This document shows positions 1-64,000 of a stretch of 64,000 nt of DNA, piece after piece (position 1 is the first letter of the stretch; each line of letters starts with the position of its first letter). Made by a program: the position numbers and the translations under genes. The DNA comes from Bhargavaea sp. CC-171006. Its GTDB lineage: Bacteria > Bacillota > Bacilli > Bacillales_A > Planococcaceae. The stretch covers positions 62,001-126,000 of the forward strand of contig NZ_QUZH01000014.1 in assembly GCF_009761675.1 (NCBI RefSeq), written 5' to 3'. Below the pieces are notes generated by a model. It was not told where the DNA came from. It worked only from the letters and a program-made list of their open reading frames with translations, and searched no databases.

Positions 1-144
1 GCCGACTTCCTCCACCTGCTCCACGGCATTCATGCCATCCATGACTTGTCTGGCCTGCTCAGGTGTCAGGGTATGGACCGGCGGACCTCCGGCCTGTTTC
101 ATCAGCTCAATCAATGCCGTTACCTGCGGATCGTAATTCACCAT
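1..144 (-). CDS. alpha/beta hydrolase (esterase/lipase family), N-terminal fragment
   Basis: Only the first 48 codons lie in the window; the gene runs off the left edge. The protein begins MVNYDPQVTALIELMK and continues with a proline-rich GGPPVHTLTPEQAR stretch. This is the usual cap-region opening of hormone-sensitive-lipase-type esterases (a D-P-x-V start, then L-T-P-E-x-A-R). An ATG at 142-144 is preceded on the minus strand by GGAGG at good spacing. The catalytic GxSxG and HGG motifs would lie outside the window, so activity cannot be judged. It is transcribed in the same direction as the monooxygenase gene, about 40 bp downstream of it, and may share its operon. Confidence 0.65.
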   Translation of the reverse strand, partial: MVNYDPQVTALIELMKQAGGPPVHTLTPEQARQVMDGMNAVEQVEEVG

Positions 145-183
145 CAAAAATTCCTCCCTATATTGGTTGTTTTATGGTTCGGG

Positions 184-1818
184 TCAGGTGGTTTCGACTT
201 GCTGGAGCGGCTTCACGGCAAGAGCCTTGTAGTCCTTGGCCTTCTCGAATTTATCCTGATAGGTCTGGAAATCTCCCGTGTAACCGTAGAAGGCACGCGG
301 TTTTCCTTCGATGTTCGCGCCGGTATACCAACTGTCGGTTCGCGCATAGATCGATGCGTTGCCGACCTCATTGACATGATCGGTCCATTCCTCTTCCCCT
401 TGTGGCGTCGCTTCCACTTCGGCCAGGCCCTGTTTTTCAGCATACTCGATGCAGTCTATCACCCACTCCGCGATCACTTCGTTTACCGCGAGCGCGTTGG
501 CGGTCAGCGGGAAGTGCGGACCCGTAATGGTAAACATATTCGGGAACCCGACATGGCAGACCCCAAGATACGTTTTCAGATTTCGGCCGTCATCCCACTT
601 TTCTTTCAGGGTAATGCCTTCCCTGCCGCGGATTTTTGTACCTGCAAGCGGGCCGATCATCGCATCGAATCCACTCGCGAAGACAATGATGTCCAGCTCG
701 TGTTCGGTTCCGTCCGCAGTGACGAGGCCTTTCTCGGTGCATTCCGTGATTGGGGTCTTTTTGAGGTTCACCAGGTCGACGTTTTCCTGGTTATAGGATT
801 CATAGTATTTGGTCGCAACGACCGGCCGCTTGCCTCCGAGGAGGTAGGTAGGCATGAGATTCTCAGCCTTTACCGGATCCTTCACGATCTCCCGGATCTT
901 TCCGCGGACGAATTCCGCAATTGTCGCATTCGCATCGTCATTGATCGTGAGGTCGGTATACGCATAGAGCATCTGGAAGCCTTTTGCCTCCTGCCAGATC
1001 GCCTCGTAATGCCTGTTCCGCTCTTCCTCGGTGTCCTCAAGAGCCGAATACATCTTTCTCACATCAAAGCACGGCATGCCGACGATATGTTCGCGGACCC
1101 GCTTGCGCAGCGTCGGGAATTCGGCCCTTCTCCTCTCGAGGTCATCCTCGCCCACTTTCGGATTTTCCACCGGCATGACGTATTGGGGCGTCCGCTGGAA
1201 GACGGTAAGATGGTCGGCCTCCTTGGAGATGGACGTAATCGCCTGAACACCGCTTGACCCTGTACCGATCACAGCGACCCGCTTGCCCTTGAAGTCAACC
1301 GGCTCGTGTGGCCATTGGCTCGTGTGGTATGTCTGGCCCCTGAACTTGTCGAGCCCCGGAATGGCCGGCGCATGCGGAACCGAAACGTTCCCGATTGCCG
1401 GGATAAAGTACTTGGCCGTAACAGTCTGGCCGCCTCCCACATTGACCGACCACGTGTATGCCTCCGGATCATACTTGGCATCCGTGATGCGCGTGTTGAA
1501 CTGGATGTCTTTCCGGAGATCCAGCTTGTCGGTGACATACTTGATATACGACAGGATCTCGTCCTGTTCCGGATAAACAGCGGACCATTTCCAGTCGCGG
1601 TGGATCTCCTCGGAAAACGTATAGCTGTAAAACTCTGCCGGGACATCACATCGGGCTCCCGGATACTGGTTCCAGTACCACGTGCCGCCTACGTCGCTTC
1701 CAGCTTCATAAAGCTGGGCAGAATAGCCCGCCTCCCTCAGCAAATGGAGCATGTACAAACCTGAAAACCCGGCACCTACCACAACCGCATCGAAATCGAC
1801 CTGCTGATTCATCGGCAT
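184..1818 (-). CDS. flavin-dependent Baeyer-Villiger monooxygenase (cyclohexanone monooxygenase-like)
   Basis: This 544-residue protein has an FAD-binding GAGFSG at residues 15-20 and the Baeyer-Villiger fingerprint FRGQTYHTSQWP at 159-170. A second Rossmann motif, GTGSSG, for NADPH lies at 185-190. That order and length fit type I Baeyer-Villiger monooxygenases, which insert oxygen next to a ketone to give an ester or lactone. The substrate cannot be read from sequence. The gene just downstream encodes an esterase-type hydrolase, which would be a natural partner for hydrolysing the ester; that link is inference. Two in-frame ATGs (1818 and 1812) are both reachable from the purine-rich GGAAGGGAAGGGAG; the first is used here. 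Confidence 0.88.
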   Translation of the reverse strand: MPMNQQVDFDAVVVGAGFSGLYMLHLLREAGYSAQLYEAGSDVGGTWYWNQYPGARCDVPAEFYSYTFSEEIHRDWKWSAVYPEQDEILSYIKYVTDKLDLRKDIQFNTRITDAKYDPEAYTWSVNVGGGQTVTAKYFIPAIGNVSVPHAPAIPGLDKFRGQTYHTSQWPHEPVDFKGKRVAVIGTGSSGVQAITSISKEADHLTVFQRTPQYVMPVENPKVGEDDLERRRAEFPTLRKRVREHIVGMPCFDVRKMYSALEDTEEERNRHYEAIWQEAKGFQMLYAYTDLTINDDANATIAEFVRGKIREIVKDPVKAENLMPTYLLGGKRPVVATKYYESYNQENVDLVNLKKTPITECTEKGLVTADGTEHELDIIVFASGFDAMIGPLAGTKIRGREGITLKEKWDDGRNLKTYLGVCHVGFPNMFTITGPHFPLTANALAVNEVIAEWVIDCIEYAEKQGLAEVEATPQGEEEWTDHVNEVGNASIYARTDSWYTGANIEGKPRAFYGYTGDFQTYQDKFEKAKDYKALAVKPLQQVETT

Positions 1819-2121
1819 CTCCCTTCCCTTCCAGTGAGTTTGACAGCCTGCTCTTGAAGCTCTCTTTGTATGCGCTTACAAAATTCTGCTTTATTTAGCA
1901 TCGAACCGTGTTCAGGTATGTGGAAGCCCCCTTTTTGAACCGTATTCCGAATAGCCGCATAGCCTTCGTGTTTTTGATGATAAGGGACAAAGGTACTAAA
2001 AAGACAGTCCCCGGAATTGGTGAATCATCCCCCGATTGGGGGGTGAAGAGGAAGATTGGCTTGATCGGATCGAATAGAAGACTCTGCCTTTACATTTGCT
2101 TCATGGAGCAAACCGCCATTC
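1819..2121. other. intergenic, no gene recognised
   Basis: This stretch lies between the divergent monooxygenase and glycerophosphodiesterase genes. I see no convincing coding region or RNA. A small CCCCC-GATT-GGGGG hairpin sits near 2028-2041 without a following T-run. An open frame across 1908-2147 has no ribosome binding site or family resemblance. Confidence 0.4.
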
Positions 2122-2160
2122 CTAACAGTACGTTAATCATCCATTAATCCCCACTTTATA
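2122..2160 (+). promoter_or_regulatory. candidate PhoP (Pho box) operator
   Basis: Four hexamers stand exactly 11 bp apart: CTAACA at 2122, TTAATC at 2133, TTAATC at 2144 and TTTATA at 2155. Bacillus Pho boxes are tandem TT(A/T/C)ACA-like repeats with 11-bp periodicity, and glpQ-type phosphodiesterase genes are classic Pho targets. The match to consensus is imperfect in every repeat, so the call rests on phasing plus gene context. Confidence 0.4.
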
Positions 2161-2206
2161 TTCGACCCTTACACTGGCATTGAACATACATAAGGGAGTG
2201 GATGAG

Positions 2207-3070
2207 ATGAAGCGCGTGATAACGGTTTTGACAGGGGTCGGCATTGCAATGAGTTCGTTTTCGGGAACAACGGCTGCAGCTCCAGCGAATGATCTAGGAA
2301 GCGTGGTCTCAGTTCAGGAACAGCAGAAAATCATCAATGTCGCACACCGTGGGGCGTCGGGCCATGCACCGGAGAACACGATGGCCGCATACCAAAAAGC
2401 GTTTGAAATGAAGGCGGACTACATTGAGATCGATGTCCAGATGTCCCAGGACGGCGAGCTCGTCATCATTCATGACAACACGGTCGACCGCACGACAAAC
2501 GGGACAGGCACTGTCGGTGAAATGACGTTCGAAGAGCTTCGTCAGCTTGATGCAGGAAGCTGGTTCAGCGAGGACTATGCCGGTGAAAAGATCCTGACCT
2601 TCGGGGAAGTCCTGGATGCATTCCGCGGCAAGATTGGAATCCTGATTGAGCTCAAATCGCCTGAACTATACCCGGGGGTCGAAGAGAAAGTAGCCGAAGA
2701 GCTGATTAAAAGAAATCTCCATAAACCGAACAACGAAAAAGTTGTCATCCAATCGTTCAATCACAAATCGATGCAGAAATCCAAAGAACTTCTGCCGAGC
2801 CTTCCTCATGGCGTCATTGCCGGACCAAGCTGGGCAAATGTAACGGAGGAACAACTGGCTGAATTCGCCACGTACGCAGATTACTTTAACCCGAACATGA
2901 ACATCGTGACGCATGAAATGGTCGATGACGTCCATGAAGCAGGAATGAAAATCTATCCGTACACCTCCCGCTCTCAGGAGCAGGCACTGCGCCTGTTCGA
3001 TTTGAATGTGGATGGCATCGTTACGGACTATACGGAGCATGTCTACTATCACCCGGTGAAAAACCACTGA
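2207..3070 (+). CDS. glpQ: secreted glycerophosphodiester phosphodiesterase
   Basis: This 287-residue enzyme would release glycerol 3-phosphate from deacylated phospholipids or teichoic-acid-type glycerophosphodiesters. An N-terminal hydrophobic stretch (about residues 2-26) looks like a signal peptide with an AAA-type cleavage region. The GDPD hallmarks are HRGASGHAPENT from about residue 47, the metal ligands E-x-D (YIEIDVQ) near 74-76, and HDNTVDRTTNG from 89. The ATG at 2207 is preferred over the upstream ATG at 2180 because GGGAG lies about 9 bases before it and because it starts the signal peptide directly. A possible Pho box precedes it and a strong terminator follows. Confidence 0.9.
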   Translation: MKRVITVLTGVGIAMSSFSGTTAAAPANDLGSVVSVQEQQKIINVAHRGASGHAPENTMAAYQKAFEMKADYIEIDVQMSQDGELVIIHDNTVDRTTNGTGTVGEMTFEELRQLDAGSWFSEDYAGEKILTFGEVLDAFRGKIGILIELKSPELYPGVEEKVAEELIKRNLHKPNNEKVVIQSFNHKSMQKSKELLPSLPHGVIAGPSWANVTEEQLAEFATYADYFNPNMNIVTHEMVDDVHEAGMKIYPYTSRSQEQALRLFDLNVDGIVTDYTEHVYYHPVKNH

Positions 3071-3116
3071 TGATTCAGCCTTAATATTAGCCTCAGGGAT
3101 GCTAACATGAACATGA

Positions 3117-3152
3117 AAGAAGGCCTCCGGCGTGCCGGGGCCTTCTTCTTTT
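3117..3152 (+). terminator. intrinsic terminator of the glpQ-type gene
   Basis: The stem GAAGGCCTCCGG pairs with CCGGGGCCTTC around a CGTG loop, followed by a T-rich run (CTTCTTTT). Confidence 0.85.
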
Positions 3153-3326
3153 GATGCGCTCTGGATGGATAACAGAGGGGAACTATTGGTGGTACGCCTT
3201 CGAATACCTCACCCGTTTTATTGGTGTGTTTTCTGGTCCGTCATCAGAAAAACAGTTTTAATCGTCTTAAAAAAGAACAGTAACACCAATAGGATAGGCG
3301 CCACTGCTCATAGTAGATTTTATACT

Positions 3327-4451
3327 TTAGACTGTCATCGTCTCATTCTCATACTCTTTAACTTCCAATGTGTATTTATCCAACAGTTCTTCCACCGGCT
3401 CGTAGCCGATGCCTGGTTGATCTGGAACTGTAATGACCCCATCCGTTACCACAACTTCAGGATTGATGATGTCTTCTGCCCAATACCTCGACGAAGCCGC
3501 TGTATCTCCAGGCAATGTGAAATTGGAAAGTGTCGTTATGGCGATATTATGCGCGCGTCCAATTCCGGACTCCAGCATTCCTCCACACCAGACCGGAATG
3601 TTATGTTCCGCACAATAGTCGTGGATCTTCTTTGCTTCTGTCAGGCCGCCAACCCGCCCAATTTTAATATTGATGATTTTGCAGCTGCCTAGCTTGATTG
3701 CTTTTTTCGCATCTTCCAGGGAGTGGATGCTTTCATCCAGACAGACAGGTGTCTTAATTTGTGCTTGTAGGGTGGCATGATCGATAATGTCGTCGTGCGC
3801 CAGAGGCTGTTCGATCATAGTGAGATTCAAATGATCCAGTTCTTTTAGCAGCTCGACATCATCCAATGTATAGGCGGAATTTCCGTCTGCCATCATCGCG
3901 ATGTCCGGATATTTACTGCGGACTGCACCCAACATTTCTATATCGGTTCCTGGCTTGATTTTAATTTTCATTCGTTTGTATCCTTCTGCAAGATACTTCT
4001 CGACTGTGTCAATTAGTTTTCCTGAAGACTCCTGGATACCTATACTGATGCCGACATCGATTTGTTTTTTTGTGCCGCCAAGGGCTTCAGCAAGAGAGAT
4101 GTTGTTTTCTTTGGCATATAGATCCCAAATGGCACCTTCAATCGCAGACTTCGCCATATTGTTCCTTCGAAACGGCTTAAAGATTTCACTCACTTCATCC
4201 GGATGTTCGATTTCTTCCTTGCTGTATAGCGCCGGAATAAGAAAATCTTCTGCAATGTGCCATGCCGTCTTGACAGTTTCTTCATTGTATAAAGGACGGG
4301 AATTAACCACGCATTCTCCATAGCCTACATGATTTTCGCTATAGGCTTCCACGATGAAAAATTCTCGCTCTTTCTGCGTTCCGAAGCTTGTCTGGAAAGG
4401 TTCCTTCAGTTCCAACTGCATTCTTCTCAAAACGATTTTTTCAATCTTCAT
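3327..4451 (-). CDS. enolase-superfamily N-acylamino acid racemase / o-succinylbenzoate synthase-like enzyme
   Basis: This protein is 374 residues from the ATG at 4451, which lies 9 bases after AAAGGGG; the ATG at 4460 abuts that site. The muconate-lactonizing-subgroup features are complete. They are the catalytic K-x-K pair (K162, K164 in RMKIKIKPG), metal ligands D189 (MMADGNSAY), E214 (MIEQPL) and D239 (CLDES), and the opposite-face base K263 (NIKIGRVGG). This subgroup includes N-succinylamino acid racemases and OSB synthases. No menaquinone genes are nearby. Instead it closes an Opp/Dpp-type operon that lies opposite an M20 amidohydrolase. This favours racemisation of N-acylated amino acids or a related dipeptide role; the exact substrate is unknown. 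Confidence 0.85.
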   Translation of the reverse strand: MKIEKIVLRRMQLELKEPFQTSFGTQKEREFFIVEAYSENHVGYGECVVNSRPLYNEETVKTAWHIAEDFLIPALYSKEEIEHPDEVSEIFKPFRRNNMAKSAIEGAIWDLYAKENNISLAEALGGTKKQIDVGISIGIQESSGKLIDTVEKYLAEGYKRMKIKIKPGTDIEMLGAVRSKYPDIAMMADGNSAYTLDDVELLKELDHLNLTMIEQPLAHDDIIDHATLQAQIKTPVCLDESIHSLEDAKKAIKLGSCKIINIKIGRVGGLTEAKKIHDYCAEHNIPVWCGGMLESGIGRAHNIAITTLSNFTLPGDTAASSRYWAEDIINPEVVVTDGVITVPDQPGIGYEPVEELLDKYTLEVKEYENETMTV

Positions 4452-4465
4452 CCGGCTCATCCCCT

Positions 4466-5456
4466 TTAATTATATAGATGGCAAGCAACCTGATGACCAT
4501 CAGATTGTTGCAGCATCTCTGGCTTAATGGACTTGCATTGTTCCATGGCAAATGGACACCTTGTATGGAATACGCATCCTGAAGGAGGATCAATTGGTGA
4601 TGGAACGTCTCCCTTGATGATGATTCGTTCCCTCCTTTGTTTTCGGTCCGGGATAGGAATCGCAGACAACAAAGCTTTTGTATACGGGTGAAGAGGGTTT
4701 GCAAACAGATCATCTGTCGGTGCCTTCTCAACCATATGCCCGAGATACATGACACCGATTTCGTCTGCAATATGCCGCACAACACTGAGATCATGAGAGA
4801 TAAACAGATAAGCCAGCTTGAATTCGTCCTGTATCTCTTCCAGCAGGTTCAGTACCTGGGACTGGATTGACACATCCAATGCCGAGACAGGCTCATCCAA
4901 AACGATGATGGCGGGATCTACCGCCAGCGCCCTGGCAATGCCGATCCGCTGACGTTGACCGCCCGAAAATTCATGCGGGAAGCGGAAGTATTGGTCTTCA
5001 CGGATACCGGTCCGCTTAAGGAGATCCATGGCCCGCTCCATACGATCAGCTTTAGTCCCGATTTTATGAATCTCCATCGGTTCCTCGATTAATTCACCGA
5101 TTCTCTTCTTTGGGTTAAGTGAAGAATGTGGATCCTGGAAAACCATCTGCATCTCTTTGCGAAACCCTTTGAACTCCCGCTGATTTAACTGAAGAAGGTC
5201 TTTCCCCCTATAATTCACCGACCCTTCGGTTGGCTCGATCAACCTGAGAATTGACCGTCCGGTTGTACTTTTTCCGCATCCGGACTCTCCAACGAGACCC
5301 AATGTTCCCTTCTCATACAAGTCAAAATTCACACTTTCAACCGCTTTTACATGACCTTTTAAACGCCCGAAAGGAGATGTGATTGGAAAGTATTTTTTTA
5401 GGTTTCTCACCTGCAAAAGGGGGGTGCCCGTGTCTTTTTGCTCTGTAATTTTTCCA

Positions 5457-5479
<23 letters not shown>
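4466..5479 (-). CDS. oligopeptide/dipeptide ABC transporter ATP-binding protein (OppF/DppF-type)
   Basis: One of the two ATPases energising the importer on the cytoplasmic side. It has Walker A GESGCGKS at 64-71, signature FSGGQRQR at 171-178 and Walker B IIVLDEPV at 191-198. It also has the OppDF-specific C-terminal cysteine-rich stretch ([15 protein letters not shown]). The ATG at 5479 is chosen because GGGAGG (5489-5494) sits 9 bases upstream. A longer frame from 5545 would lie mostly inside the preceding gene. It overlaps the OppD-type gene by 23 bases, so the two are translationally coupled. The racemase-like gene follows after 14 bases. Confidence 0.93.
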
Positions 5480-6476
<997 letters not shown>

Positions 6477-6519
6477 GGTTCATCCCCCCTGACTTGAATT
6501 GTTTGAAAGCTAATCTTTC

Positions 6520-7428
6520 TTACTCTTTCAAAGCTTTATTAGAATGAGGATCCAACAGATCTCGAAGACCGTCGCCGAAAAGGTTCAGTGCCAATACAGC
6601 CATAACAATGAAAGCGCCTGGAAAGACGGTCATCCACCATGCGTTATAGATCACGATTTTTCCGTCATACAGGATATTTCCCCAGCTTGGGTCTGGAGCC
6701 GGAACACCTGCCCCAAGGAAACTGAGTGCCGCCTCAAGAATGATCGCAATCGCAAAGACGTACGTAACCTGAACAATCAGCGGCGATACGGTATTGGGAA
6801 GGATATGCCTCCAGATAATCCTCCAGGAACTTGCCCCTTGGGCCCTCATTGCTTCAATATAGGTTTGTTCCTTGATGACCAGAGCCGAAGAACGGACAAT
6901 CCTTGCGACGACCGGTATTTTGGCGAGAGTCACTGCAATCACTACATTGACCGGCTGTGGCCCCAATACGGCCATGATGGCAATGGCAAGCAAAATATCC
7001 GGAAATGCCATCAGGGCATCACTGATGCGCATCAGAATATGGTCAAGCGCCGAGTAATACGCAGCATATAAACCGATGACCATGCCGATTACTGCTGTCA
7101 AAACGGCTACGGAGAGACCTACCCCCATCGAGACTTGTGCGCCATGTGCAACCCGGCTGAATAAGTCTCTTCCAAAGTTATCAGTCCCGAACCAATGCTC
7201 GGCAGAGGGCTTTGCCAAACGATTGGCAGGGTCAATCTGCAAAGGGGTAAACTGGCTGATCAATGGCCCGATGAATGCAAATAGAGTCAAGAAAATCAGC
7301 ATGATGGAACCGGCTAAAACTGTCTTGTTCGAAAAGAAACGTTTAACAGCAAGCTGGCGCCGTTCTTTTTTTATATCTTTTTCCAGCGCAACGAGTTGAT
7401 TGTGTTGGATAGGCTTTGCTACTTCCAA
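6520..7428 (-). CDS. oligopeptide/dipeptide ABC transporter permease (OppC/DppC-type)
   Basis: A permease of about 302 residues with an N-terminal cytoplasmic tail, a first membrane segment near residue 35, and the family EAA-type loop (EAMRAQGASSWRIIWRHILP) that docks on the ATPases. The start is a TTG at 7428, exactly 8 bases after AGGAGG. The TTG six bases earlier (7434) is too close to that site. It lies between the OppB-type and OppD-type genes with short gaps (16 and 43 bases), as in a single operon. Confidence 0.9.
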   Translation of the reverse strand: MEVAKPIQHNQLVALEKDIKKERRQLAVKRFFSNKTVLAGSIMLIFLTLFAFIGPLISQFTPLQIDPANRLAKPSAEHWFGTDNFGRDLFSRVAHGAQVSMGVGLSVAVLTAVIGMVIGLYAAYYSALDHILMRISDALMAFPDILLAIAIMAVLGPQPVNVVIAVTLAKIPVVARIVRSSALVIKEQTYIEAMRAQGASSWRIIWRHILPNTVSPLIVQVTYVFAIAIILEAALSFLGAGVPAPDPSWGNILYDGKIVIYNAWWMTVFPGAFIVMAVLALNLFGDGLRDLLDPHSNKALKE

Positions 7429-7444
7429 TGCCAACGCCTCCTAT

Positions 7445-8395
7445 CTATTTACGATTCAGCCGGACCCGTGGATCGACAAGGCCATAGAGCAGGTCAATAA
7501 TCAGGTTCAAGAACAGATAAGTGACTGCGATCAATAGAATCGTTCCTTGAATGACCGCATAATCTCTTCTTGTAATAGCGTTGATCACCAGTTGACCGAT
7601 TCCCGGCAGATTGAATACGGTTTCAGTTACAACCGCTCCAGTAATCAATGCACCAAATGTTTCACCCAAGATGGTCAGAATCGGAATCAGCGCATTTCTG
7701 AAAGCGTGCTTGTAAATCACAACTTTTTGTTTAAGCCCTTTCGCTTTGGCTGTTTTGATAAAATTCATGCTTAAAATGTCAATCATCGAGGAGCGGGTCA
7801 TCCTGGCAATGACTGCCGCCTGAATGGTACCCAGCGAAATCGCTGGCAATATCAGATATTTCAAATGCTCCCAAAGTCCTTCACTGAGAGATGTGTATCC
7901 CGCAACCGGCAACCAGTTTAGCTGAACGCCAAATACGAGCATCAGCAGCAAGGCAAGCAAGAAACTAGGAATGGACATTCCAAGCATCGCGATAATCATA
8001 AATGTCCGGTCGATGCCCGTACCCCTTTTTCTGGCTGCCAATACACCAATCGGAATCGCAAGAAAAATGGACACTCCCTGTGCAAGCAAGGCAAGTGATA
8101 ATGTGGGTCCCAAATGACTGGTAAACGCATCAAGAACCGGCTGGTTCATATAAAGAGAGTTGCCCAGATCTCCTTGAAGTGCGTGAAGAGACCATTCAAA
8201 AAACTGTTGATATATAGGCAGGTTCAACCCCAGCTCTTCTTTAAGGCTTTCGACTTCTTCCGGTGTTGCTTCGGGACCTAACATTACCGCAGCAGGATCA
8301 CCAGGTATCATATGAATCAGGAAAAACACAAAAATCGCGACGATGAGGAGAACCGGAATCATCGATAGCAGACGTTTGAGAATATATGCCTTCAA
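7445..8395 (-). CDS. oligopeptide/dipeptide ABC transporter permease (OppB/DppB-type)
   Basis: A 316-residue permease with the typical OppB opening (MKAYILKRLLSMIPVLLIVA), about six membrane spans, the ATPase-docking loop (FIKTAKAKGLKQKVVIYKHA) and the conserved ending VDPRVRLNRK. It starts with TTG after GAGGGGAG. A strong hairpin with a short T-run (8433-8465) separates it from the binding-protein gene upstream, so it is probably transcribed at a lower level than that gene. Confidence 0.92.
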   Translation of the reverse strand: MKAYILKRLLSMIPVLLIVAIFVFFLIHMIPGDPAAVMLGPEATPEEVESLKEELGLNLPIYQQFFEWSLHALQGDLGNSLYMNQPVLDAFTSHLGPTLSLALLAQGVSIFLAIPIGVLAARKRGTGIDRTFMIIAMLGMSIPSFLLALLLMLVFGVQLNWLPVAGYTSLSEGLWEHLKYLILPAISLGTIQAAVIARMTRSSMIDILSMNFIKTAKAKGLKQKVVIYKHAFRNALIPILTILGETFGALITGAVVTETVFNLPGIGQLVINAITRRDYAVIQGTILLIAVTYLFLNLIIDLLYGLVDPRVRLNRK

Positions 8396-8428
8396 AGTTA
8401 CTCCCCTCTTCCATGGTTGGAATCATGT

Positions 8429-8465
8429 AAAATCATTCCCCTATATTTTCATATAGGGGAAATGA
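8429..8465 (-). terminator. intercistronic hairpin (attenuating terminator) between binding protein and permeases
   Basis: CCCCTATAT (8438-8446) and ATATAGGGG (8451-8459) pair perfectly around TTTC. The stem extends through the flanking TCATT/AATGA and is followed on the minus strand by TTTT. It lies inside the operon and would allow partial termination, giving an excess of the binding protein. Confidence 0.65.
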
Positions 8466-8475
8466 TGAGAACCTC

Positions 8476-10053
8476 TTATTGATTGATGGACACATTCCAG
8501 AAGTTTGGACCGGACAGGTTTGTATAACCTTTCAAATCCTTGGAGTAGCCGGATACACGGGAGTTTGTCCCAGTGTTGATAACCGGCAGATCTTCCCACA
8601 TCACCTGCTGCAGTTGTGCATACAATTCTTTTGCTTCATCTTGGGAAGCGGCTACATTAATCTCATCCAGCAAACGATCGATTTCTGCGTTATTCGTCCA
8701 ACCCGGCCATGCTGTTCCGGAATCAAGGAATACGAACTGGTGCGGAGTGAACGTTGTCGAGAATCCTGTGTAGAACATGTGGTAAGCACCCGGATCGTTG
8801 CGTCGTTCCAAGAGAGTCGGCCAGTCATAAACATCCAATTTCACATTCATTCCGATTTCCTCCAGCTGTTGCTGAGTGGCAACTGCTGCATTGTAATGGT
8901 GTTCATAGTCCCGGCTCGTGAGAATGATAATCTCTTCCCCGTTGTATCCGGCCTCTTCAAGTAACTGCTTTGCTTTGTCTACATCCTTTTGGTTGTAGTT
9001 TTCTTTTCCGGCATCTGTGTACCAGTCAGTTTGACTTTCAAGGAAAAGACTCGGGTCCAGATTATAGTAATCTTCTCCAGTGAACGCAGAACTCATAATT
9101 ACTTCCATGTCCAGTGCAGAGTTAACGGCCTGACGGGCCTTCACATCTGTGAATAGACCTTCTTTTTTATTAAAGACCAGCCCTTCAATGCCATATGGCC
9201 ATACATCCACTTCAACTTGCGGATTGCTTTCCACTTGAGGAATCGAGTCGTAGCTCAGCATGTGCGCAAAGTGATATTGTCCGCTCATCAGCCCATTTAC
9301 ACGGGTGGATGCATCCGGAACAAACCTCCAATTGATTGCATCAACAAACGCTTCCTTCTTGCCTCCCAGACCATCTGTGGCATCTTCATCCGGCACGTAA
9401 TCTTCAAACTTCTTGAACTGGATGACTTCGTCTTGTTTCCATTCAACGAATTGGAACGGACCGGTTCCGATATATTCTTTGGCGCCTGTAGCTTCTGCGG
9501 ATTCTGCTACTTCCTTCGGCATAATGGCCGCAAGGTTACCGACATCAGCCAAGAAGTACATGATCAGAGAAGAGGGTTGAGACAGCTTGAGTTCCACCGT
9601 ATAGTCGTCAGCTGCAACCCATTCGTGCTCTCCAAGTTCAGGTTTGCTTTTTGCCCACTTCTGCATGGATGCAATAACATCCGCAGAAGTCATTTCTTTT
9701 CCATTATGGAATAGGACACCCTCACGCAATTTGAAGGTCACATTTTTATTATCGTCACTTACCTCGAACGAATCAGCCAACTGCGGAATAACCTCATAAT
9801 TTTCATTAATAGTGACGAGGCCCTCGTAAATCACTTTTGCAGCATCTCTTGTTGCTTCAGCAGTTGTTCCATGCGGATCCAGTGTCTGTGGCTGTGTCGG
9901 ATACGCAACTTCCAGTGTTCCCCCTGTCTTGACTTCCCCCCCACTTCCTTGTTCCGAGCCCTCGGCCTCTGGTTCGGAATTACCATTACAAGCAGCGAGA
10001 ATCAGGACCATCATGAGTAACAGCAACCCGCCAACTTTTGTTTTCACCTTCAC
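8476..10053 (-). CDS. extracellular solute-binding lipoprotein, family 5 (OppA/DppA-type)
   Basis: A 525-residue lipoprotein with signal peptide and lipobox L-A-A-C (lipid-anchored Cys22). An acidic, glycine-rich linker follows, then a full SBP_bac_5 fold (GGTLEVAYPTQPQTLDPHG near the start; NGLMSGQYHFAHM and LDMEVIMSSAF further on). It captures the substrate outside the membrane for the permeases encoded downstream. Family 5 proteins bind peptides and also other small molecules, so peptide binding is likely but not shown. The start is GTG at 10053. The gene is divergent from the RpiR regulator, with a perfect inverted repeat between them. Confidence 0.92.
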   Translation of the reverse strand: MKVKTKVGGLLLLMMVLILAACNGNSEPEAEGSEQGSGGEVKTGGTLEVAYPTQPQTLDPHGTTAEATRDAAKVIYEGLVTINENYEVIPQLADSFEVSDDNKNVTFKLREGVLFHNGKEMTSADVIASMQKWAKSKPELGEHEWVAADDYTVELKLSQPSSLIMYFLADVGNLAAIMPKEVAESAEATGAKEYIGTGPFQFVEWKQDEVIQFKKFEDYVPDEDATDGLGGKKEAFVDAINWRFVPDASTRVNGLMSGQYHFAHMLSYDSIPQVESNPQVEVDVWPYGIEGLVFNKKEGLFTDVKARQAVNSALDMEVIMSSAFTGEDYYNLDPSLFLESQTDWYTDAGKENYNQKDVDKAKQLLEEAGYNGEEIIILTSRDYEHHYNAAVATQQQLEEIGMNVKLDVYDWPTLLERRNDPGAYHMFYTGFSTTFTPHQFVFLDSGTAWPGWTNNAEIDRLLDEINVAASQDEAKELYAQLQQVMWEDLPVINTGTNSRVSGYSKDLKGYTNLSGPNFWNVSINQ

Positions 10054-10081
10054 ACTTCCCCACCCCTATTAGAGTTTTCGT

Positions 10082-10113
10082 TGATAATATCCAAAATCGT
10101 TAGAATATTATCA
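10082..10113. promoter_or_regulatory. candidate operator of the RpiR regulator
   Basis: TGATAATAT (10082-10090) and ATATTATCA (10105-10113) form perfect 9-bp inverted arms with a 14-bp spacer, centred between the divergent importer operon and regulator gene. The arms are AT-rich and could overlap promoter elements in both directions. Confidence 0.55.
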
Positions 10114-10188
10114 CTTGTTTAGGATTATAGTGAAGTGTATAATTCATTTCAATACAAAATGTTGCAAAAACTTTAAAAAGGTGATGAA

Positions 10189-11034
10189 ATGCCTCCAAAG
10201 TATGTCTCGGAAACTGAAATTGCTTTCCCAAGCCTGAGCAAGGGATTGAAGAAGGTAGCGGAAAGCTTGTTACATGATCCTATTACATTCGCAATTCATC
10301 CGGCTAAGAAAATCGGAAAAATCATTGGTGTCAGCGAAACCATGATTATCCGCTTCTGCCGGTCCATCGGATATGAAGGGTTCAGCCAACTCCAAGAAGA
10401 AGTGCGAAAGGAAATGATGCACTTCAACCAAGGCCCCATATCTGAAACCAGCCATTACGAAAAGAACCCTTATATCCAAAATGTCGAAGAAGACATTAAG
10501 ATTCTGCGAAATAACCTTCAGTATTTGGAACCAGATAGCTTGTCTTCCATTGCAGAATTGATGACTCAAAGTGAACGTGTGATTGTCGTTGGATACTATC
10601 AATCGCAGGCATTTGCCTATTGGCTGTACTTCAACCTGAACTACATAACCGGAAATGCATATTTGTATCGCCCGGAAATCGATGCGAGACTTCTCGATAT
10701 CACCCCGAAAAACTCCTGTGTAGTTGTGTTTTCTTTTTATCGGTACGCGATGGATACCATCCGTTTTGCAGAAGAAGCCAGAAAAAAGGGGATTACCGTA
10801 ATCGTAATCACCGACTCACGAGTATCACCCGCTATAGAATTCGCGGATCATGTAGTCTTGATTAACCTTTCTGATGCTTCGTTATTGAGAAAGGGCCCTG
10901 TAACACTATCCATCGTGAATTCTGTTCTGACTGAAGTTGTAAAGCAAGTCAACCAGTCAGATATTCCTCCAAGTATGTTCAAATATTTTATCAAGGATGG
11001 AGAGAGAAAAAATGACGATTATGACTTCGATTAA
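10189..11034 (+). CDS. MurR/RpiR family transcriptional regulator
   Basis: A 281-residue regulator with an N-terminal RpiR helix-turn-helix (about residues 1-77; KKIGKIIGVSETMIIRFCRSIGYEGFSQLQ is its characteristic recognition region, here shown in part). A C-terminal SIS domain (about 110-245; VIVVGYYQSQAFAYW, then VVVFSFYRYAMDT) usually senses phosphosugars or related ligands. It is divergent from the Opp-type operon and overlaps the downstream M20 gene by 23 bases. This makes it the obvious regulator of both units. The inducer cannot be deduced. Confidence 0.9.
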   Translation: MPPKYVSETEIAFPSLSKGLKKVAESLLHDPITFAIHPAKKIGKIIGVSETMIIRFCRSIGYEGFSQLQEEVRKEMMHFNQGPISETSHYEKNPYIQNVEEDIKILRNNLQYLEPDSLSSIAELMTQSERVIVVGYYQSQAFAYWLYFNLNYITGNAYLYRPEIDARLLDITPKNSCVVVFSFYRYAMDTIRFAEEARKKGITVIVITDSRVSPAIEFADHVVLINLSDASLLRKGPVTLSIVNSVLTEVVKQVNQSDIPPSMFKYFIKDGERKNDDYDFD

Positions 11035-12157
11035 AAAGCAGGTAGAGGAAACATTTGAGTATCTTCACCAGCACCCTGAGATTAGCTGGGAAGAGGTAGA
11101 AACGACAAAGTATATTAAGCGGATTTTAGAAGAGAACGGCTGTGAGGCCACAACTTTCGAGGACTGCACCGGAGTTGTAGGGAAGTTCGGTAATTTCGAA
11201 AAGGGATTACCTGTAGTAGCTGTAAGAGCGGACATGGATGCTCTATGGCAGGAAGTAGACGGGAAATTTCAGCCTAACCATTCTTGCGGTCATGATGCCC
11301 ATATGGCCATGGTTTTGGGAGTGTTGTGGAAATTGAAAGAGCAGCCGGAACTGGAAGACCAGGTTGCCGTAAAGTTGATTTTCCAACCGGCGGAAGAAAA
11401 AGGAGCCGGTGCGCTGAAGATGATTGAAAAAGGAGTCATCGATGATGTTGACTACCTATTTGGAATTCACCTTCGGCCCGGACAGGAAACAGAGCTTGGA
11501 AGAGCAACTCCAGTCATTGTCCACGGAGCGACCAAAATGATAGTGGGAGAAATCAAAGGCCATGATGCACATGGAGCCAGGCCACATCAAAACACCAATT
11601 CCATTGAAGTGGGCGCCCAGATCGTAAATATGATCCGGCAAATTCACTTGGATCCCCGTGTCCCCCATTCTGTAAAGATGACACAGTTCCAGGCTGGCGG
11701 AAAAAATGTGAATATCATTCCGGGTAATGCAACTTTCTCATTGGATTTGAGGGCTCAGAATAACCAGCTGATGGAAGAACTTACTCGTAGAGTTGAAGAG
11801 ATACTCACGTCACTGCAAAGCCTTTATCATACACAGATTGAAATTACACAAACTCATGGAATTGTTGCTGCTGAAAATCATCAGCAGGCTGTTGAGATTA
11901 TGCAACAGTCCATTGCAGATGTTCTTGGAGAAGAACAGGTTGATGAACCTCTTCTAACTCCAGGAGGAGACGATTTTCATTATTACTCGGTTAACAAACC
12001 CTCTTTAAAGGCCACCATGGTGGGACTCGGATGTGATCTTGGACCAGGACTGCACCACCCGGCAATGACCTTTAATCCGGAAGCCCTGATCAGTGGTGTG
12101 GATATCCTCCATCGTGCCATCATCAACGCTTATCAACTCAAACAGAAAAACCAGTGA
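11012..12157 (+). CDS. M20 family amidohydrolase/aminoacylase (AmhX-like)
   Basis: A 381-residue zinc peptidase-family hydrolase that would cleave an amide bond of an N-acyl amino acid or similar compound in the cytoplasm. Metal-site features visible are D74/D76 (VRADMDALW), the HSCGHDAH block at 90-97, the catalytic glutamate pair in PAEEKGAGA (about 127-134), H153 (FGIHLRPG) and a C-terminal GLHHPAMTF. The ATG at 11012 follows GGAG by 9 bases and overlaps the regulator gene, implying translational coupling. Its neighbours, a racemase-like enolase and a peptide-type importer, suggest uptake and deacylation of N-acyl amino acids, as in known racemase plus L-specific deacylase pairs. Confidence 0.88.
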   Translation: MTIMTSIKKQVEETFEYLHQHPEISWEEVETTKYIKRILEENGCEATTFEDCTGVVGKFGNFEKGLPVVAVRADMDALWQEVDGKFQPNHSCGHDAHMAMVLGVLWKLKEQPELEDQVAVKLIFQPAEEKGAGALKMIEKGVIDDVDYLFGIHLRPGQETELGRATPVIVHGATKMIVGEIKGHDAHGARPHQNTNSIEVGAQIVNMIRQIHLDPRVPHSVKMTQFQAGGKNVNIIPGNATFSLDLRAQNNQLMEELTRRVEEILTSLQSLYHTQIEITQTHGIVAAENHQQAVEIMQQSIADVLGEEQVDEPLLTPGGDDFHYYSVNKPSLKATMVGLGCDLGPGLHHPAMTFNPEALISGVDILHRAIINAYQLKQKNQ

Positions 12158-12163
12158 TTATTG

Positions 12164-12193
12164 TTGGGCTTCCGGAAAGCCGGAGGCTCTTTA
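12164..12193 (+). terminator. intrinsic terminator after the M20 gene
   Basis: GCTTCCGG and CCGGAGGC pair (one G-T) around AAAG and are followed by TCTTTATTA. Confidence 0.75.
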
Positions 12194-12310
12194 TTATGTA
12201 AAGGTTAATATTAATCACTTGCCCCCATTCTTCCTGCGGTATTGCCTGTACTCCCTCCTTTCTCTAAACTTATAGTAATAAGAAGAATCAGATACCGGGA
12301 GGCAGGCATC

Positions 12311-13369
12311 TTGGGAATTTTGGAGTTTCATCAGGTGGAGAAAATGGCGGGGAATCAGGTGGTATTTCCCCGTTTTGATTTGAGTGTCGAGCCAGGTGCG
12401 GTGACCGCTGTGCAGTGCGAGCATGAAGCGGGTCTGCAGCTGATCGGAATGGTGACGGGGATGGCCCCCGCTTCCCACGGGGAAGTCCGGTTTGCCGGAG
12501 AGCCGGTCGGGAGGCGATTCCGGGATCTGGCCTCACGCGTCGGGGTAGTGCTGCTGGATGATGCCTTATATGAGAGGCTGACACCGGTCGAGCAGCTTCG
12601 GCTGTTCCGCAATCTGTATGGTGCCGGGACTCCGATTGACGAATTGCTTCGGAGTGTCGGGCTGGAGGAGAGCGGACGGACCCGGATTTCGAAACTCAGC
12701 TATTCCGAAAAACGCCGTATCTTGCTTGGACAGGTCCTGGTCCATCAACCGGATCTGCTGATTTTGCAGGAGCCGGAACAGAATTTGGATGTGGAAAGCA
12801 GAATCATTCTGCAACGGGTGCTGACGCAGTTCAAGGAGGATGGCGGCGCGGTGCTGATGACGACAAGCAACCTGGAGAACGCGGTGTCGATGGGAGACAC
12901 GATCTACAGACTGAATTCGGGCGGACTGAAATTGTTCGAAGTGGCAGATGAGGAGAACGTAGAGGAATCTGATTCCATTTCGACAGTGGAGGCCGAGCCC
13001 GTCAGCGAAGACGGCGCTCCCGCTCCCCAGCTTCAGTTCAACAAGATTCCCGCTAAGGTGAATGACAAGCTAATTTTATTTGACCCGACAGAAATCATAT
13101 TCGTCGAAAGCGTGGAAGGCGTCTCGCAGCTGCATGTCCAGGGCGAGACGTTCTCGTGCGCGATCAAGATGGCGGACCTCGAGACGCGGCTTCAGCCATT
13201 CGGCTTTTTCCGCTGCCATCGTTCCTATATCGTGAACCTCCAGCGTGTGCGCGAAGTCATCACTTGGACACGGAACAGCTACAGCCTGATTCTGGAGGAC
13301 CCCAATAAAAGCACTGTCCCCCTCTCCAAGGGCAAGTACGCGGAGCTGAAGACGTTCCTCGGCATCTGA
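12311..13369 (+). CDS. degenerate ABC-ATPase domain fused to a LytTR DNA-binding domain
   Basis: A 352-residue fusion. Residues 1 to about 215 follow an ABC ATPase fold (GVVLLDDALYERLTPVEQLRLF resembles the Q-loop/helical region), but the nucleotide motifs are broken. The Walker A position reads QCEHEAGLQL (35-44) without lysine, the signature reads LSYSEKRR (129-136) rather than LSGGQ, and the Walker B region reads ILQEPEQNLD (151-160). Residues about 245-350 are a clear LytTR domain (FFRCHRSYIVNL at 299-310). The start is TTG at 12311, 8 bases after GGGAGG. It sits just upstream of an ABC exporter, which it probably regulates. It presumably binds DNA as the regulator while the ABC half acts as a non-hydrolysing sensor or docking domain. 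Confidence 0.85.
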   Translation: MGILEFHQVEKMAGNQVVFPRFDLSVEPGAVTAVQCEHEAGLQLIGMVTGMAPASHGEVRFAGEPVGRRFRDLASRVGVVLLDDALYERLTPVEQLRLFRNLYGAGTPIDELLRSVGLEESGRTRISKLSYSEKRRILLGQVLVHQPDLLILQEPEQNLDVESRIILQRVLTQFKEDGGAVLMTTSNLENAVSMGDTIYRLNSGGLKLFEVADEENVEESDSISTVEAEPVSEDGAPAPQLQFNKIPAKVNDKLILFDPTEIIFVESVEGVSQLHVQGETFSCAIKMADLETRLQPFGFFRCHRSYIVNLQRVREVITWTRNSYSLILEDPNKSTVPLSKGKYAELKTFLGI

Positions 13370-13394
13370 CCGTTCTGTCAGCACTAATATTAGC

Positions 13395-13445
13395 GCTCCA
13401 TTCAACCCCGATTTGCTCCATTCACCATGCCGGAAGCTCCTTTCA
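13395..13445 (+). repeat. repeat array G: three direct repeats at 20-21 bp, possible LytTR operator
   Basis: GCTCCATTCA occurs at 13395 and 13415 and GCTCCTTTCA at 13436, each followed by A/C-C. The spacing of 20 and 21 bp puts the repeats on one face of the helix. LytTR regulators bind phased direct repeats about two turns apart, and the array lies between the LytTR gene and its neighbouring exporter. It could equally belong to the 21-bp-period array family seen elsewhere in the window. Confidence 0.6.
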
Positions 13446-13524
13446 CCTTGATTTTACTGCGTTCTTTAAAGGGTCGCGGTAAGGTGGAGTCAAGAAAACG
13501 AACGGCAGAAAAGGAGCGATGATG

Positions 13525-14370
13525 ATGGAGAACATCATTGAGGTCAACAGCCTCGTCAAATCATTCGGAGACAAACTCGCACTGAAAGATGTGGATTTCA
13601 ATGTCCGCAAAGGAGAGACGATCGGATTCCTCGGTCCTAGCGGATCAGGCAAGACGACGACAATCAAGATTCTGACTGCACAGCTCGCGGCGACTGCAGG
13701 AGATGTCCGGGTGTTCGGAGAGCCCGTCCACCTATTAAAAGATCCGGCACGCATGAAGAAGATCGGCATCCTGACCGATAATAGCGGGCTGTATGACCGG
13801 CTGACCGTACAGGACAACCTGGCGCTTTACGCAGATTTGTACGATGTCGGCAAAGAGCGGATCAGGAACGTTTTGGAAATGGTGAGCCTCACCGACGAAG
13901 AACGGACACCCGTCAAGAAGCTTTCCAAGGGCATGAAACAGCGCGTTACACTCGCGCGTGCCATCCTTCATAAGCCGGCCCTCCTGTTTCTCGATGAACC
14001 GACCTCCGCGCTCGACCCGACGACGACCAAGCATATTCATGAAGGGCTCCGGGAGCTGAACCGGGAAGGGACGACAATCTTCCTGACAACGCATGATATG
14101 AATGAAGCGGAAGCCCTTTGCGACCGGGTCGCTTTCCTTCATGACGGCGAGATCAAGCTGCTCGATACGCCGCAGAACTTGCGGACGATGTCCGGCAGTC
14201 CATCGATTTCGCTTTTACTAAAAGACAAGACGACCGTCACCGTCGAGCCGGATGAATCCGGCGCCGCCGCAATCTCCGGCTACATGGCCAGCGGCAACCT
14301 GCTGACAATCCACTCAAATGAGCCGACACTCGGCGACCTGTTCGTACAACTTACGGGGAGGAACCTATGA
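13525..14370 (+). CDS. ABC transporter ATP-binding protein (drug/antibiotic exporter type)
   Basis: An ATPase of about 281 residues with an intact Walker A (GPSGSGKT), signature LSKGMKQR, Walker B LLFLDEPT and the H-loop in TTHDMNEAE. This class (CcmA/NatA-like) drives ABC-2 exporters of drugs, lipids or peptides. Three ATG codons stand in tandem (13519, 13522, 13525); the third has the best spacing (8 bases) from AAGGAG. Unlike the upstream LytTR fusion, all nucleotide-binding residues are present. It overlaps the permease gene through ATGA. Confidence 0.92.
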   Translation: MENIIEVNSLVKSFGDKLALKDVDFNVRKGETIGFLGPSGSGKTTTIKILTAQLAATAGDVRVFGEPVHLLKDPARMKKIGILTDNSGLYDRLTVQDNLALYADLYDVGKERIRNVLEMVSLTDEERTPVKKLSKGMKQRVTLARAILHKPALLFLDEPTSALDPTTTKHIHEGLRELNREGTTIFLTTHDMNEAEALCDRVAFLHDGEIKLLDTPQNLRTMSGSPSISLLLKDKTTVTVEPDESGAAAISGYMASGNLLTIHSNEPTLGDLFVQLTGRNL

Positions 14371-15071
14371 TGACCACATTTTCGATAAAACGCGTCAACG
14401 CAATCTTCGTAAAGGACTGGAAAGACCTGCAGCGCAATTCATATGTCCTGTTCACACTGGCACTGCCCCTCTTCTTCGCTGCCTGGCTCGGGCGGATCGG
14501 CGCGGACAGCGCAGAAATGATTGCCTTCCCGATCGTCTTCGCCCTCGTCATTGCCGGCGCCTTTGTCCAGGCCGCGATGGTCGCAGAAGAAAAGGAAAAG
14601 AACACATTACGCGGACTATTACTGTCCCCGGCAAGTGTGACGGAAGTGTTTGTCGGCAAAAGCCTGCTGAGCGGAGTCATGACACTGGTTGTCGTGGCCG
14701 GATGCATCTGGCTCGCTGAATTCACTGTCCCTTCCCTTCCGATGTTTGCGCTGAGCATTGTCATTGCGCTCATCTTCTTCCTCGCAATCGGCACACTGCT
14801 CGGACTGCTTTCCCGCACTGTTATGGAAACGAGCATCATCGGCATGCCCGTCATGCTGATCTTCGGAATGTCCTCGATGTTCAAGTCGATGATTACCAAT
14901 GAAGCGATTTTGACAGTGATGGATTACCTCCCGAATGAACTGCTGATGAACATCTGGGTTGGATTGGAGAACGGTGCTGCCGTCGGTGAATCGTTCCTTA
15001 TCCTCACTGTATGGGCTGTGGTGTCAGTCGCAGCGACTGTGATTGTGTACCGGAAACGACGGATGGACTGA
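14367..15071 (+). CDS. ABC-2 type transporter permease
   Basis: A 234-residue membrane protein with six predicted spans. The N-terminal amphipathic segment (RVNAIFVKDWKDLQRNSYVLF) and the cytoplasmic VAEEKEKNTLRGLLLSPAS stretch are typical of ABC-2 permeases. It shares an ATGA overlap with the ATPase gene and is followed by a strong terminator, so the LytTR fusion, ATPase and permease look like one regulated export module. The substrate is unknown; related LytTR-linked exporters often act in peptide, lipid or antibiotic export. Confidence 0.9.
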   Translation: MMTTFSIKRVNAIFVKDWKDLQRNSYVLFTLALPLFFAAWLGRIGADSAEMIAFPIVFALVIAGAFVQAAMVAEEKEKNTLRGLLLSPASVTEVFVGKSLLSGVMTLVVVAGCIWLAEFTVPSLPMFALSIVIALIFFLAIGTLLGLLSRTVMETSIIGMPVMLIFGMSSMFKSMITNEAILTVMDYLPNELLMNIWVGLENGAAVGESFLILTVWAVVSVAATVIVYRKRRMD

Positions 15072-15082
15072 TAGAGTGCACG

Positions 15083-15108
15083 CCCCGGCATGTGAGTGCC
15101 GGGGTTTT
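15083..15108 (+). terminator. intrinsic terminator after the ABC-2 permease
   Basis: CCCCGGCA and TGCCGGGG pair perfectly around TGTGAG, followed by TTTT. Confidence 0.88.
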
Positions 15109-15132
15109 ATGATGGGTCGATGCTGAGATCGG

Positions 15133-15255
15133 TTTCGTCATTCGGGCTGTTAGTTTCGTCATTGGTGAGGAAAGTCTCGTCATTCAAGCCGCCGATTTCG
15201 TCATTCGTAGATTTCCAGGATGCGAATGACGAGATTTAGATGCTGAATGACGAAT
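15133..15255. repeat. repeat array A: 21-bp-period TTTCGTCATTC array, 4 forward + 2 reverse cores
   Basis: Forward cores start at 15133, 15154, 15175 and 15196; reverse-complement cores (GAATGACGA-G/A) start at 15224 and 15245. All steps within an orientation are exactly 21 bp and the forward-to-reverse step is 28 bp. Core variants are TTTCGTCATTC/G and TCTCGTCATTC; the 10-bp spacers differ. It lies after the exporter terminator and before the SAM riboswitch. Confidence 0.9.
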
Positions 15256-15511
15256 CCTCCCGCTCAATACTTCCAGTTGATCGCTTCCGTCATGGCGGAA
15301 GCTTTTCATGCTTTTCACCCACTAAAAGCACCGCCCTCTATTTTTCATACGCTATGTCTGTAAAACCCACTATCTATATGTCTCAACGAATCGCAAACGC
15401 TTCCATTATCTTCACAATTAATCAGAATAAAAATACTTTTTGCAAGTCATTGACTTCCCTTCTTTATCGAAGTAAAGTTAGTTACAATTCTTTCACTAAT
15501 CAAATATGTAC
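15256..15511. other. upstream region of the met operon; candidate sigma-A promoter
   Basis: I see no coding region here. TTGACT at 15450-15455 and TAAAGT at 15473-15478, 17 bp apart, could be the promoter of the SAM-riboswitch transcript. A TACAAT at 15483 is an alternative -10 without a good -35. Confidence 0.4.
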
Positions 15512-15686
15512 ATCTTTTCTTATCAAGAGAGACCGAGGGACAGGCCCTAGGACGTCTCGGCAGCGGACCCCATTCATTGGCGGCACCGTGCTAATTCCTG
15601 CAGATGCCTCGCGCATCTGGAAGATGAGAAAAAGATGGCCTTGACCGGTCCTCTTTTTCTCTGCCATGAGATCAAGAGGATTTTTT
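15512..15686 (+). promoter_or_regulatory. SAM-I riboswitch (S-box) with intrinsic terminator
   Basis: The leader shows the S-box hallmarks TTATCAAGAGAGACCGAGGGA, given here in part as CAAGAGAGACCGAGGGAC. It also has GGCCCTAGGACGTCTCGGCA, CGGCACCGTGCTAATTCC and a closing ATCTGGAAGATGAGA. P1 pairs about 15512-15525 with 15623-15636. A terminator (CCTCTT/AAGAGG at 15650-15655 and 15674-15679, inner TCTC/GAGA, then TTTTTT) precedes the metN start. SAM binding is expected to favour termination and so repress methionine uptake. Confidence 0.93.
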
Positions 15687-15710
15687 CAATTCTGACAGGA
15701 GGTACGCCGG

Positions 15711-16736
15711 ATGATTGAATTTAAACAAGTCTCCAAGACATTCCGGCTTGGAAAGCGTGAAGTACACGCGGTAAAGGATGTGTCCCTGAAAGTTGAGCAG
15801 GGCGACATTTACGGAATTATCGGCTTTAGCGGTGCCGGAAAAAGTACGCTTCTGCGGCTGGTGAACCTGCTGGAGAGGCCGAGTGAGGGCTCAATCGAAA
15901 TCCAGGGTGTGGATGTAACTTCCCTCTCCGCCAAAGAGCTCAGAAAACAGCGGCGGAACATCGGGATGATCTTCCAGAATTTCAACCTGTTCAATTCGAG
16001 GACAGTGGCCGGAAACATTGCATATCCACTGAAACTTGCCGGCACCCCGAAGCAGGAAATCAACACGCGTGTGGAGGAGCTTCTCCGCTTCGTCGGCCTC
16101 GCCGACAAGGCGAAGGATTATCCCGATCAGCTTTCAGGCGGGCAGAAGCAGCGTGTCGGGATTGCCCGGGCACTCGCGACCAACCCGGACATCCTGATCT
16201 GTGATGAGGCGACTTCCGCACTCGACCCGGATACGACGGCCGATGTGCTGCGGCTCCTGAAACAGGTCAATCGGGAGTTCGGAATCACGATCCTCCTGAT
16301 CACCCATGAGATGGAAGTGATCCAGTCGGTCTGCACGAAAGTCGCGGTCATGGAGAACGGTGAAGTGATCGAGTCCGGCGGCGTTTTTGAAGTATTCACA
16401 GACCCGCAGCACGCGACGACCAAGCGGTTCATCCACTCCGTCCAGCAGGACCTCCCTTCCCCGAAGGTACTCGCAGAGTGGCGGGAATCGGGAGGAGGCA
16501 GTTTGTACCGTCTCCAATTCAAAGGGCCGGTCGCAAACGAGCCGGTGCTCTCAACGGTTACGGCAAAACACGGGATTACATTCAACATCGTGTACGGTTC
16601 CGTCCGGGAGCTTGAGGAGCGTCTGTTCGGGAATCTGATTGTTTCGTTCCTGGGCAATCCGGAAGCCGTCGATACCGCCATCCAAGAAATTGCAACGCTG
16701 ACTGACATCGAGGAGGTGCAGGAAATTGAACGTTGA
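15711..16736 (+). CDS. metN: methionine ABC transporter ATP-binding protein MetN
   Basis: A 341-residue ATPase with Walker A GFSGAGKS at 38-45, signature LSGGQKQR at 141-148 and Walker B ILICDEAT at 161-168. A C-terminal NIL regulatory domain (about 265-340) in this family binds methionine and gives transinhibition. The ATG lies 8 bases after AGGAGG. It is the first gene after a SAM riboswitch, which strongly supports methionine as the substrate. The end overlaps metI by 11 bases. Confidence 0.95.
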   Translation: MIEFKQVSKTFRLGKREVHAVKDVSLKVEQGDIYGIIGFSGAGKSTLLRLVNLLERPSEGSIEIQGVDVTSLSAKELRKQRRNIGMIFQNFNLFNSRTVAGNIAYPLKLAGTPKQEINTRVEELLRFVGLADKAKDYPDQLSGGQKQRVGIARALATNPDILICDEATSALDPDTTADVLRLLKQVNREFGITILLITHEMEVIQSVCTKVAVMENGEVIESGGVFEVFTDPQHATTKRFIHSVQQDLPSPKVLAEWRESGGGSLYRLQFKGPVANEPVLSTVTAKHGITFNIVYGSVRELEERLFGNLIVSFLGNPEAVDTAIQEIATLTDIEEVQEIER

Positions 16737-17388
16737 TTGGACATCCTTCTGGCCGCGCATTGTCGAGGCGACCGGCCAGACGATCACCATGGTCATCGCC
16801 ACACTCATTTTCGGATCGATTCTCGGCATCATCATGGGGCTCCTCCTGTTTGTGACCCGCCAGAACAATATTTTGGAGAATAAGTTCCTCTTTAACCTAT
16901 TGAATATCGTCATCAACATCATCCGTCCGGTTCCGTTCATCATCTTCCTCGTTGCCATCTCGCAGCTGACACGGCTTGTGGTCGGCACGACTATCGGGAC
17001 GGCGGCCGCCATCTTCCCGATGACGATCGTTGCAAGCTTTACGATCGCCCGGGTCGTAGAGAACAACCTCGTCAGCATCGACCCAGGCGTCATCGAAGCC
17101 GCACAGGCGATGGGCGCAAGCCCGCTCCGGATCATCTTCACGGTCCTGATTCCGGAAGCGCTCGGACCGCTCGTCCTCGGACTGACGTTCGTTACAGTCA
17201 CACTGATCGACTTCTCGGCAGTTGCCGGAACGGTCGGCGGCGGAGGCCTCGGCCACATCGCGATGACCTACGGTTACCAGCGCTTTGACGCCAGCGTCAT
17301 GATCGTCACCGTGCTGATTCTGATCGTCCTCGTGCAGCTGGCACAGTGGCTCGGGAATACGCTCTCCAGGAAAATCATGCGGCGCTGA
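16726..17388 (+). CDS. metI: methionine ABC transporter permease MetI/MetP
   Basis: A 220-residue permease with five predicted spans and the MetI docking loop (VIEAAQAMGASPLRIIFTVL). The conserved ending GYQRFDASVMIVTVLILIVL is characteristic. It begins with TTG at 16726, 9 bases after AGGAGG, inside the end of metN, so translation is coupled. It forms the membrane channel with MetN as motor and the two MetQ lipoproteins as receptors. Confidence 0.94.
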   Translation: MNVDWTSFWPRIVEATGQTITMVIATLIFGSILGIIMGLLLFVTRQNNILENKFLFNLLNIVINIIRPVPFIIFLVAISQLTRLVVGTTIGTAAAIFPMTIVASFTIARVVENNLVSIDPGVIEAAQAMGASPLRIIFTVLIPEALGPLVLGLTFVTVTLIDFSAVAGTVGGGGLGHIAMTYGYQRFDASVMIVTVLILIVLVQLAQWLGNTLSRKIMRR

Positions 17389-17439
17389 CAAGCTGCATTG
17401 TATAGTCGAAAATCATTCAACCAAAAAGGAGAACCCTCT

Positions 17440-18312
17440 ATGAAAAATTTCTGGATTCTGGCGATCGCCCTGATCGCTTCCCTCACCCTCGCGGCATGCG
17501 GCGGTGCAGATGGAGAAAGTGCGGACGGCGAGACCGTCAAAGTGAGGATCGGCGTGAACGGAGCGGACGGCGCACAGTGGCCGATCCTGAAAGAAAAGGC
17601 TGCTAAAGAAGGCATTGAGATCAAGCTTGTCGAGTTCGCGGATTACACGCTGCCGAACAACGCCCTCGCACAGGGAGACATCGAACTGAATGCCTTCCAG
17701 ACGATTGCCTTCCTTGCCCAGTATTCCAAGGAAAGCGGCAATGAGCTTGTGCCGGTCGGCTCCACGATGTTCGCGCCGATGGGCCTGTTCTCCGATAAGA
17801 TCAAAGACGTTTCCGAACTGAAAAAGGGCGATAAGATCGCCATCCCGGATGACGCTGTCAGCCAGGCACGCGCGCTTCGCCTTCTTGAAAGCGCAGGACT
17901 CCTGACCCTTTCGGAAGACTTCGGACTGTTCGACGACCCGACAAAGATCAAAGAAAACAAGCTGGACCTTGAAATCATTCCGATGACTCCACAGCAGACA
18001 CCGCGGGCACTTCCGGATGTCGCTGCCTCTGTCATCAACAACGGCATCGCCGGACAGGCCGGTCTCTCCCCTGTCGAAGACTCGATCTTCATTGAAGATG
18101 AAAATGACGAAAACATCCGTCCTTATATCAACACCATCGCAGCACGCGCCGAAGACAAAGACAACGAAGCGTATCAGCGCATCGCCGAACTTTATCAGGA
18201 AGAAGACATCGCCGAGGCGGTTAAAGAAGACACGAACGGCGGCTCATTCCTGATTGACCTCAGCCAAGAAGAGCTTGATGAAACATATGAAGAATTGAAA
18301 AACGTTAATTAA
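17440..18312 (+). CDS. metQ: methionine-binding lipoprotein MetQ, copy 1
   Basis: A 290-residue receptor with signal peptide and lipobox L-A-A-C (Cys20), then the NlpA/MetQ fold. Characteristic blocks are IKLVEFADYTLPNNAL, FAPMGLFSDKIKDVSEL and VINNGIAGQAGLSP. The ATG at 17440 follows AAAGGAG and starts the signal peptide directly; the longer frame from 17398 lacks support. A paralogue follows 12 bases later. Confidence 0.94.
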   Translation: MKNFWILAIALIASLTLAACGGADGESADGETVKVRIGVNGADGAQWPILKEKAAKEGIEIKLVEFADYTLPNNALAQGDIELNAFQTIAFLAQYSKESGNELVPVGSTMFAPMGLFSDKIKDVSELKKGDKIAIPDDAVSQARALRLLESAGLLTLSEDFGLFDDPTKIKENKLDLEIIPMTPQQTPRALPDVAASVINNGIAGQAGLSPVEDSIFIEDENDENIRPYINTIAARAEDKDNEAYQRIAELYQEEDIAEAVKEDTNGGSFLIDLSQEELDETYEELKNVN

Positions 18313-18324
18313 AGGAGCATCACC

Positions 18325-19191
18325 ATGAAGAAAATCTGGATTTTGGCAATTGCCCTTATTGCTTCCCTCGCCCTTGCGGCATGCGGAAGCGGAAGTTCTG
18401 AAGAAAGCGGTGGCGAGACCGTCAAAGTGAAAATCGGCGTCAATGGCGCGGACGGCGCACAATGGCCGATCCTGCAGGAAAAGGCAGCAAAAGAAGGCAT
18501 CGAAATCAAACTGGTCGAGTTCGCCGACTACACGCTTCCGAACAACGCTCTTGCACAGGGGGATATCGACCTGAACGCCTTCCAGCACATTGCGTTCCTT
18601 GGCCAGTATGTCACTGAAAGCGGAAATGACATCATCCCGATCGGCTCCACGATGTTCGCGCCGATGGGCGTCTATTCCGAGAAAATTTCCGACGTCTCTG
18701 AACTGAAAGAAGGCGACAAGATCGCCATTCCGGACGACCCGTCCAACCAGGCACGCGCGCTCCTTCTTCTTGAAAGCGCAGGCCTCATCACTCTTGCGGA
18801 CGACTTCGGCATGTTCGGTGACCCGTCCAAGATCGCTGAAAACAAACTGGACCTTGAAATCCTTCCGATGACCGCCCAGCAGACACCGCGCGTCCTTCCC
18901 GACGTCGCTGCCTCCGTCATCAACAACGGCGTGGCCGGACAGGCCGGCTTCTCCCCTAAGGAAGATGCGATTTTCGTAGAAGATGAAACCGACGAAAACG
19001 TTCACCCGTACGTCAACATCATTGCGGCTCGCGGCGAGGACAAGGACAATGAAACGTACAAGCGCATCGCAGAGCTTTACCAAGAAGAAGACATCGCCGA
19101 GGCCGTCAAGGAAGACACAAACGACGGATCGATCCTCGTCGAACTCAGCCAGGAAGAGCTGGACAAGGCATTTGAAGAACTGAAAAAGTGA
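18325..19191 (+). CDS. methionine-binding lipoprotein MetQ, copy 2 (tandem paralogue)
   Basis: A 288-residue near-duplicate of the upstream MetQ. It has the same lipobox (Cys20) and almost the same blocks (IKLVEFADYTLPNNAL; FAPMGVYSEKISDVSEL). Differences are concentrated in the post-lipobox linker and scattered surface positions, for example T/H in FQTIAF versus FQHIAF and N/S around the ligand loops. AAAGGAGCATCACC provides the ribosome binding site. A tandem receptor pair feeding one MetNI complex may widen the substrate range (methionine, sulfoxide, D-methionine or derivatives) or raise dosage. Which applies cannot be told from sequence. Confidence 0.93.
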   Translation: MKKIWILAIALIASLALAACGSGSSEESGGETVKVKIGVNGADGAQWPILQEKAAKEGIEIKLVEFADYTLPNNALAQGDIDLNAFQHIAFLGQYVTESGNDIIPIGSTMFAPMGVYSEKISDVSELKEGDKIAIPDDPSNQARALLLLESAGLITLADDFGMFGDPSKIAENKLDLEILPMTAQQTPRVLPDVAASVINNGVAGQAGFSPKEDAIFVEDETDENVHPYVNIIAARGEDKDNETYKRIAELYQEEDIAEAVKEDTNDGSILVELSQEELDKAFEELKK

Positions 19192-19212
19192 TTTAGAGTG
19201 GAGGGATCCGGA

Positions 19213-20415
19213 ATGACCGTTGCACAGGATGCGAGAGGTAAGATCTGGGAATCGATAGAGGAGAACCGCGAACGCTATATCGGGGTGAGCCATGATATCC
19301 ATGCCCGGCCAGAAATCGGGAATGAGGAAGTGTACGCAAGCGGACGCCTGTCCGCACTGCTTGAAGAAGCCGGATTCACGGTTGAACGGAATGTCGCCGG
19401 CCATGAAACGGCGTTCCATGCCGTGAAGAACAGCGGGAAAGAAGGCCCGACGGTCGCCTATCTGGCGGAATACGATGCGCTGCCGGGACTCGGACACGCC
19501 TGCGGCCACAACATCATCGGAACAATGAGTGTCTCAGCAGGAATCGCCCTCGGAGAACGTTTGGATGAAACCGGCGGACGGGTCGTCGTATTGGGCACCC
19601 CGGCCGAAGAAGGCGGCCCGAACGGCAGTGCGAAAGGAAGCTTTGTCCGCCATGGGTTTTTGGAGGATGTCGATGTCGCCATGATGATCCACCCGGGCGC
19701 CAAGACTTCTCCGACCGGAGAGACGCTCGCCGTCGATCCGCTTGATTTCCACTTCTACGGCCGCTCCGCGCATGCCTCCGGCTCCCCGGAAAAAGGCATC
19801 AACGCTCTGGATGCCGTCATCGGCCTGTTCAACGGCATCAACGCACTCCGCCAGCAGCTGCCGAAAGATGTCCGGATCCACGGAATCATCACGCACGGCG
19901 GCGATGCCCCGAATATCATTCCGGACTATGCTTCCGCCCGCTTCTTTATCCGGGCGGAAACCTGGTCCCGGACCGAGGAAGTCGCCGCGAAAGTCCGTGC
20001 CGTCGCGGAAGGCGCTGCCCTTGCGACCGGCGCCACGGTCAAGATCGAACGGTTCCAGAACGAAGTCCGCGACTTTGTCCTGAACCGCGTCCTCGACGAA
20101 ACGATCGGACAGGAACTGTCTGCGGTCGGCGAACATGTCGTCGATGAAAAGCGTTCCGGCAAAGGCTCCACCGACGCCGGCAACATCAGCTACGCCGTCC
20201 CGACCGCCCACCCGCACATCAAGATCGGGCCGGACGACCTGATCGGCCACACCCATGAGTTCCGCGAAGCCGCCGCCTCCCCACTCGGAGACGAAGCCCT
20301 CATCCGCGGCGCCAAAGCGATGGCCGCGGCGGGCTACCGGCTGCTTACTGAAGAGCTGCTGCTTAAGAAGATTCAGGAAGAGTTTAAGCGTGCGCTTGCG
20401 GCTAAAGGTGAATAA
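19213..20415 (+). CDS. M20 family metallopeptidase, ACY1L2-like amidohydrolase
   Basis: A protein of about 400 residues from the ATG at 19213, which lies 8 bases after GGAGG; an in-frame GTG at 19198 is upstream of that site. Metal-site blocks are EYDALPGLGHACGHN (D88, H95, C97, H99), the GTPAEEGGP glutamate pair and MIHPGAKT, and GRSAHASGSPEKG marks the dimerisation lid. This subgroup contains Xaa-Arg dipeptidase-like and aminobenzoyl-glutamate hydrolase-like enzymes. As the last gene of a SAM-riboswitch operon it may release methionine from an imported N-acyl or dipeptide form. That role is inferred from position only. Confidence 0.88.
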   Translation: MTVAQDARGKIWESIEENRERYIGVSHDIHARPEIGNEEVYASGRLSALLEEAGFTVERNVAGHETAFHAVKNSGKEGPTVAYLAEYDALPGLGHACGHNIIGTMSVSAGIALGERLDETGGRVVVLGTPAEEGGPNGSAKGSFVRHGFLEDVDVAMMIHPGAKTSPTGETLAVDPLDFHFYGRSAHASGSPEKGINALDAVIGLFNGINALRQQLPKDVRIHGIITHGGDAPNIIPDYASARFFIRAETWSRTEEVAAKVRAVAEGAALATGATVKIERFQNEVRDFVLNRVLDETIGQELSAVGEHVVDEKRSGKGSTDAGNISYAVPTAHPHIKIGPDDLIGHTHEFREAAASPLGDEALIRGAKAMAAAGYRLLTEELLLKKIQEEFKRALAAKGE

Positions 20416-20430
20416 TTAAGGTTGATGTGA

Positions 20431-20467
20431 TCCCCCGTTGCGGCTTCGGCCGTGGCGGGGGGTTTTT
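20431..20467 (+). terminator. intrinsic terminator of the met operon
   Basis: A long G/C stem, CCCCGTTGCGGC against GCCGTGGCGGGG, with a TTCG tetraloop, followed by GGTTTTT. Confidence 0.9.
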
Positions 20468-20480
20468 CGATTTGGGGTGG

Positions 20481-20645
20481 TTACGTCATTCGGGTCCGCA
20501 GTTTCGTCATTCGGGGCTTTAATCTCGTCATTCGAAGCCGCAGTTTCGTCATTCAACCTCTCCCGGGGCGCGAATGACGAAACTTTTCAGCTGAATGACG
20601 AGATTGGACGTGCGAATGACGAGATTACCAAGATGAATGACGAAA
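20481..20645. repeat. repeat array B: 21-bp-period TTTCGTCATTC array, 4 forward + 4 reverse cores
   Basis: Forward cores start at 20481 (TTACGTCATTC), 20502, 20523 and 20544; reverse cores start at 20572, 20593, 20614 and 20635. Every same-orientation step is 21 bp and the orientation switch is 28 bp, as in arrays A and E. The spacers are unrelated in sequence. It fills the gap between two convergent genes. Reading the array as coding gives runs of SSF or NDE, an artefact of the cores. Confidence 0.93.
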
Positions 20646-20655
20646 TTATCGCCGG

Positions 20656-21606
20656 CTATCGTTTCTGAATCAGTGTTTTTCCTTTCAAGTGCCTCATAGG
20701 ATCGAATCTGAATCTCTGTTTATTAGTACTGCCGAGTACGTCCAGCTCAACACTATTCAAGTGGCGGAGTCCGGTAGATATAGAAGGTATTCCGGTGAAC
20801 TCACAGAATGCCCGTGTGGTGATGACCGGGTCGATCAGCAAAAAGTCGTCGAGCAGGGCTTGTTGGTACGGGTTACCCGCTGGAACGCCACAGGTGGGAC
20901 ATTCCAGCTTTCTTCTTGTCATCCATCTCAATTGACCATCACACTTTTCACACAGGAGACCTCTTTTGAATTCGTGAGGATTGATGCCATAGTGTTGATC
21001 AATCTGTATCCTTTCCGGCCCCAGCTCTTCTTCAAGTATCCGGCTGACGATCATATTCACAGACGTATTAGGGATATATGGCAGTTCCTTTACCGATACA
21101 AACGGTGCCCGCTCCGGTAGTCCAATCCACGTGTTGCGCGTGGCAAAGGCAACTATTCCCTTGATGTTCGTAATCAGTTCCCTTTCACGGAGCCAGTACG
21201 AGAGGCCTTCCTTCTGATTCTCAAGTTGAATCATTGGGCAGTCGAACGTGAGAACCGAACCGTCTTCTTCAGTACGCTCAAGCCTACGGGGGTTCTCAAG
21301 ATAGTGAAGCGTCCCCTTGATCATCTTTGCCTCGATGATTACAATCCCATTGTCAGTCACAAGTAAGGTATCAAACTGTGCCACATGAGCTTCATCTATT
21401 CTGAGCCGGATATCCCGAAGGATCCACCAGTTGCCTGGCAGTCGCAGGCTTTTCATGTATTGATCGACTTTCTGTTCCCCGCTAAATCCCGCCTCCACTC
21501 TTTTTATCCGATCGGTAATCCAATCCCTTTCCCGATGGTTTCGGTGCAGCCTGCGAAGCATGCTCTCCAACTGCAATAATTCCAACGGATATGGCCGCTC
21601 CCCCAA
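20656..21606 (-). CDS. NERD domain protein with C-terminal zinc ribbon
   Basis: A protein of about 316 residues. The nuclease-related (NERD) domain spans roughly residues 35-150, with the GEQKV, QFDTLLV and IIEAK blocks (D79, E92, K94) that correspond to restriction-like active-site positions. A CxxC...CxxC ribbon follows (C219, C222, C236, C239), then a helical tail. TTG at 21606 is chosen because AAAGGAGGG lies 6 bases upstream and because Bacillus relatives begin with the matching RPxPLELLQLE segment. Upstream ATG codons lack a site. The biological role is unknown; the domain suggests DNA binding or cleavage. Confidence 0.82.
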   Translation of the reverse strand: MGERPYPLELLQLESMLRRLHRNHRERDWITDRIKRVEAGFSGEQKVDQYMKSLRLPGNWWILRDIRLRIDEAHVAQFDTLLVTDNGIVIIEAKMIKGTLHYLENPRRLERTEEDGSVLTFDCPMIQLENQKEGLSYWLRERELITNIKGIVAFATRNTWIGLPERAPFVSVKELPYIPNTSVNMIVSRILEEELGPERIQIDQHYGINPHEFKRGLLCEKCDGQLRWMTRRKLECPTCGVPAGNPYQQALLDDFLLIDPVITTRAFCEFTGIPSISTGLRHLNSVELDVLGSTNKQRFRFDPMRHLKGKTLIQKR

Positions 21607-21784
21607 AGCACTCCCTCCTTTGTGAGACCATATCATGCCTTGAGAGAGCGTGATACACAATCTGTTGAGATTGCGATTTGAAGCAGATACTGATGACATT
21701 TTTGAAATTTGTATTAGAGCTGTGCCTCAAAATTGAATTTCCTCGAGTTAAGGAAGCCACATTTGGCCCCTCTTCACATAACGG

Positions 21785-21879
21785 TTTCGTCATTCACTAT
21801 TTTAATCTCGTCATTCGAGGACGCGGTTTCGTCATTCACTGCCCCGATCTCGTCATTTACCGCCCCAGTTTCGTCATTC
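21785..21879 (+). repeat. repeat array C: 21-bp-period TTTCGTCATTC array, 5 forward cores
   Basis: Cores start at 21785, 21806, 21827, 21848 and 21869, all 21 bp apart, and alternate TTTCGTCATTC with TCTCGTCATT-C/T. No reverse half is present. It sits between the NERD gene start and the terminator of the aldolase remnant. Confidence 0.9.
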
Positions 21880-21890
21880 GCTCTCACACC

Positions 21891-21930
21891 AAAAACCCCG
21901 CCGCCTCCCATCAGGGAAGCCGGCGGGGTC
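21891..21930 (-). terminator. intrinsic terminator after the aldolase remnant
   Basis: On the minus strand ACCCCGCCG pairs with CGGCGGGGT around an inner GCTTCCC/GGGAGG stem, followed by TTTTT. Confidence 0.85.
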
Positions 21931-21938
21931 AAGCAGTT

Positions 21939-22646
21939 TTAGCTAAGCACTTTCTCTTTCCCGGCCGCAATCTCCGCGGCCACATCGACAATCATGTCTT
22001 CCTGGCCGCCGACGACTTTGCGTTTGCCGAGTTCGATCAGGATGTCCCGGGAGTCAATGTTGAACTTCTTGGCGGCGCGCTTGGTATGCAAAGCGAAGGT
22101 GGAGTAGACGCCCGCATAGCCGAGGGTCAGGCTGTCTTTTGTGATTTCCTGAGGGGTCTGGAGGATCGGGGCTACGATATCTTCGGCCAAGTCCATCATC
22201 TTGTAAAGGTCGACGCCTGTTTCGATGCCCATCCGCTCCAGGACGGCGACGAGGACTTCTGTCTGGGTGTTGCCCGCTCCTGCACCGAGGCAGCGGACGC
22301 TTCCGTCAATTCGCGTCGCGCCTTCTTCAATCGCCGCAAGCGTGTTGGCCATGGCGAGCGACAGGTTGTTGTGGGCATGGAAGCCGACGTTGACGCCGAC
22401 CGACTGCTTAAGCGCGCGGATCCGTTCGCGAACCTGGTCCGGAAGCAGGTAGCCGGCGGAGTCGACGACGTACACGGTGTCCGCGCCGTAGCTTTCCATG
22501 AGTTTGGCCTGCTCGACGAGTTTTTCGACCGGTGCCATGTGCGCCATCATGAGGAAACCTACCGTTTCCATGCCGAGCTCTTTCGCGTAGGCGATGTGCT
22601 GCGGGGACACGTCCGCTTCGGTGACGTGCGTGGCGATCCGCGCCAT
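21939..22646 (-). pseudogene. N-terminally truncated 4-hydroxy-2-oxovalerate aldolase (DmpG/BphI family)
   Basis: The 235 residues match the C-terminal two thirds of pyruvate-dependent class II aldolases of meta-cleavage pathways: [61 protein letters not shown]. Full-length enzymes are about 340 residues. Here the first 100 or so are missing, including the TTLRDG block that supplies a catalytic arginine and a metal-binding aspartate. The metal-ligand HAHNN is retained. Similarity starts immediately after an ATG preceded by TAGGAG, so a shortened protein may still be made. No other pathway genes are nearby. Most likely it is a remnant, inactive as an aldolase. Confidence 0.75.
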
Positions 22647-22654
22647 TTTTGCTC

Positions 22655-22930
22655 CTAGGCTGGCCGCTTCACTTCAAATTGCCTGAAGCCCGTCCGGTCG
22701 GGAATATAATCGAGTGTCTTCCCCTTAAAGTAATGGAGTTCTCTTTCGTCAAGAAGAAAACGGAAGCCGGCCACAACAAACTCCCTGTCACCGGGCTGCG
22801 GGGATTCAACAAGCGTCAGCTTCAAGCTCAGCAGGCAGCTATCCCGCATCCGGAGACGGACGAACAAGGGACCGCCCGGCTGAAGCCGGTTTGCCAGCTC
22901 CTCTTTTGCTGCGTCAGACACCGCGAACAT
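22655..22930 (-). CDS. HesB/IscA-like iron-sulfur cluster biosynthesis family protein
   Basis: A 91-residue small protein starting [16 protein letters not shown], with the single cysteine region [13 protein letters not shown] and the ending [22 protein letters not shown]. The fold resembles the Fe-S biosynthesis (HesB-like) family of Bacillales, but the full three-cysteine set of A-type carriers is absent, so a scaffold role is doubtful. The ATG overlaps the stop codon of the upstream VOC gene (TGATG), showing translational coupling. Confidence 0.65.
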
Positions 22931-23358
22931 CAGTCGGAAGCCTGTCCCTGGTCTTTTGAATAGTTCAGGTCCCACGTAAACCCGAACCGGTCCTCCACCT
23001 TGGCGTATTTGGCGCCCCAGAAGGTATCCTGGAGTTCCATGATCCGGCGGCCTTCCACAAGCAGGCTGTCATAGAGCCGGCGGATCTCCTCTTCGGATTC
23101 GCAGTCGATCATGAGGGATAGGCCGCGGCGCGGGACTTCGGGTGCCGGCTCGGTCGAATCGGCCAGCATCAGCTGGAAGTTGCCCCGTTTCAGGTGGCAG
23201 TGGATGACATAGTCCTCGGCCCCTTCGGGCGTCGGAAATTCCGACTCTCCGTACGTTTGAATGGCGAGATTCTCCATGCCGAACAGATCCGCATAAAACA
23301 CTGAAGCCTCCTTTGCACGGCCGTAGAACGTGAGGTAAGGTGTGATGCAATCTTTCAT
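22930..23358 (-). CDS. VOC superfamily protein (PhnB-like)
   Basis: A protein of about 142 residues with the PhnB-type vicinal-oxygen-chelate layout: ITPYLTFYGRAKEASVFYADLFG, then VIHCHLKRGNFQLMLADS and a closing WGAKYAKVEDRFGFTWDLNY. Such proteins are metal-binding or resistance-like folds whose function is usually unknown. The ATG at 23358 has a GGGGCGG 8 bases before it; the upstream ATGs at 23397/23394 are alternatives. Two further PhnB-like proteins occur in this window (41899 and 63688). Confidence 0.8.
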   Translation of the reverse strand: MKDCITPYLTFYGRAKEASVFYADLFGMENLAIQTYGESEFPTPEGAEDYVIHCHLKRGNFQLMLADSTEPAPEVPRRGLSLMIDCESEEEIRRLYDSLLVEGRRIMELQDTFWGAKYAKVEDRFGFTWDLNYSKDQGQASD

Positions 23359-23481
23359 AAGCAACCGCCCCGCTTTCTGATTATCTTTCTTCATCATACC
23401 CGATTTTGCTGTCCGTTCATCAATACTGCCCACTTCCCATTAGAGAGAAGCGGGCAATTTTCCCCTATGTATTTCTATTAA

Positions 23482-23682
23482 TCAGCGCGTGCAGCCGAAT
23501 TCATACGAGTTGGTGAGCGTGTTGTGAATGGTGAGTTCAACGGTGCCGCCGTTGTCCAGGCAGCCGTCGGTCAGAGCATTGACTTCCAGCTTGTTAAAGT
23601 AATGTTGGACGGCCAGGAGAATCGCGGCCACCACCAATAGGGTGACTGCGATGAGTCCGATCTTGTGTCTGGTTTGAATCAT
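23482..23682 (-). CDS. small membrane-anchored protein with two cysteines
   Basis: A 66-residue protein with one N-terminal membrane span (about residues 8-25, IGLIAVTLLVVAAILLAV) and an outward-facing tail. The tail holds two cysteines (C41 in DGCLDNGG and C64 in EFGCTR) that could form a disulfide. A strong GGAGGG ribosome binding site precedes the ATG. No function is recognised. Confidence 0.7.
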   Translation of the reverse strand: MIQTRHKIGLIAVTLLVVAAILLAVQHYFNKLEVNALTDGCLDNGGTVELTIHNTLTNSYEFGCTR

Positions 23683-23705
23683 GGGGGTCCCTCCTCTTCT
23701 TTCTT

Positions 23706-23813
23706 TTACGGTTCGGGGACCGGAGAGGTTTCGGTCTGCTCAGATCTCACCTTTCTCGGCTTTAACAGGACTCCTGCCAGTGTAACCAGGACTATCGCCA
23801 GAAGTTTGTTCAT
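23706..23813 (-). CDS. possible 35-residue membrane peptide
   Basis: The frame starts 2 bases after the stop of the 2-hydroxyacid dehydrogenase gene. It encodes MNKLLAIVLVTLAGVLLKP followed by a charged, proline-rich tail ending PVPEP. The hydrophobic segment plus positive residues looks like a small inner-membrane peptide, and GGTGG upstream could serve as a weak ribosome binding site. It has no recognisable homology and may not be expressed. Confidence 0.35.
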   Translation of the reverse strand: MNKLLAIVLVTLAGVLLKPRKVRSEQTETSPVPEP

Positions 23814-23815
23814 AC

Positions 23816-24775
23816 TCACACCACCCAATTTTCAGGATTTCGACCCGACAAGACCGCTTCAATGTCTTCCGCGTTCATGCGCATCATGGCGAGGCGCGTT
23901 TTGACACTGGCGCTGCCGATGTGAGGAAGTGCCGTCACGTTCGGCAGGGTGAGGAGCTTGTGGTCGGAACCGATTGGTTCACCTTCAAAGACGTCAAGTC
24001 CGGCAGCCCAGATGTCGCCGTTTTTCAGGGCTTCATACAAGGCGTCTTCGTCGACGATGCCGCCGCGTGCAGCGTTGACGAGGACGGCGGTTTCCTTCAT
24101 GAGACCGAGTTCGCGTTCGCCGATCATGCCCCGGGTTTCCTCGGTGAGCGGTGTGAGAATGACGACGAAATCGGATTTCTTCAGGAGTTCGTCCAGCTCT
24201 TCATACCGGAAGCCGAACATCGACTCGGCCTCCACTTTGCGCGTGCGGTTATGGTAAAGAACATCCATGTCAAAGCCGGCGGCGCGGCGCGCGACCCCTT
24301 CTCCGATGCGTCCCATCCCGACGATGCCGAGTGTGGCACCGAAAATGTCCATGCCGGTGAAGCCCATCGGAGACCAGGAAGTCCACTTTCCCTCGCGGAG
24401 GAACCGCTCTGCCTGACCGGTTTGCCGTGCGGCGGCTAGCATGAGTGTGAACGCCAGGTCGGCAGTGGTTTCCGTCAGGACGCCCGGCGTGTTCGTGACG
24501 ATGATGCCCCGCTCCTTGGCTGCCTCGAGGTCGATATTATTGTACCCAACAGCAAGATTTGCGATCACTTGGAGCGTTTCCCCTGCATGAATCACATCCC
24601 GGTCGACGGTGTCGCCCACATTCGTCCAGAGCGCATGGACGGTCTTCGCCTTTTTAATCAGCACCTCTTTCGGAGGGACATCGTCCTCGCTCGGCCACAT
24701 ATCCACTTCAAATGCTTCTCGAAGACCGGAGACTGCCTCTTCGGGCAGCTTCCTTGTGATAAAGATCTTTTTCAT
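23816..24775 (-). CDS. D-isomer-specific 2-hydroxyacid dehydrogenase (glyoxylate/hydroxypyruvate reductase-like)
   Basis: A 319-residue NAD(P)-dependent oxidoreductase. The Rossmann motif is GMGRIG at 153-158. The catalytic arginine lies in NAARGGIVDE, the glutamate follows in the GLDVFEGEP region, and the histidine lies in ALPHIGSAS. The overall pattern resembles glyoxylate/hydroxypyruvate reductases rather than phosphoglycerate dehydrogenase, since there is no ACT domain. The ATG at 24775 has AAAGGGG 9 bases upstream; the ATG at 24784 abuts it. Confidence 0.9.
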   Translation of the reverse strand: MKKIFITRKLPEEAVSGLREAFEVDMWPSEDDVPPKEVLIKKAKTVHALWTNVGDTVDRDVIHAGETLQVIANLAVGYNNIDLEAAKERGIIVTNTPGVLTETTADLAFTLMLAAARQTGQAERFLREGKWTSWSPMGFTGMDIFGATLGIVGMGRIGEGVARRAAGFDMDVLYHNRTRKVEAESMFGFRYEELDELLKKSDFVVILTPLTEETRGMIGERELGLMKETAVLVNAARGGIVDEDALYEALKNGDIWAAGLDVFEGEPIGSDHKLLTLPNVTALPHIGSASVKTRLAMMRMNAEDIEAVLSGRNPENWVV

Positions 24776-24806
24776 TCCCCGCATCCCCTTTCATATCCCA
24801 CTGTGA

Positions 24807-24839
24807 AAAACCGCCGGAAACTGGATTCCGGCGGTTTTG
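24807..24839 (-). terminator. intrinsic terminator (bidirectional) after the IS3-derived gene
   Basis: AACCGCCGGAA and TTCCGGCGGTT pair perfectly around ACTGGA; the minus strand continues with TTTTT. Confidence 0.88.
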
Positions 24840-24847
24840 ATGATGGA

Positions 24848-25522
24848 TTATTTGGCCGCTACGGCTTCCTTTTCTTCGCAGCGATCATCTTCTTCGATCT
24901 CCAGCACCTCAACTTCATCAATCTGGTCGAGGAGGCGGAGAAGCCGGCGGCGGTTGATCGTACGGCCAGCCTTTCTCAATTCAAGCAGAATCCAGTCCGG
25001 ATCAAGCACATCTTCCTGTTCCATCAGGTGGCGGATCAGGGCGATATCCTCGCGGTCGCGTTCGGACAGCTTGTTTTCCGGCCGGTTCACGTAGTTGTAG
25101 TAGCCGCTCTCTGACACATCAAGCGTCAGGCAGAGCCGGCGCACCTTGTGCTCATCCTTCATCTCGTGGATCGCATCGAAGCGCTCGGTCTTTTTGATGT
25201 CGACCATGGACGTGAATTTTTTCAGGATTTCATTTTCCTCGCGCAGCCGGCGCACTTCGCGCTCCAGGTCGCGGAGTCGGCGGTTCGGGTCGATACCCGG
25301 GGATTTTGGCTGGCGGCCGCGTTTTTTCGGGATGAGGCCCTCCTCGCCGGATTCCTCGTAGGCATCTAGCCAGTTTTTAAGCGTATTTGGGTGGACGCCG
25401 AATTCACGGGCGACCGCTCCCTTTTTCCGCTTCTTTTCAAGGACTTCACTCACCGCCCGGAGCCTTTCCTCAAAAGTTTTTTGTGGTTTGGCTTCTTTGT
25501 CTTCAATCACGTTAGCCGCCAT
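24848..25522 (-). CDS. IS3 transposase-derived helix-turn-helix protein lacking the catalytic core
   Basis: A 224-residue protein. Residues 15-75 are an IS3 OrfA-type helix-turn-helix (GAVAREFGVHPNTLKNWLDAY) and 80-105 a leucine-zipper-like coil (RRLREENEILKKF). Residues 112-200 match the N-terminal HTH_21 part of OrfB (MKDEHKVRRLCLTLDVSESG, then YYNYVNRP). The DDE integrase core that should follow is absent; the protein ends in an acidic tail (EVEVLEIEEDD). OrfA and OrfB parts are in one frame without the usual -1 slippage. No terminal inverted repeats were seen. The start is the ATG at 25522 after AAGGGGGAG. It looks like a domesticated DNA-binding protein. Confidence 0.75.
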   Translation of the reverse strand: MAANVIEDKEAKPQKTFEERLRAVSEVLEKKRKKGAVAREFGVHPNTLKNWLDAYEESGEEGLIPKKRGRQPKSPGIDPNRRLRDLEREVRRLREENEILKKFTSMVDIKKTERFDAIHEMKDEHKVRRLCLTLDVSESGYYNYVNRPENKLSERDREDIALIRHLMEQEDVLDPDWILLELRKAGRTINRRRLLRLLDQIDEVEVLEIEEDDRCEEKEAVAAK

Positions 25523-25645
25523 GCAGTTCTCCCCCTTGACCAAATTATCATTGACGCAATTATAACAAATTTATGATGTGGATTGTCCATAGTTATAGGA
25601 GGAAAATGCTTTTTTTCTGTAGAAATTTGGTTTGATTTAAAGGGA

Positions 25646-26698
25646 TTACAGGTCGTCGAAGCCGTTGAGGTCGCTCGTCTTCGTATATTGCCTGGAAGTC
25701 TGCTCGAAAAAATCCGTTTTTGTATCATCGAAACTGTCGACATAAGCACGGATCCACTTCATCGGATTGTCCGTATGTTCCGGATAAATTTCTGATAGTC
25801 CGAGCATCCTCAACATTTTATTCGCCCGGTATTTTATGTAGCCTTCCATCTCCTCGGGGTCGATGCCATCCACACCGTCCAGCACGTACCGGCTCCACTG
25901 AGTTTCCTGCCCGACCGAATGGCGGTACGCATCATAGATCCAATCGGTGAATTCCGGCGTGTTCAGATTTGGATTCTCTCCCATCGCCGCACGGAACACA
26001 TCACTCATCGCTTTTCCGTGTTCGAGCTCATCGCGGTTGATGTAGCTGATCATCGTCGACGTCCCGACCATCTTTCCGTTGCGCGCGAGATTATAGAAGA
26101 ACGCAAAGCCGGAATAAAAGAACAGGCCTTCCAGAAGTGTCGTGTACACCATCGCCTTGAGCGCATTTTCGGTGGTCGGATGGGTTGCGAAATCATTGTA
26201 GACTTCGGCAATCCGCTCGTTCCGCTTCAGGAGGACCGGATCGTGCCGCCCGGTCTCGAATGATTTCACCTGGTTGTCGAATGTCGTGACAGAGCTGAGG
26301 ACATACGCATAGCTGTGATTGTGCTCGCTTTCCTGATCGGCGATCGTCGCGAAAAGGGATTTGACGGAAGGGTCCGCCACGTATTGGGCGAGCCTGGCGG
26401 CAACGTCCGTCTGCGGCCCATCCAGCGTAGCCAGCAGGCCGATGATTTTCAGGAACGCCTCCTGCTCGGCCTGGGATAGGTTCGGAAACTGCTTCACGTC
26501 CTGTGTCAGATCGACCTCATTGGCCGTCCAGAACAGGGAGCGGATCCGCTGGCGGAGCTTGTAAAAGTGCGGATATTTCAGGTCGTTCCAGTTCAAAATG
26601 CCGCTCGCCTCACCGCCGAAGATCGCCGTCGCCCGGTTCGGATTGACCGGGTCCAGCACCTTCACGCGGGTGAGTAAGCCGGTGGATTGTGTTGTCAT
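25646..26698 (-). CDS. nrdF: class I ribonucleotide reductase, small (radical-generating) subunit
   Basis: A 350-residue beta subunit. Metal ligands can be placed: D93 (TLDGPQT), E123 and H126 with the radical tyrosine Y130 in ESEHNHSY, then a glutamate in LLEGLFFYSGF and E-x-x-H in RDELEHGKAM. The dimetal-tyrosyl cofactor made here starts the reaction in the large subunit. The ATG at 26698 has AAAGGAG 9 bases upstream; the longer open frame is non-coding read-through into the flavodoxin gene. It is the third gene of the operon. Confidence 0.92.
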   Translation of the reverse strand: MTTQSTGLLTRVKVLDPVNPNRATAIFGGEASGILNWNDLKYPHFYKLRQRIRSLFWTANEVDLTQDVKQFPNLSQAEQEAFLKIIGLLATLDGPQTDVAARLAQYVADPSVKSLFATIADQESEHNHSYAYVLSSVTTFDNQVKSFETGRHDPVLLKRNERIAEVYNDFATHPTTENALKAMVYTTLLEGLFFYSGFAFFYNLARNGKMVGTSTMISYINRDELEHGKAMSDVFRAAMGENPNLNTPEFTDWIYDAYRHSVGQETQWSRYVLDGVDGIDPEEMEGYIKYRANKMLRMLGLSEIYPEHTDNPMKWIRAYVDSFDDTKTDFFEQTSRQYTKTSDLNGFDDL

Positions 26699-26747
26699 GG
26701 TTGTTGGCTCCTTTCTAATGTCAGGGTGATTCAGGTCGAGCAAGCTC

Positions 26748-27200
26748 TCAATAGGAAACCTGGCTTTCCGCGCCGGCACCCAGCCGCTCCGCAACTCGAA
26801 TGGCCCATTTCCGCACGGCCTCCTCCTGCCCGCCGCGGGGGCTCTGTTCGATCTTGAGCGGAGGCAACGGGGATTCGTAAAAGCGGGCCAGTTTGACAGA
26901 GGCTCTGCAGAAGAGCGCATCGCCTCCAAACTGGGTGTCACCGGTGCCGAAGATGAATGTATTCGCAGGCTTGTAGCCGACGTCCAGGATAAAATCCTTC
27001 ACTTCCTCTGGAACGCTGCCCTCAGCCCAGGTGAATGAGCCTAATATTAGCGCATCATACCGGGAAACATCCGGCACAGGCTCCCCGCCGATCCAGTGGA
27101 AGCCGACGGCATGGCCTGCTTCTTCGAGGAAATCGGCAATCAGCTCCGCCGCTTCTTTCGTGTTGCCGCTGTAGGTGGCGTAGGCGATCAGGAAATTCAT
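26748..27200 (-). CDS. flavodoxin, located between the ribonucleotide reductase subunit genes
   Basis: A 150-residue flavodoxin with FMN phosphate loop TYSGNT at 9-14 and the conserved LILGSFTWAEG and FGTGDTQFGGDALF loops. It occupies the place where many Bacillota carry nrdI, the flavodoxin-like activator of the manganese class Ib enzyme. Its phosphate loop and length are those of an ordinary flavodoxin. It could deliver electrons or oxidant for cofactor assembly. The ATG follows AAGGAGGGG by 7 bases. Confidence 0.88.
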   Translation of the reverse strand: MNFLIAYATYSGNTKEAAELIADFLEEAGHAVGFHWIGGEPVPDVSRYDALILGSFTWAEGSVPEEVKDFILDVGYKPANTFIFGTGDTQFGGDALFCRASVKLARFYESPLPPLKIEQSPRGGQEEAVRKWAIRVAERLGAGAESQVSY

Positions 27201-27294
27201 CGGCAGCCCCTCCTTCAACTGATGGTTTGCTTCACATTCAGTTCCGGTGTGTAACATTCGCGTTGGTTTGCTTAACATTCGCCTGTCATTATTA

Positions 27295-29496
27295 TTACGA
27301 CTGGCACCACTCACACTCTTCCACGTCACTTGCGGTGGAACGGGTATAGTAGGTCGTCTTCAGGCCCGATTTCCATGCCTGCAGGTGAAGGCCCAGCAGC
27401 ACGCTGGCACGGATCGTGTTCGGGACGTACAGGTTGAACGAGATCGACTGGTCAATGTGGCGCTGGCGGGCGGCGTTTTGCCGGACGCTCCAGCGCTGGT
27501 CGACGATATAGGCGGAGCGGCGGTAGACATCGTATGTCCGGTGATCGAGGTCCGGCGCCACGACCGGGAGCTTATAGTCCTTTTTCTCTTCGTGATAAAA
27601 CGGCTTAAAGACCGGATCGATCGATGCGGTGGAACCGGCGATGACCGATGTCGAGGAGTTCGGTGCGACGGCCATCATATAGCCGTTGCGGACGCCGTTC
27701 CGTCTGACTTCTTCCCGGAGATCCTCCCAGCGCCCGCCTTTATATCCGCGGCGTTCAAAGTACAATCCGGTCTGCCAGTCCGACCCGGAGCACAGTGGAT
27801 ATGCGCCTTTCTCCTCTGCCAATTTCGCTGACGCACGGATTGTGTGGTAGGCGATGTCTTCATATAGCTTGTCGGCGAATTCAACCGCCTCCTCCGACTC
27901 CCACTGGATGTTTTCCTGCGCAAGCAGATGGTGCCAGCCAAATGTGCCGAGACCGATGCCGCGGTAGCGGCTGTTCGTCACCTGCGCCTGCAGGACGGGG
28001 ATTTTATTCAGGTCGATGACGTTATCAAGCATGCGGACCTGGATGTCGATCAGCCTGCCGAGCACCCCTGCCGGAACCGCTTTGCCGAGGTTGACGGACG
28101 ACAGGTTACAGACTACGAAATCTCCAGGTGTCCGGCGGCTGACAATCACGCCGTCTTCCAGCACTTCCTGCGATGCGCTAGTCGCGCTCATGTTCTGCGC
28201 GATCTCCGAGCACAGGTTGGACGAGTAGATGATACCCTCATGCTTGTTTGGGTTCATCCGGTTGACTTCGTCCCGGTAAAACATGAACGGCACGCCCGTC
28301 TCGAGCTGGCTGCGCATGATGCGCTTCATGATGTCGATCGCGGGCACCTTTTCGGAATGGATATCCGGGTGTGCGACGCAGTCGGCATACCGCTCGCGGA
28401 ACGAGCCGCCACCGAATGATTCATCGTAATAGTCTTCAAGCGACCAGCCCATCACGGTGCGCACCTCGTGCGGGTCGAACAGGTGCCAGTCGCCGCGCGC
28501 CTCGACCTGTTCCATGAAGAGGTCCGGCAGGCAGACGCCGGTGAAGATGTCGTGGGCGCGAAGGCGCTCGTCGCCGTTGTTCAGCTTGAGGTCAAGGAAC
28601 GTGAGGATATCCTTATGCCAGACATCGAGGTAAACAGCGACGGCCCCTTGGCGCTGGCCGAGCTGGTCGACGGAGACAGCGGTGTTGTTGAGCTGCTTGA
28701 TCCACGGAAGGACGCCGGATGATGCGCCCTTGAATCCCCGGATCGCGGCGCCGCGTGAGCGGACTTTCCCCATGTAGACGCCGATTCCGCCGCCGTATTT
28801 GGACAGATTCGCGATGTCCGTGTTCGAGTCATAGATGCCCTGAAGCGAATCATCGACGGTGTCGATAAAGCAGGATGACAGCTGGCCGTGCGGCTTCCCG
28901 GCGTTCGCAAGCGTCGGAGTCGCAACAGTCATGTAGAGGTTGGAGAGCGCCCAGTAGGCTTCCCTGATTTTCCCGAGGCGATCTTCGGTCTCGTTTCTCA
29001 TCAGGGTCATGGCGATTACGAGCCAGCGTTCCTGAGGCAGCTCGACCTGCTTTTTATTGAAATCGGTCGCAACGTAGCGGTCGGTGAGCGTCTTCAGACC
29101 GGTGTATGTGAACAGCCGGTCGCGTGACGGTTCGAGGAAGGTGCCGATTTCCCGCAACTCGCTGTCGGTGTAATGTTCGGTGAGCGCTGCGGCGTAGAAA
29201 CCTGCTTCGTCCTGCATTCTGACATGCCTCGGGAAGTCGCTGTAAACCTCTTCGATTCCGCGGCGTTCCTGTTGGTCGCGGTACAGTTGGGCGAGCAAAA
29301 TGCGTGCTGCAACATCCGTCCAGTATGTTTCCGCCTCATCCACCCGGCCAAGCGCCTCACGGATGAGGTGTTGCGGGAGGGACGGGCCGCTGTAGCCTTC
29401 TGCCGCGCGGCGGAGCGGAGCGATTCTTTCTGTTGTGAATTCCTGTTCAAGCGCGGATAGGAAGTCGTGCTGATCTGTCGGTTTGGTGGTGACCAT
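27295..29496 (-). CDS. nrdE: class I ribonucleotide reductase, large (catalytic) subunit
   Basis: A 733-residue alpha subunit that reduces ribonucleotides to deoxyribonucleotides. Visible active-site parts are the N-terminal redox cysteine (GQLSSCFIDT), the radical cysteine in SSNLCSEI, the second redox cysteine in FVVCNLSSVNL, and the C-terminal exchange pair C728/C731 (ECEWCQS). No convincing ATP-cone is seen at the N-terminus, so overall-activity control may differ. The ATG is preceded by AAGGAGG at 8 bases. The start lies nearly 500 bases downstream of the NrdR boxes, behind a cobalamin riboswitch and a terminator. Confidence 0.93.
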   Translation of the reverse strand: MVTTKPTDQHDFLSALEQEFTTERIAPLRRAAEGYSGPSLPQHLIREALGRVDEAETYWTDVAARILLAQLYRDQQERRGIEEVYSDFPRHVRMQDEAGFYAAALTEHYTDSELREIGTFLEPSRDRLFTYTGLKTLTDRYVATDFNKKQVELPQERWLVIAMTLMRNETEDRLGKIREAYWALSNLYMTVATPTLANAGKPHGQLSSCFIDTVDDSLQGIYDSNTDIANLSKYGGGIGVYMGKVRSRGAAIRGFKGASSGVLPWIKQLNNTAVSVDQLGQRQGAVAVYLDVWHKDILTFLDLKLNNGDERLRAHDIFTGVCLPDLFMEQVEARGDWHLFDPHEVRTVMGWSLEDYYDESFGGGSFRERYADCVAHPDIHSEKVPAIDIMKRIMRSQLETGVPFMFYRDEVNRMNPNKHEGIIYSSNLCSEIAQNMSATSASQEVLEDGVIVSRRTPGDFVVCNLSSVNLGKAVPAGVLGRLIDIQVRMLDNVIDLNKIPVLQAQVTNSRYRGIGLGTFGWHHLLAQENIQWESEEAVEFADKLYEDIAYHTIRASAKLAEEKGAYPLCSGSDWQTGLYFERRGYKGGRWEDLREEVRRNGVRNGYMMAVAPNSSTSVIAGSTASIDPVFKPFYHEEKKDYKLPVVAPDLDHRTYDVYRRSAYIVDQRWSVRQNAARQRHIDQSISFNLYVPNTIRASVLLGLHLQAWKSGLKTTYYTRSTASDVEECEWCQS

Positions 29497-29517
29497 GGAA
29501 ATTCCTCCTTAGTGGTA

Positions 29518-29656
29518 ATGGCAACCCGAAATGTTATGTTGCCGTCGCGAAATTCGGTATTGCGGACGCGAACCGGCGACTTGCCGGCGCGAAATCCAGT
29601 GCTGCGGTCGCGAACTGGTGCACTGCCGGCGCGAAAGCGGTTTTCAGACGCGCAAA
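29518..29656 (+). repeat. repeat array F: 21-bp-period TTGCCGGCGCGAA array in the nrdE leader
   Basis: Clear cores TTGC(C/G)G(N)CGCGAA start at 29539, 29560, 29581, 29602 and 29623, each 21 bp apart. Degenerate units continue the phase at 29518 and 29644. The core is unrelated to TTTCGTCATTC but the period is the same. It is transcribed as part of the nrdE 5' leader, between the riboswitch terminator and the ribosome binding site. Confidence 0.85.
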
Positions 29657-29692
29657 AGCCCCGTCCGAAGAACATTCTTCGGCGGGGCTTCC
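29651..29692 (-). terminator. leader terminator downstream of the cobalamin riboswitch
   Basis: On the minus strand AAGCCCCG-C-CGAAGAA pairs with TTCTTCG-A-CGGGGCTT, followed by TTTT. It lies between the riboswitch and nrdE, so it is the likely off-switch. Confidence 0.8.
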
Positions 29693-29784
29693 GCTGATTG
29701 CGTGTGGGTAATGGAGGATCGGGGCCGGGGATGGATGAAGAGATAAATGAAAGATATGAATGGCCGGCGCCCGTTCGCTTCCAC

Positions 29785-29970
29785 CTCTCAACCCCCGAAG
29801 AAAGTGTCGCTCATCGATGGGCAGGCAGGTCTACTGGCTCGCGCTTCTTTCTCCCGCCGGCCTTCCCGCAGCATGGCTGCAGTGGCTTCTTTGGCGGTCG
29901 TCGGCGCTCACAGTTGCGGGGACAGCTCCGGCATTTTCCGGATTCCCTTTTAAACCGCGATCGGTACCAA
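29785..29970 (-). promoter_or_regulatory. cobalamin (adenosylcobalamin) riboswitch controlling class I ribonucleotide reductase
   Basis: Reading the minus strand, the conserved blocks occur in order: AAAAGGGAATCCGG, GAGCTGTCCCCGCAACTGTG, GCCACTGCAG, GGGAAGGCCGG and the B12 box AGCCAGTAGACCTGCC (plus strand 29824-29839). A closing region with GAGCGACACTTTC follows. These are the hallmark nucleotides of cobalamin riboswitches. The aptamer lies in the leader of the ribonucleotide reductase operon. With the downstream terminator it should shut the B12-independent enzyme off when coenzyme B12 is plentiful. Confidence 0.92.
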
Positions 29971-29980
29971 CCCATCGTTA

Positions 29981-30033
29981 CTACAATATATAGTGTTGTT
30001 AACGCTCATATAGCCTAACATATTGTGTTTCAA
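29981..30033 (-). promoter_or_regulatory. NrdR boxes and promoter of the ribonucleotide reductase operon
   Basis: On the minus strand ACACTATATATTGTAG (29981-29996) fits the NrdR consensus, and ACACAATATGTTAG (30015-30028) is a close second. Their GTGT ends are 32 bp apart, about three helical turns, the usual NrdR arrangement. TTGAAA (30028-30033) and TATGAG (30005-30010) with a 17-bp spacer form a possible promoter, so one box overlaps the promoter and the other lies just downstream. Confidence 0.8.
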
Positions 30034-30100
30034 ACATGAATAGGACGAAAGGCTATGAAATTTGGCGAAGCGTGTCACTACTCACGCTTTCCACTATAAC

Positions 30101-30126
30101 AAAAAAAGAGAGCCGGGAAGCCCCCT
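30101..30126 (-). terminator. intrinsic terminator after the DUF2628 gene
   Basis: On the minus strand AGGGGGC pairs with GCTCTCT (two G-T pairs) around TTCCCG, followed by a run of T. Confidence 0.6.
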
Positions 30127-30128
30127 TT

Positions 30129-30632
30129 TCAGAGATACATGAATTCCATAAAAACCGCTATGGCTCCTGTAACCAAGCCATATGCCAAGAACAGCAGGAA
30201 ACCGAGCAGAAAACTGATAAAGCCGGCTCCGCCTTTCTTCATTACGGCCATCTCCACGTGCTCAGCCCTATAGTGGGTCTGGATCTTCCTGATTTTCCGC
30301 TCTGCATCCTGGCGGTATAGCTGGTTGCCGCCCACCCCCAGGACAATGGAGACGACAAGTCCGATGCCGTAATCCCAGCCCGCTTCAAAGTCCCCCATCA
30401 TATAGGCAACCACGTCAAACAGCAGGAAAAGGCCGAGGATGACCAGAAGCGGAATGTACATCTTGCGGTAGCCCAGCCAAAAAAGTCCGAAGATAAACGC
30501 AGCCCAATTCCATGAGAACCGCTCTTTTTTCCACTTCTGCTCATATACACCCGCCTTTTCGGGGCCGACGTATATACCCAACAGCTCTTCTTCCCTCGCC
30601 GTGGTTCCCGTATCTGAAACAGTTGCTTCCAT
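30129..30632 (-). CDS. DUF2628 family membrane protein
   Basis: A 167-residue protein with the DUF2628 hallmark KWKKERFSWNWAAFIFGLFW followed by LGYRKMY. Further membrane spans follow (LLVILGLFLLFDVVAYMM; IGLVVSIVLGVGG; FISFLLGFLLFLAYG). The family is widespread and uncharacterised. The ATG at 30632 follows a GGGGGGAG site. It stands alone, divergent from nothing obvious, with its own terminator. Confidence 0.82.
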   Translation of the reverse strand: MEATVSDTGTTAREEELLGIYVGPEKAGVYEQKWKKERFSWNWAAFIFGLFWLGYRKMYIPLLVILGLFLLFDVVAYMMGDFEAGWDYGIGLVVSIVLGVGGNQLYRQDAERKIRKIQTHYRAEHVEMAVMKKGGAGFISFLLGFLLFLAYGLVTGAIAVFMEFMYL

Positions 30633-30722
30633 GCCCTCTCCCCCCTTTTCCACTGATTATACCGGATGGAGGAATTGGATTGGAGGGGATTTACAAAAAT
30701 GGATGAAGAAAAGCTTCCTCCC

Positions 30723-31346
30723 TCATTCCTCCCAGTCGACAATCGCCAATGTAAACTCCAGGTCCGCCTCGAGATGCTCTTCCATCAGCCGGCCGGCTTT
30801 TTCGGGATTGCGTTCCCCGATGGCCTCTACAATCGCGGCGTGTTCATCGAGAAGGCCGGGACGTTTGTTGATGACCACCGCACGGCTGAACAGGTAGATG
30901 ATTGATTGCATGCGGTTGACTGTATCAATCATCACCGGGTTCCGTGTTTCCCCGACAATCAGGTCATGGAACCGCTTGTTTTCACGGACGACGGCTGCGG
31001 AGTCGTCAACGATAGCGCGGGCGTTTTCGACCGCTTCTTCCAACTCTTCCAGGCTTTCGTCCATCATATGTTTTGCCGCCATCTGTGCTGCGTGGGCTTC
31101 GATGAGGATGCGCATCTTAAAGTGATCACGCAGTTCTTTTGCGCTTGGCTTGAAGACTTTCTTGCGGCGGACAAGCCCTTCCTGCTCAAGGCGCCGGATC
31201 GCTTCCCTGACTGGAGTCCGGCTTACACCGATTTCTTCGGCCAGGCGCTCCTCGATCAGTTTCGTCCCGCCGGGATAAACTCCTGTGATGATCTGTTCAC
31301 GTATTTTTTCATAGGCAAGTGTCTGTGCTGCGCCTCCGGTTCTCAT
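30723..31346 (-). CDS. GntR family regulator, FCD (FadR-like) subgroup
   Basis: A protein of about 207 residues. An N-terminal winged helix (IREQIITGVYPGGTKLIEER and GVSRTPVREAIRRLEQEGLV) is followed by an all-helical FCD ligand domain with metal-site histidines (FHDLI, DEHAAIV, EEHLEAD). FCD regulators typically sense small carboxylates. It is divergent from a hydroxyacid dehydrogenase, four-carbon acid kinase and GntP permease operon, with two matching palindromes between, so it very probably represses that operon. The ATG at 31346 is preferred for spacing from AAAAGGGGGG; 31352 is an alternative. Confidence 0.88.
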   Translation of the reverse strand: MRTGGAAQTLAYEKIREQIITGVYPGGTKLIEERLAEEIGVSRTPVREAIRRLEQEGLVRRKKVFKPSAKELRDHFKMRILIEAHAAQMAAKHMMDESLEELEEAVENARAIVDDSAAVVRENKRFHDLIVGETRNPVMIDTVNRMQSIIYLFSRAVVINKRPGLLDEHAAIVEAIGERNPEKAGRLMEEHLEADLEFTLAIVDWEE

Positions 31347-31401
31347 CGACATTTGCCCCCCTTTTCTATTTCTTTGTCTCTTACTATCATACATTATTTT
31401 C

Positions 31402-31433
31402 TTGTATACGCTTTCTTAAATTTTGTATACAAG
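31402..31433. promoter_or_regulatory. candidate GntR operators
   Basis: TTGTATACG at 31402 and the palindrome TTGTATACAAG at 31423 are 21 bp apart in the divergent gap. The second overlaps a likely promoter (TATAGT at 31444-31449). Confidence 0.6.
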
Positions 31434-31510
31434 ACAGAAAACTTATAGTACACTACAAGAGTAATTGTGACTCATAATTCATCGATTTCCCTCCAGGAGG
31501 TTATACTCAT

Positions 31511-32404
31511 ATGAAAATCGGATTTATCGGGCTCGGTATTATGGGCCGTCCCATGGCATTGAATCTTGTAAAAGCGGGCTTCCAGGTAAAGGCCTTTGAC
31601 CTGAGCAGCGATGCTCGGAAGACGCTTGCGGATGCAGGCGCCGAGGAAGCCGTTTCTCCTATCGAGGCGGCAACCGGTACAGACGTCATCATCACGATGC
31701 TGCCGAACGCGGCGATTGTAAAGGATGTATTGTTCGGAGAAAACGGCGCGGCTTCAGCAGCAAATGAAGGCGCAATTGTCGTCGACATGAGCTCCGTCTC
31801 CCCAGTGGATTCCGTGGAATGTGCTGAGCTGCTAAAGGAACGCGGCGTCCGTTTTATCGACGCTCCTGTCTCCGGCGGAGAGCCGAAGGCGATCGACGGC
31901 ACGCTTGCCATCATGGCAGGCGGAGACGATACGGCCTTTGAGGCAGTACGTCCGGTATTCGAAGCGATGGGTTCGGAAGTGACGCATGTCGGCGGCACCG
32001 GCAGCGGATCCACTACAAAGCTTGCAAATCAGATTCTCGTGAACGTGACGATTGCGGCCATGTCAGAGGCGGTCGTCCTTGCCTCCAAGGCTGGCGTCGA
32101 TATCGGCAAAATGTATGAAGCGATCAAAGGCGGGCTCGCCGGCAGTGCAGTACTCGACGCGAAGATCCCGATGGTGCTGGAGCGCAACTTCGAGCCTGGC
32201 GGCCGGATCGACATCAACTTGAAGGATCTGACCAACGTCTATAACGCTGCGCGCGACCTCGGCACGCCGATGCCTCTCACTTCACAGGTACTGGAGATGT
32301 TCCATTCGCTGAAAGCGAACGGGCATGCGACGGACGATCACTCCGGACTGATCCAGTACTATGAAAAACTTGCGAACTACGAAGTGCCGAAAGGCGGGAA
32401 ATAA
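31511..32404 (+). CDS. NAD-dependent beta-hydroxyacid dehydrogenase (tartronate semialdehyde reductase / threonate dehydrogenase-like)
   Basis: A 297-residue member of the 3-hydroxyisobutyrate dehydrogenase family. It has dinucleotide motif GLGIMG at 7-12, substrate-binding DAPVSGGEPKAIDG and the catalytic lysine in GSGSTTKLANQ. The family includes GarR and LtnD. Followed by a DUF1537 kinase and a GntP permease, it best fits oxidation of a four-carbon sugar acid such as threonate, as in LtnD-OtnK pathways. Tartronate semialdehyde reduction cannot be excluded. AGGAGG precedes the ATG by about 10 bases. Confidence 0.88.
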   Translation: MKIGFIGLGIMGRPMALNLVKAGFQVKAFDLSSDARKTLADAGAEEAVSPIEAATGTDVIITMLPNAAIVKDVLFGENGAASAANEGAIVVDMSSVSPVDSVECAELLKERGVRFIDAPVSGGEPKAIDGTLAIMAGGDDTAFEAVRPVFEAMGSEVTHVGGTGSGSTTKLANQILVNVTIAAMSEAVVLASKAGVDIGKMYEAIKGGLAGSAVLDAKIPMVLERNFEPGGRIDINLKDLTNVYNAARDLGTPMPLTSQVLEMFHSLKANGHATDDHSGLIQYYEKLANYEVPKGGK

Positions 32405-32405
32405 A

Positions 32406-33827
32406 GTGGCAACACCGAACGAAATCACAAAACGGCTGCCGGCATACGGACCGGATCTTGAACAGCTCTGGAAAGAGGAGCGGGCAGCGTTTGACCATAA
32501 GATTATCGTCCTGGACGACGATCCGACAGGCGTTCAGACCGTCCACAACATACCGGTCTTCACCGACTGGTCGGAGCAGACGATCCGTGCCGTATTCGGG
32601 GAAGAGCGCCAGATGGTGTTTATCCTGACGAACTCCCGGGCGTTTTCGGAGGAACAGACCAGGCAGGTGCATCAGGATATCGCAGAACGGATTGCCCGCG
32701 TCTCAAAGGAGACGGGCAAACCATTCCTGATCATCAGCCGGGGCGACTCCACCCTTCGCGGCCATTATCCCCTGGAGACCGAGACGTTGCGGAACACGCT
32801 GGAACAAAATCTGCCGGAAGCCATCGACGGAGAAATCCTGCTCCCGTTCTTCAAGGAAGGCGGCCGCGAGACGATCGGCGATGTTCACTATGTAAAGACC
32901 GGAGACACTTATGTCCCGGCAGGTGAAACAGAATTCGCGAAGGATCGCATGTTCGGATACAAGAGCAGTGACCTGAAGGATTATGTGGAAGAAAAGACAG
33001 GCGGGGCATTTAAAGCAGATGGCGTCCTGTCCGTCACACTTGATGAACTTCGGTCGCTCGATCTGGATTCGATCACCGATAAGCTCATGTCACTGAACAG
33101 GTTCGGCAAGATGGTCGTGAATGCAGTGGACGAGGAAGATGTCCGCGCGTTCTCCATTGCCCTGCTCCGGGCCATCAGGCAGGACAAGCGGTTCATCTTC
33201 CGGACGGCTGCCGCCTTTACGAAAGTGATCGGCGATGTGCCGTCCAAGCCGATCCTCACAAAAGCAGAGCTCGTGACAGAAGGCTCCGAAGGCAATGGCG
33301 GCCTCATCATCGTCGGCTCCCATGTGAAAAAGACGACCGAGCAGCTGGAGCAGTTAAAGACGCTCGACTCGATCCGCTTTATCGAATTCCAAGTGAAACT
33401 CGTCGCAGATGAGGAAAAGTTCGCGGAAGAGATTGCGCGCATCCAAGAAGCAGTCAACTCAAGCATCGCGGAAGGTACATCCGTCTGTGTCTACACTTCA
33501 CGCGAGCGGCTTGACCTAGGTGAAGGCCGGCAGGAAGAAGAGCTTGCCCAGTCCGTGAAAATCTCTGAAGCGGTCACGACTTTCGTGCGGAACTGCGACC
33601 CTCAGCCGGCCTATGTCATCGCAAAGGGCGGCATCACGTCGAGCGATGTCGGCACAAAGGGGCTCGGCGTTGAAAAGGCCGAGGTCATGGGCCAGGCAGC
33701 GCCCGGAGTTCCTGTCTGGAAAACCGGAAGAGAAAGCGTATTTCCCGAAATCCCTTACATCATTTTCCCCGGAAATGTCGGGGATGCCGATACACTAAAA
33801 ACAGTCGTTGAACGACTGGAGTCCTAA
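32406..33827 (+). CDS. four-carbon acid sugar kinase family protein (DUF1537, OtnK/DtnK-like)
   Basis: A 473-residue kinase-family protein. The N-terminal substrate domain carries LDDDPTGVQTVHN and SRGDSTLRGHYPLE, and the C-terminal nucleotide-binding domain carries YVIAKGGITSSDVG and the ending FPGNVGDADTL. Such enzymes phosphorylate 3-oxotetronates or threonates. The GTG at 32406, one base after the upstream stop, starts the family alignment. The longer ATG frame at 32361 lies within the preceding gene. The aldolase and isomerase partners (OtnC, OtnI) are not in the window. Confidence 0.86.
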   Translation: MATPNEITKRLPAYGPDLEQLWKEERAAFDHKIIVLDDDPTGVQTVHNIPVFTDWSEQTIRAVFGEERQMVFILTNSRAFSEEQTRQVHQDIAERIARVSKETGKPFLIISRGDSTLRGHYPLETETLRNTLEQNLPEAIDGEILLPFFKEGGRETIGDVHYVKTGDTYVPAGETEFAKDRMFGYKSSDLKDYVEEKTGGAFKADGVLSVTLDELRSLDLDSITDKLMSLNRFGKMVVNAVDEEDVRAFSIALLRAIRQDKRFIFRTAAAFTKVIGDVPSKPILTKAELVTEGSEGNGGLIIVGSHVKKTTEQLEQLKTLDSIRFIEFQVKLVADEEKFAEEIARIQEAVNSSIAEGTSVCVYTSRERLDLGEGRQEEELAQSVKISEAVTTFVRNCDPQPAYVIAKGGITSSDVGTKGLGVEKAEVMGQAAPGVPVWKTGRESVFPEIPYIIFPGNVGDADTLKTVVERLES

Positions 33828-33845
33828 TAGAAAGAAGGTACCCGT

Positions 33846-35195
33846 ATGGTCACCGGCAATCTGCTAATTGTCATCTTCCTCTTGTCGCTTGCGGCCCTGT
33901 TTTTCATGATCCTCAAACTAAAAGTCGATCCGTTCATCTCTCTGATTGCTGTCGCATTCGCCACCGCGCTTGCACTCGGATTCCCGCTTGCGGACATACC
34001 GGGAGTTGTGGCCGGAGGATTCGGGAACACGTTGGTCGGCGTCGGCATCCTGATCGGCCTGGGTGTCATCTTCGGCCAGTTCCTCGGGGCATCCGGAGCA
34101 ATTGAAAAAATTGCCGGTGCCGTCCTGAAGCTGTTCGGGGTGAAGCGCTCGGCTGCAGGCCTGTCGCTGACGGGTGTCGCCGTCTCGATTCCGGTATTCT
34201 TTGATGCTGCGTTCGTCATTCTGAGCGGGCTCGTGCGGAGCCTGTCCCGCCGGACCGGCATCTCGATTGTCACCTTTGTCACGGCACTGGGCATCGGTCT
34301 GATCGTCTCGCACAGCATGATCGCTCCGACGCCAGGCCCGATGGTCGTCGCTGAAAACACAGGCTCCGACCTTGGCCTGTTCATCGTGTACGGCCTCATC
34401 TGTGCCATACCGGCAGCACTGGTCGGCGGTTATCTGTACGGAACATTCATCGGCAAGCGGATTCCCGGCATGGTCGTCAAAGAGGAAGACTTTGTACAGG
34501 AAGAAGCAGCTGCCTACAAAAAGGAAATCTCCACAGGGCTGTCGTTCTTCATGCTCGCCCTGCCGATTGTGCTGATTCTCCTGAATACAGTCACACAGAT
34601 CTGGCTTGAAGAAGGTTCCACGCTGTCGAACATCCTCGGCTTTATCGGGGACAAGAACGTCGCGCTGTTCATCAGTGTCATCGTTGCGATCATCGTCCTG
34701 AAACCGTACATCAATGTTCCTTACAAGAACCTTTATGATGAAGCCATTGAATCGGCCGGAATGATCATTCTCGTCACCGGTGCCGGCGGCGCATTTGGTG
34801 CAGTCATCAACCAGAGCGGCATCGGCGATCACCTGATTGCAACGATGCAGAGTTGGAGCATCCCGGTTCTCGTCCTGGCATTTATCTTTGCGCAGATCCT
34901 CCGGGCTTCACTCGGTTCGGCGACAGTCGCGCTCGTCACGACTTCATCGATCATGGGTCCGATGGCTGTGGAACTTGGCGCATCGCCGATCCTCCTCGGC
35001 CTCGCCATCTGTGCCGGTGCAATCGGTCTCTCCCTTCCGAACGATTCCGGTTTCTGGGTCGTCAACAAATTCGGCGGACTCACCATTCCGCAGACCATCC
35101 AGGCCTGGTCACTTGGCGGCTTCATTGCCGGACTCACCGCTCTTGCTATGGTCTATATCCTGAGCCTTTTCAGCGGCATCCTGCCGGGGCTCTGA
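33846..35195 (+). CDS. GntP family gluconate/sugar-acid permease
   Basis: A 449-residue transporter with about 12 spans and the GntP blocks GVGILIGLGVIFGQFLGASG, SHSMIAPTPGPMVVAE and LPNDSGFWVVNKFGGLT. It imports gluconate-like acids, most likely the substrate of the two enzymes encoded just upstream. AGAAGG precedes the ATG. It is the last gene of the operon; a terminator follows at once. Confidence 0.92.
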   Translation: MVTGNLLIVIFLLSLAALFFMILKLKVDPFISLIAVAFATALALGFPLADIPGVVAGGFGNTLVGVGILIGLGVIFGQFLGASGAIEKIAGAVLKLFGVKRSAAGLSLTGVAVSIPVFFDAAFVILSGLVRSLSRRTGISIVTFVTALGIGLIVSHSMIAPTPGPMVVAENTGSDLGLFIVYGLICAIPAALVGGYLYGTFIGKRIPGMVVKEEDFVQEEAAAYKKEISTGLSFFMLALPIVLILLNTVTQIWLEEGSTLSNILGFIGDKNVALFISVIVAIIVLKPYINVPYKNLYDEAIESAGMIILVTGAGGAFGAVINQSGIGDHLIATMQSWSIPVLVLAFIFAQILRASLGSATVALVTTSSIMGPMAVELGASPILLGLAICAGAIGLSLPNDSGFWVVNKFGGLTIPQTIQAWSLGGFIAGLTALAMVYILSLFSGILPGL

Positions 35196-35196
35196 T

Positions 35197-35229
35197 GAAA
35201 AGCGTCCGCAATTTTGCGGACGCTTTTAT
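35197..35229 (+). terminator. intrinsic terminator of the sugar-acid operon
   Basis: AAAGCGTCCGCA and TGCGGACGCTTTT pair around ATTT, followed by ATT. Confidence 0.88.
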
Positions 35230-35288
35230 TATGGTGTACATGCCAACCCTCCCCCGTTCATACACTCAAGCAGAAGGGAGGACTGGCC

Positions 35289-35810
35289 ATGAAGCGGAAA
35301 ATCCGCCTTCCGGAGCGTGGGCTTCTGTTGGGGCTGTATGTCATTCTGCTATTTATGATCGTCCAGGATTGGGTCCCGCTGGGGTCGCTGAATGACGTCG
35401 ATTCGGTGTTTCAGGTCCATTCATTCACGGATATTCTGACTTCGACGCTCATCAACGCCGGCCAGTTTGTACTGTTGATCTTTATTGTCCGGCTGTTCAT
35501 CGGCAGGCGTTACCCGATTTGGGCCAGACTCTGGCTCATCATCCACCAGGGGTTTATTTTTACTGGTGCGCTGATGGCATGGTGGATTCCTTACCTTTTT
35601 GGAGTCGGCGCGGAGGAAAAGGCCGAGCCTTACAGAATCATGTTTGGCAGCACCCACTCGTTCCTGCCCGAAATGAACGGCATCACGCCGAATACCCTGC
35701 ATACCGGTCTCCATGCCGTCTTGCTCATCTGTCTGCTGCTCACCATCTACATTACATTTACCGGACCAAAGAAACAGAAGAAAAGAAAGAAAAGCCGGCG
35801 AACACACTGA
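35289..35810 (+). CDS. four-span membrane protein of unknown function
   Basis: A 173-residue protein with four predicted spans (GLLLGLYVILLFMIV; VLLIFIVRLFIG; IIHQGFIFTGALMAWWIPYL; AVLLICLLLTIYI). An N-in arrangement is suggested by the basic MKRKIRLPER start, and the C-terminal tail is very basic (KKQKKRKKSRR). The ATG follows GGGAGG at good spacing. I do not recognise a family. Confidence 0.75.
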   Translation: MKRKIRLPERGLLLGLYVILLFMIVQDWVPLGSLNDVDSVFQVHSFTDILTSTLINAGQFVLLIFIVRLFIGRRYPIWARLWLIIHQGFIFTGALMAWWIPYLFGVGAEEKAEPYRIMFGSTHSFLPEMNGITPNTLHTGLHAVLLICLLLTIYITFTGPKKQKKRKKSRRTH

Positions 35811-35833
35811 TTGCGTGTACTCGCCGGCTATTT
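35793..35833 (+). terminator. intrinsic terminator overlapping the end of the four-span protein gene
   Basis: AGCCGGCGA-ACAC pairs with GTGT-A-CTCGCCGGCT and is followed by ATTTAT. It starts before the stop codon. Confidence 0.65.
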
Positions 35834-35898
35834 ATCATGTTGCGCGGTGAATCGCCACTTAATATTAAGGTTGATTGATGCTAATGTTAGGGCGTATG

Positions 35899-36213
35899 CT
35901 ACTCCACCAGCTTCAGGCCGACCGCTGCACCAAGAATGACGAGGATGCACAGCACTCGCCTCCAGTCTCTCGATTCCCCGTAAAAGAACATGCCTGCCAG
36001 AGCCCCTCCTGAAGCACCGATGCCGGTCCAGATCGCGTAGGCGGTGGACATCGGGATGAATTCCATGGCGTAGGCAAGCAGGATGAAGCTTGCGCCGAAC
36101 GCACCGAGAAGCAACAGGAGCGACTGGGCGTTGCGCTGCTGGTTCAGCCGGTTGATGGTCAAGACGCCGGCTGTCTCAAACAAACCCGCGGCGATCAGTG
36201 AGAGCCATGCCAT
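35899..36213 (-). CDS. SMR family exporter subunit, second of a pair (guanidinium/multidrug)
   Basis: A 104-residue four-helix SMR protein ([18 protein letters not shown]; the active-site glutamate is E13 in [16 protein letters not shown] is the family GG/tryptophan region). It overlaps the first SMR gene by 19 bases, and paired SMR genes usually make an obligate heterodimer. The guanidine-I riboswitch upstream indicates guanidinium as the substrate, although some ykkC-linked pairs are broader. Confidence 0.92.
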
Positions 36214-36539
36214 TCTTTTTCCCCTCCCTCATCCGTTACGAATTTCAGGCCGATTACGCCTGCAAGCAGGACTGCGATCAGAATCAGCTTGGCGGGTTTA
36301 ACCGGCACGCCAAAAAATATGATTTCAGCGATGACGGTGCCTGCCGCTCCGAGCCCGACAAATACGGCGTAGGCCGTGCCGACCGGGAGTGTGCGTCCGG
36401 CAACGATGAGCAGATGGAAGCTCACGTAGATCGCCACCGCCGTACCGACCCATTCCACGCCGCTGTCTGCGTGCTTGAGTCCGATCACCCAGCCGACTTC
36501 AAAGACGGCCGCGACGACGATTTTCCACCAGTCTTTCAT
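36195..36539 (-). CDS. SMR family exporter subunit, first of a pair (guanidinium/multidrug)
   Basis: A 114-residue SMR subunit beginning [20 protein letters not shown], with the essential glutamate at E14 (FEVGW), the [13 protein letters not shown] block and a longer hydrophilic tail ([13 protein letters not shown]). It starts at 36539 after GGAGGA and is the first gene after the guanidine riboswitch. The longer frame from 36659 runs through the riboswitch and is not coding. Confidence 0.92.
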
Positions 36540-36597
36540 GCGGTTATCCTCCTCTTGCGATTTCCTCACCCTGTCCGGTTCAGCACCCTCTCCAAAC

Positions 36598-36735
36598 AAA
36601 AAAGCCCGGGAGTATGCTGATCCGACAGCATCTCCCAGGCTTTTGTCCTTCCGTGGCACGGCAACATCGCCGTGAGCCCCCTCTCGGACCAGGCCAGCGC
36701 ACTCGGCACCGCGGAACCCTAGGGGACATTTCGTA
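36598..36735 (-). promoter_or_regulatory. guanidine-I (ykkC) riboswitch with terminator
   Basis: On the minus strand the ykkC hallmarks occur in order: CTAGGGTTCCGCGG, GGTCCGAGAGG, CTCACGGC, GCCACGGAAGGAC and AAAAGCCTGGGAGA. The 3' part forms a terminator, AAAAGCCTGGGAG against CTCCCGGGCTTTTTT. Guanidinium should favour read-through into the SMR pair. Confidence 0.93.
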
Positions 36736-36837
36736 TGAGGTTGGTTTCATTATAGCAAATGGGCCGAGAGGGGCAACTCCCGGGCTTGGGACGCGAGAGT
36801 ACAGAAAGGGAGTCCAAACGTACAGCAACGCTCCGCC

Positions 36838-38172
36838 TCAGACGAGGATGGCTTCCCCGGCCCGTGCATACCGGTTTTCCCTGAATGGCAATCCGAGATG
36901 ATCGCGCAAAGTTGTTCCTTCATACACTTCCCTGAACAGGCCGCGTTCCCTCAGGAGCGGGACGACACCTTCCACAAAGCTTTCGAGGAGGCTCGGCAGA
37001 TTGGCGATCAGCATGAATCCGTCTGCCGCCCCCGTCCGGTACCACTCTTCGAGCCGGCCGGCCACATGTTCCGGTGTGCCGATAAACGGGGTTTTTGGAG
37101 CAGCTTCACGCATGGCCGCTTCCCTCAGGGTCAGTCCGTCGCGGCGGGCTCCTTTAATGATCCGCTCAATGTCGCTCCGGAATCCGTTTGCGCCAAGGCC
37201 GTCAAGATCCGGGAACGGCGCGTCCGGTTCATATTGGGTGAAGTCATGGTGGTCGAAGTGGCGGCCGAGATCTGCCAGCGCTTCCTCCAGTGAAACGGTG
37301 GCCGTGAGTTCCTCGCGGATGCGAAACGCTTCTTCCTCCGTATCCGCGACAACCGGGCTGATGCCCTGGATGACGAGCAATTCGTCCGGATTTCGTCCGG
37401 TACGGGCCGCCCGCTTTTTCATATCCATATAATATTCGCGGGCTGCGCCGATCTCCCCGTCGATCGCAAACACGACTTCCGCCGTATCCGTTGCAAACCT
37501 GCGCCCGTCCTCCGATTTCCCGGCCTGGAAGATGACGGGCTGGCCCTGCGGGGATCTGGCGATATTGAGGGCGCCCTTGACCGAAAAGAACTCGCCGTCA
37601 TGTTCCGCCTCATGCATCTTCTTGGGATCGAAGAAGACACCACTGTCCTTGTCCCGGATGAACGCATCGTCTTCCCACGAATCCCATAGTTTCCGTACGA
37701 CCTCAGTGAACTCGGCGGCCATCCGGTAACGGATGCCATGCTCGGGGTGCATGTCCCGGCGGTGGCCGAAATTCAGCGCAGTACCCCCAAGCCCGCTTGT
37801 GACGGCGTTCCATCCTGCACGCCCGCCGCTCAGCATGTCGAGCGAGGCCAGCTGCCGGGCCGCGGCATACGGTTCACTGTATGTGGAGGAAAGCGTGGCG
37901 ACGAGGCCGATGTTAGACGTAACCGCGGCAAGCGCGGACAAAATGGTAAGCGGCTCAAAACGGTTCAGGTAGTGGGGAGCCGACTGCGGTGTGATGTACA
38001 TTGCATCCGCCACAAAGACGAAATCTAATTTCCCTCGCTCCGAAATGAGCGCCTGCTTCTTATAGAAATCAAAGCTGGTACTCGCATCGGACGGAATCGC
38101 CGGGTGCCTCCAGTCCGTCCGGCGTTCCCCCGCTCCGTGAATCATCGTCCCCAGAACCATTCCTTTTCCCAT
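36838..38172 (-). CDS. flavin-dependent luciferase-like monooxygenase (NtaA/SnaA/DszA family)
   Basis: A 444-residue class C flavoprotein oxygenase. Family blocks are LSSTYSEPYAAARQLASLDMLS (shown in part), GRAGWNAVTS and FQAGKSEDGRRFA, with the insertion typical of nitrilotriacetate/desulfurisation-type enzymes. It would need a separate FMN reductase, which is not in the window. The start at 38172 has GGGAGG 8-9 bases upstream. The substrate is unknown; family members oxidise chelators, sulfonates and thiophene-type compounds. Confidence 0.9.
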   Translation of the reverse strand: MGKGMVLGTMIHGAGERRTDWRHPAIPSDASTSFDFYKKQALISERGKLDFVFVADAMYITPQSAPHYLNRFEPLTILSALAAVTSNIGLVATLSSTYSEPYAAARQLASLDMLSGGRAGWNAVTSGLGGTALNFGHRRDMHPEHGIRYRMAAEFTEVVRKLWDSWEDDAFIRDKDSGVFFDPKKMHEAEHDGEFFSVKGALNIARSPQGQPVIFQAGKSEDGRRFATDTAEVVFAIDGEIGAAREYYMDMKKRAARTGRNPDELLVIQGISPVVADTEEEAFRIREELTATVSLEEALADLGRHFDHHDFTQYEPDAPFPDLDGLGANGFRSDIERIIKGARRDGLTLREAAMREAAPKTPFIGTPEHVAGRLEEWYRTGAADGFMLIANLPSLLESFVEGVVPLLRERGLFREVYEGTTLRDHLGLPFRENRYARAGEAILV

Positions 38173-38279
38173 GATGCATGCCTCCCGGTTGATATTGGCT
38201 TCATCATACCGCCTTTCTTTACAGGTGTAAAGACACCTTTTCCTGGACAATTTCCGACTTTATTTCCCGGTAAATGTCG

Positions 38280-38310
38280 AAAACGCCCTTTCCGCGTCAG
38301 GAGAGGGCGC
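38280..38310 (-). terminator. intrinsic terminator of the BceAB-type operon
   Basis: CGCCCTTTCC (38284-38293) pairs with GGAGAGGGCG (38300-38309); the minus strand continues with TTTT. Confidence 0.75.
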
Positions 38311-38315
38311 TTTGT

Positions 38316-40262
38316 TTAAAGTGCGGCATGTACGGTTTTCCGGTAGTAGCCAATGGTGAGGACAGCAAAAATCAGGTATATCAAGGCGTACGCCATCATG
38401 GCAATCGTTACCGGCAGTGTGATGTCGGTAGACATAAAGATGAACGATACAGATTTGATGGCGAAAATCGAGTGGACGAGTCCTATGACGAGCGGGATAC
38501 CGAAGACAAATGCCTGTTTGCGGCGGATGCCCTTCATGATTTCTCCCGTCCTGAAACCGAGTTGCCGAAGCGTCGTATAGCTCCGCTTTTCCTGTTCGGC
38601 TTCGCTCATCTGCTTGAAGTACAGGATGCTTCCGGTGGAAACGAGGAAAGCGAGTCCGAGGAAGCCGGTGATAAAGATCATGATGCCGTTGTACGACAAT
38701 GATTCTTTATAGGTGGTGTAGAAATCGAGGGTCATATCTCCCCTGTATGGCCTGAAAATGGCAGAGGCTTCCGCGAGATCTTTCTGGTCGGCCAAATTAA
38801 AGGCGACCAACTGATGCGTCTCTGCCGGAGCAGCCGCCTTGATCCGGTCGTATGTCTCCCCGCTGACGGTCAGCTGGGAATGGACCCCCGCGTAACCGCT
38901 CGCTACTTCCCGTTTGCCGAGGGAGGTGACACGCAGCTTTTCATTTGTCTGGCCTGCAGCGATTGAAGCCTCGTATGGAAAGACCTCGTCGGTCAGCAGC
39001 CACGCAATCCCGGAGTCATGAATGACCGCTTCCCCCGCTTTCGGCTCCTCAATGTCGAGTCCTGCCGCTTTCAGTTGCCTGACGTCAAAAACATTCGCAG
39101 TGACCGTATTACCTTCCCAACCGAGAAGGTCCGGCAGATTATCCCCAGTATATGAAGCGTTCAGTTCCAGATAGGTGATTGGCTGCATGACATAGCCGAT
39201 GCCCGCCTCGTCGAGATCTGCGGCAAACTTCGCGGCCCTTTCCTCAGAAGTCCCTTCCTTGCCTTCCCCTATCTCATCAATCAAGAAGTCATGCGGAACC
39301 CATACGCGCGTTTCCTGCTCGGTCGAGTAATACATCGAGTAGGCAAACCCTGCCATGGCGAGAGTCATCGCGGACAACGTCGTGATGACGGTGAGCGACT
39401 TGGCGTTAGCCTTCATCCGGTGCATGAGCGGCGCAATCGAAAGAGCCCCGGCAAGCCCGATGTGGCCATTCTGGTTTTTCCGTACCAGCGTCATCAGCCA
39501 GCCGATCGTTACGCGAAAGACAAGATACGTGCCGGTAATGACGAAGGCGAGGACGAGCAGCATATTGAGTAAAAGAAATGCATTCAGCATGTATGTGGAG
39601 TTGGCAAACCAGTAGCCGAAGCCGATCATGGCGACGCCCAGGATTCCGAGAAGTGCCGACAGGACTGGCTTCGGCTGTTTCGGATGTTCATCCTTTTTAT
39701 CATCATTGAACAGATCGATCAGCTGCGAGCGGCGGACTTTCCAGAACATGCGGAATGACGTGATGACGATCAGGACAGCGAATACGACCGCCGTCTGAAG
39801 AAAAGCCGCTCCGCTGAACGACAGGTTGACGAAGCCCTCATATCCGACAAGCTTCATAAGCAGAAGAAGGAATAGCCGCGAGACAAGCAGTCCTGCCCCG
39901 AGCCCGACAATAAACGCGCCGGCTCCGAGAAGAATATTCTCGATGATCAGAAGACGCGACACCGCACCTTTTGTCAGGCCGACCAGCTGATAAAGCCCGA
40001 TCTCCCGGCTCCGACGCTTCAGGAACAGGTCATTCGCATAAGTCACGAAGATGAGGAGGATCCCGAACAGCAGGACGGTCGCGGCCTGAAAGCCAGACGC
40101 CATCTTGGCAGACAGGTCGGTCTGTTCCACCACGGAAGAATCATGCTGGAGCGTGGAGAAAATGAAAAACAGCGTGACGCCGAAAATCAGCGCAAAAAAG
40201 TACAGATAATAATGCTTCAGGTTCTTCCGCATGCTGCGCAGAACGAGGTCAACGAGCGTCAA
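38316..40262 (-). CDS. BceB-type ABC transporter permease (antimicrobial peptide detoxification/sensing)
   Basis: A 648-residue FtsX-like permease with about ten spans and the large extracellular domain (about residues 300-510) characteristic of BceB. It opens [23 protein letters not shown] at 40262, 8 bases after GGAGG, is preferred; the GTG at 40271 overlaps that site. Such permeases remove bacitracin-like or lantibiotic peptides from lipid targets and signal to a BceS-type kinase. A matching kinase and regulator are encoded 15 kb away (55671-57605) rather than adjacent. Confidence 0.9.
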
Positions 40263-41040
40263 CGCGGTCACCTCCGAGCACAGCCTGCATGTTCAGGATG
40301 TCCTGGAAAAATGCCTGGCGCGTCTTATCGCCCCGGTACAGCTCGGAGTACATCGACCCGTCTTTCAGGAAAATGACGCGGCTGCAGTAGCTGGACGCAA
40401 CGGCATCGTGCGTGACCATCATGATCGTTACGCCGCGGGATTTGTTCACGTCTTCCAGCGTGCCGAGAAGCGCGGATGCCGACTTGGAGTCGAGCGCCCC
40501 CGTCGGCTCGTCTGCGAAGACCATCGACGGATGGTTGACGAGCGCCCTCGCGGCGGACGTGCGCTGCTTCTGTCCGCCTGAGATCTCGTGTGGGTATTTG
40601 TGGCCGTGCTCCTTGATTCCAAGAATGCCGGCGAAGTCGTTGAACTGCTCCTCTGCCGCTTTTTTCGACAGCCCGCCGAGGGACGCCGGAAGCAGAATGT
40701 TTTCTTTGACCGTGAGCGTATCCAGCAGGTTGTAGTCCTGGAAGATGAAGCCGAGCTTGTCGCGACGGAACTTCGACAGCTGCGCATCCTTCATCTTCGA
40801 AGTCTCATTGCCATCAATCGTGATCGTACCGGACGTCGGCCGGTCAATCGTCGCGAGCACATTCAGAAGCGTCGTCTTCCCCGCTCCGGAAGGCCCCATG
40901 ATCCCGACAAACTCCCCTTCACGGACTTGCAGGTTGATCCCCTTCAGCACCTCGGTTGAATTCAGTTTCGAGCCGAACGATTTGCGGACCTGATTCGCCT
41001 GCAGCACGATGCGGCCTTGTGTTTGGTTGGTGTTGGTCAC
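40249..41040 (-). CDS. BceA-type ABC transporter ATP-binding protein
   Basis: A 263-residue ATPase with Walker A GPSGAGKT, signature ISGGQKQR, Walker [13 protein letters not shown] and the [20 protein letters not shown] segment typical of BceA/MacB-like proteins. It starts with GTG at 41040 after GGGAGGAATC and overlaps the permease gene. The two form one transporter. Confidence 0.92.
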
Positions 41041-41262
41041 CTTGATGATTCCTCCCGGCGGCGGGATTCACGGTCCCGCCCGATTTGTTGAGTTAATCAT
41101 AACGCGCGGGGATGACTGCGGTCGTTCGATATTGGTTACAATCAGGGGGGCGCAAGTGACGATTTTGTAAGGTTGGGGGCAACTTACTTCACATTCGCCG
41201 CCGCAACTCTTCCACCGTGCTATAATTGAATAATTCATTCAACTCGGAGGGGGACAAGAGCG

Positions 41263-41883
41263 ATGGCCAGTCGGGTCACCATTTATCTGGCGGGACTTTT
41301 CATAGCAGCGCTTGGCATCGCGCTCGTGATTTTGTCCGCCGTCGGAGCCGGGCCGTGGGACGCGGTGGCAGTCGGGCTGAACCTTCACTTCGGGCTGACG
41401 GTCGGCCTCTGGTCGATCCTTTCCCAGCTCCTCTTCACCTTCCTCACTTTCCTGCTCGAGAAAACAAGGTTCCGGCTTGAGTCGATGTTGCCGATCATCA
41501 TCCGCGGCACATTCCTCGACTTCTGGCTGTACGGGGCCCTGCACGGAGCGGATCTCGCTTCGTCACCCGCCCTTCAGTGGACAAGCTTTGCCCTAGGCCT
41601 TCTTCTGATCGGCGCGGGACTCGGCGTCTACATGGAAGCCGGATTTCCGAAAACACCGATCGATGGCCTGATGATCGCCTTCAGCGGCCGAACGGGCTGG
41701 AGCTTCAGCTCAGCCCGGATGCTGATTGAGGGGACAGGAGCGGCCACCGCCTTTTTCCTGGGCGGGCCGGTTGCGCTCGGTACGTTGCTGACCGCCCTCT
41801 TCCTCGGCAAAATCATCCAGATCTTCAATACGAAAATGAAAACCTTACTGGAAACACAGAGCCTGCACGAGCAACGCTTATAA
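41263..41883 (+). CDS. YczE/YitT-like integral membrane protein
   Basis: A 206-residue protein with about five spans and the YczE-type blocks LSAVGAGPWDAVAVGLN and GFPKTPIDGLMIAFSGRTG. The function of the family is poorly defined; B. subtilis YczE affects lipopeptide production. The ATG follows GGAGGGGG by about 10 bases. It may share a transcript with the VOC gene 15 bases downstream. Confidence 0.82.
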   Translation: MASRVTIYLAGLFIAALGIALVILSAVGAGPWDAVAVGLNLHFGLTVGLWSILSQLLFTFLTFLLEKTRFRLESMLPIIIRGTFLDFWLYGALHGADLASSPALQWTSFALGLLLIGAGLGVYMEAGFPKTPIDGLMIAFSGRTGWSFSSARMLIEGTGAATAFFLGGPVALGTLLTALFLGKIIQIFNTKMKTLLETQSLHEQRL

Positions 41884-41898
41884 AAGGAGAGATCTGAC

Positions 41899-42297
41899 AT
41901 GGCCAAAATCACCCCGTTCCTGATGTTCCAGGACGCCAACGCAGAAGAAGCGATGAACTTCTACACATCGCTCTTCAAGAACTCCGAGATCACCAATATC
42001 GTCCGCTATGGTCCGGATGTGCCGGGCGGCGAAGAAGGCACCGTCATGCTCGCCACATTCACATTGAACGGCCGTGAATTCAAGTGCATCGACAGCAGCA
42101 TCCGCCACCAGTTCGACTTCACCCCGTCGTTCTCGATCTACGTGGATGTCGACACCGAAGAAGAAATCGATCATGTTTACAGCAAGCTCGCGGAAGGCGG
42201 CATGGAACTCATGGCACTCGGAAACCACGGCTTCAGCCGGAAATTCGGCTGGGTCAATGACAAGTACGGGGTTTCGTGGCAGATCAACTTGCCGTGA
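41899..42297 (+). CDS. VOC superfamily protein (PhnB-like)
   Basis: A 132-residue protein: ITPFLMFQDANAEEAMNFYT at the start, the FTLNGREFKCIDSS strand and the closing FGWVNDKYGVSWQINLP. This is the PhnB-type vicinal oxygen chelate fold and likely a dimer; no ligand can be named. AAAAGGAGAG precedes the ATG. Repeat array D begins 4 bases after the stop codon. Confidence 0.85.
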   Translation: MAKITPFLMFQDANAEEAMNFYTSLFKNSEITNIVRYGPDVPGGEEGTVMLATFTLNGREFKCIDSSIRHQFDFTPSFSIYVDVDTEEEIDHVYSKLAEGGMELMALGNHGFSRKFGWVNDKYGVSWQINLP

Positions 42298-42300
42298 TTG

Positions 42301-42418
42301 ATTCGTCACTTTCAAGGGTCGTTTCGTCACTTTCAGGAACCGTTTCATCACTTTCGGGCTCCCTTTCATCACTTTCGGGCTCCCTTTCATCACTTTCGCG
42401 GCCGGATTCGTCACTTTC
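42301..42418 (+). repeat. repeat array D: 21-bp-period TTTCGTCACTTTC array, 6 forward cores
   Basis: Cores (T/A)TTC(G/A)TCACTTTC start at 42301, 42322, 42343, 42364, 42385 and 42406, all exactly 21 bp apart. The third and fourth units share the same 8-bp spacer (GGGCTCCC); the others differ. The array lies between the stop of the VOC gene and a terminator shared with the convergent TusA gene. Confidence 0.92.
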
Positions 42419-42453
42419 GCATCAAAACAGGCCGCCTGAAAATAACTCGATAC

Positions 42454-42484
42454 AAAAAAGGGACGCTATCGCGCGTCCCTTTTG
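42454..42484. terminator. bidirectional intrinsic terminator
   Basis: AAAAGGGACGC pairs with GCGTCCCTTTT around TATCGC, with A-rich and T-rich flanks suited to both convergent transcripts. Confidence 0.8.
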
Positions 42485-42712
42485 TCATGCTTCAATATAA
42501 AACAGGTATTCCTGGCCGGCTTTCTCGGGGTCTTTCGCCAGTTTGTAGCCTGCACTCACGGCTTCTTCGGGAACATTCCGGAAGGAGCCCGGGCAGTCGG
42601 TGACGACATGGAGGATTTGACCTTTCTGCATGTCCTTTAACGCATCAAGGGTGTAGATGACCGGATACGGGCAGGATTCGCCGCGGAGGTCGAGTGTGAA
42701 GTCAGCTTGCAA
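42485..42712 (-). CDS. tsuB: TusA/YeeD-like sulfurtransferase (thiosulfate uptake partner)
   Basis: A 75-residue protein with the TusA CPxP motif in LRGESCPYPVIYTL (cysteine about residue 14). It starts TTG at 42712 after GGGGAG and overlaps the YeeE-type transporter gene by 11 bases. In thiosulfate uptake systems the YeeD/TsuB protein accepts sulfur from the transporter TsuA, and this pair has the same layout. Confidence 0.88.
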   Translation of the reverse strand: MQADFTLDLRGESCPYPVIYTLDALKDMQKGQILHVVTDCPGSFRNVPEEAVSAGYKLAKDPEKAGQEYLFYIEA

Positions 42713-43913
42713 TTTTCTTCTCCCCTTTCGGTAGGATCAGTGTGCCGCGTTTGTGTTTTGAATAGAGGTCGATGAACAGGTAGCACGCGGCGAGCATCGT
42801 AAGTGTGGCGATGATTGCCCAGCCCGGTCCCATTGCAGTGATCAGGTTCAGCTTCTCGCCGCCTGCGACAAGCAGGTTGTAGACGCCGAGGTGGTCCCAG
42901 GAATAGGCGAGCAATGTGACGCCGATCAGGTTGCCGGCGAAGACGAACAGGTACAGGACCTGGCCTTCCATGAGACGGTACATCATGCCGGTTTCGCAGC
43001 TGCTGGCCAGGACGATGCCGAGGCCGAACAGGAAGCCACCGACGAATGTGCCGATGGAGGCGACCTGAGTGATCGGCGTCATCCCATAGTTGGCGATGAT
43101 GATGATCGTCAGCACGGAGCTGACGGCCATGGCGATGACAATCGCCTTCGCCATGAGCGTGCGGCCGGTGAGCCACAGGTCACGGAATGCAGACGTAAAA
43201 CAGATCTGTCCGCGTTCGATCAGGATGCCGAAGATGGCGCCGAAGATCGCCGCAATACCGAGGACCGGTTTTCCGGTGGCGAAAAACCAGACGATGAGTC
43301 CGGCATAGAGCAGCCCGATCAGACTGCCGACGTACGGCTGGACGATGCGCTTTTCCCGTTTTGCAACGGGTGCGGGACCGCCTTTCATCAGCTTCGGCTT
43401 GCCTTTCCACCATTTCGTCTTGGCGACTTTCACTCCGGCAAAGGTACCGACACCGGTAGCAACAATGAAGATCCACGAGTGGAACGAGAATTGCGGGACG
43501 CCGGTGAAAAATGCGGCAAGGTTGCAGCCCATCGCAAGGCGGGCGCCGAATCCGGCAATCGTGCCGCCGATCAGGCCCTGCACATAGCGACGTTTTTGTT
43601 TGGCTGTGCGGATCTTGAAGTTATTGGCGAGAAGGACCGTGATGAGCGCGCCGATCAGCATGCCCCAGACGATCCAGCCGTCGGAGCGGGCGAACGTCGA
43701 GCCTTCCAGATGAACCAGGTCAAAATACGCCCAGCCGGAGACATCGCCGCCGAGAAATTCGACAACGTGTCCGCCGAGCCTCGTGAACTCGCCCGTCACC
43801 GCCCACACCGTGCCGGTGAGCCCGAAGTAAGCCGCACTGAAGATGCCGGCCAGAACAAGTGCCATCACCGGGTTCCAATATTGGCCGAACATCCGGTTAT
43901 AAAGGGATTTCAT
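42702..43913 (-). CDS. tsuA: YeeE/YedE family thiosulfate/sulfur transporter (TsuA-like)
   Basis: A 403-residue membrane protein with many spans and the duplicated YeeE hairpin blocks (FGARLAMGCNLAAFFTG and FLFGLGIVLASSCETGMMYR), each with a conserved cysteine on the conducting path. With the adjacent CPxP protein it fits thiosulfate import. Some YedE proteins are selenium-linked, but no selenium genes are seen here. AAAAGGAG precedes the ATG. A strong promoter and an early hairpin lie just upstream. Confidence 0.88.
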   Translation of the reverse strand: MKSLYNRMFGQYWNPVMALVLAGIFSAAYFGLTGTVWAVTGEFTRLGGHVVEFLGGDVSGWAYFDLVHLEGSTFARSDGWIVWGMLIGALITVLLANNFKIRTAKQKRRYVQGLIGGTIAGFGARLAMGCNLAAFFTGVPQFSFHSWIFIVATGVGTFAGVKVAKTKWWKGKPKLMKGGPAPVAKREKRIVQPYVGSLIGLLYAGLIVWFFATGKPVLGIAAIFGAIFGILIERGQICFTSAFRDLWLTGRTLMAKAIVIAMAVSSVLTIIIIANYGMTPITQVASIGTFVGGFLFGLGIVLASSCETGMMYRLMEGQVLYLFVFAGNLIGVTLLAYSWDHLGVYNLLVAGGEKLNLITAMGPGWAIIATLTMLAACYLFIDLYSKHKRGTLILPKGEKKIAS

Positions 43914-43938
43914 TAAAAGGACTCCTTTTATTCCATAG

Positions 43939-44013
43939 AAAAAGACGGACCGGAATCCGTCTATATCATCTGTTTCTATACCAAATTATAGTCTTCGTAC
44001 TTTAGACAGTCAA
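43939..44013 (-). promoter_or_regulatory. sigma-A promoter with an early terminator-like hairpin upstream of tsuA
   Basis: TTGACT (44013-44008) and TATAAT (43990-43985) are separated by 17 bp, a near-consensus promoter on the minus strand. Between it and the tsuA ribosome binding site lies AGACGGA/TCCGTCT (loop TTCCGG), followed by TTTTT (43943-43939). The hairpin could attenuate tsuA or end transcription from the upstream operon. Confidence 0.6.
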
Positions 44014-44075
44014 CGTTCTTTCCAGAATACGGAATCTCTGCATGCACGCCAGGTAGGTTTGCCGGAGCTCCACGT

Positions 44076-45479
44076 TTATTCCTTTTTCCGCCTTTGGATC
44101 ATCCCCCGCACGACATCCGGTGCCGGTCCGCCGATGATACGTCTTCTGGCGACGAACGTGATGGGGTCGGTGATGGCGTTCCAGTCCTCGGCGGTGAGTT
44201 CAACGTCGCCGAGCCAGCCGTTGACCGTTTCAAGCGGGATTTCGTACAGTTCCTTTTCCTGACGGTCGGCTTCGCGGGCGATGAGGCTGGCCTTATGATG
44301 GGCCCGGCGGAATGAAATCCCGTAATCCCTGGTCAGCACATCAGCGAGTTCGGTGATGGTGATCATGTTTTCCCTCGCCTGCCGGAGGGCGCGGTCCTTG
44401 TTGAAGGTGAGCGTGGTCACGACGGCATGCATCAGCCGGAGCACGCGGTTCGCCTTTTCAAAGCCGGTATACAGATGCGGCTGCAGGTCGTCTTCCGTAT
44501 CGTTGATGTCGCCGTACGGCGTGTTGTGGATCATGTGGATGACCGCAAGGCCTTCCGCAGCGGCACTGGAGGCGAGTGCGCGGGAGTGCTCCATCGAGAC
44601 CGGGTTCCGCTTTTGCGGCATGATGCTCGAGATCTGGACATAGGCATCGGACACCCGGAGCAGGCCGACTTCCTTGGAAGCCATCCGGAGGAATTCCTGG
44701 ATCCAGCGTCCCATGTTCGTCATGAGGCTTACGAGACTCTGTGCAGCTTCAATCAGGTAATCCCCCGTCCCGATCGCGTCATATGAGTTCTCGATCATCC
44801 CCTCGAATCCGAGCAGTTCCACCATCCGCTCCCTGCTGATCGGGAATCCGGTCGTCGTGATCGCGGCCGCACCCATCGGCGACTGGTTCACGGTATGGCG
44901 GGCGCGCTTCAGCCGCCCGATGTCCCGGATCAGGTTGTCGTAGATTGCGACCAGATAGTGTCCGAAAGTCGTCGGCTGGGCGGGCTGCGTGTGGGTGTGT
45001 GCCGGCATGACCGACTCCACATGCTCCTCCGCCTGGGCAAGAATGGCTTCCGCCAAAGCCTCCGCCTGTTCGACCGTCTCGGCCAGGTACTTCCGGAGGA
45101 CGATCCGGTACATCGCCTCGCCCATGTCGTTCCGGCTTTTCGCGATATGCATCTTCCCCGCCAACTCCTCGCCGATCAGCTCGCCGATCTTCGACTCCAC
45201 GAGGAAAAACAGGTCTTCGTGCTCCGCGGAATACTTGAGTTCCGCCCGGTCCATCTTCCAGACTTCCCGGATGGCATTCAGAATCTTGCCCGCCTCCGAC
45301 TCGGCCAGGATCTTCTGCTCGGCGAGCATCTGGGTGTGGGCGGCATGCACCTCGAACATCGCATCAAAGAGGTAGTCACGCTGGTCGTTGAACACAGGGC
45401 GGAGAAGAACGTCCACATAGGTTTTTCCCGGGAAGACGTCCCCGTCCGCCACAACAAAATCTTTTTTCCAAGCACTCAT
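44076..45479 (-). CDS. argininosuccinate lyase-like enzyme of the aspartase/fumarase superfamily
   Basis: A 467-residue lyase. Superfamily blocks are SRNDMGEAMYRI (115-126), HTHTQPAQPTTFGHY (161-175) and the signature ISSIMPQKRNP (283-293). It departs from housekeeping ArgH: the N-terminal WGGRF block is absent and SRNDQ reads SRNDM. It is the last gene of a ROK-controlled ABC-import operon rather than of an arginine operon. Such ArgH-like lyases can cleave N-substituted aspartates, for example ethylenediamine-disuccinate-type chelators. A C-N lyase acting on an imported N-succinyl or aspartyl compound is inferred. Confidence 0.8.
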   Translation of the reverse strand: MSAWKKDFVVADGDVFPGKTYVDVLLRPVFNDQRDYLFDAMFEVHAAHTQMLAEQKILAESEAGKILNAIREVWKMDRAELKYSAEHEDLFFLVESKIGELIGEELAGKMHIAKSRNDMGEAMYRIVLRKYLAETVEQAEALAEAILAQAEEHVESVMPAHTHTQPAQPTTFGHYLVAIYDNLIRDIGRLKRARHTVNQSPMGAAAITTTGFPISRERMVELLGFEGMIENSYDAIGTGDYLIEAAQSLVSLMTNMGRWIQEFLRMASKEVGLLRVSDAYVQISSIMPQKRNPVSMEHSRALASSAAAEGLAVIHMIHNTPYGDINDTEDDLQPHLYTGFEKANRVLRLMHAVVTTLTFNKDRALRQARENMITITELADVLTRDYGISFRRAHHKASLIAREADRQEKELYEIPLETVNGWLGDVELTAEDWNAITDPITFVARRRIIGGPAPDVVRGMIQRRKKE

Positions 45480-45505
45480 ATAGCTGGCACCCCAATTTCA
45501 TTTTA

Positions 45506-47194
45506 TTAACCGAGGGACTTTTCTGCCTTGACCCCGAGGAATCTGCTGGAGATGAACATGACCACGGCGATCAGTGCAACTTGGATCATGCCGTAGGCAG
45601 CGGCCTGCCCGATGTTGAACATCCTGAGCTGGTTCATGATTTCAATCGAAATCGGTCGGTTTCCGATTGTGTAGAGAAGGACGGAAGTCGGGAACTCCCC
45701 GACTGCCTGGACGAACGCAAGCAGCGTACCGCTCAGAACGCCGGGCATGATGATCGGAATCACGACTTTCCGGAATGTATAGAACCACTTGGCCCCGAGG
45801 TTCTGTGCCGCCTCCTCAATGGAGTCGTCCAGCTGCTCCAGCACCGCGTTGGTCGAACGCACGACGAGCGGCAGGAATCGGATAAAGTAAGCGAGCGGCA
45901 AAATCCAGAACGTCCCGACAAGGATTTGTCCGAACGAGAACGGGTTCGGTGAGTTAAACGCCAGGATCAGGTTCATCCCGACGACCGTCGCCGGCAGTGC
46001 CCATGGAATCATGACGAGAATATCGAGAAGGTTTTTCCCGATGAAGTTCCGTTTGACGAGCGCGTAGGATGTGAAAATCCCGAAGACAAAGACGCCAAGA
46101 CAGGCGATGAATGCCATGATCAGACTGTTGCGGACCGGCTCCCAGATATACGGCGTGTCAAACAGCATCGTATAATTTTCCATGTTGAACATGGTCGGGT
46201 ACGTCTGCCAGGTCCAGGATCCCTCCGGCACGAGCGACAGGATGAGCAGCGTCACATGCGGGAGAAGCAGGATGACCACCGCGAAGACTCCGAGCGTGAC
46301 CATTGTCCACTTGAGCAGAGGGTTGCTGACTTCACTGCGGTGGGCACCGATTCCCTTGGAGGCCATCCGGTAGTCCTTCCTGCCCTGATACCAGCGCATG
46401 AACAGCAGGAACACAATCGAGACGATCGACAAAATGACTGACTGGGTGGCCGCCATCTCCAGGTCACCATTGATTTTGGAGAAGTAAATCTGCAGGCTCA
46501 GCACCCGGAAGCCCCCTGCCAGCAGGAACGGTGCACTGAAGCTTGCCATCGAGACCATGAAGACAAGGAGCGAAGCTGCCACAAGTCCCGGTGTAAGGAG
46601 CGGGAATGTGACCTGCCAGAACACCTTGAAACGATTTGCACCCAGGTTGGAGGCCGCCTCTTCCAGAGACGGGTCCAGATTCGATAGCGCAGATGCCGTC
46701 GTCATGTAGAAGTAAGGGTACATCGTATAGGCATGGACGATCAGGATGCCCGAGATCCCGCCGATCTTGAACGGCACTTCCGAAAGGTTCAGCAGGTCCT
46801 TGATCGCATTCGGAATAAGGCCCGCCTCACCGTAGAGGAACATAAACGCCATGACGCCGACTAGGGACGGCAGCACGATTGGCATGATGGCAATGTTGGA
46901 GAAGAACCTGCGGCCGGGAAACTCATAGCGGTTGAAGATGTATGCAAGCGGCACACCGATCAGCGCACTGAACAGGACCGACAGCAGAGATATCCAGACC
47001 GAGTTCCATAGCGCCTGCAGGTTCGCCTTTGCCTTTGAGCCGAAGAAGTCTTCATAGTTCTGGAGGGAAAACACACTGTTATGCAGGAAACTCTCATAGG
47101 CGGTCCTCAAAGTCGGATAAAGAACATAACCGATCAATACAAGGACGACAGGGATGAGAAGCACCAATGTTTTTCTTTTTTCAGCATTCAGCAT
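45506..47194 (-). CDS. fused ABC transporter permease (iron(III)/polyamine/phosphonate-type, two permease domains)
   Basis: A permease of about 562 residues carrying two copies of the binding-protein-dependent permease domain. Each has an EAA-type docking loop (LEEAASNLGANRFKVFWQVTFP and SIEEAAQNLGAKWFYTFRKV, given in part). This FbpB-like fused layout occurs in transporters for iron, phosphonates and other compounds. The ATG at 47194 follows AGGGGG by 9 bases; an in-frame TTG lies upstream at 47215. It is encoded between its ATPase and the lyase. Confidence 0.9.
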   Translation of the reverse strand: MLNAEKRKTLVLLIPVVLVLIGYVLYPTLRTAYESFLHNSVFSLQNYEDFFGSKAKANLQALWNSVWISLLSVLFSALIGVPLAYIFNRYEFPGRRFFSNIAIMPIVLPSLVGVMAFMFLYGEAGLIPNAIKDLLNLSEVPFKIGGISGILIVHAYTMYPYFYMTTASALSNLDPSLEEAASNLGANRFKVFWQVTFPLLTPGLVAASLLVFMVSMASFSAPFLLAGGFRVLSLQIYFSKINGDLEMAATQSVILSIVSIVFLLFMRWYQGRKDYRMASKGIGAHRSEVSNPLLKWTMVTLGVFAVVILLLPHVTLLILSLVPEGSWTWQTYPTMFNMENYTMLFDTPYIWEPVRNSLIMAFIACLGVFVFGIFTSYALVKRNFIGKNLLDILVMIPWALPATVVGMNLILAFNSPNPFSFGQILVGTFWILPLAYFIRFLPLVVRSTNAVLEQLDDSIEEAAQNLGAKWFYTFRKVVIPIIMPGVLSGTLLAFVQAVGEFPTSVLLYTIGNRPISIEIMNQLRMFNIGQAAAYGMIQVALIAVVMFISSRFLGVKAEKSLG

Positions 47195-47243
47195 ATCGGC
47201 GTCCCCCTTCCCCAAGGGCGTGCGGATTCCAGTTTTTCATGGA

Positions 47244-48341
47244 TTACACCCCCGCTTTCGGCACAATCCGGATCTGGTCTTCGGGAAGGCGTACGAATAC
47301 ATCCGCGCCTTCTTTCAGATAGGTGCTCGGCCCCTGGTTCAGAGCAGTTCCGACGAGGGTCAGCTGTTCGTTCATCTCTACATAGGTATGTACAGCCGCC
47401 CCGGTGAACTGGACCATTTTCACCCTGCCGGGAAAAACATTCGCCCCGGTGACCCGCTGGCCGGAAACCTCTACCGCCTCCGGCCGGACCGACATCATCA
47501 GGTCATCGTTCTCCGTATACCCGGCAATATTCAGGGAAGTATTGTTCACCGACACCTCACCGCCCAGCACATCTGCATGGAATGACCGCAGGCTTTCTCC
47601 GGAAGCAGCCTCTCTGACAGGCAGCAAGTTCGTCTCACCGATAAATTCCGCGACGAAGTCGTTGACCGGTTCATTGTAGATCTCGGTCGGCGTGCCGACC
47701 TGCTGGCATTTGCCGAAGTTAAAGACGGCGATCCGGTCACTCATTGTCAGGGCTTCGACCTGGTCATGCGTGACATAGATCGTGGTGATCTGATATTCCT
47801 TCTGGAGCCGGAGGATTTCCGCCCTCATTTCATCCCGCAGGCGGGCATCCAGGTTACTGAGCGGCTCATCCAGAAGCAGGATGTCCGGCTCGATGACGAG
47901 CGCCCGCGCCAAAGCCACACGCTGCTGCTGGCCACCGGACAGCTGGCTTACCTGGCGTTCCATGTACTGGTCAAGCCTGACTTTCCGCAGCACATCTTCC
48001 ACCCGTTTTTTCGTCTCTGCCTTACTCATCTTCCTGACTTTCAGTCCGAACGCGACATTCTCGAAAACCGTCATATGCGGGAACAGCGCATAGTTCTGGA
48101 ACACCATGCCGGTATTCCGTTTTTCGGGCGGGACGGTCGTCATGTCCCGGTCGTTGAACTTCACGACCCCTTTTGTCGGGTAATAGAACCCGGCTACCAT
48201 CCGGAGTGTCGTCGTCTTTCCGCAGCCGCTCGGGCCCAGGAATGTGAAGAACTCCCCTTCTTTGATGATGAGGTCAAGACCCTCCACTGCCGTCACTTTG
48301 CCAAATTGCTTGGTAATCGCCGATAAATGAACGGTTGACAT
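47244..48341 (-). CDS. ABC transporter ATP-binding protein (FbpC/PotA-type)
   Basis: A 365-residue ATPase with Walker A GPSGCGKT, signature LSGGQQQR, Walker B ILLLDEPLSNLD and a C-terminal TOBE-like regulatory domain (about 240-365). The ATG at 48341 follows GGGAAGGGAG; the longer frame from 48386 runs through a hairpin. It powers the fused permease encoded immediately downstream. Confidence 0.92.
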   Translation of the reverse strand: MSTVHLSAITKQFGKVTAVEGLDLIIKEGEFFTFLGPSGCGKTTTLRMVAGFYYPTKGVVKFNDRDMTTVPPEKRNTGMVFQNYALFPHMTVFENVAFGLKVRKMSKAETKKRVEDVLRKVRLDQYMERQVSQLSGGQQQRVALARALVIEPDILLLDEPLSNLDARLRDEMRAEILRLQKEYQITTIYVTHDQVEALTMSDRIAVFNFGKCQQVGTPTEIYNEPVNDFVAEFIGETNLLPVREAASGESLRSFHADVLGGEVSVNNTSLNIAGYTENDDLMMSVRPEAVEVSGQRVTGANVFPGRVKMVQFTGAAVHTYVEMNEQLTLVGTALNQGPSTYLKEGADVFVRLPEDQIRIVPKAGV

Positions 48342-48361
48342 GCAACCACTCCCTTCCCTGT

Positions 48362-48404
48362 AAAAACACTGGACTACCGCAGGCATGCCGCCCGCGATAG
48401 TCCA
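48362..48404 (-). terminator. intercistronic hairpin (attenuating terminator) after the binding-protein gene
   Basis: TGGACTACCGC (48370-48380) pairs with GCGATAGTCCA (48394-48404) with one mismatch; the minus strand then has TTTTT. It would give more binding protein than ATPase and permease. Confidence 0.65.
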
Positions 48405-48447
48405 ACGTCAAAAGTAAACGCTATACGGAGCCCATGAAGCCTGCTGG

Positions 48448-49575
48448 TTACTCGCCTGTTTCTTTTTCTGCATTTTTAATCTGGTTATCCCAGTGATCCA
48501 TCCACTCGTCGGATTTTTCCTGGAACAATGCCCAGTCGATGTCCATCGGTTTGATCTCATCTTCCGCTTCAGTGATCCATTCCGGAAGATCGGTCACGTC
48601 TTCACGTGTCGGAATGCGGTAGTATTTTTCCGCGAGCAGCTTCGCCGCTTCCGGCGTGTTGACGAACTCATAGAATGCTTCTGCCGCTTTCGGATGAGGC
48701 GCATCCTTGACGATCGCAATCCCTTCGGTCAGGACCGGCGTTCCGCTTTCCGGCAGGACATAACCGAACGGATAACCCTTTTCTTCTGCGAGCATGACGG
48801 CATCCGGCATGTTCCAGACGGTCAGGGAGCCGACGCCTTTGGCGAGCTGGTTGTACATCAGCTCAGGGTTGGCCGAATATTCTTTCGTGTTGTTGTCCAG
48901 CTTCTCAAGCCATTCGTAGCCTTCCTTCGTATCTTCCGTGTCTTTGTATGTCCGGTAGATCATAGCTGAATAGATGGTCCGCATCGTTCCGGATGCAAGC
49001 GGATAGCGGATGATCAGCTCATCCTGCCACTTCGGATCGATCAGGTCATCCCAGTCTTTCGGTGCTTCTTCTTCGGAGATTTCCTTGTTGTTGTACATGA
49101 TGACTTCCGGCGTCATCGAAGTACCGCTCCACATCCAGTCTTCGTCGTGATACATTTCATCCAGCGCATCCGCGTAGGACGGCTTGTATTCGGCAAGCAG
49201 CCCTTCATCCTTCGCCTGGTCGAAGTTCACCTGAGGCGCTCCCCACCAGACGTCCGCCTGTGTATTATTTTTCTCGGAGCGGACCCGGTCCAGAATTTCC
49301 TGGGAGCCCATGTCCAGGAACTCCATCTTGATGCCATACTCTTCTTCAAAGCGCTGTTTGAAGTCCCCCAGAATGTCACTGCCGTGAGGAGAATAGACGA
49401 CCACTTTCTCCTCGAGGTCTTCCGTCTTGGCGGCATCGCCGCCCGCATCACCCGATGTTGTTCCGGAAGCATCCTCTTCTTCTCCTCCATCGGAGCCGGC
49501 CATGCAGCCGGCCAAAGCAAGTGCAAACAGTGCCGTCAAAACAAGCAACCAGCTTTTCTTAACCCATTTTCCCAT
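48448..49575 (-). CDS. extracellular solute-binding lipoprotein (Fe(III)/AfuA-like, SBP family 1/6 type)
   Basis: A 375-residue lipoprotein with lipobox L-A-G-C (Cys24) and an acidic Gly/Ser/Thr linker. The fold starts VVVYSPHGSDILGDFKQRFE and includes ADVWWGAPQVNFDQAKDEGL and PEVIMYNNKEISEEEAPKDW. These are features of the iron/phosphonate/sugar-type binding-protein cluster. The ligand is not evident. AAGGGGGC precedes the ATG. It follows the ROK gene by 20 bases, so both are co-transcribed. Confidence 0.9.
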   Translation of the reverse strand: MGKWVKKSWLLVLTALFALALAGCMAGSDGGEEEDASGTTSGDAGGDAAKTEDLEEKVVVYSPHGSDILGDFKQRFEEEYGIKMEFLDMGSQEILDRVRSEKNNTQADVWWGAPQVNFDQAKDEGLLAEYKPSYADALDEMYHDEDWMWSGTSMTPEVIMYNNKEISEEEAPKDWDDLIDPKWQDELIIRYPLASGTMRTIYSAMIYRTYKDTEDTKEGYEWLEKLDNNTKEYSANPELMYNQLAKGVGSLTVWNMPDAVMLAEEKGYPFGYVLPESGTPVLTEGIAIVKDAPHPKAAEAFYEFVNTPEAAKLLAEKYYRIPTREDVTDLPEWITEAEDEIKPMDIDWALFQEKSDEWMDHWDNQIKNAEKETGE

Positions 49576-49595
49576 CTAAACTGCCCCCTTCTGAA

Positions 49596-50759
49596 TTAAA
49601 TGTTGTACAACCCCTCATGCTCCTTCAGCAGCAATGCAACCGCGCCGATCACACCGGCTTCCCCTCCGAACGCCGTCCTGACGATCTCACATTCCTTCGG
49701 TGCGTACCGCTTCACGTTGTCTGAGACAATCGGCCGGATCACATCGAATGACTGTGACAGACCACCTCCTAAAATGATCATTTCCGGATTCAGCAGGGAC
49801 ACATAATTCGCAACTGCAATCCCGAGATGTTCAAGTGATTTCCCGAGCGTTTCTACGGCTTCTTTATTTCCGGATCGGTACAAACCGAATGCCTCTTCAG
49901 CCGTCACTTTTCTGCCAAGCTGCTCCGACAGGGCCGTGCCGACAGATGTTCCGCCCGCGACACTTTCCAGGAATCCATAGCCTTCATAGGAAGGCCGGTA
50001 GCTTCTGGCCAGGCTCCGGTCTGTCACCATGTAGCCGAGCTCGCCCGCACTGTACTGGCTTCCCCGGAACAGCTGGCCGTTCAGGATGATTCCGCTGCCG
50101 ACCCCGGTCCCGATGGAAATGTAAATCAGGTTCTGCTTGCCCTTGCCGCGGCCCGTCCAGTGCTCCCCAAGCACTCCGATGTTGACATCATTGTCCACGT
50201 ATACGGGATACGGAAAGACTTCCTCCAGCTTTTCCCGCACCGGATAATCTCTCCACCGCAAGGCCGGCGCTTCTTCCACGATTCCGGTCTGTACGTCGGT
50301 CACTCCCGGGACACCGGCGCCGACACCCAGGATCTCCTCCTCGTCCAGCGACAGCTCTTCCATCATCTCTCCGGCCATCTTCCGGATTTCAGGGAAGAAA
50401 TCATGATCCAAATATTCCTGTGTCGGGAATGTACGGTAACTCTCAAGCTCCCCTTTCAGATCGGTGATGCCGACCGCCACCTTGGTTCCCCCGATATCAA
50501 TCCCGATGCAGCGTGCCTTTTTCGGATTGAACTTCAGGTTCACCGGCTTACGGCCGCCGCTTGCGGATGCCGCCCCGCTGCCTGTCTCGGTGACCCAGCC
50601 TTCATCGATAAGCCTGGAGATGGCCGCCGAGACAGTCGGTTTGCTGAGAGACAGCTTCTTGGCAATGGCCGTCCGGGTCGTCGGCTCTGTTTCCAGCACA
50701 CACCTGAGCACCTGCCGTGCGTTGCGGTTCATATTCGATTCGTCATTCACATATTGCAT
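49596..50759 (-). CDS. ROK family transcriptional regulator lacking the usual zinc site
   Basis: A 387-residue regulator. The N-terminal winged helix (about 10-60; TRTAIAKKLSLSKPTVSAAI) is followed by a ROK fold with phosphate-1 motif GIDIGGTK (86-93), VDNDVNIG (188-195) and ISIGTGVGSG (215-224). The ROK zinc site is altered. The GE(I/L)GH histidine is a tyrosine (GELGY, Y243), and the C-x-C-G-x-x-G-C block reads SYEGYGFLE (257-265) without cysteines. A sugar ligand is therefore less certain. It is the first gene of the importer-lyase operon and has a matching palindrome upstream of the PIG-L gene too. Confidence 0.9.
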   Translation of the reverse strand: MQYVNDESNMNRNARQVLRCVLETEPTTRTAIAKKLSLSKPTVSAAISRLIDEGWVTETGSGAASASGGRKPVNLKFNPKKARCIGIDIGGTKVAVGITDLKGELESYRTFPTQEYLDHDFFPEIRKMAGEMMEELSLDEEEILGVGAGVPGVTDVQTGIVEEAPALRWRDYPVREKLEEVFPYPVYVDNDVNIGVLGEHWTGRGKGKQNLIYISIGTGVGSGIILNGQLFRGSQYSAGELGYMVTDRSLARSYRPSYEGYGFLESVAGGTSVGTALSEQLGRKVTAEEAFGLYRSGNKEAVETLGKSLEHLGIAVANYVSLLNPEMIILGGGLSQSFDVIRPIVSDNVKRYAPKECEIVRTAFGGEAGVIGAVALLLKEHEGLYNI

Positions 50760-50775
50760 GGCACTGCCCCTAAAA

Positions 50776-50803
50776 GGTTAGTTTGTTAACCTAACTTACT
50801 AAC
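50776..50803. promoter_or_regulatory. candidate ROK operator upstream of its own operon
   Basis: GGTTAGTTTGTTAACC is an imperfect palindrome and the stretch ends with ACTAAC. The half-site GGTTAGT/ACTAACC recurs in the perfect palindrome at 53478-53504. Confidence 0.5.
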
Positions 50804-50877
50804 TTATCTGAAAACATTGTAATCAACGAAATTCGAATTGTAAACCGCTTTCATCAACTTTTTTTGGTTTTTCTTTC

Positions 50878-50919
50878 AAAAAGCATAGACTGCAGATTTC
50901 ATCTCTGCAGTCTATGCTT
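50878..50919 (-). terminator. intrinsic terminator of the PIG-L gene
   Basis: AAGCATAGACTGCAGA and TCTGCAGTCTATGCTT are perfect 16-bp arms with a 7-base loop; the minus strand continues TTTTT. Confidence 0.92.
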
Positions 50920-50932
50920 CAAGTGCTCTGTT

Positions 50933-53431
50933 TTATTGATCGGCTCCATAGCTGATCAGATTGGCAAAGATCCGGTAACCGCCTGGCACCTGGGCCCCGA
51001 TCTGCCTGTAGAATACAAGGTTCGTATACAGATATGTTCCCTCTCCGTATTCGGCCATGAGAATTCCGCTCGTGAACGGATCTTCTCCCGGGTCTGCCAT
51101 CGAAACGAATGTTTCGTATTGCTTATCCCACTCCATCGGGAAGTACAGGCCCCGCTCCTGAACCCAGTTGTCCCAGTCACTGTCCGTAATTTTGTTCGGA
51201 TAGTTGAACAGCGGATGATCCGGCTGGGTCACCGTCACCTCCGCATTTTCATCCGTGACGCGCCAGCGGATGGACGGGGTTCCGATTTTCAGGCGATAAG
51301 GAGCCGTCAGATCCGCATCCCATGGATCGGAAGCCGTTACATACTGCATGACGAAATGCCCGCCATTGCGCACGTATTCCTTGATCCGATCATTGTTCGC
51401 AAGCAGATCTTCCCTGCCGAGTGTCGCGCGGATGCCCGTTACGATCGTGTCATATTGTGAAAGGTCCGCTGTTGCAAGGTCTTCAGGCGTCAGCTTTGTA
51501 ATATCAAAACCTGCATTGATGAACGAATCTGCAATCGTGTCAAACCCGCTGTCGATGTATCCGACCTTGAGGTTCTCCGGCTTCAACAATTCAAATGCAA
51601 CGCCGTTAATAGAGGAAGAATACAGGTAATACGAGTCATTGATATGCTCATATTTGATCTCCTGGACAGTCGTGTTGTGGGTTTTGCCATTCGCTTCGGC
51701 GAACGCCCCGATTGTGAAGTCCCCTTCCTCCACCTCGGAAGGAGGGATCAGGTTGAAGGAAACGCTCTTTTCCTCAAAACGCCCCTCCAGATTCACCTCT
51801 GCCGATGCTGGCTCACTGCTCCACCCTTCAGGCAGGTCCAGGGAAACCGTAGCTTTCTGAGAAGCGTCTGCGTAGTTCTTCACTTTCACGCTGACCGGAA
51901 TATTTTCCTGCACATCAGCCGTGTTCACTGTGATATTGACCGGATCAGGCGTCACACCCAGTTCAGGCAGGACACTGACCGTATTATCGAGATCACTGAC
52001 AAATACAGTGTCCGTTCCATTTTCCTTGAATGACAGCTGTGCCCGGATGGAAGCTTCTGCATAAGCCTCAAAGTATTCCGCGTCCTCCGGAACATTTACT
52101 GTGAAGCTGGCGGTCTTGGACTCGCCGGGTTCCAGATGCTTGAGCTTAACAGCTTTATTGTGTTTCCAGTCTTCAGGCGTCAGAAGCGCCGCTTCAATAT
52201 GATGAAGTTTTCGGCTTCCTTCATTCGTGACGGTCACTTCCACTTCCGTCTGTTCACCCTGGGTCAGCACATAAGAGCCGATTGAAATGTCCACTGACAA
52301 CTCGGAAGACACCCGGCTTACTTCAACGAGCTGTTCTTCTTTGAGCTCCAGTTTATGGAGAAGATCGTTTTTGGTACCCGGTTCCAACTTTGAGGAAGCC
52401 ACCTTTTCGGACAGCTTCCTGACATCCCGCAGCGCCTTCTGGGATTCCGGCAGGATGGCACCGCGATCCGGATAAAGTCCGACGATCCGGTCCAGTTTTT
52501 GCTGAAGGGAACGGAGAGATTCACCGAGCCCCTGGTTCGGAATTTCATCTGCCCATTCATTAAAGTCATACGGAATTCCGTCGAACAGCTTGCCCGAAGT
52601 TTCCGTCACAGCAGAATCAGCCAGCTTCAGATGAACCTGGCGCGGCTCGACCGGAATGTCCCGTCCCATGCCCTGGCTCTTATGAAGATAGCGCGACGCT
52701 TCACCCAACTGCGGGTAACTCATCCCGTAGATCGGATCGTAGTCACCAATCTCAATGGACACAGTCGCTTCATCCTGGGAAACCGGCAGGTAGAGCTTTT
52801 TGATCTGCCAAGGCTCGAGGCCATTTTCGATCTGCTCCGGGAAGACCGACGGATCGGCCGCATCTTCGAATGCCTTCACCGACAGAACATTAATCAGCCG
52901 GTGATGTCCATGCTGGCTGTCCACATTCAGGAAGGATGGCATCACCACATCCGGCTGATAAGTACGGATGAATTCGATGAGACGGGAATAAGTGACTTCC
53001 TCTCCCCATTTCTCAAGGGTTTCTTCCGGTGATTTCGAGAAGCCGAAATCATAGATGGCGTCCGAAGTCGTGTTGCTCAGGTGGTAAGCTTTTACGCCGT
53101 TGACTTTTGCCGCCTCGATCATCTCGTTGGAACGGATGATGCCGAGACCGTTGCCCAGTTCATTTCCGATGGCATTCTGCCCGCCTTCTCCCCGGTTGGC
53201 AATCAGGCTGGCCGTCTTCACACCGAGCCCCCTTGAGAGATAAGCGAGGAAATCACTGCGCTCGTCATCCGGATGGGCACCCGTATTGAGGAACGTGACC
53301 GTCGTGTCCAGCGGCTTCACGGCATTCCACAGTTCTACGTCTGCTTCATCCTGACTTTCCCCCAGGACAGCCTGCGGCAGCAAGGACAGCACAAGCAAGA
53401 TGGAAAGCACACTGTACCAAAACCTCTTCAC
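50933..53431 (-). CDS. secreted PIG-L family deacetylase-like protein with NEW3-type domains
   Basis: An 832-residue exported protein. The start is GTG at 53431, 8 bases after AAAGGGG, which places a signal peptide (RFWYSVLSILLVLSLL, cleavage near AVLGES) at the N-terminus. The PIG-L/LmbE zinc motif AHPDDE lies at 52-57 and the distal histidine block QHGHH at 173-177. Beyond about residue 370 come NEW3-like beta-sandwich domains (VTVTNEGSRKLHHIEAALLT; VSLDLPEGWSSEPASAEV). A C-terminal ThuA/glutamine-amidotransferase-like domain (YVRNGGHFVMQYVTASDP) follows. It likely deacetylates an extracellular glycan or amide. The shared operator half-sites suggest control by the ROK protein. Confidence 0.85.
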   Translation of the reverse strand: MKRFWYSVLSILLVLSLLPQAVLGESQDEADVELWNAVKPLDTTVTFLNTGAHPDDERSDFLAYLSRGLGVKTASLIANRGEGGQNAIGNELGNGLGIIRSNEMIEAAKVNGVKAYHLSNTTSDAIYDFGFSKSPEETLEKWGEEVTYSRLIEFIRTYQPDVVMPSFLNVDSQHGHHRLINVLSVKAFEDAADPSVFPEQIENGLEPWQIKKLYLPVSQDEATVSIEIGDYDPIYGMSYPQLGEASRYLHKSQGMGRDIPVEPRQVHLKLADSAVTETSGKLFDGIPYDFNEWADEIPNQGLGESLRSLQQKLDRIVGLYPDRGAILPESQKALRDVRKLSEKVASSKLEPGTKNDLLHKLELKEEQLVEVSRVSSELSVDISIGSYVLTQGEQTEVEVTVTNEGSRKLHHIEAALLTPEDWKHNKAVKLKHLEPGESKTASFTVNVPEDAEYFEAYAEASIRAQLSFKENGTDTVFVSDLDNTVSVLPELGVTPDPVNITVNTADVQENIPVSVKVKNYADASQKATVSLDLPEGWSSEPASAEVNLEGRFEEKSVSFNLIPPSEVEEGDFTIGAFAEANGKTHNTTVQEIKYEHINDSYYLYSSSINGVAFELLKPENLKVGYIDSGFDTIADSFINAGFDITKLTPEDLATADLSQYDTIVTGIRATLGREDLLANNDRIKEYVRNGGHFVMQYVTASDPWDADLTAPYRLKIGTPSIRWRVTDENAEVTVTQPDHPLFNYPNKITDSDWDNWVQERGLYFPMEWDKQYETFVSMADPGEDPFTSGILMAEYGEGTYLYTNLVFYRQIGAQVPGGYRIFANLISYGADQ

Positions 53432-53477
53432 ACTTCTGACCCCTTTCGTGAATCGATTTAAAAGAAAGCACATACAA

Positions 53478-53504
53478 GTTGGTTAGTAAATATAACTAAC
53501 CAAC
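53478..53504. promoter_or_regulatory. palindromic operator upstream of the PIG-L gene
   Basis: GTTGGTTAGT (53478-53487) and ACTAACCAAC (53495-53504) are perfect 10-bp inverted arms with a 7-bp AT spacer, located 47 bases before the PIG-L start. ROK regulators use comparable palindromes. Confidence 0.7.
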
Positions 53505-53635
53505 TAATTAAGCACTCTCCTCTATGAAATTCAGTATACATATAGTCAGAATATTTTTAATCTAACCATGTAACTATTTATCTTTCCCGTGGCGGGTATT
53601 AAGACAGGGGGAAAAAGTATGAATGGATTTCAGGC

Positions 53636-53674
53636 AAAAAAACACCGCCCGCTCTCCTTGGAGAACAGGCGGTG
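53636..53674 (-). terminator. intrinsic terminator of the AbrB-type gene
   Basis: On the minus strand CACCGCC pairs with GGCGGTG, an inner TCTCC/GGAGA stem is present, and seven T follow. Confidence 0.88.
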
Positions 53675-53742
53675 ATCAAACAGAATTTGGTACAACGGGC
53701 CGCGGCGCGACGGTGTTCACGGCCGCGGACGTGCATCCGAAA

Positions 53743-54846
53743 TCATACGGATTCCGCCGTTTTTCCTGCTGTGTCCCGTCTGCCGAACGCGAATCTGAGA
53801 AACAGCGGGACCAGGAACAGGATAAAAAATACACGGAACAGCTGGTAGGCCGCAACCATGGACACATCCGCCCGTATTTCGTGGGCAGTCACCCCCATCT
53901 CCGGAAGGCCGCCCGGCGCGATGCACAGGAATGCGGTCGCCATGGACATCGGATGGATCAAGTGAAGGATGTAGGCGAGCAAAAGTGCAAACCCGACCAT
54001 GAGCGATCCCGAAACAAGGGAAAATGGCAGCAGCTTTTTCCAGTCCTTGAGCATGTCCAGCCTGATGCTGAGACCGAGATAGACCCCCATCAGAAGCTGA
54101 GCGGCCACCATCAGCAATGGAGGCAGATGAGGCGCGGGAAATCCGCTTACCGTCAGAATCGCCGCCGTGATCAGCGGGCCGAGAATCCAGGGGGTCGGGA
54201 ACCTCAGGCGCAGTGCCAGTGCCGTGCCGGTCAAAACAGCAACCACGGTCATCAGCAAGTGCATCATGCTGCCGGGTACTGCCTGCTCCACCACTGCTGA
54301 GGATGCAGGGATCCCGCTGTCCGATCCGCCCGCAAAAGCATACGTTGCCAGCATCGGTACCATGAACGTGACGGCGAGCATCCGGATCGTCTGCATGAAA
54401 GTCACGATTGTCGGGTCTGCGCCCCTGATCTCTTCGCTCAGCATCGTCATCTGGGACAAGCCGCCGGGCGTCGTTCCCATGACCGCGCTCGGCGCATTGA
54501 TGCCGGTAAGCTTGGAGGCAAGGTAGGCGATTCCCAGACCGACGATGACCATGAGCACGGTGCTCACCGTCATGGACGGCAGCTGGCCTGCAATCTGCGA
54601 CGCGCTTTGGGCGGTGAACGACAGGCCCATGCTGTAGCCGAGCAGCATCTGGCCCCCATTTTTAAAGTTTTTGGGCCAATACAATGTCCGCTTCGTCAGC
54701 AGATTCCACAGGATCACCGCCGTCAGCGGGCCAAGCATCCATGCGAGCGGCAGGCCGATCCATGAAAAGATGGCCCCGCCTGCCAGCCCGCACAGCAACG
54801 CTTCAAAAAGCTGATTCCATTTTTTCTTATTCTCCGGTGTCTTCAT
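53743..54846 (-). CDS. AbrB family membrane protein (PF05145-type)
   Basis: A 367-residue protein with ten or so spans arranged as two similar halves. Each half has the family glycine-proline block (GLPLAWMLGPLTAVILWNLL and RFPTPWILGPLITAAILTV) and a TPGGL/APGGL motif (MGTTPGGLSQMTML; CIAPGGLPEMGVTA). The family is annotated as AbrB/ammonia monooxygenase-like from old naming; its real substrate is unknown. The ATG at 54846 follows AGAGGGG. It is a single-gene unit. Confidence 0.86.
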   Translation of the reverse strand: MKTPENKKKWNQLFEALLCGLAGGAIFSWIGLPLAWMLGPLTAVILWNLLTKRTLYWPKNFKNGGQMLLGYSMGLSFTAQSASQIAGQLPSMTVSTVLMVIVGLGIAYLASKLTGINAPSAVMGTTPGGLSQMTMLSEEIRGADPTIVTFMQTIRMLAVTFMVPMLATYAFAGGSDSGIPASSAVVEQAVPGSMMHLLMTVVAVLTGTALALRLRFPTPWILGPLITAAILTVSGFPAPHLPPLLMVAAQLLMGVYLGLSIRLDMLKDWKKLLPFSLVSGSLMVGFALLLAYILHLIHPMSMATAFLCIAPGGLPEMGVTAHEIRADVSMVAAYQLFRVFFILFLVPLFLRFAFGRRDTAGKTAESV

Positions 54847-55040
54847 CTTGGTGCCCCTCTGCCTTGTCAATAAAAGTCTTTAATCTATCTTAGCACTTTT
54901 ACAAAGGCGATTGAGCGAAGGCGCGGGGAGCGTTTCCGAAAAAAGGGTTCCGTTCCGCTACTATCGAACTAATTGGGTATAGATGATCATTGTATGTTCG
55001 TGCAATAAGACGTTTTCTCAGATCAGAAGGAGGCTGTGCC

Positions 55041-55652
55041 ATGTTTCCTTTTATCCAAAGAAGAAAAACGATCCAAACTGCCGAAAGCAGATTTTCATAC
55101 CGCTATGCCGCGCATTCTCCGGAAGCGGATATGCTGGCCGATATTGCCTCGGAGCTTGCTCTTCTGCACCGGTCACACAGTGGTGACATCGTCTTCCTAT
55201 GTATCGGGTCGGACCGCTCAACCGGGGATTCGTATGGCCCCTTTGTCGGGAAGATGCTCAAAGATCAGCAGTTTCCGCATCCCGTCTATGGAACCATCGA
55301 GGAGCCCGTCCATGCGCTGAACCTGAAAAAGGTGCTCGGGGAGATCCGTGGCCGATATACCGATCCGCTGATCGTCAGCATCGACGCCTGCCTGGGGGAC
55401 ACCCATCAGATCGGTTCGATCCTGTTTAATGATGGCCCGCTCATCCCCGGATATGCCATCCAGAATCCGCTGCCCGGTGTGGGCGACTGTCACTTCAAGG
55501 GCGTCGTGAACCATCTTGATCCCTACTTTCCCGCCGATTCACTGAATAACACGCGGCTGGATACAGTCCTCCGTCTCGCTGAAATTACGTCGGGGATCAT
55601 TGTGGATTCGACCAGGCAATCCATCCTGGAAGTGCGCGAAGAAATCGTTTGA
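55041..55652 (+). CDS. yyaC: YyaC-type spore protein (DUF1256)
   Basis: A 203-residue protein with the YyaC/germination-protease-like fold: VFLCIGSDRSTGDSYGPFVG, YGTIEEPVHALNL, IVSIDACLG and PGVGDCHFKGVVN. The family is almost restricted to endospore formers, so this hints at a sporulating lineage or descent from one. The ATG at 55041 has AAGGAGG 8 bases upstream; the longer frame from 54990 is not supported. Confidence 0.88.
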   Translation: MFPFIQRRKTIQTAESRFSYRYAAHSPEADMLADIASELALLHRSHSGDIVFLCIGSDRSTGDSYGPFVGKMLKDQQFPHPVYGTIEEPVHALNLKKVLGEIRGRYTDPLIVSIDACLGDTHQIGSILFNDGPLIPGYAIQNPLPGVGDCHFKGVVNHLDPYFPADSLNNTRLDTVLRLAEITSGIIVDSTRQSILEVREEIV

Positions 55653-55670
55653 GCCGGGCGCAGGGTCCTT

Positions 55671-56696
55671 TCACCCGCCCATGATCCGGTCAAATTCATT
55701 TTCCTTTGGAAACGTCAGCGTCAAAACGGTGCCCCGTCCTTGTTCAGAAACGGCGGACAGCCGGATACCGAGCCTCAAGGCGACTGTGTCGGCCAGGTAC
55801 AGGCCGAGCCCCGTCGCAGCGTTGTGGATGCGGCCCGTCCCGCCCGTGAAGCCCTTCTCGAAAATTCGCGGGAGGTCGTGCAACGGGATGCCCGGGCCTT
55901 CGTCTTCAATTTGCACCCGGATATTGCCATCAGTGGAACGGTCGGCTGTGATGGTGATCGCGCCGCCGACCGGGCTATACTTCACCGCGTTCGTCAATAT
56001 CTGGCGGATGATGAAGCGTGCCCATTTCACGTCCGTCCGGACAGGGAGGTCGTCCCCCTCCAGTTCGACCGCGACGTCCTTTTCCAAGCACCAGGCCGCG
56101 AGTTCACGGATTTCGGGTGCGGTGAGCGAGCGCACGCTTGCCGTCTCCGGCAGGAAATCGGCAGCCAGCGTCGGCATACGCGAAATGTACAGCTGCCGGT
56201 CAATCAGCAGATGGAGGCGAAGCCACTCAGCGGCGATCCGGCGCATGGCCGGATCCGCCCGGTGCTCATCCAGAATCAGCTTCATCGCTGTCATCGGCGC
56301 TTTCGCCTCGTGCACCCACGCCGCCAGGTAATCCGCCTCCAAGTATTGGGCATCCGCGAGCTTCGCCAGCTCCTCGCGGTGCGCGCGGGAGGCCGTGGTG
56401 AGCAGCTCTGCCGTCGTTCGTTCCAAGCCGGACGGCCGCTCCGGCAGAAGCTCCTCCCACTCCCGGAGCGATTCATCGGAAAGCCGTGACATCTCCCGCA
56501 GAAACACCGTTTCCCGCCGCCATCGCCAGAAAATAAACAGAGCAAATACGGCGATCAGGAGGAAGTTCATATACAGGACGGAAGCCGCTTCGATCTCAAT
56601 CCCTTCATCAAGGATGATGATCAGGTCCGCGAGAAGGAGTGCAGCCAGGAAAAACAGGATCCATGGAAGACGGGATTTCAGATAAGGAATGAACAT
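55671..56696 (-). CDS. BceS-type intramembrane-sensing histidine kinase
   Basis: A 341-residue kinase with two spans near the N-terminus (about 10-28 and 40-58) joined by a very short outer loop. It has the phospho-acceptor H129 in AWVHEAKAPMTAMKL and the ATPase boxes N (FIIRQILTNAVKYSP), G1 (EDEGPGIP) and G2 (GLGLYLA). Lacking an external sensor domain, such kinases sense through a BceAB transporter. The closest candidate partner in the window is at 38316-41040. GGAGG precedes the ATG. It is separated from its regulator gene by repeat array E. Confidence 0.92.
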   Translation of the reverse strand: MFIPYLKSRLPWILFFLAALLLADLIIILDEGIEIEAASVLYMNFLLIAVFALFIFWRWRRETVFLREMSRLSDESLREWEELLPERPSGLERTTAELLTTASRAHREELAKLADAQYLEADYLAAWVHEAKAPMTAMKLILDEHRADPAMRRIAAEWLRLHLLIDRQLYISRMPTLAADFLPETASVRSLTAPEIRELAAWCLEKDVAVELEGDDLPVRTDVKWARFIIRQILTNAVKYSPVGGAITITADRSTDGNIRVQIEDEGPGIPLHDLPRIFEKGFTGGTGRIHNAATGLGLYLADTVALRLGIRLSAVSEQGRGTVLTLTFPKENEFDRIMGG

Positions 56697-56748
56697 GATG
56701 GGCTTGCCTCCTTCGATATTGCGGAACCGGTCCGCGAATCTGGGTTGA

Positions 56749-56892
56749 TTTCGTCATTCAACCATTTAATTTCGTCATTGGACGGAAAAGTTTCGTCATT
56801 CAGCTGCCTGATGGTGACGAATGACGAAATTGTAGTCGCGAATGATGAAATCGGGACATCGAATGACGAAATCCAGACCCCGAATGACGAAA
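56749..56892. repeat. repeat array E: 21-bp-period TTTCGTCATTC array, 3 forward + 4 reverse cores, inside the two-component operon
   Basis: Forward cores start at 56749, 56770 and 56791; reverse cores start at 56819, 56840 (GAATGATGAAA), 56861 and 56882. Steps are 21 bp with a 28-bp orientation switch, identical to arrays A and B. It occupies the 225-bp gap between regulator and kinase genes, which are normally contiguous. Confidence 0.93.
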
Positions 56893-56921
56893 CCGGGCCT
56901 CTTCGCCCGCTCATCCCCACT

Positions 56922-57605
56922 CTATTCCTCCACCGCCACATATCCCATGCCCTTTTTCGTCACGATCTTCTCTCCAAGGCCGATTTCCTCAAGCTTATTC
57001 CGCAGCCGGTTGATGTTCACCGTCAGGGTATTATCATTCACGAACCGCTCGTCGTCCCAGAGCTTCCGTATGAGCTCATCGCGCGTCACGATTTCATTGC
57101 GTGACTCCACGAGAACGGCGAGGATGAAGAATTCGTTCTTCGTCAGCTCCACGTCGGTGCCGCCGGAGCGGATGATGCCCCGCTTCAGGTCAAGCACCGC
57201 TCCGTTCCACTCCACAATGTCCGGCTTTTCTTCTGCATAGGCATATGTGCGCCGGAGGATCGCCTGGAGCTTGGCCAGGAGAACATCCGAATTAAACGGC
57301 TTCTGGATAAAGTCGTCCCCGCCCATCGACATAGCCATTACCTGATCCATCGGGTGGTCGCGCGACGATAAAAAGACGATCGGCACGTTCGATTCCGATC
57401 GGATTTCCCGGCACCAGTGGTATCCGTCAAATGCAGGCAGTCCGATGTCGAGAATCACGAGATGCGGACCGGCCGCCCGGAACGATTCCATCACACCGTG
57501 GAAATCGTCGGGCCCGGTGACCGTCAAGCCCCACTGCCCGAGCTTTTCAGACAGCGACCGGAAAATCGCTTCGTCGTCCTCCACCAAAAACACCGTAAAC
57601 TCCAT
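56922..57605 (-). CDS. BceR-type response regulator (OmpR family)
   Basis: A 227-residue regulator with acidic pocket E9-D10-D11, phospho-acceptor D53 (LVILDIGLPAFDG) and K103-type lysine in FIQKPFN. A C-terminal winged helix is marked by ELTKNEFFILAVLVE and LTVNINRLRNKLEEIG. The sequence class is that of BceR-like regulators paired with intramembrane-sensing kinases. It is the first gene of the unit; the kinase follows after repeat array E. Confidence 0.92.
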   Translation of the reverse strand: MEFTVFLVEDDEAIFRSLSEKLGQWGLTVTGPDDFHGVMESFRAAGPHLVILDIGLPAFDGYHWCREIRSESNVPIVFLSSRDHPMDQVMAMSMGGDDFIQKPFNSDVLLAKLQAILRRTYAYAEEKPDIVEWNGAVLDLKRGIIRSGGTDVELTKNEFFILAVLVESRNEIVTRDELIRKLWDDERFVNDNTLTVNINRLRNKLEEIGLGEKIVTKKGMGYVAVEE

Positions 57606-57695
57606 CGCGCAGTCCTCCCTTTTCCATCAGTTTACCGGAAAACTCCGGAAAATTTGAATAAACATGAATAACTCTCAGACAAACGGGTACCATAT

Positions 57696-57773
57696 GAGCA
57701 ACCCCACTTCTCTATTTCCCCCTTTTAGAGAATGCAGGTCCTGGCCCGCCGGCGATGTCGGCGGGCATTTTTT
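57696..57773 (+). ncRNA. candidate small RNA, copy 1 of 3, with sigma-B-like promoter
   Basis: Promoter: GAATAA (57666-57671), 13 bp, GGGTAC (57685-57690), close to sigma-B GTTTAA/GGGTAT. The transcript would start near 57696. It contains AACCCCACTTC, a hairpin TTCTCTA/TAGAGAA (57708-57714 and 57726-57732) with loop TTTCCCCCTTT, then GCAGGTCCTGG. The terminator is CCCGCCG/CGGCGGG followed by TTTTTT (ending 57773), giving about 78 nt. The C-rich loop is complementary to G-rich Shine-Dalgarno sequences. Confidence 0.7.
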
Positions 57774-57867
57774 GTGTTCGATAAAAAGAAGTAATGTTGC
57801 CACTTCTCTTTCTTTTATCCAAAGGCTTGCCAAGCAAAGAGGAATAGATTACACTTCAATACACAGT

Positions 57868-57884
57868 TATATTAAGTAACTTAA
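57868..57884 (+). promoter_or_regulatory. candidate promoter and operator of the doxX-type gene
   Basis: TATATT (57868-57873) may be a -10 element; it overlaps the palindrome TTAAGT-A-ACTTAA (57872-57884). MarR/DUF24-type repressors of quinone and oxidative stress often use such sites at DoxX-type genes. No good -35 is seen. Confidence 0.35.
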
Positions 57885-57908
57885 AAACAAAAGGAGAGTT
57901 GTTTAGAT

Positions 57909-58307
57909 ATGAACAAGAACGATATCGCAAAAGTCATTTTGAGGGTCATCCTCGGTTTTACTTTCTTCATTCACGGACTGGTTAAGTTCCAGGGGGGCAT
58001 TGCCAATACTGCAGGATACTTTGACAGCCTCGGCATCCCGGGATTCATGGCATATGTCGTTGCCACTATTGAGCTTTTGGGCGGTTTGGCCATGATTCTT
58101 GGGATCGGAACAAAAATTGTCGGCATTCTTTTCGCCATCATCATGGTCGGTGCCATCTTTACCGCAAAGCTTTCGCTCGGCTTCCTGGGCGATGGACAGA
58201 TGGCGGGCTACGAACTGGATCTGATCCTGCTTGCAGCTTCCCTGTACTTTGTGCTCGCCGACCGTTCGGTTCTGTCGATTGACCATAAACTTGCCCAAAA
58301 AGGATAA
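57909..58307 (+). CDS. DoxX family membrane protein
   Basis: A 132-residue protein with four spans and the DoxX hallmarks ILRVILGFTFFIHGLVKFQGG at the start (shown in part) and LGIPGFMAYVVATIELLGGL. Family members take part in quinone, thiol or oxidative-stress responses. AAAGGAGAG lies about 12 bases before the ATG, a slightly long spacing. The gene is flanked on both sides by copies of the candidate small RNA. Confidence 0.88.
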   Translation: MNKNDIAKVILRVILGFTFFIHGLVKFQGGIANTAGYFDSLGIPGFMAYVVATIELLGGLAMILGIGTKIVGILFAIIMVGAIFTAKLSLGFLGDGQMAGYELDLILLAASLYFVLADRSVLSIDHKLAQKG

Positions 58308-58345
58308 TTGTACGATTACTTTTCCTATTAACCGGGTACACTATT

Positions 58346-58422
58346 TCCAACCCCACTTCTCTATTTCCCCCTTTAGAGAAAGCAGGTCCTGGCCCGCCGG
58401 CGATGTCGGCGGGAATTTTTTT
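58346..58422 (+). ncRNA. candidate small RNA, copy 2 of 3, with sigma-B-like promoter
   Basis: Promoter: GATTAC (58314-58319), 14 bp, GGGTAC (58334-58339). The transcript would start near 58346. It has CAACCCCACTTC, the same 7-bp hairpin TTCTCTA/TAGAGAA (58357-58363 and 58374-58380) with loop TTTCCCCCTT, then GCAGGTCCTGG. The terminator is the same CCCGCCG/CGGCGGG with seven T (ending 58422). It begins in the tail of the DoxX gene and ends about 100 bp before copy 3. Confidence 0.7.
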
Positions 58423-58522
58423 ATGGAAAGACGTGCGGAACCCCTTCTCCCCCGGGCGGGACGAAAACCATCAGGAAATTTGCTTCTTTATGATTAAAAT
58501 CCGACGGACCGGGTATCCTATG

Positions 58523-58599
58523 ACCAGCCCCACTTCTCTATTTCCCCCTTTTAGAGAATGCAGGTTTTTGATCCGCCCGGTTGTCGGCGGATCTTTTTT
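58523..58599 (+). ncRNA. candidate small RNA, copy 3 of 3, with sigma-B-like promoter
   Basis: Promoter: GATTAA (58492-58497), 13 bp, GGGTAT (58511-58516), the best sigma-B match of the three. The RNA has CAGCCCCACTTC and hairpin TTCTCTA/TAGAGAA (58534-58540 and 58552-58558) with loop TTTCCCCCTTT. It has a different terminator stem, GATCCGCC/GGCGGATC, then TTTTTT. The 5' part is conserved while the terminator has diverged with compensating changes, which supports selection on the hairpin. Confidence 0.72.
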
Positions 58600-58603
58600 A
58601 TGC

Positions 58604-58640
58604 AAAAAGAACCCTCCATCCAGAATCGGATGGAGGGTTC
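58604..58640 (-). terminator. intrinsic terminator of the sortase operon
   Basis: GAACCCTCCATCC and GGATGGAGGGTTC are perfect 13-bp arms around AGAATC; the minus strand continues TTTTT. Confidence 0.92.
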
Positions 58641-58654
58641 TGCGCATTGAACCA

Positions 58655-59224
58655 TCAGTTTGCCGGGTAAGCGTAAAAGACGAATCGTTCCGGAGCGGCA
58701 CCCAGTGCATCAAACGGGTAGCATGTCGAGACAACGAGGACTTCCTCGCCCATGCTCCGGATGACGGTCGTGTCATCCGCATCGACAATCTCAGTGTCAC
58801 GGATCACATATTCGTGCCCGCCGTAAGGCATCTGGACGATGAAAGTATCACCGATCTCAAGCTCCGCAAACCTTTTGAACACCGTATCGCGGTGCCCTGC
58901 CAGCAGAATCTGTTCACCCTGCCCGGGGAAAACCGATTCCGACAAGTGGCCCACGCCCTTCATAAGAGCATCCGGATCCGTCCCTTCCACGATCGGCAAT
59001 TCCTTGCCCAGTTTCGGCACTTGGAGAATACCGATCGCCTCCCCCGTTGAAGCAGCGAAATCCATTGCGCTCCCGTTTGCTTCTGTTGATTGGTTTTGTT
59101 CAAGCCGTTCCTTCGCTTCCACGAGTGACTGCTCCTGTGCTTTTGAGTGACTGAAATAGGACCAGCCTGCAAACAAAAGCGCTGCCGCGCCGATGACGAT
59201 CAGGATGTTGCTGATCCATTTCAT
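58655..59224 (-). CDS. class D sortase
   Basis: A 189-residue membrane-anchored transpeptidase with an N-terminal span (about 5-22), catalytic H111 (LAGHRDT), C168 (STCYPF) and R180 (APERFVFYA). The small size and the STCYPFD block fit class D sortases of Bacillota. It would cleave an LPxTA-type sorting signal and join the protein to peptidoglycan. The gene just upstream encodes a protein with exactly such a signal (LPKTA), making it the evident dedicated substrate. Confidence 0.92.
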   Translation of the reverse strand: MKWISNILIVIGAAALLFAGWSYFSHSKAQEQSLVEAKERLEQNQSTEANGSAMDFAASTGEAIGILQVPKLGKELPIVEGTDPDALMKGVGHLSESVFPGQGEQILLAGHRDTVFKRFAELEIGDTFIVQMPYGGHEYVIRDTEIVDADDTTVIRSMGEEVLVVSTCYPFDALGAAPERFVFYAYPAN

Positions 59225-59265
59225 CTGTCCTTCTCCCTTCTAATGCCGGGTATCTTCCGAAAGCA

Positions 59266-61632
59266 TTACTGCACGTTTCTTCCCTTGCGTGAAAAACGTC
59301 TCATCAGCAGGCCTGCGAGGAGCACGCCGCCTCCTGCCAGTCCCAATGCACCGGTCGCTGTAGCGGTCTTCGGAAGCTTTTGGCCGGAACTGCTGCCGCT
59401 TGTACCGCTCGTCCCCTTCGTACCGGACTCTGCCTTGTGGTCCGAGCCTGTACCGGAAGTTTCTGCTTTTTCAACGGTCACTTGAACCGGCTCGCTCAAC
59501 TTGCCATCCGCATTCGCCTGGCGGAATTCGAGCACAGTGCCCGCAGTAAACGGATTTTCCAGCTTCATGCTGAACTTGCCGTCTTCATCTACTTCCGCTT
59601 TACCGATTTCCTCGTTATCCAAATACCCAAGAACGGTATGACCCGGCAGACCTTTGCCCGTCACTGTCCGGTCTTTATCGGTAATCCGTTGGACTGTAGG
59701 CTTCTGCACGACCGCATCTCCGGCTTTCTGAACAGTCACTTGTACAGTGTCACTATACTGGCCGTCTTCAGAAACTTGGAGCAGTTCCACTACCGTTCCT
59801 GCCTGAAGAGGTTCTGCAAGTTCAATGACAAAACGGCCATCTTCATCCACATCCGCAACACCGATCAGTTCCTCTCCGACTCCTGCGAGAACAACATTGC
59901 CTGCGCCTGCAGCACCGGTAATGCCAAGGTCGTCGTCATCGATCGGGTCCACTGTCGGCGCGTCGAGTGACATTTCTGCCTTCAGAACCGTTTTGAAAGT
60001 GAAGTCACTGTACTCTTCCGCTTCATTCACCTGGATAAAGCCGACTTCCGTTCCTGCCTCCAGAGGCGCTTCCAACTCCATCAGGAAAGAGCCATCTTCC
60101 ATTACCTCAGCAATACCGACCAGATCCTCTTCGGTAACTGCTGCGACCAAATTACCCGGACCGGCTGTTCCCGTAACGACATAGTCAATATCGTAGATAT
60201 CATCGACCACAGGCAGTTCGAGCGTCGGTTCAAAATCCCCGCCATCCGGAGCCGGAAGGACTTCTACATACACGGACTCACTTCTTTGTCCGTCTTCTGT
60301 TTGCTGGTAAAACTCAATGACTTCCCCTGGCTCCAAAGGCCTTTGCAGCTCCATTCCAAAGAAGCCGTTGTTTTCAATAATGATCTCGTCTGCAAAATAA
60401 ACAAATGGCGGCTCAACAACCGCGTGGCCGATATGGTCGCCTCCTTCTGACCTTGCAAAGACGGTCGCCCCGACCAATCCTTCGCCAAAAGCAAACTGAT
60501 CGCCTCCGAACAAGTAGATGCTGGATGGCCCTTTAGGAATTTTCACCGGATCAGATTCTTCTCCAAAGTCTGCTTCGGCCTTTATCTCCGAATGCTTCAA
60601 TTCTTGTTCATTTGGCTTAACATTTGTCAGTGCCGCCTGGATGATCACCGTATTATCGGCTCGGACAGGCTTTTCTATCCTCAAGGTTGTCTCGGCATGT
60701 ATTGAGTTCACCTTCGGCAATCCTTCAAGGCTGGTTGTCCATTTTGAATCTTTCTCTTCAATACCAGTACGGAATTCTTCAATCAGCTTGTTCAGCTCGG
60801 CTTTTCCGGGCTCAATGATTTCAGAGATAATCTCATCAATCAGAAGGTTGGAATCTGTGATAGGTGCAGCAGCCTCTTCCGGATCCTGCTGTTCTTTTTC
60901 ACTCACGGCAAGGCCTTCCATGCTCGACCGAACTCCTTCAACGGAATCCAAAACAACCTTCTCAATCTCGCTTTCCAAGTGGGTGTACAGGCCTATAAAA
61001 TCATCCGATCCTTTCGAGTCTTCCATAAAATTAGCAATGAACGCTCCCGATATCTCCTCATCAAAAGATATCTCTACATCTCCCTCAAATACCGGAAGGG
61101 ATGCGAGTTTTTCATTGGGGTCTTCAAGTTGTGTGACAGCCGCTTCGATGGCCGGCATTCCTTCGACTGCTATCACATCTGAAACTTTCATGTTGCCGGT
61201 ATCCTCAATGTCCGATGCAAGCTTCATTTCCAGCTGTCCGATGACGTCTCCAACCTTGTCTCTAATCGGCTTCAGTTCACTTTCTAATTCCGTTAACTGG
61301 GACATTGCAATCGAAGATGGCTCGATCGTCGTGGTCACCGTCCCATGTTCTTGCCACTTGTCCGAGAGAAAAGGAGCATAAAAAACAACTGCTTGTGCAG
61401 ATCCTTCATTGTCATTCGCCGGTCCTGCAAGGCTCAAATCAAGTTTGTAATGATCTCCCTCGTCGCGTACATTTGCCGTCAGCTGCAAGGCGCTTTCAGG
61501 TTGTTCCGCAAATGTCCGGGCCGGAGCTGCTCCAAACGGAATGGTGCTGAATACAAGTGCCGCTGCAATGCCTGCAGTGGCGATAGTCTTTCTGATCGGA
61601 TTTCCTCTTTTTTTACGGTTAAGCGGGTTCAT
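59266..61632 (-). CDS. LPKTA-anchored cell wall surface protein with Ig-like repeats
   Basis: A 788-residue surface protein. The signal peptide (KTIATAGIAAALVFSTIPFG) is followed by a long, acidic, helical N-terminal region (about 40-400). Four tandem beta-rich repeats of about 75 residues come next (each with a VTG.GxPG.xV core, an I/V-G-x-A-x-V-x-x-D-G-x-F strand and a T-V-E-F-x-Q turn). A Ser/Gly/Thr linker leads to the sorting signal LPKTA at 753-757, then a hydrophobic span and RRFSRKGRNVQ. The ATG at 61632 follows AAAGGAAG. It is the first gene of the operon with the class D sortase. Its function is unknown, possibly adhesive or structural. Confidence 0.9.
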   Translation of the reverse strand: MNPLNRKKRGNPIRKTIATAGIAAALVFSTIPFGAAPARTFAEQPESALQLTANVRDEGDHYKLDLSLAGPANDNEGSAQAVVFYAPFLSDKWQEHGTVTTTIEPSSIAMSQLTELESELKPIRDKVGDVIGQLEMKLASDIEDTGNMKVSDVIAVEGMPAIEAAVTQLEDPNEKLASLPVFEGDVEISFDEEISGAFIANFMEDSKGSDDFIGLYTHLESEIEKVVLDSVEGVRSSMEGLAVSEKEQQDPEEAAAPITDSNLLIDEIISEIIEPGKAELNKLIEEFRTGIEEKDSKWTTSLEGLPKVNSIHAETTLRIEKPVRADNTVIIQAALTNVKPNEQELKHSEIKAEADFGEESDPVKIPKGPSSIYLFGGDQFAFGEGLVGATVFARSEGGDHIGHAVVEPPFVYFADEIIIENNGFFGMELQRPLEPGEVIEFYQQTEDGQRSESVYVEVLPAPDGGDFEPTLELPVVDDIYDIDYVVTGTAGPGNLVAAVTEEDLVGIAEVMEDGSFLMELEAPLEAGTEVGFIQVNEAEEYSDFTFKTVLKAEMSLDAPTVDPIDDDDLGITGAAGAGNVVLAGVGEELIGVADVDEDGRFVIELAEPLQAGTVVELLQVSEDGQYSDTVQVTVQKAGDAVVQKPTVQRITDKDRTVTGKGLPGHTVLGYLDNEEIGKAEVDEDGKFSMKLENPFTAGTVLEFRQANADGKLSEPVQVTVEKAETSGTGSDHKAESGTKGTSGTSGSSSGQKLPKTATATGALGLAGGGVLLAGLLMRRFSRKGRNVQ

Positions 61633-61797
61633 GCGTACGCTTCCTTTCCATCCGGTAATGGGTTGATAGAGACCGGCGATGCGCACGTCCGCTAAAAAGT
61701 CGGTAGGGCAATCTTCCCGGTTTGAGCTATTGAATTCGACCTATCATAATGGAATCCCTTCAAGTATTTTCCCTTTAAAAATATATATTTCCTACAC

Positions 61798-61833
61798 GAA
61801 AAAGTGACCGTTGCCCAAACCGGCAGCGGTCAC
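61798..61833 (-). terminator. intrinsic terminator after the PepSY gene
   Basis: AGTGACCGTTGCC pairs with GGCAGCGGTCACT around CAAACC; the minus strand continues with TTTTT. Confidence 0.88.
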
Positions 61834-61842
61834 TCAATTTTA

Positions 61843-62418
61843 TCAGTCTTCGTCTTTTTCAAAGTCGATGATGTTGCCGTTTTCTGCGTCAATGTCGACC
61901 TCGTATTCGAACTTGTCATCACGGAGTTCCACTTCATAGTTCCAGCGGCCGTCGTCTTCATCGAGTTCAGCTTCAATGACTTCAGCTCCAGAGCCGGCCT
62001 TGCCTTTTGCGATCTTGATCGCTTCATTCTCCGAAATCAGGTTGTCCGGTGCCGCTTGGCGGTCGTCGTCATCACGGTCGTCTTGGTCATCATCCTGGTC
62101 ATCCTGTTCGGTCTTCAAGACCTTCCCGGATTTCGCATCAATCTTGACCTCTACTTCGCCTGACTCGCCGCGGATTTCGAACTCATACTCTTGATCGTCA
62201 CGATCCAGTTCCATCTCGCGGACTTCCCCGCCGCCAGCCGCTTCTAGCGCGATCGACTGTGCCTCATCCTCCGAAATCCAATCCGATGCAACCTGCTTTA
62301 CTTTCGCCGCAGCCGTTTCGACCGGCGCGAGTTTCCCTGTGTCTTCTGCAAAAGCCGCCATGCCTCCGATTGTCAGAACCCCTGCTGCGACCGGTGCAAT
62401 AAACCAACGTTTTTTCAT
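61843..62418 (-). CDS. secreted PepSY domain protein
   Basis: A 191-residue exported protein with a signal peptide (RWFIAPVAAGVLTIGGMAAFA) and two PepSY domains. The first spans about 47-105 (ISEDEAQSIALEAAGGG ... VKIDAKSGKVL). The second spans about 125-190 (ISENEAIKIAKGKAGSG ... VDIDAENGNII). They are joined by a strongly acidic D/Q-rich linker. PepSY domains are thought to inhibit or fold proteases. AGGAGG precedes the ATG. It is a single-gene unit. Confidence 0.88.
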   Translation of the reverse strand: MKKRWFIAPVAAGVLTIGGMAAFAEDTGKLAPVETAAAKVKQVASDWISEDEAQSIALEAAGGGEVREMELDRDDQEYEFEIRGESGEVEVKIDAKSGKVLKTEQDDQDDDQDDRDDDDRQAAPDNLISENEAIKIAKGKAGSGAEVIEAELDEDDGRWNYEVELRDDKFEYEVDIDAENGNIIDFEKDED

Positions 62419-62509
62419 TTTAATTTCCTCCTCGTTTGTTGTTGTCTTTATCATATCCGTGCCGGATTAAGGGACACTGAGGAGAAGATTAGAGATTGAT
62501 GAGAATGAA

Positions 62510-62854
62510 TTAATTCATTGCCTTGCGGATCTTTTCAGGGATCATCACGACTTCCGGCTTCAGGTCGACTGGGTGGAAATTCCGGTCGATGCACGCATCC
62601 CAATACTCCAGGTGCTTCTTGTCGATCCAGTGGTCCGACTCCTCGACCGCCTGTCCGCCCTCGCCTTGGACTGAGAACCAGTACAAATACTCTTCTCCGC
62701 CGTGGGTCTCGCGGAAAATGGTCTCCACATACATTTTCTCGCCCTCCAGCGTGACGAGCACATCCTCCAAATGCTCATTCAGAAACGCCAGCCATTCATC
62801 CACCATCTTTGACATTCCGGGCTTCACCCGGAATCGTGTCAGTTCTGTGTTCAT
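62510..62854 (-). CDS. DUF6176 family protein
   Basis: A 114-residue soluble protein: TRFRVKPGMSKMVDEWLAFL, then MYVETIFRETHGGEEYLYWF and SDHWIDKKHLEYWDACID. The pattern is that of the DUF6176 family, related to dimeric alpha-beta barrel proteins of unknown function. GGAGAAGGGGG precedes the ATG. Confidence 0.78.
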   Translation of the reverse strand: MNTELTRFRVKPGMSKMVDEWLAFLNEHLEDVLVTLEGEKMYVETIFRETHGGEEYLYWFSVQGEGGQAVEESDHWIDKKHLEYWDACIDRNFHPVDLKPEVVMIPEKIRKAMN

Positions 62855-62879
62855 GTAGGTTCCCCCTTCTCCTATGTAA

Positions 62880-62906
62880 GAAGGGCCGGGGATCGCCCGG
62901 CCCTAG
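62880..62906 (-). terminator. intrinsic terminator after the membrane PepSY gene
   Basis: AGGGCCGGG pairs with CCCGGCCCT around GATCG; a short pyrimidine run follows on the minus strand. Confidence 0.65.
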
Positions 62907-62919
62907 TGGTTCGTTTATT

Positions 62920-63618
62920 TTAGTCGTCCCAAGCTATGGTCAGGATCTCTCCGGTGATGGCGTGGATCTGGATGTCGGCTTCCCGGTCATCTGCTGTTTC
63001 GACCTGGACCATGTAGTAGCCGCCGTCCTGGGTTTCCTCGAAGTCAATGTCGTCATCCGCTTCACCCGGGATTTCTTTGACAGCGATGGCCGCTGCCTCA
63101 CTCGGAGTGATCCGGACGGACTGCTTAGGTGCTTCTTTCTGGTCCTGTGGTTCGGCCGGTTCTTTTTCCTTCACGGATTCCTTTATCTGCTCTCCGGTGA
63201 CCGCATCGTACTCTGCTTCAGTCGTTCGGGTTTCGTCTTCGACGGTTGCCTTGTAGACATTGCCCTCCAGAGTAAGCGCCGACGGTTCGGATCCGTATTG
63301 CTCCGTGATTTCCGCTTTCATGTCCGCTTCCGGAATCGGTTCGACACTTTTCTTACTCTCCAGTGAAATGATTGCGCCACCGTCGCTGTCGACGACTGCT
63401 TCGAAGACGCCGTCGATACGCTCGAGCGTGACCCGATAGAGGTCGCCGTCCCGCACGATTTCCCGCACTTCTCCGCCGTACATATTCATCAGCTTTTGCT
63501 CGACATCGTCCGCTGCCATCGCCTCCCCGCCACCGCGGGTTGCAATGAAGGCCACGACAATCACGATCAGTGCGGCTGCGCCGATTGCCGCGGGCCATAG
63601 CCATTTTCGGTTATCCAT
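62920..63618 (-). CDS. membrane-anchored PepSY domain protein
   Basis: A 232-residue protein with one N-terminal span (LWPAAIGAAALIVIVVAFIA) and PepSY-like repeats on the outer side. They run from VEQKLMNMYGGEVREIVRDG, through an E/K/Q-rich linker (about 145-165), to a C-terminal PepSY domain (ITPSEAAAIAVKEIPG ... HAITGEILTIAWDD). It resembles YpmB/YkoI-like proteins in layout. GGAGGGAG precedes the ATG. It is the second PepSY gene within 1.5 kb. Confidence 0.85.
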   Translation of the reverse strand: MDNRKWLWPAAIGAAALIVIVVAFIATRGGGEAMAADDVEQKLMNMYGGEVREIVRDGDLYRVTLERIDGVFEAVVDSDGGAIISLESKKSVEPIPEADMKAEITEQYGSEPSALTLEGNVYKATVEDETRTTEAEYDAVTGEQIKESVKEKEPAEPQDQKEAPKQSVRITPSEAAAIAVKEIPGEADDDIDFEETQDGGYYMVQVETADDREADIQIHAITGEILTIAWDD

Positions 63619-63687
63619 GCTGAACGGCTCCCTCCTTTTCTCTCATTATAGAAGGTGAAAATTAAAAAACGCTGAGAAGCCTGACGT

Positions 63688-64000
63688 TTATTCCGTCACG
63701 GTGTTGATCTGCCAGAGGATGCCGAAACGATCCTTGACCTGGCCGTAGGCGGGACTCCAGAACGTTTCCTGAACCTCCATGATCACTTCGCCGCCTTCCG
63801 ACAGAAGGCCGAATACGTCACGGGTCCTATCCGGGTCGGTCAGGGAAAGGGCGATTGACAGGTGATCGCCGACGGTATGCGGGTCGCCGGGGTTTGTATC
63901 GGAAATCATGAAGTCGGTGCTGCCGACTTTCAGATGGGCATTCAGCACCCGGTCCTTCATTTCTTCCGGCAACTCTTCACCCGGCTGTGACGGCATGTCA
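63688..64000 (-). CDS. VOC superfamily protein (PhnB-like), C-terminal part
   Basis: The reading frame is open to the right edge of the window, so the N-terminal strand-helix unit is missing. The visible part has VLNAHLKVGSTDFMISDTNP, SIALSLTDPDRTRDVFGLLS and the closing FWSPAYGQVKDRFGILWQIN, the usual PhnB end. An internal ATG at 63996 is probably not the start, because PhnB proteins have about 45 residues before the AHL strand. Confidence 0.82.
   Translation of the reverse strand, partial: DMPSQPGEELPEEMKDRVLNAHLKVGSTDFMISDTNPGDPHTVGDHLSIALSLTDPDRTRDVFGLLSEGGEVIMEVQETFWSPAYGQVKDRFGILWQINTVTE

Follow-up and report, generated by a model that had tools for sequence, protein, structure and literature searches.

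What kind of element is repeated three times around the DoxX gene of Bhargavaea sp. CC-171006, and what could its function be? The window, i.e., the whole stretch of DNA analysed, is 64,000 nt long and covers positions 62,001 to 126,000 of contig NZ_QUZH01000014.1 on the forward strand. The three units are likely to be small-RNA genes of about 77 nt that are transcribed by SigB, probably act as repressors at Shine-Dalgarno sequences, and are genus-specific paralogues of another small RNA, designated here as X. According to the proposed mechanism, SigB, the general-stress sigma factor, would transcribe the three RNAs, and each of them would present UUUCCCCCUU in a hairpin loop. The loop would pair with G-rich Shine-Dalgarno sequences, and translation would probably be repressed in this way. 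X is C-rich, family-wide, and almost invariant, and a few small insertions in the copies, as compared with X, would have given rise to the hairpin.

Three units around the DoxX gene

The units are located on the forward strand at 57666-57773, 58314-58422, and 58492-58599, as determined by direct reading and alignment, which is the three-unit layout and the position proposed in the earlier note. In all three, the order of elements is a -35-like hexamer, a -10-like hexamer, the leader CCCCACTTC, a hairpin, GCAGGT, and a terminator. The hairpin with stem TTCTCTA/TAGAGAA and a C-rich loop displaying UUUCCCCCUU(U) is common to all copies, as the same note had stated, and the single loop with UCCC in each copy is accompanied by a CCCC run in its leader. 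The individual features are as follows:

57666-57690, + strand: promoter of copy 1, GAATAA-N13-GGGTAC, SigB-type; rank 162 of 127,928 in the promoter model
57697-57773, + strand: copy 1 small RNA (predicted), 5' end placed about 7 nt past GGGTAC; strong covariance-model match
57708-57732, + strand: hairpin TTCTCTA/TAGAGAA of copy 1, loop TTTCCCCCTTT; core search and folding
57744-57773, + strand: intrinsic terminator of copy 1; sequence and folding
57909-58307, + strand: DoxX gene, between copies 1 and 2; Pfam PF07681, tblastn
58314-58339, + strand: promoter of copy 2, GATTAC-N14-GGGTAC, SigB-type, weakest of the three; rank 327 of 127,928
58346-58422, + strand: copy 2 small RNA (predicted), with a putative 5' end; covariance-model match
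58357-58380, + strand: hairpin of copy 2, loop TTTCCCCCTT, one base shorter; sequence and folding
58393-58422, + strand: intrinsic terminator of copy 2; sequence and folding
58492-58516, + strand: promoter of copy 3, GATTAA-N13-GGGTAT, SigB-type; rank 1 of 127,928, with the model trained without the copies
58523-58599, + strand: copy 3 small RNA (predicted), with a putative 5' end; strong covariance-model match
58534-58558, + strand: hairpin of copy 3, loop TTTCCCCCTTT; core search and folding
58570-58599, + strand: intrinsic terminator of copy 3, with a different stem; sequence and folding

A search with a 26-base core, allowing up to three mismatches, gave two matches in the window, as compared with none in 100 shuffles; copy 2 escapes this search because of a one-base deletion in its loop. 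The folding z-score against shuffled sequences is -3.2, each copy is more stable than its shuffles, and 0, 2, and 3 of 200 shuffles were equally stable for the three copies. The terminators of copies 1 and 2 are nearly identical, and that of copy 2 is, by eye, the first terminator downstream of DoxX. It had been claimed that each unit has its own terminator and that the stem of copy 3 differs yet pairs; the alignment agrees, and the letters of this stem also vary among species. Elsewhere in the window, three Rfam riboswitches were recognized above cut-off (SAM at 15517-15630, cobalamin at 29807-29986, and guanidine-I at 36630-36733), and short repeats like GAATGACGAAAT were seen by eye at about 56800-56900 between histidine kinase and response regulator genes.

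SigB (TIGR02941) is over the cut-off in all eight genomes of the genus sample (G000-G007), which consists of Bhargavaea and Edaphobacillus lindanitolerans (G002). Upstream of rsbV, GTTTRR or GTTTTA is followed in all eight by GGGTAA or GGGTAT, with 13 bases between them (14 in one genome); four of these promoters were found by pattern and four by eye. The SigB consensus used for comparison is the generally known one. All 18 copies in the genus have GGGTAN and a spacer of 13-14 bases, their hairpin core lies 17 or 19 bases past the -10, and GAATAA is the -35 hexamer in all six a-type copies. Every one of the 18 copies has A instead of T as the second base of its -35, so that GA stands where GTTTAA has GT. 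A two-hexamer promoter model, trained without the copies on the eight rsbV promoters and on 20 promoters of X in other genera, was applied to all 127,928 positions of the two window strands and gave the ranks listed above. A strict promoter pattern (13-base spacer, GGGTAM) recovered copy 1 only, with 0.05 matches expected and at least one match in 5 of 100 shuffles; copies 2 and 3 were missed because of the 14-base spacer and the final T, respectively. Of the sigma-B-like promoters claimed earlier, the SigB-type match stands, together with an encoded SigB and a similar rsbV promoter, while the GA in every -35 speaks against them. This GA is the weak point of the SigB-type assignment, as are the low ranks of copies 1 and 2. 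From the promoter sequences, we infer that the copies are under SigB control.

The family sample comprises 261 genomes, i.e., the eight genus genomes and 253 others, and the family is presumably Planococcaceae. BLAST in 61 genomes revealed the RNA of the copies in eight, all from the same genus. A one-mismatch pattern matched 8/8 genus genomes and 6/253 other family genomes (8 places); one locus was read in each of these six, and none was related. The covariance model gave 18 strong matches in the 261 genomes (E below 1e-11), distributed as 3, 2, 1, 2, 1, 3, 3, and 3 copies in G000 to G007, respectively. The best match in another genus (E 0.0017) is coding by eye, and weak matches occurred in 34 other family genomes, where none of 22 loci read had the promoter-hairpin-terminator layout. 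In a search of named contigs, 7 of 19 matching stretches belong to Bhargavaea or Edaphobacillus, and the remaining 12, which are from unrelated taxa by title, were taken as chance. With matches judged by locus reading or title, the BLAST, pattern, and covariance searches revealed no copy in the other genera of the family. A multicopy small-RNA family conserved outside the strain had been suggested, with a covariance search as the check; in that search the seven other genus genomes all carry the RNA, so that 18 copies are kept across species in 8/8 genomes. Covariation support for the 5' stem is absent among the genus copies because the stem hardly varies; one pair is lost in copy c of G001.

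DoxX lies between copies 1 and 2 in four of the eight genus genomes, and these are exactly the three-copy genomes (tblastn). G003 is without DoxX and has a copy with the upstream side of copy 1 (by eye) and the downstream side of copy 2; in comparison with the four three-copy genomes, this downstream side scores 48.0-51.5 with the b flanks vs. 4.5-9.5 with the a flanks. The flanks in G001 fit weakly, with 13.0-21.0 against b and 0.5-8.0 against a. The joined flanks in G003 indicate that recombination between the RNA repeats probably removed DoxX or possibly brought it in. With this probable recombination and its presence in half of the genomes, DoxX is thus an optional neighbour and no fixed partner.

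Small RNA X and its relation to the copies

X was reached by a search of the genus for the complement of the loop before ATG. One such site was present in 8/8 genomes with no long gene behind it, and its opposite strand carries TGAACACAGCAACATTCTCATTTCCCCCTTT followed by a terminator. The layout of X in the genus is GTTTAR, 14 bases, GGNTAT, then TGAACACAGCAACATTCTCATTTCCCCCTTTA, and the terminator; in G000, it is situated on the minus strand of contig 23 at about 239790-239890 (L128 / L260). All 31 leader columns are invariant in the eight genus genomes. The terminator covaries: both partners have changed in 5 of 11 pairs, and 94.3% of cells are paired vs. at most 52.9% in slid controls. The -10 hexamer is GGATAT, GGTTAT, or GGCTAT, i.e., without GGG, in all eight.

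With up to three mismatches allowed, the 23-base core of X was found in 249 of the 261 genomes of the family sample, which represent 17 of 19 genera. As an additional weak site occurs in some genomes, chance may account for a few of these matches. The core is absent from all three g6 genomes and both g8 genomes. When the class was sampled evenly, a 26-base X core was present in 37/39 family genomes and 0/359 others. Five of ten extra sites were judged, and all but one are not X; the exception (L249, G109 contig 1, about 1492850) is a second X-like RNA with GTTTAA and no clear GGG -10. Among 22 aligned X loci from 14 genera, 19 have GTTTA, one GTTTT, and two GTATA. GGG is present in the -10 of 15 of these loci; the other seven, including both Bhargavaea loci, have, e.g., GGATAT, GGAAAT, or TGGAAT. 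X is upstream of a gene which we take to be 3-hydroxyisobutyrate-dehydrogenase-like in 11/15 loci (sequence motif), and a presumably YkvS-like gene is on its other side in 3/15; the misses may be due to truncation because the loci span 1.5-5 kb.

A model of promoter and leader, applied to 398 genomes of the class, matched 11 outside genomes, with one clear relative among them, G438. The family of G438 is a second family with X, in a divergent form: the X core with up to two mismatches is present in 33/43 genomes, and 19 of the 20 loci read there (37 places listed) have, by eye, a SigB-type promoter, a GCACAG-type leader, ACATTCTCATTTCCCCC, and a terminator. The exact 17-base X core was searched in another sample of the class and found in 1/270 outside genomes, which is again G438; ten outside genomes with a one-mismatch core were judged by eye as chance at the sites read. 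The other matches of the promoter and leader model were rejected as X. G334 keeps only the promoter and first letters, and at this locus (L292, contig 274) GGGGGAATAAT and GAACACAGCAACA are as in X and the C-rich part is missing. G352 and G535 have what looks like a leader that we take to be that of a SAM riboswitch, and the seven remaining matches are chance by eye.

The relation of the copies to X was recognized in a gapped alignment, made with the copy of G002 alone. One copy keeps the letters of the X-type leader ACAGCAACATTCTCATTTCCCCC with insertions, and the X sequence model has no copy matches. Against the leader of a g15 X, the G002 copy reads ACAGCAA[CCC]CA[C]TTCTC[T]ATTTCCCCCTTTTAGA[GAAT]GCAGG, where single brackets around CCC, C, T, and GAAT mark insertions in the copy; 35 of 35 X letters are matched, and insertions are in the copy only. 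Twelve X were aligned to this copy, and three of them show a substitution. When ATTTCCCCC was fixed and the rest shuffled, the score was reached by 0, 0, 0, and 2 of 2000 shuffles in tests with four X. The inserted bases extend the pairing to the seven-pair stem. Paralogy rests on gapped alignments because neither the copy model nor the X model detects the other's family. As the alignment to the X leader needs insertions only, the copies are probably paralogues of X in which a hairpin was built by insertions, and descent would have proceeded from X to the copies.

A broader reading, somewhat short of probable, is that X represents a core small RNA, as yet undescribed, of the SigB stress response in the whole family and in the second family of the class, with an almost invariant single-stranded leader of 31 bases. 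Its duplication in Bhargavaea, with small insertions, would have converted an open seed to a hairpin-loop seed, and stress control would be split between the old and new genes. Such a split would follow from the Bhargavaea X without GGG in the -10 (8/8) and the copies with GGGTA (18/18); it is the weakest part of this reading, since GGG is also missing from five of the 20 X loci in other genera. Should the reading hold, the core stress small RNA of a large bacterial family would approach the constancy of a housekeeping gene while having no match in Rfam 15, and the copies in the genus would show duplication and re-folding of a small RNA, largely by insertions, with the same seed in a new presentation. 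The question raised is which partner keeps the 31-base leader of X constant in about 249 of 261 sampled species.

Possible targets and alternative explanations

Shine-Dalgarno sites with G-runs in the window had been offered as evidence for targets. The sites are real according to gene calls: AAGGGGG precedes the genes starting at 25522, 47194, and 49575, and GGGGGG precedes a gene whose start was called at 31352 (31346 in the earlier note). The mean interaction of the loop is -11.1 kcal/mol with 61 start regions of the window vs. -6.4 kcal/mol with 57 gene interiors. As evidence for targets, these sites failed in the interaction test, since on the window start regions the loop was no better than shuffled loops, 15 of 50 of which did as well.

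The 10-base complement of the loop occurs 30 times in the genome, and four of these occurrences are the RNAs. At 25 of the 26 other sites, a start codon is 11-28 bases from the first base of the site, with a frame of at least 53 aa. A reversed control word is equally frequent (32 vs. 30), and these counts represent no enrichment because the control word also reads as a Shine-Dalgarno sequence. Pairing outside the seed at the 26 sites was not enriched in comparison with shuffled flanks, with a mean z of -0.20 for the copy and -0.15 for X. According to Pfam, the 25 proteins behind the sites include transporters, solute-binding proteins, thiolase, E1 dehydrogenase, and Spo0A. An outlier is the start region of a thiopeptide precursor (PF19409), which pairs with the copy at -41.3 kcal/mol; 7 of 8000 flank shuffles were as good, i.e., about 0.02 allowing for 26 sites. 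This region is kept in G005 and also in G003, where the ATG is missing. At locus L367 (G000 contig 11, 90300-96300), three similar thiopeptide-type precursors are in tandem (Pfam on one), and two blocks in the start region of one of them are complementary to the copies. For X, the best site among the 26 belongs to a 62-aa membrane-type protein (3/300 shuffles, not significant over 26 sites), and this site with the same spacer is present in 6/8 genus genomes. The start of the Spo0A gene (PF08769; L149, G000 contig 19, about 190870) is preceded by AAAAGGGGGAAAT, which matches the loop of the copies over a long stretch; 13/300 flank shuffles were as good. The target tests being negative overall, the ribosome-binding block predicted for the copies is drawn from their architecture and from RsaA and LhrC.

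It is unlikely that the copies, as real SigB-type small RNAs, have a C-rich seed convergent with that of X, both having been selected to match Shine-Dalgarno sequences. Such convergence would agree with the failure of each model to detect the other's family, with the four gaps needed for the alignment to X, and with the recurrence of C-rich UCCC motifs among small RNAs of low-GC Gram-positives (PMC4132741). The match, however, reaches beyond the seed (ACAGCAA, CA, TTCTC, AGA, GCAGG), few shuffles with the seed fixed reach the score as counted above, and both the copies and X mostly have SigB-type promoters. In a different way of working, the C-rich loop would sequester a global RNA-binding regulator or sponge another RNA, without a ribosome-binding block. 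C-rich loops in several copies could titrate a factor, target enrichment was not seen in the window duplex and flank-shuffle tests, and the 31-base leader of X is conserved well past a seed. We nevertheless regard sequestration or sponging as quite unlikely: 25 of the 26 non-sRNA sites complementary to the loop precede an open frame, though the control word is equally frequent, and RsaA (PMC3961350) and LhrC (PMC4132741) pair with mRNA.

The units could also be a small repeat that serves as a recombination substrate around DoxX and has no regulatory role. DoxX is between copies 1 and 2 only in the four genomes with three copies, and G003 joins the promoter side of copy 1 to the downstream flank of copy 2, as a recombining repeat would. 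A mere repeat is highly improbable, however, as the copies retain their promoter, leader, loop, and a terminator that pairs although the spacers differ, and the BLAST, pattern, and covariance searches gave no copy in other genera of the family. The reading as SigB-type small-RNA genes paralogous to X is preferred.

Comparison with known small RNAs

No Rfam 15 family reached the gathering score over the copies, X, or the form of X in the second family, in line with the earlier statement that the copies cannot be assigned to a named family. Bacillaceae-1 is above cut-off in L208, elsewhere in the locus than X. Sub-threshold scores, all of them far below the curated cut-offs, were 37.9 of 60 bits (terminator region of copy 3), 27.6 of 60 (X), 26.0 of 49.5, and 20.0 of 52; the sub-threshold families ncr1175, ncr1241, anti-hemB, and NmsRb are short RNAs with a terminator, some with a C-rich 5' part. 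Neither the core letters nor a small RNA from Bhargavaea was found in the open-access literature, nor was an X-like RNA in broader open-access searches, a scope outside which most subscription papers lie. On the basis of Rfam 15 and these literature searches, X is considered undescribed, and it is a more important find than the copies. The copies form a new family of a known kind, the SigB-type C-rich small RNAs; they are real and conserved, and their transcription, predicted from sequence features, is very probable.

RsaA, LhrC, and FsrA were compared with the copies by description. FsrA is controlled by Fur, and inspection by eye revealed no Fur box upstream of the copies or X. FsrA belongs to the iron-sparing response, and RoxS (RoxS/RsaE) is regulated by nitric oxide. 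A UCCC motif was shown to bind targets in FsrA and RsaE (PMC4132741). Listeria monocytogenes LhrC is represented by several homologous RNAs whose C-rich UCCC motifs hinder translation of a target; each RNA carries three redundant motifs, and the family is dependent on the two-component system LisRK (PMC4132741). Similarly to LhrC, the RNAs described here occur in several homologous copies with a UCCC-type motif, three in this genome and one to three in the other genus genomes. Unlike LhrC as described there, each has one UCCC-containing loop and a leader CCCC run instead of three motifs, and the promoters are SigB-type. The closest known system by the way of working predicted here is RsaA of Staphylococcus aureus, which is SigB-dependent, masks a Shine-Dalgarno sequence with an unpaired C-rich motif, and also requires a loop-loop contact with its target (PMC3961350).
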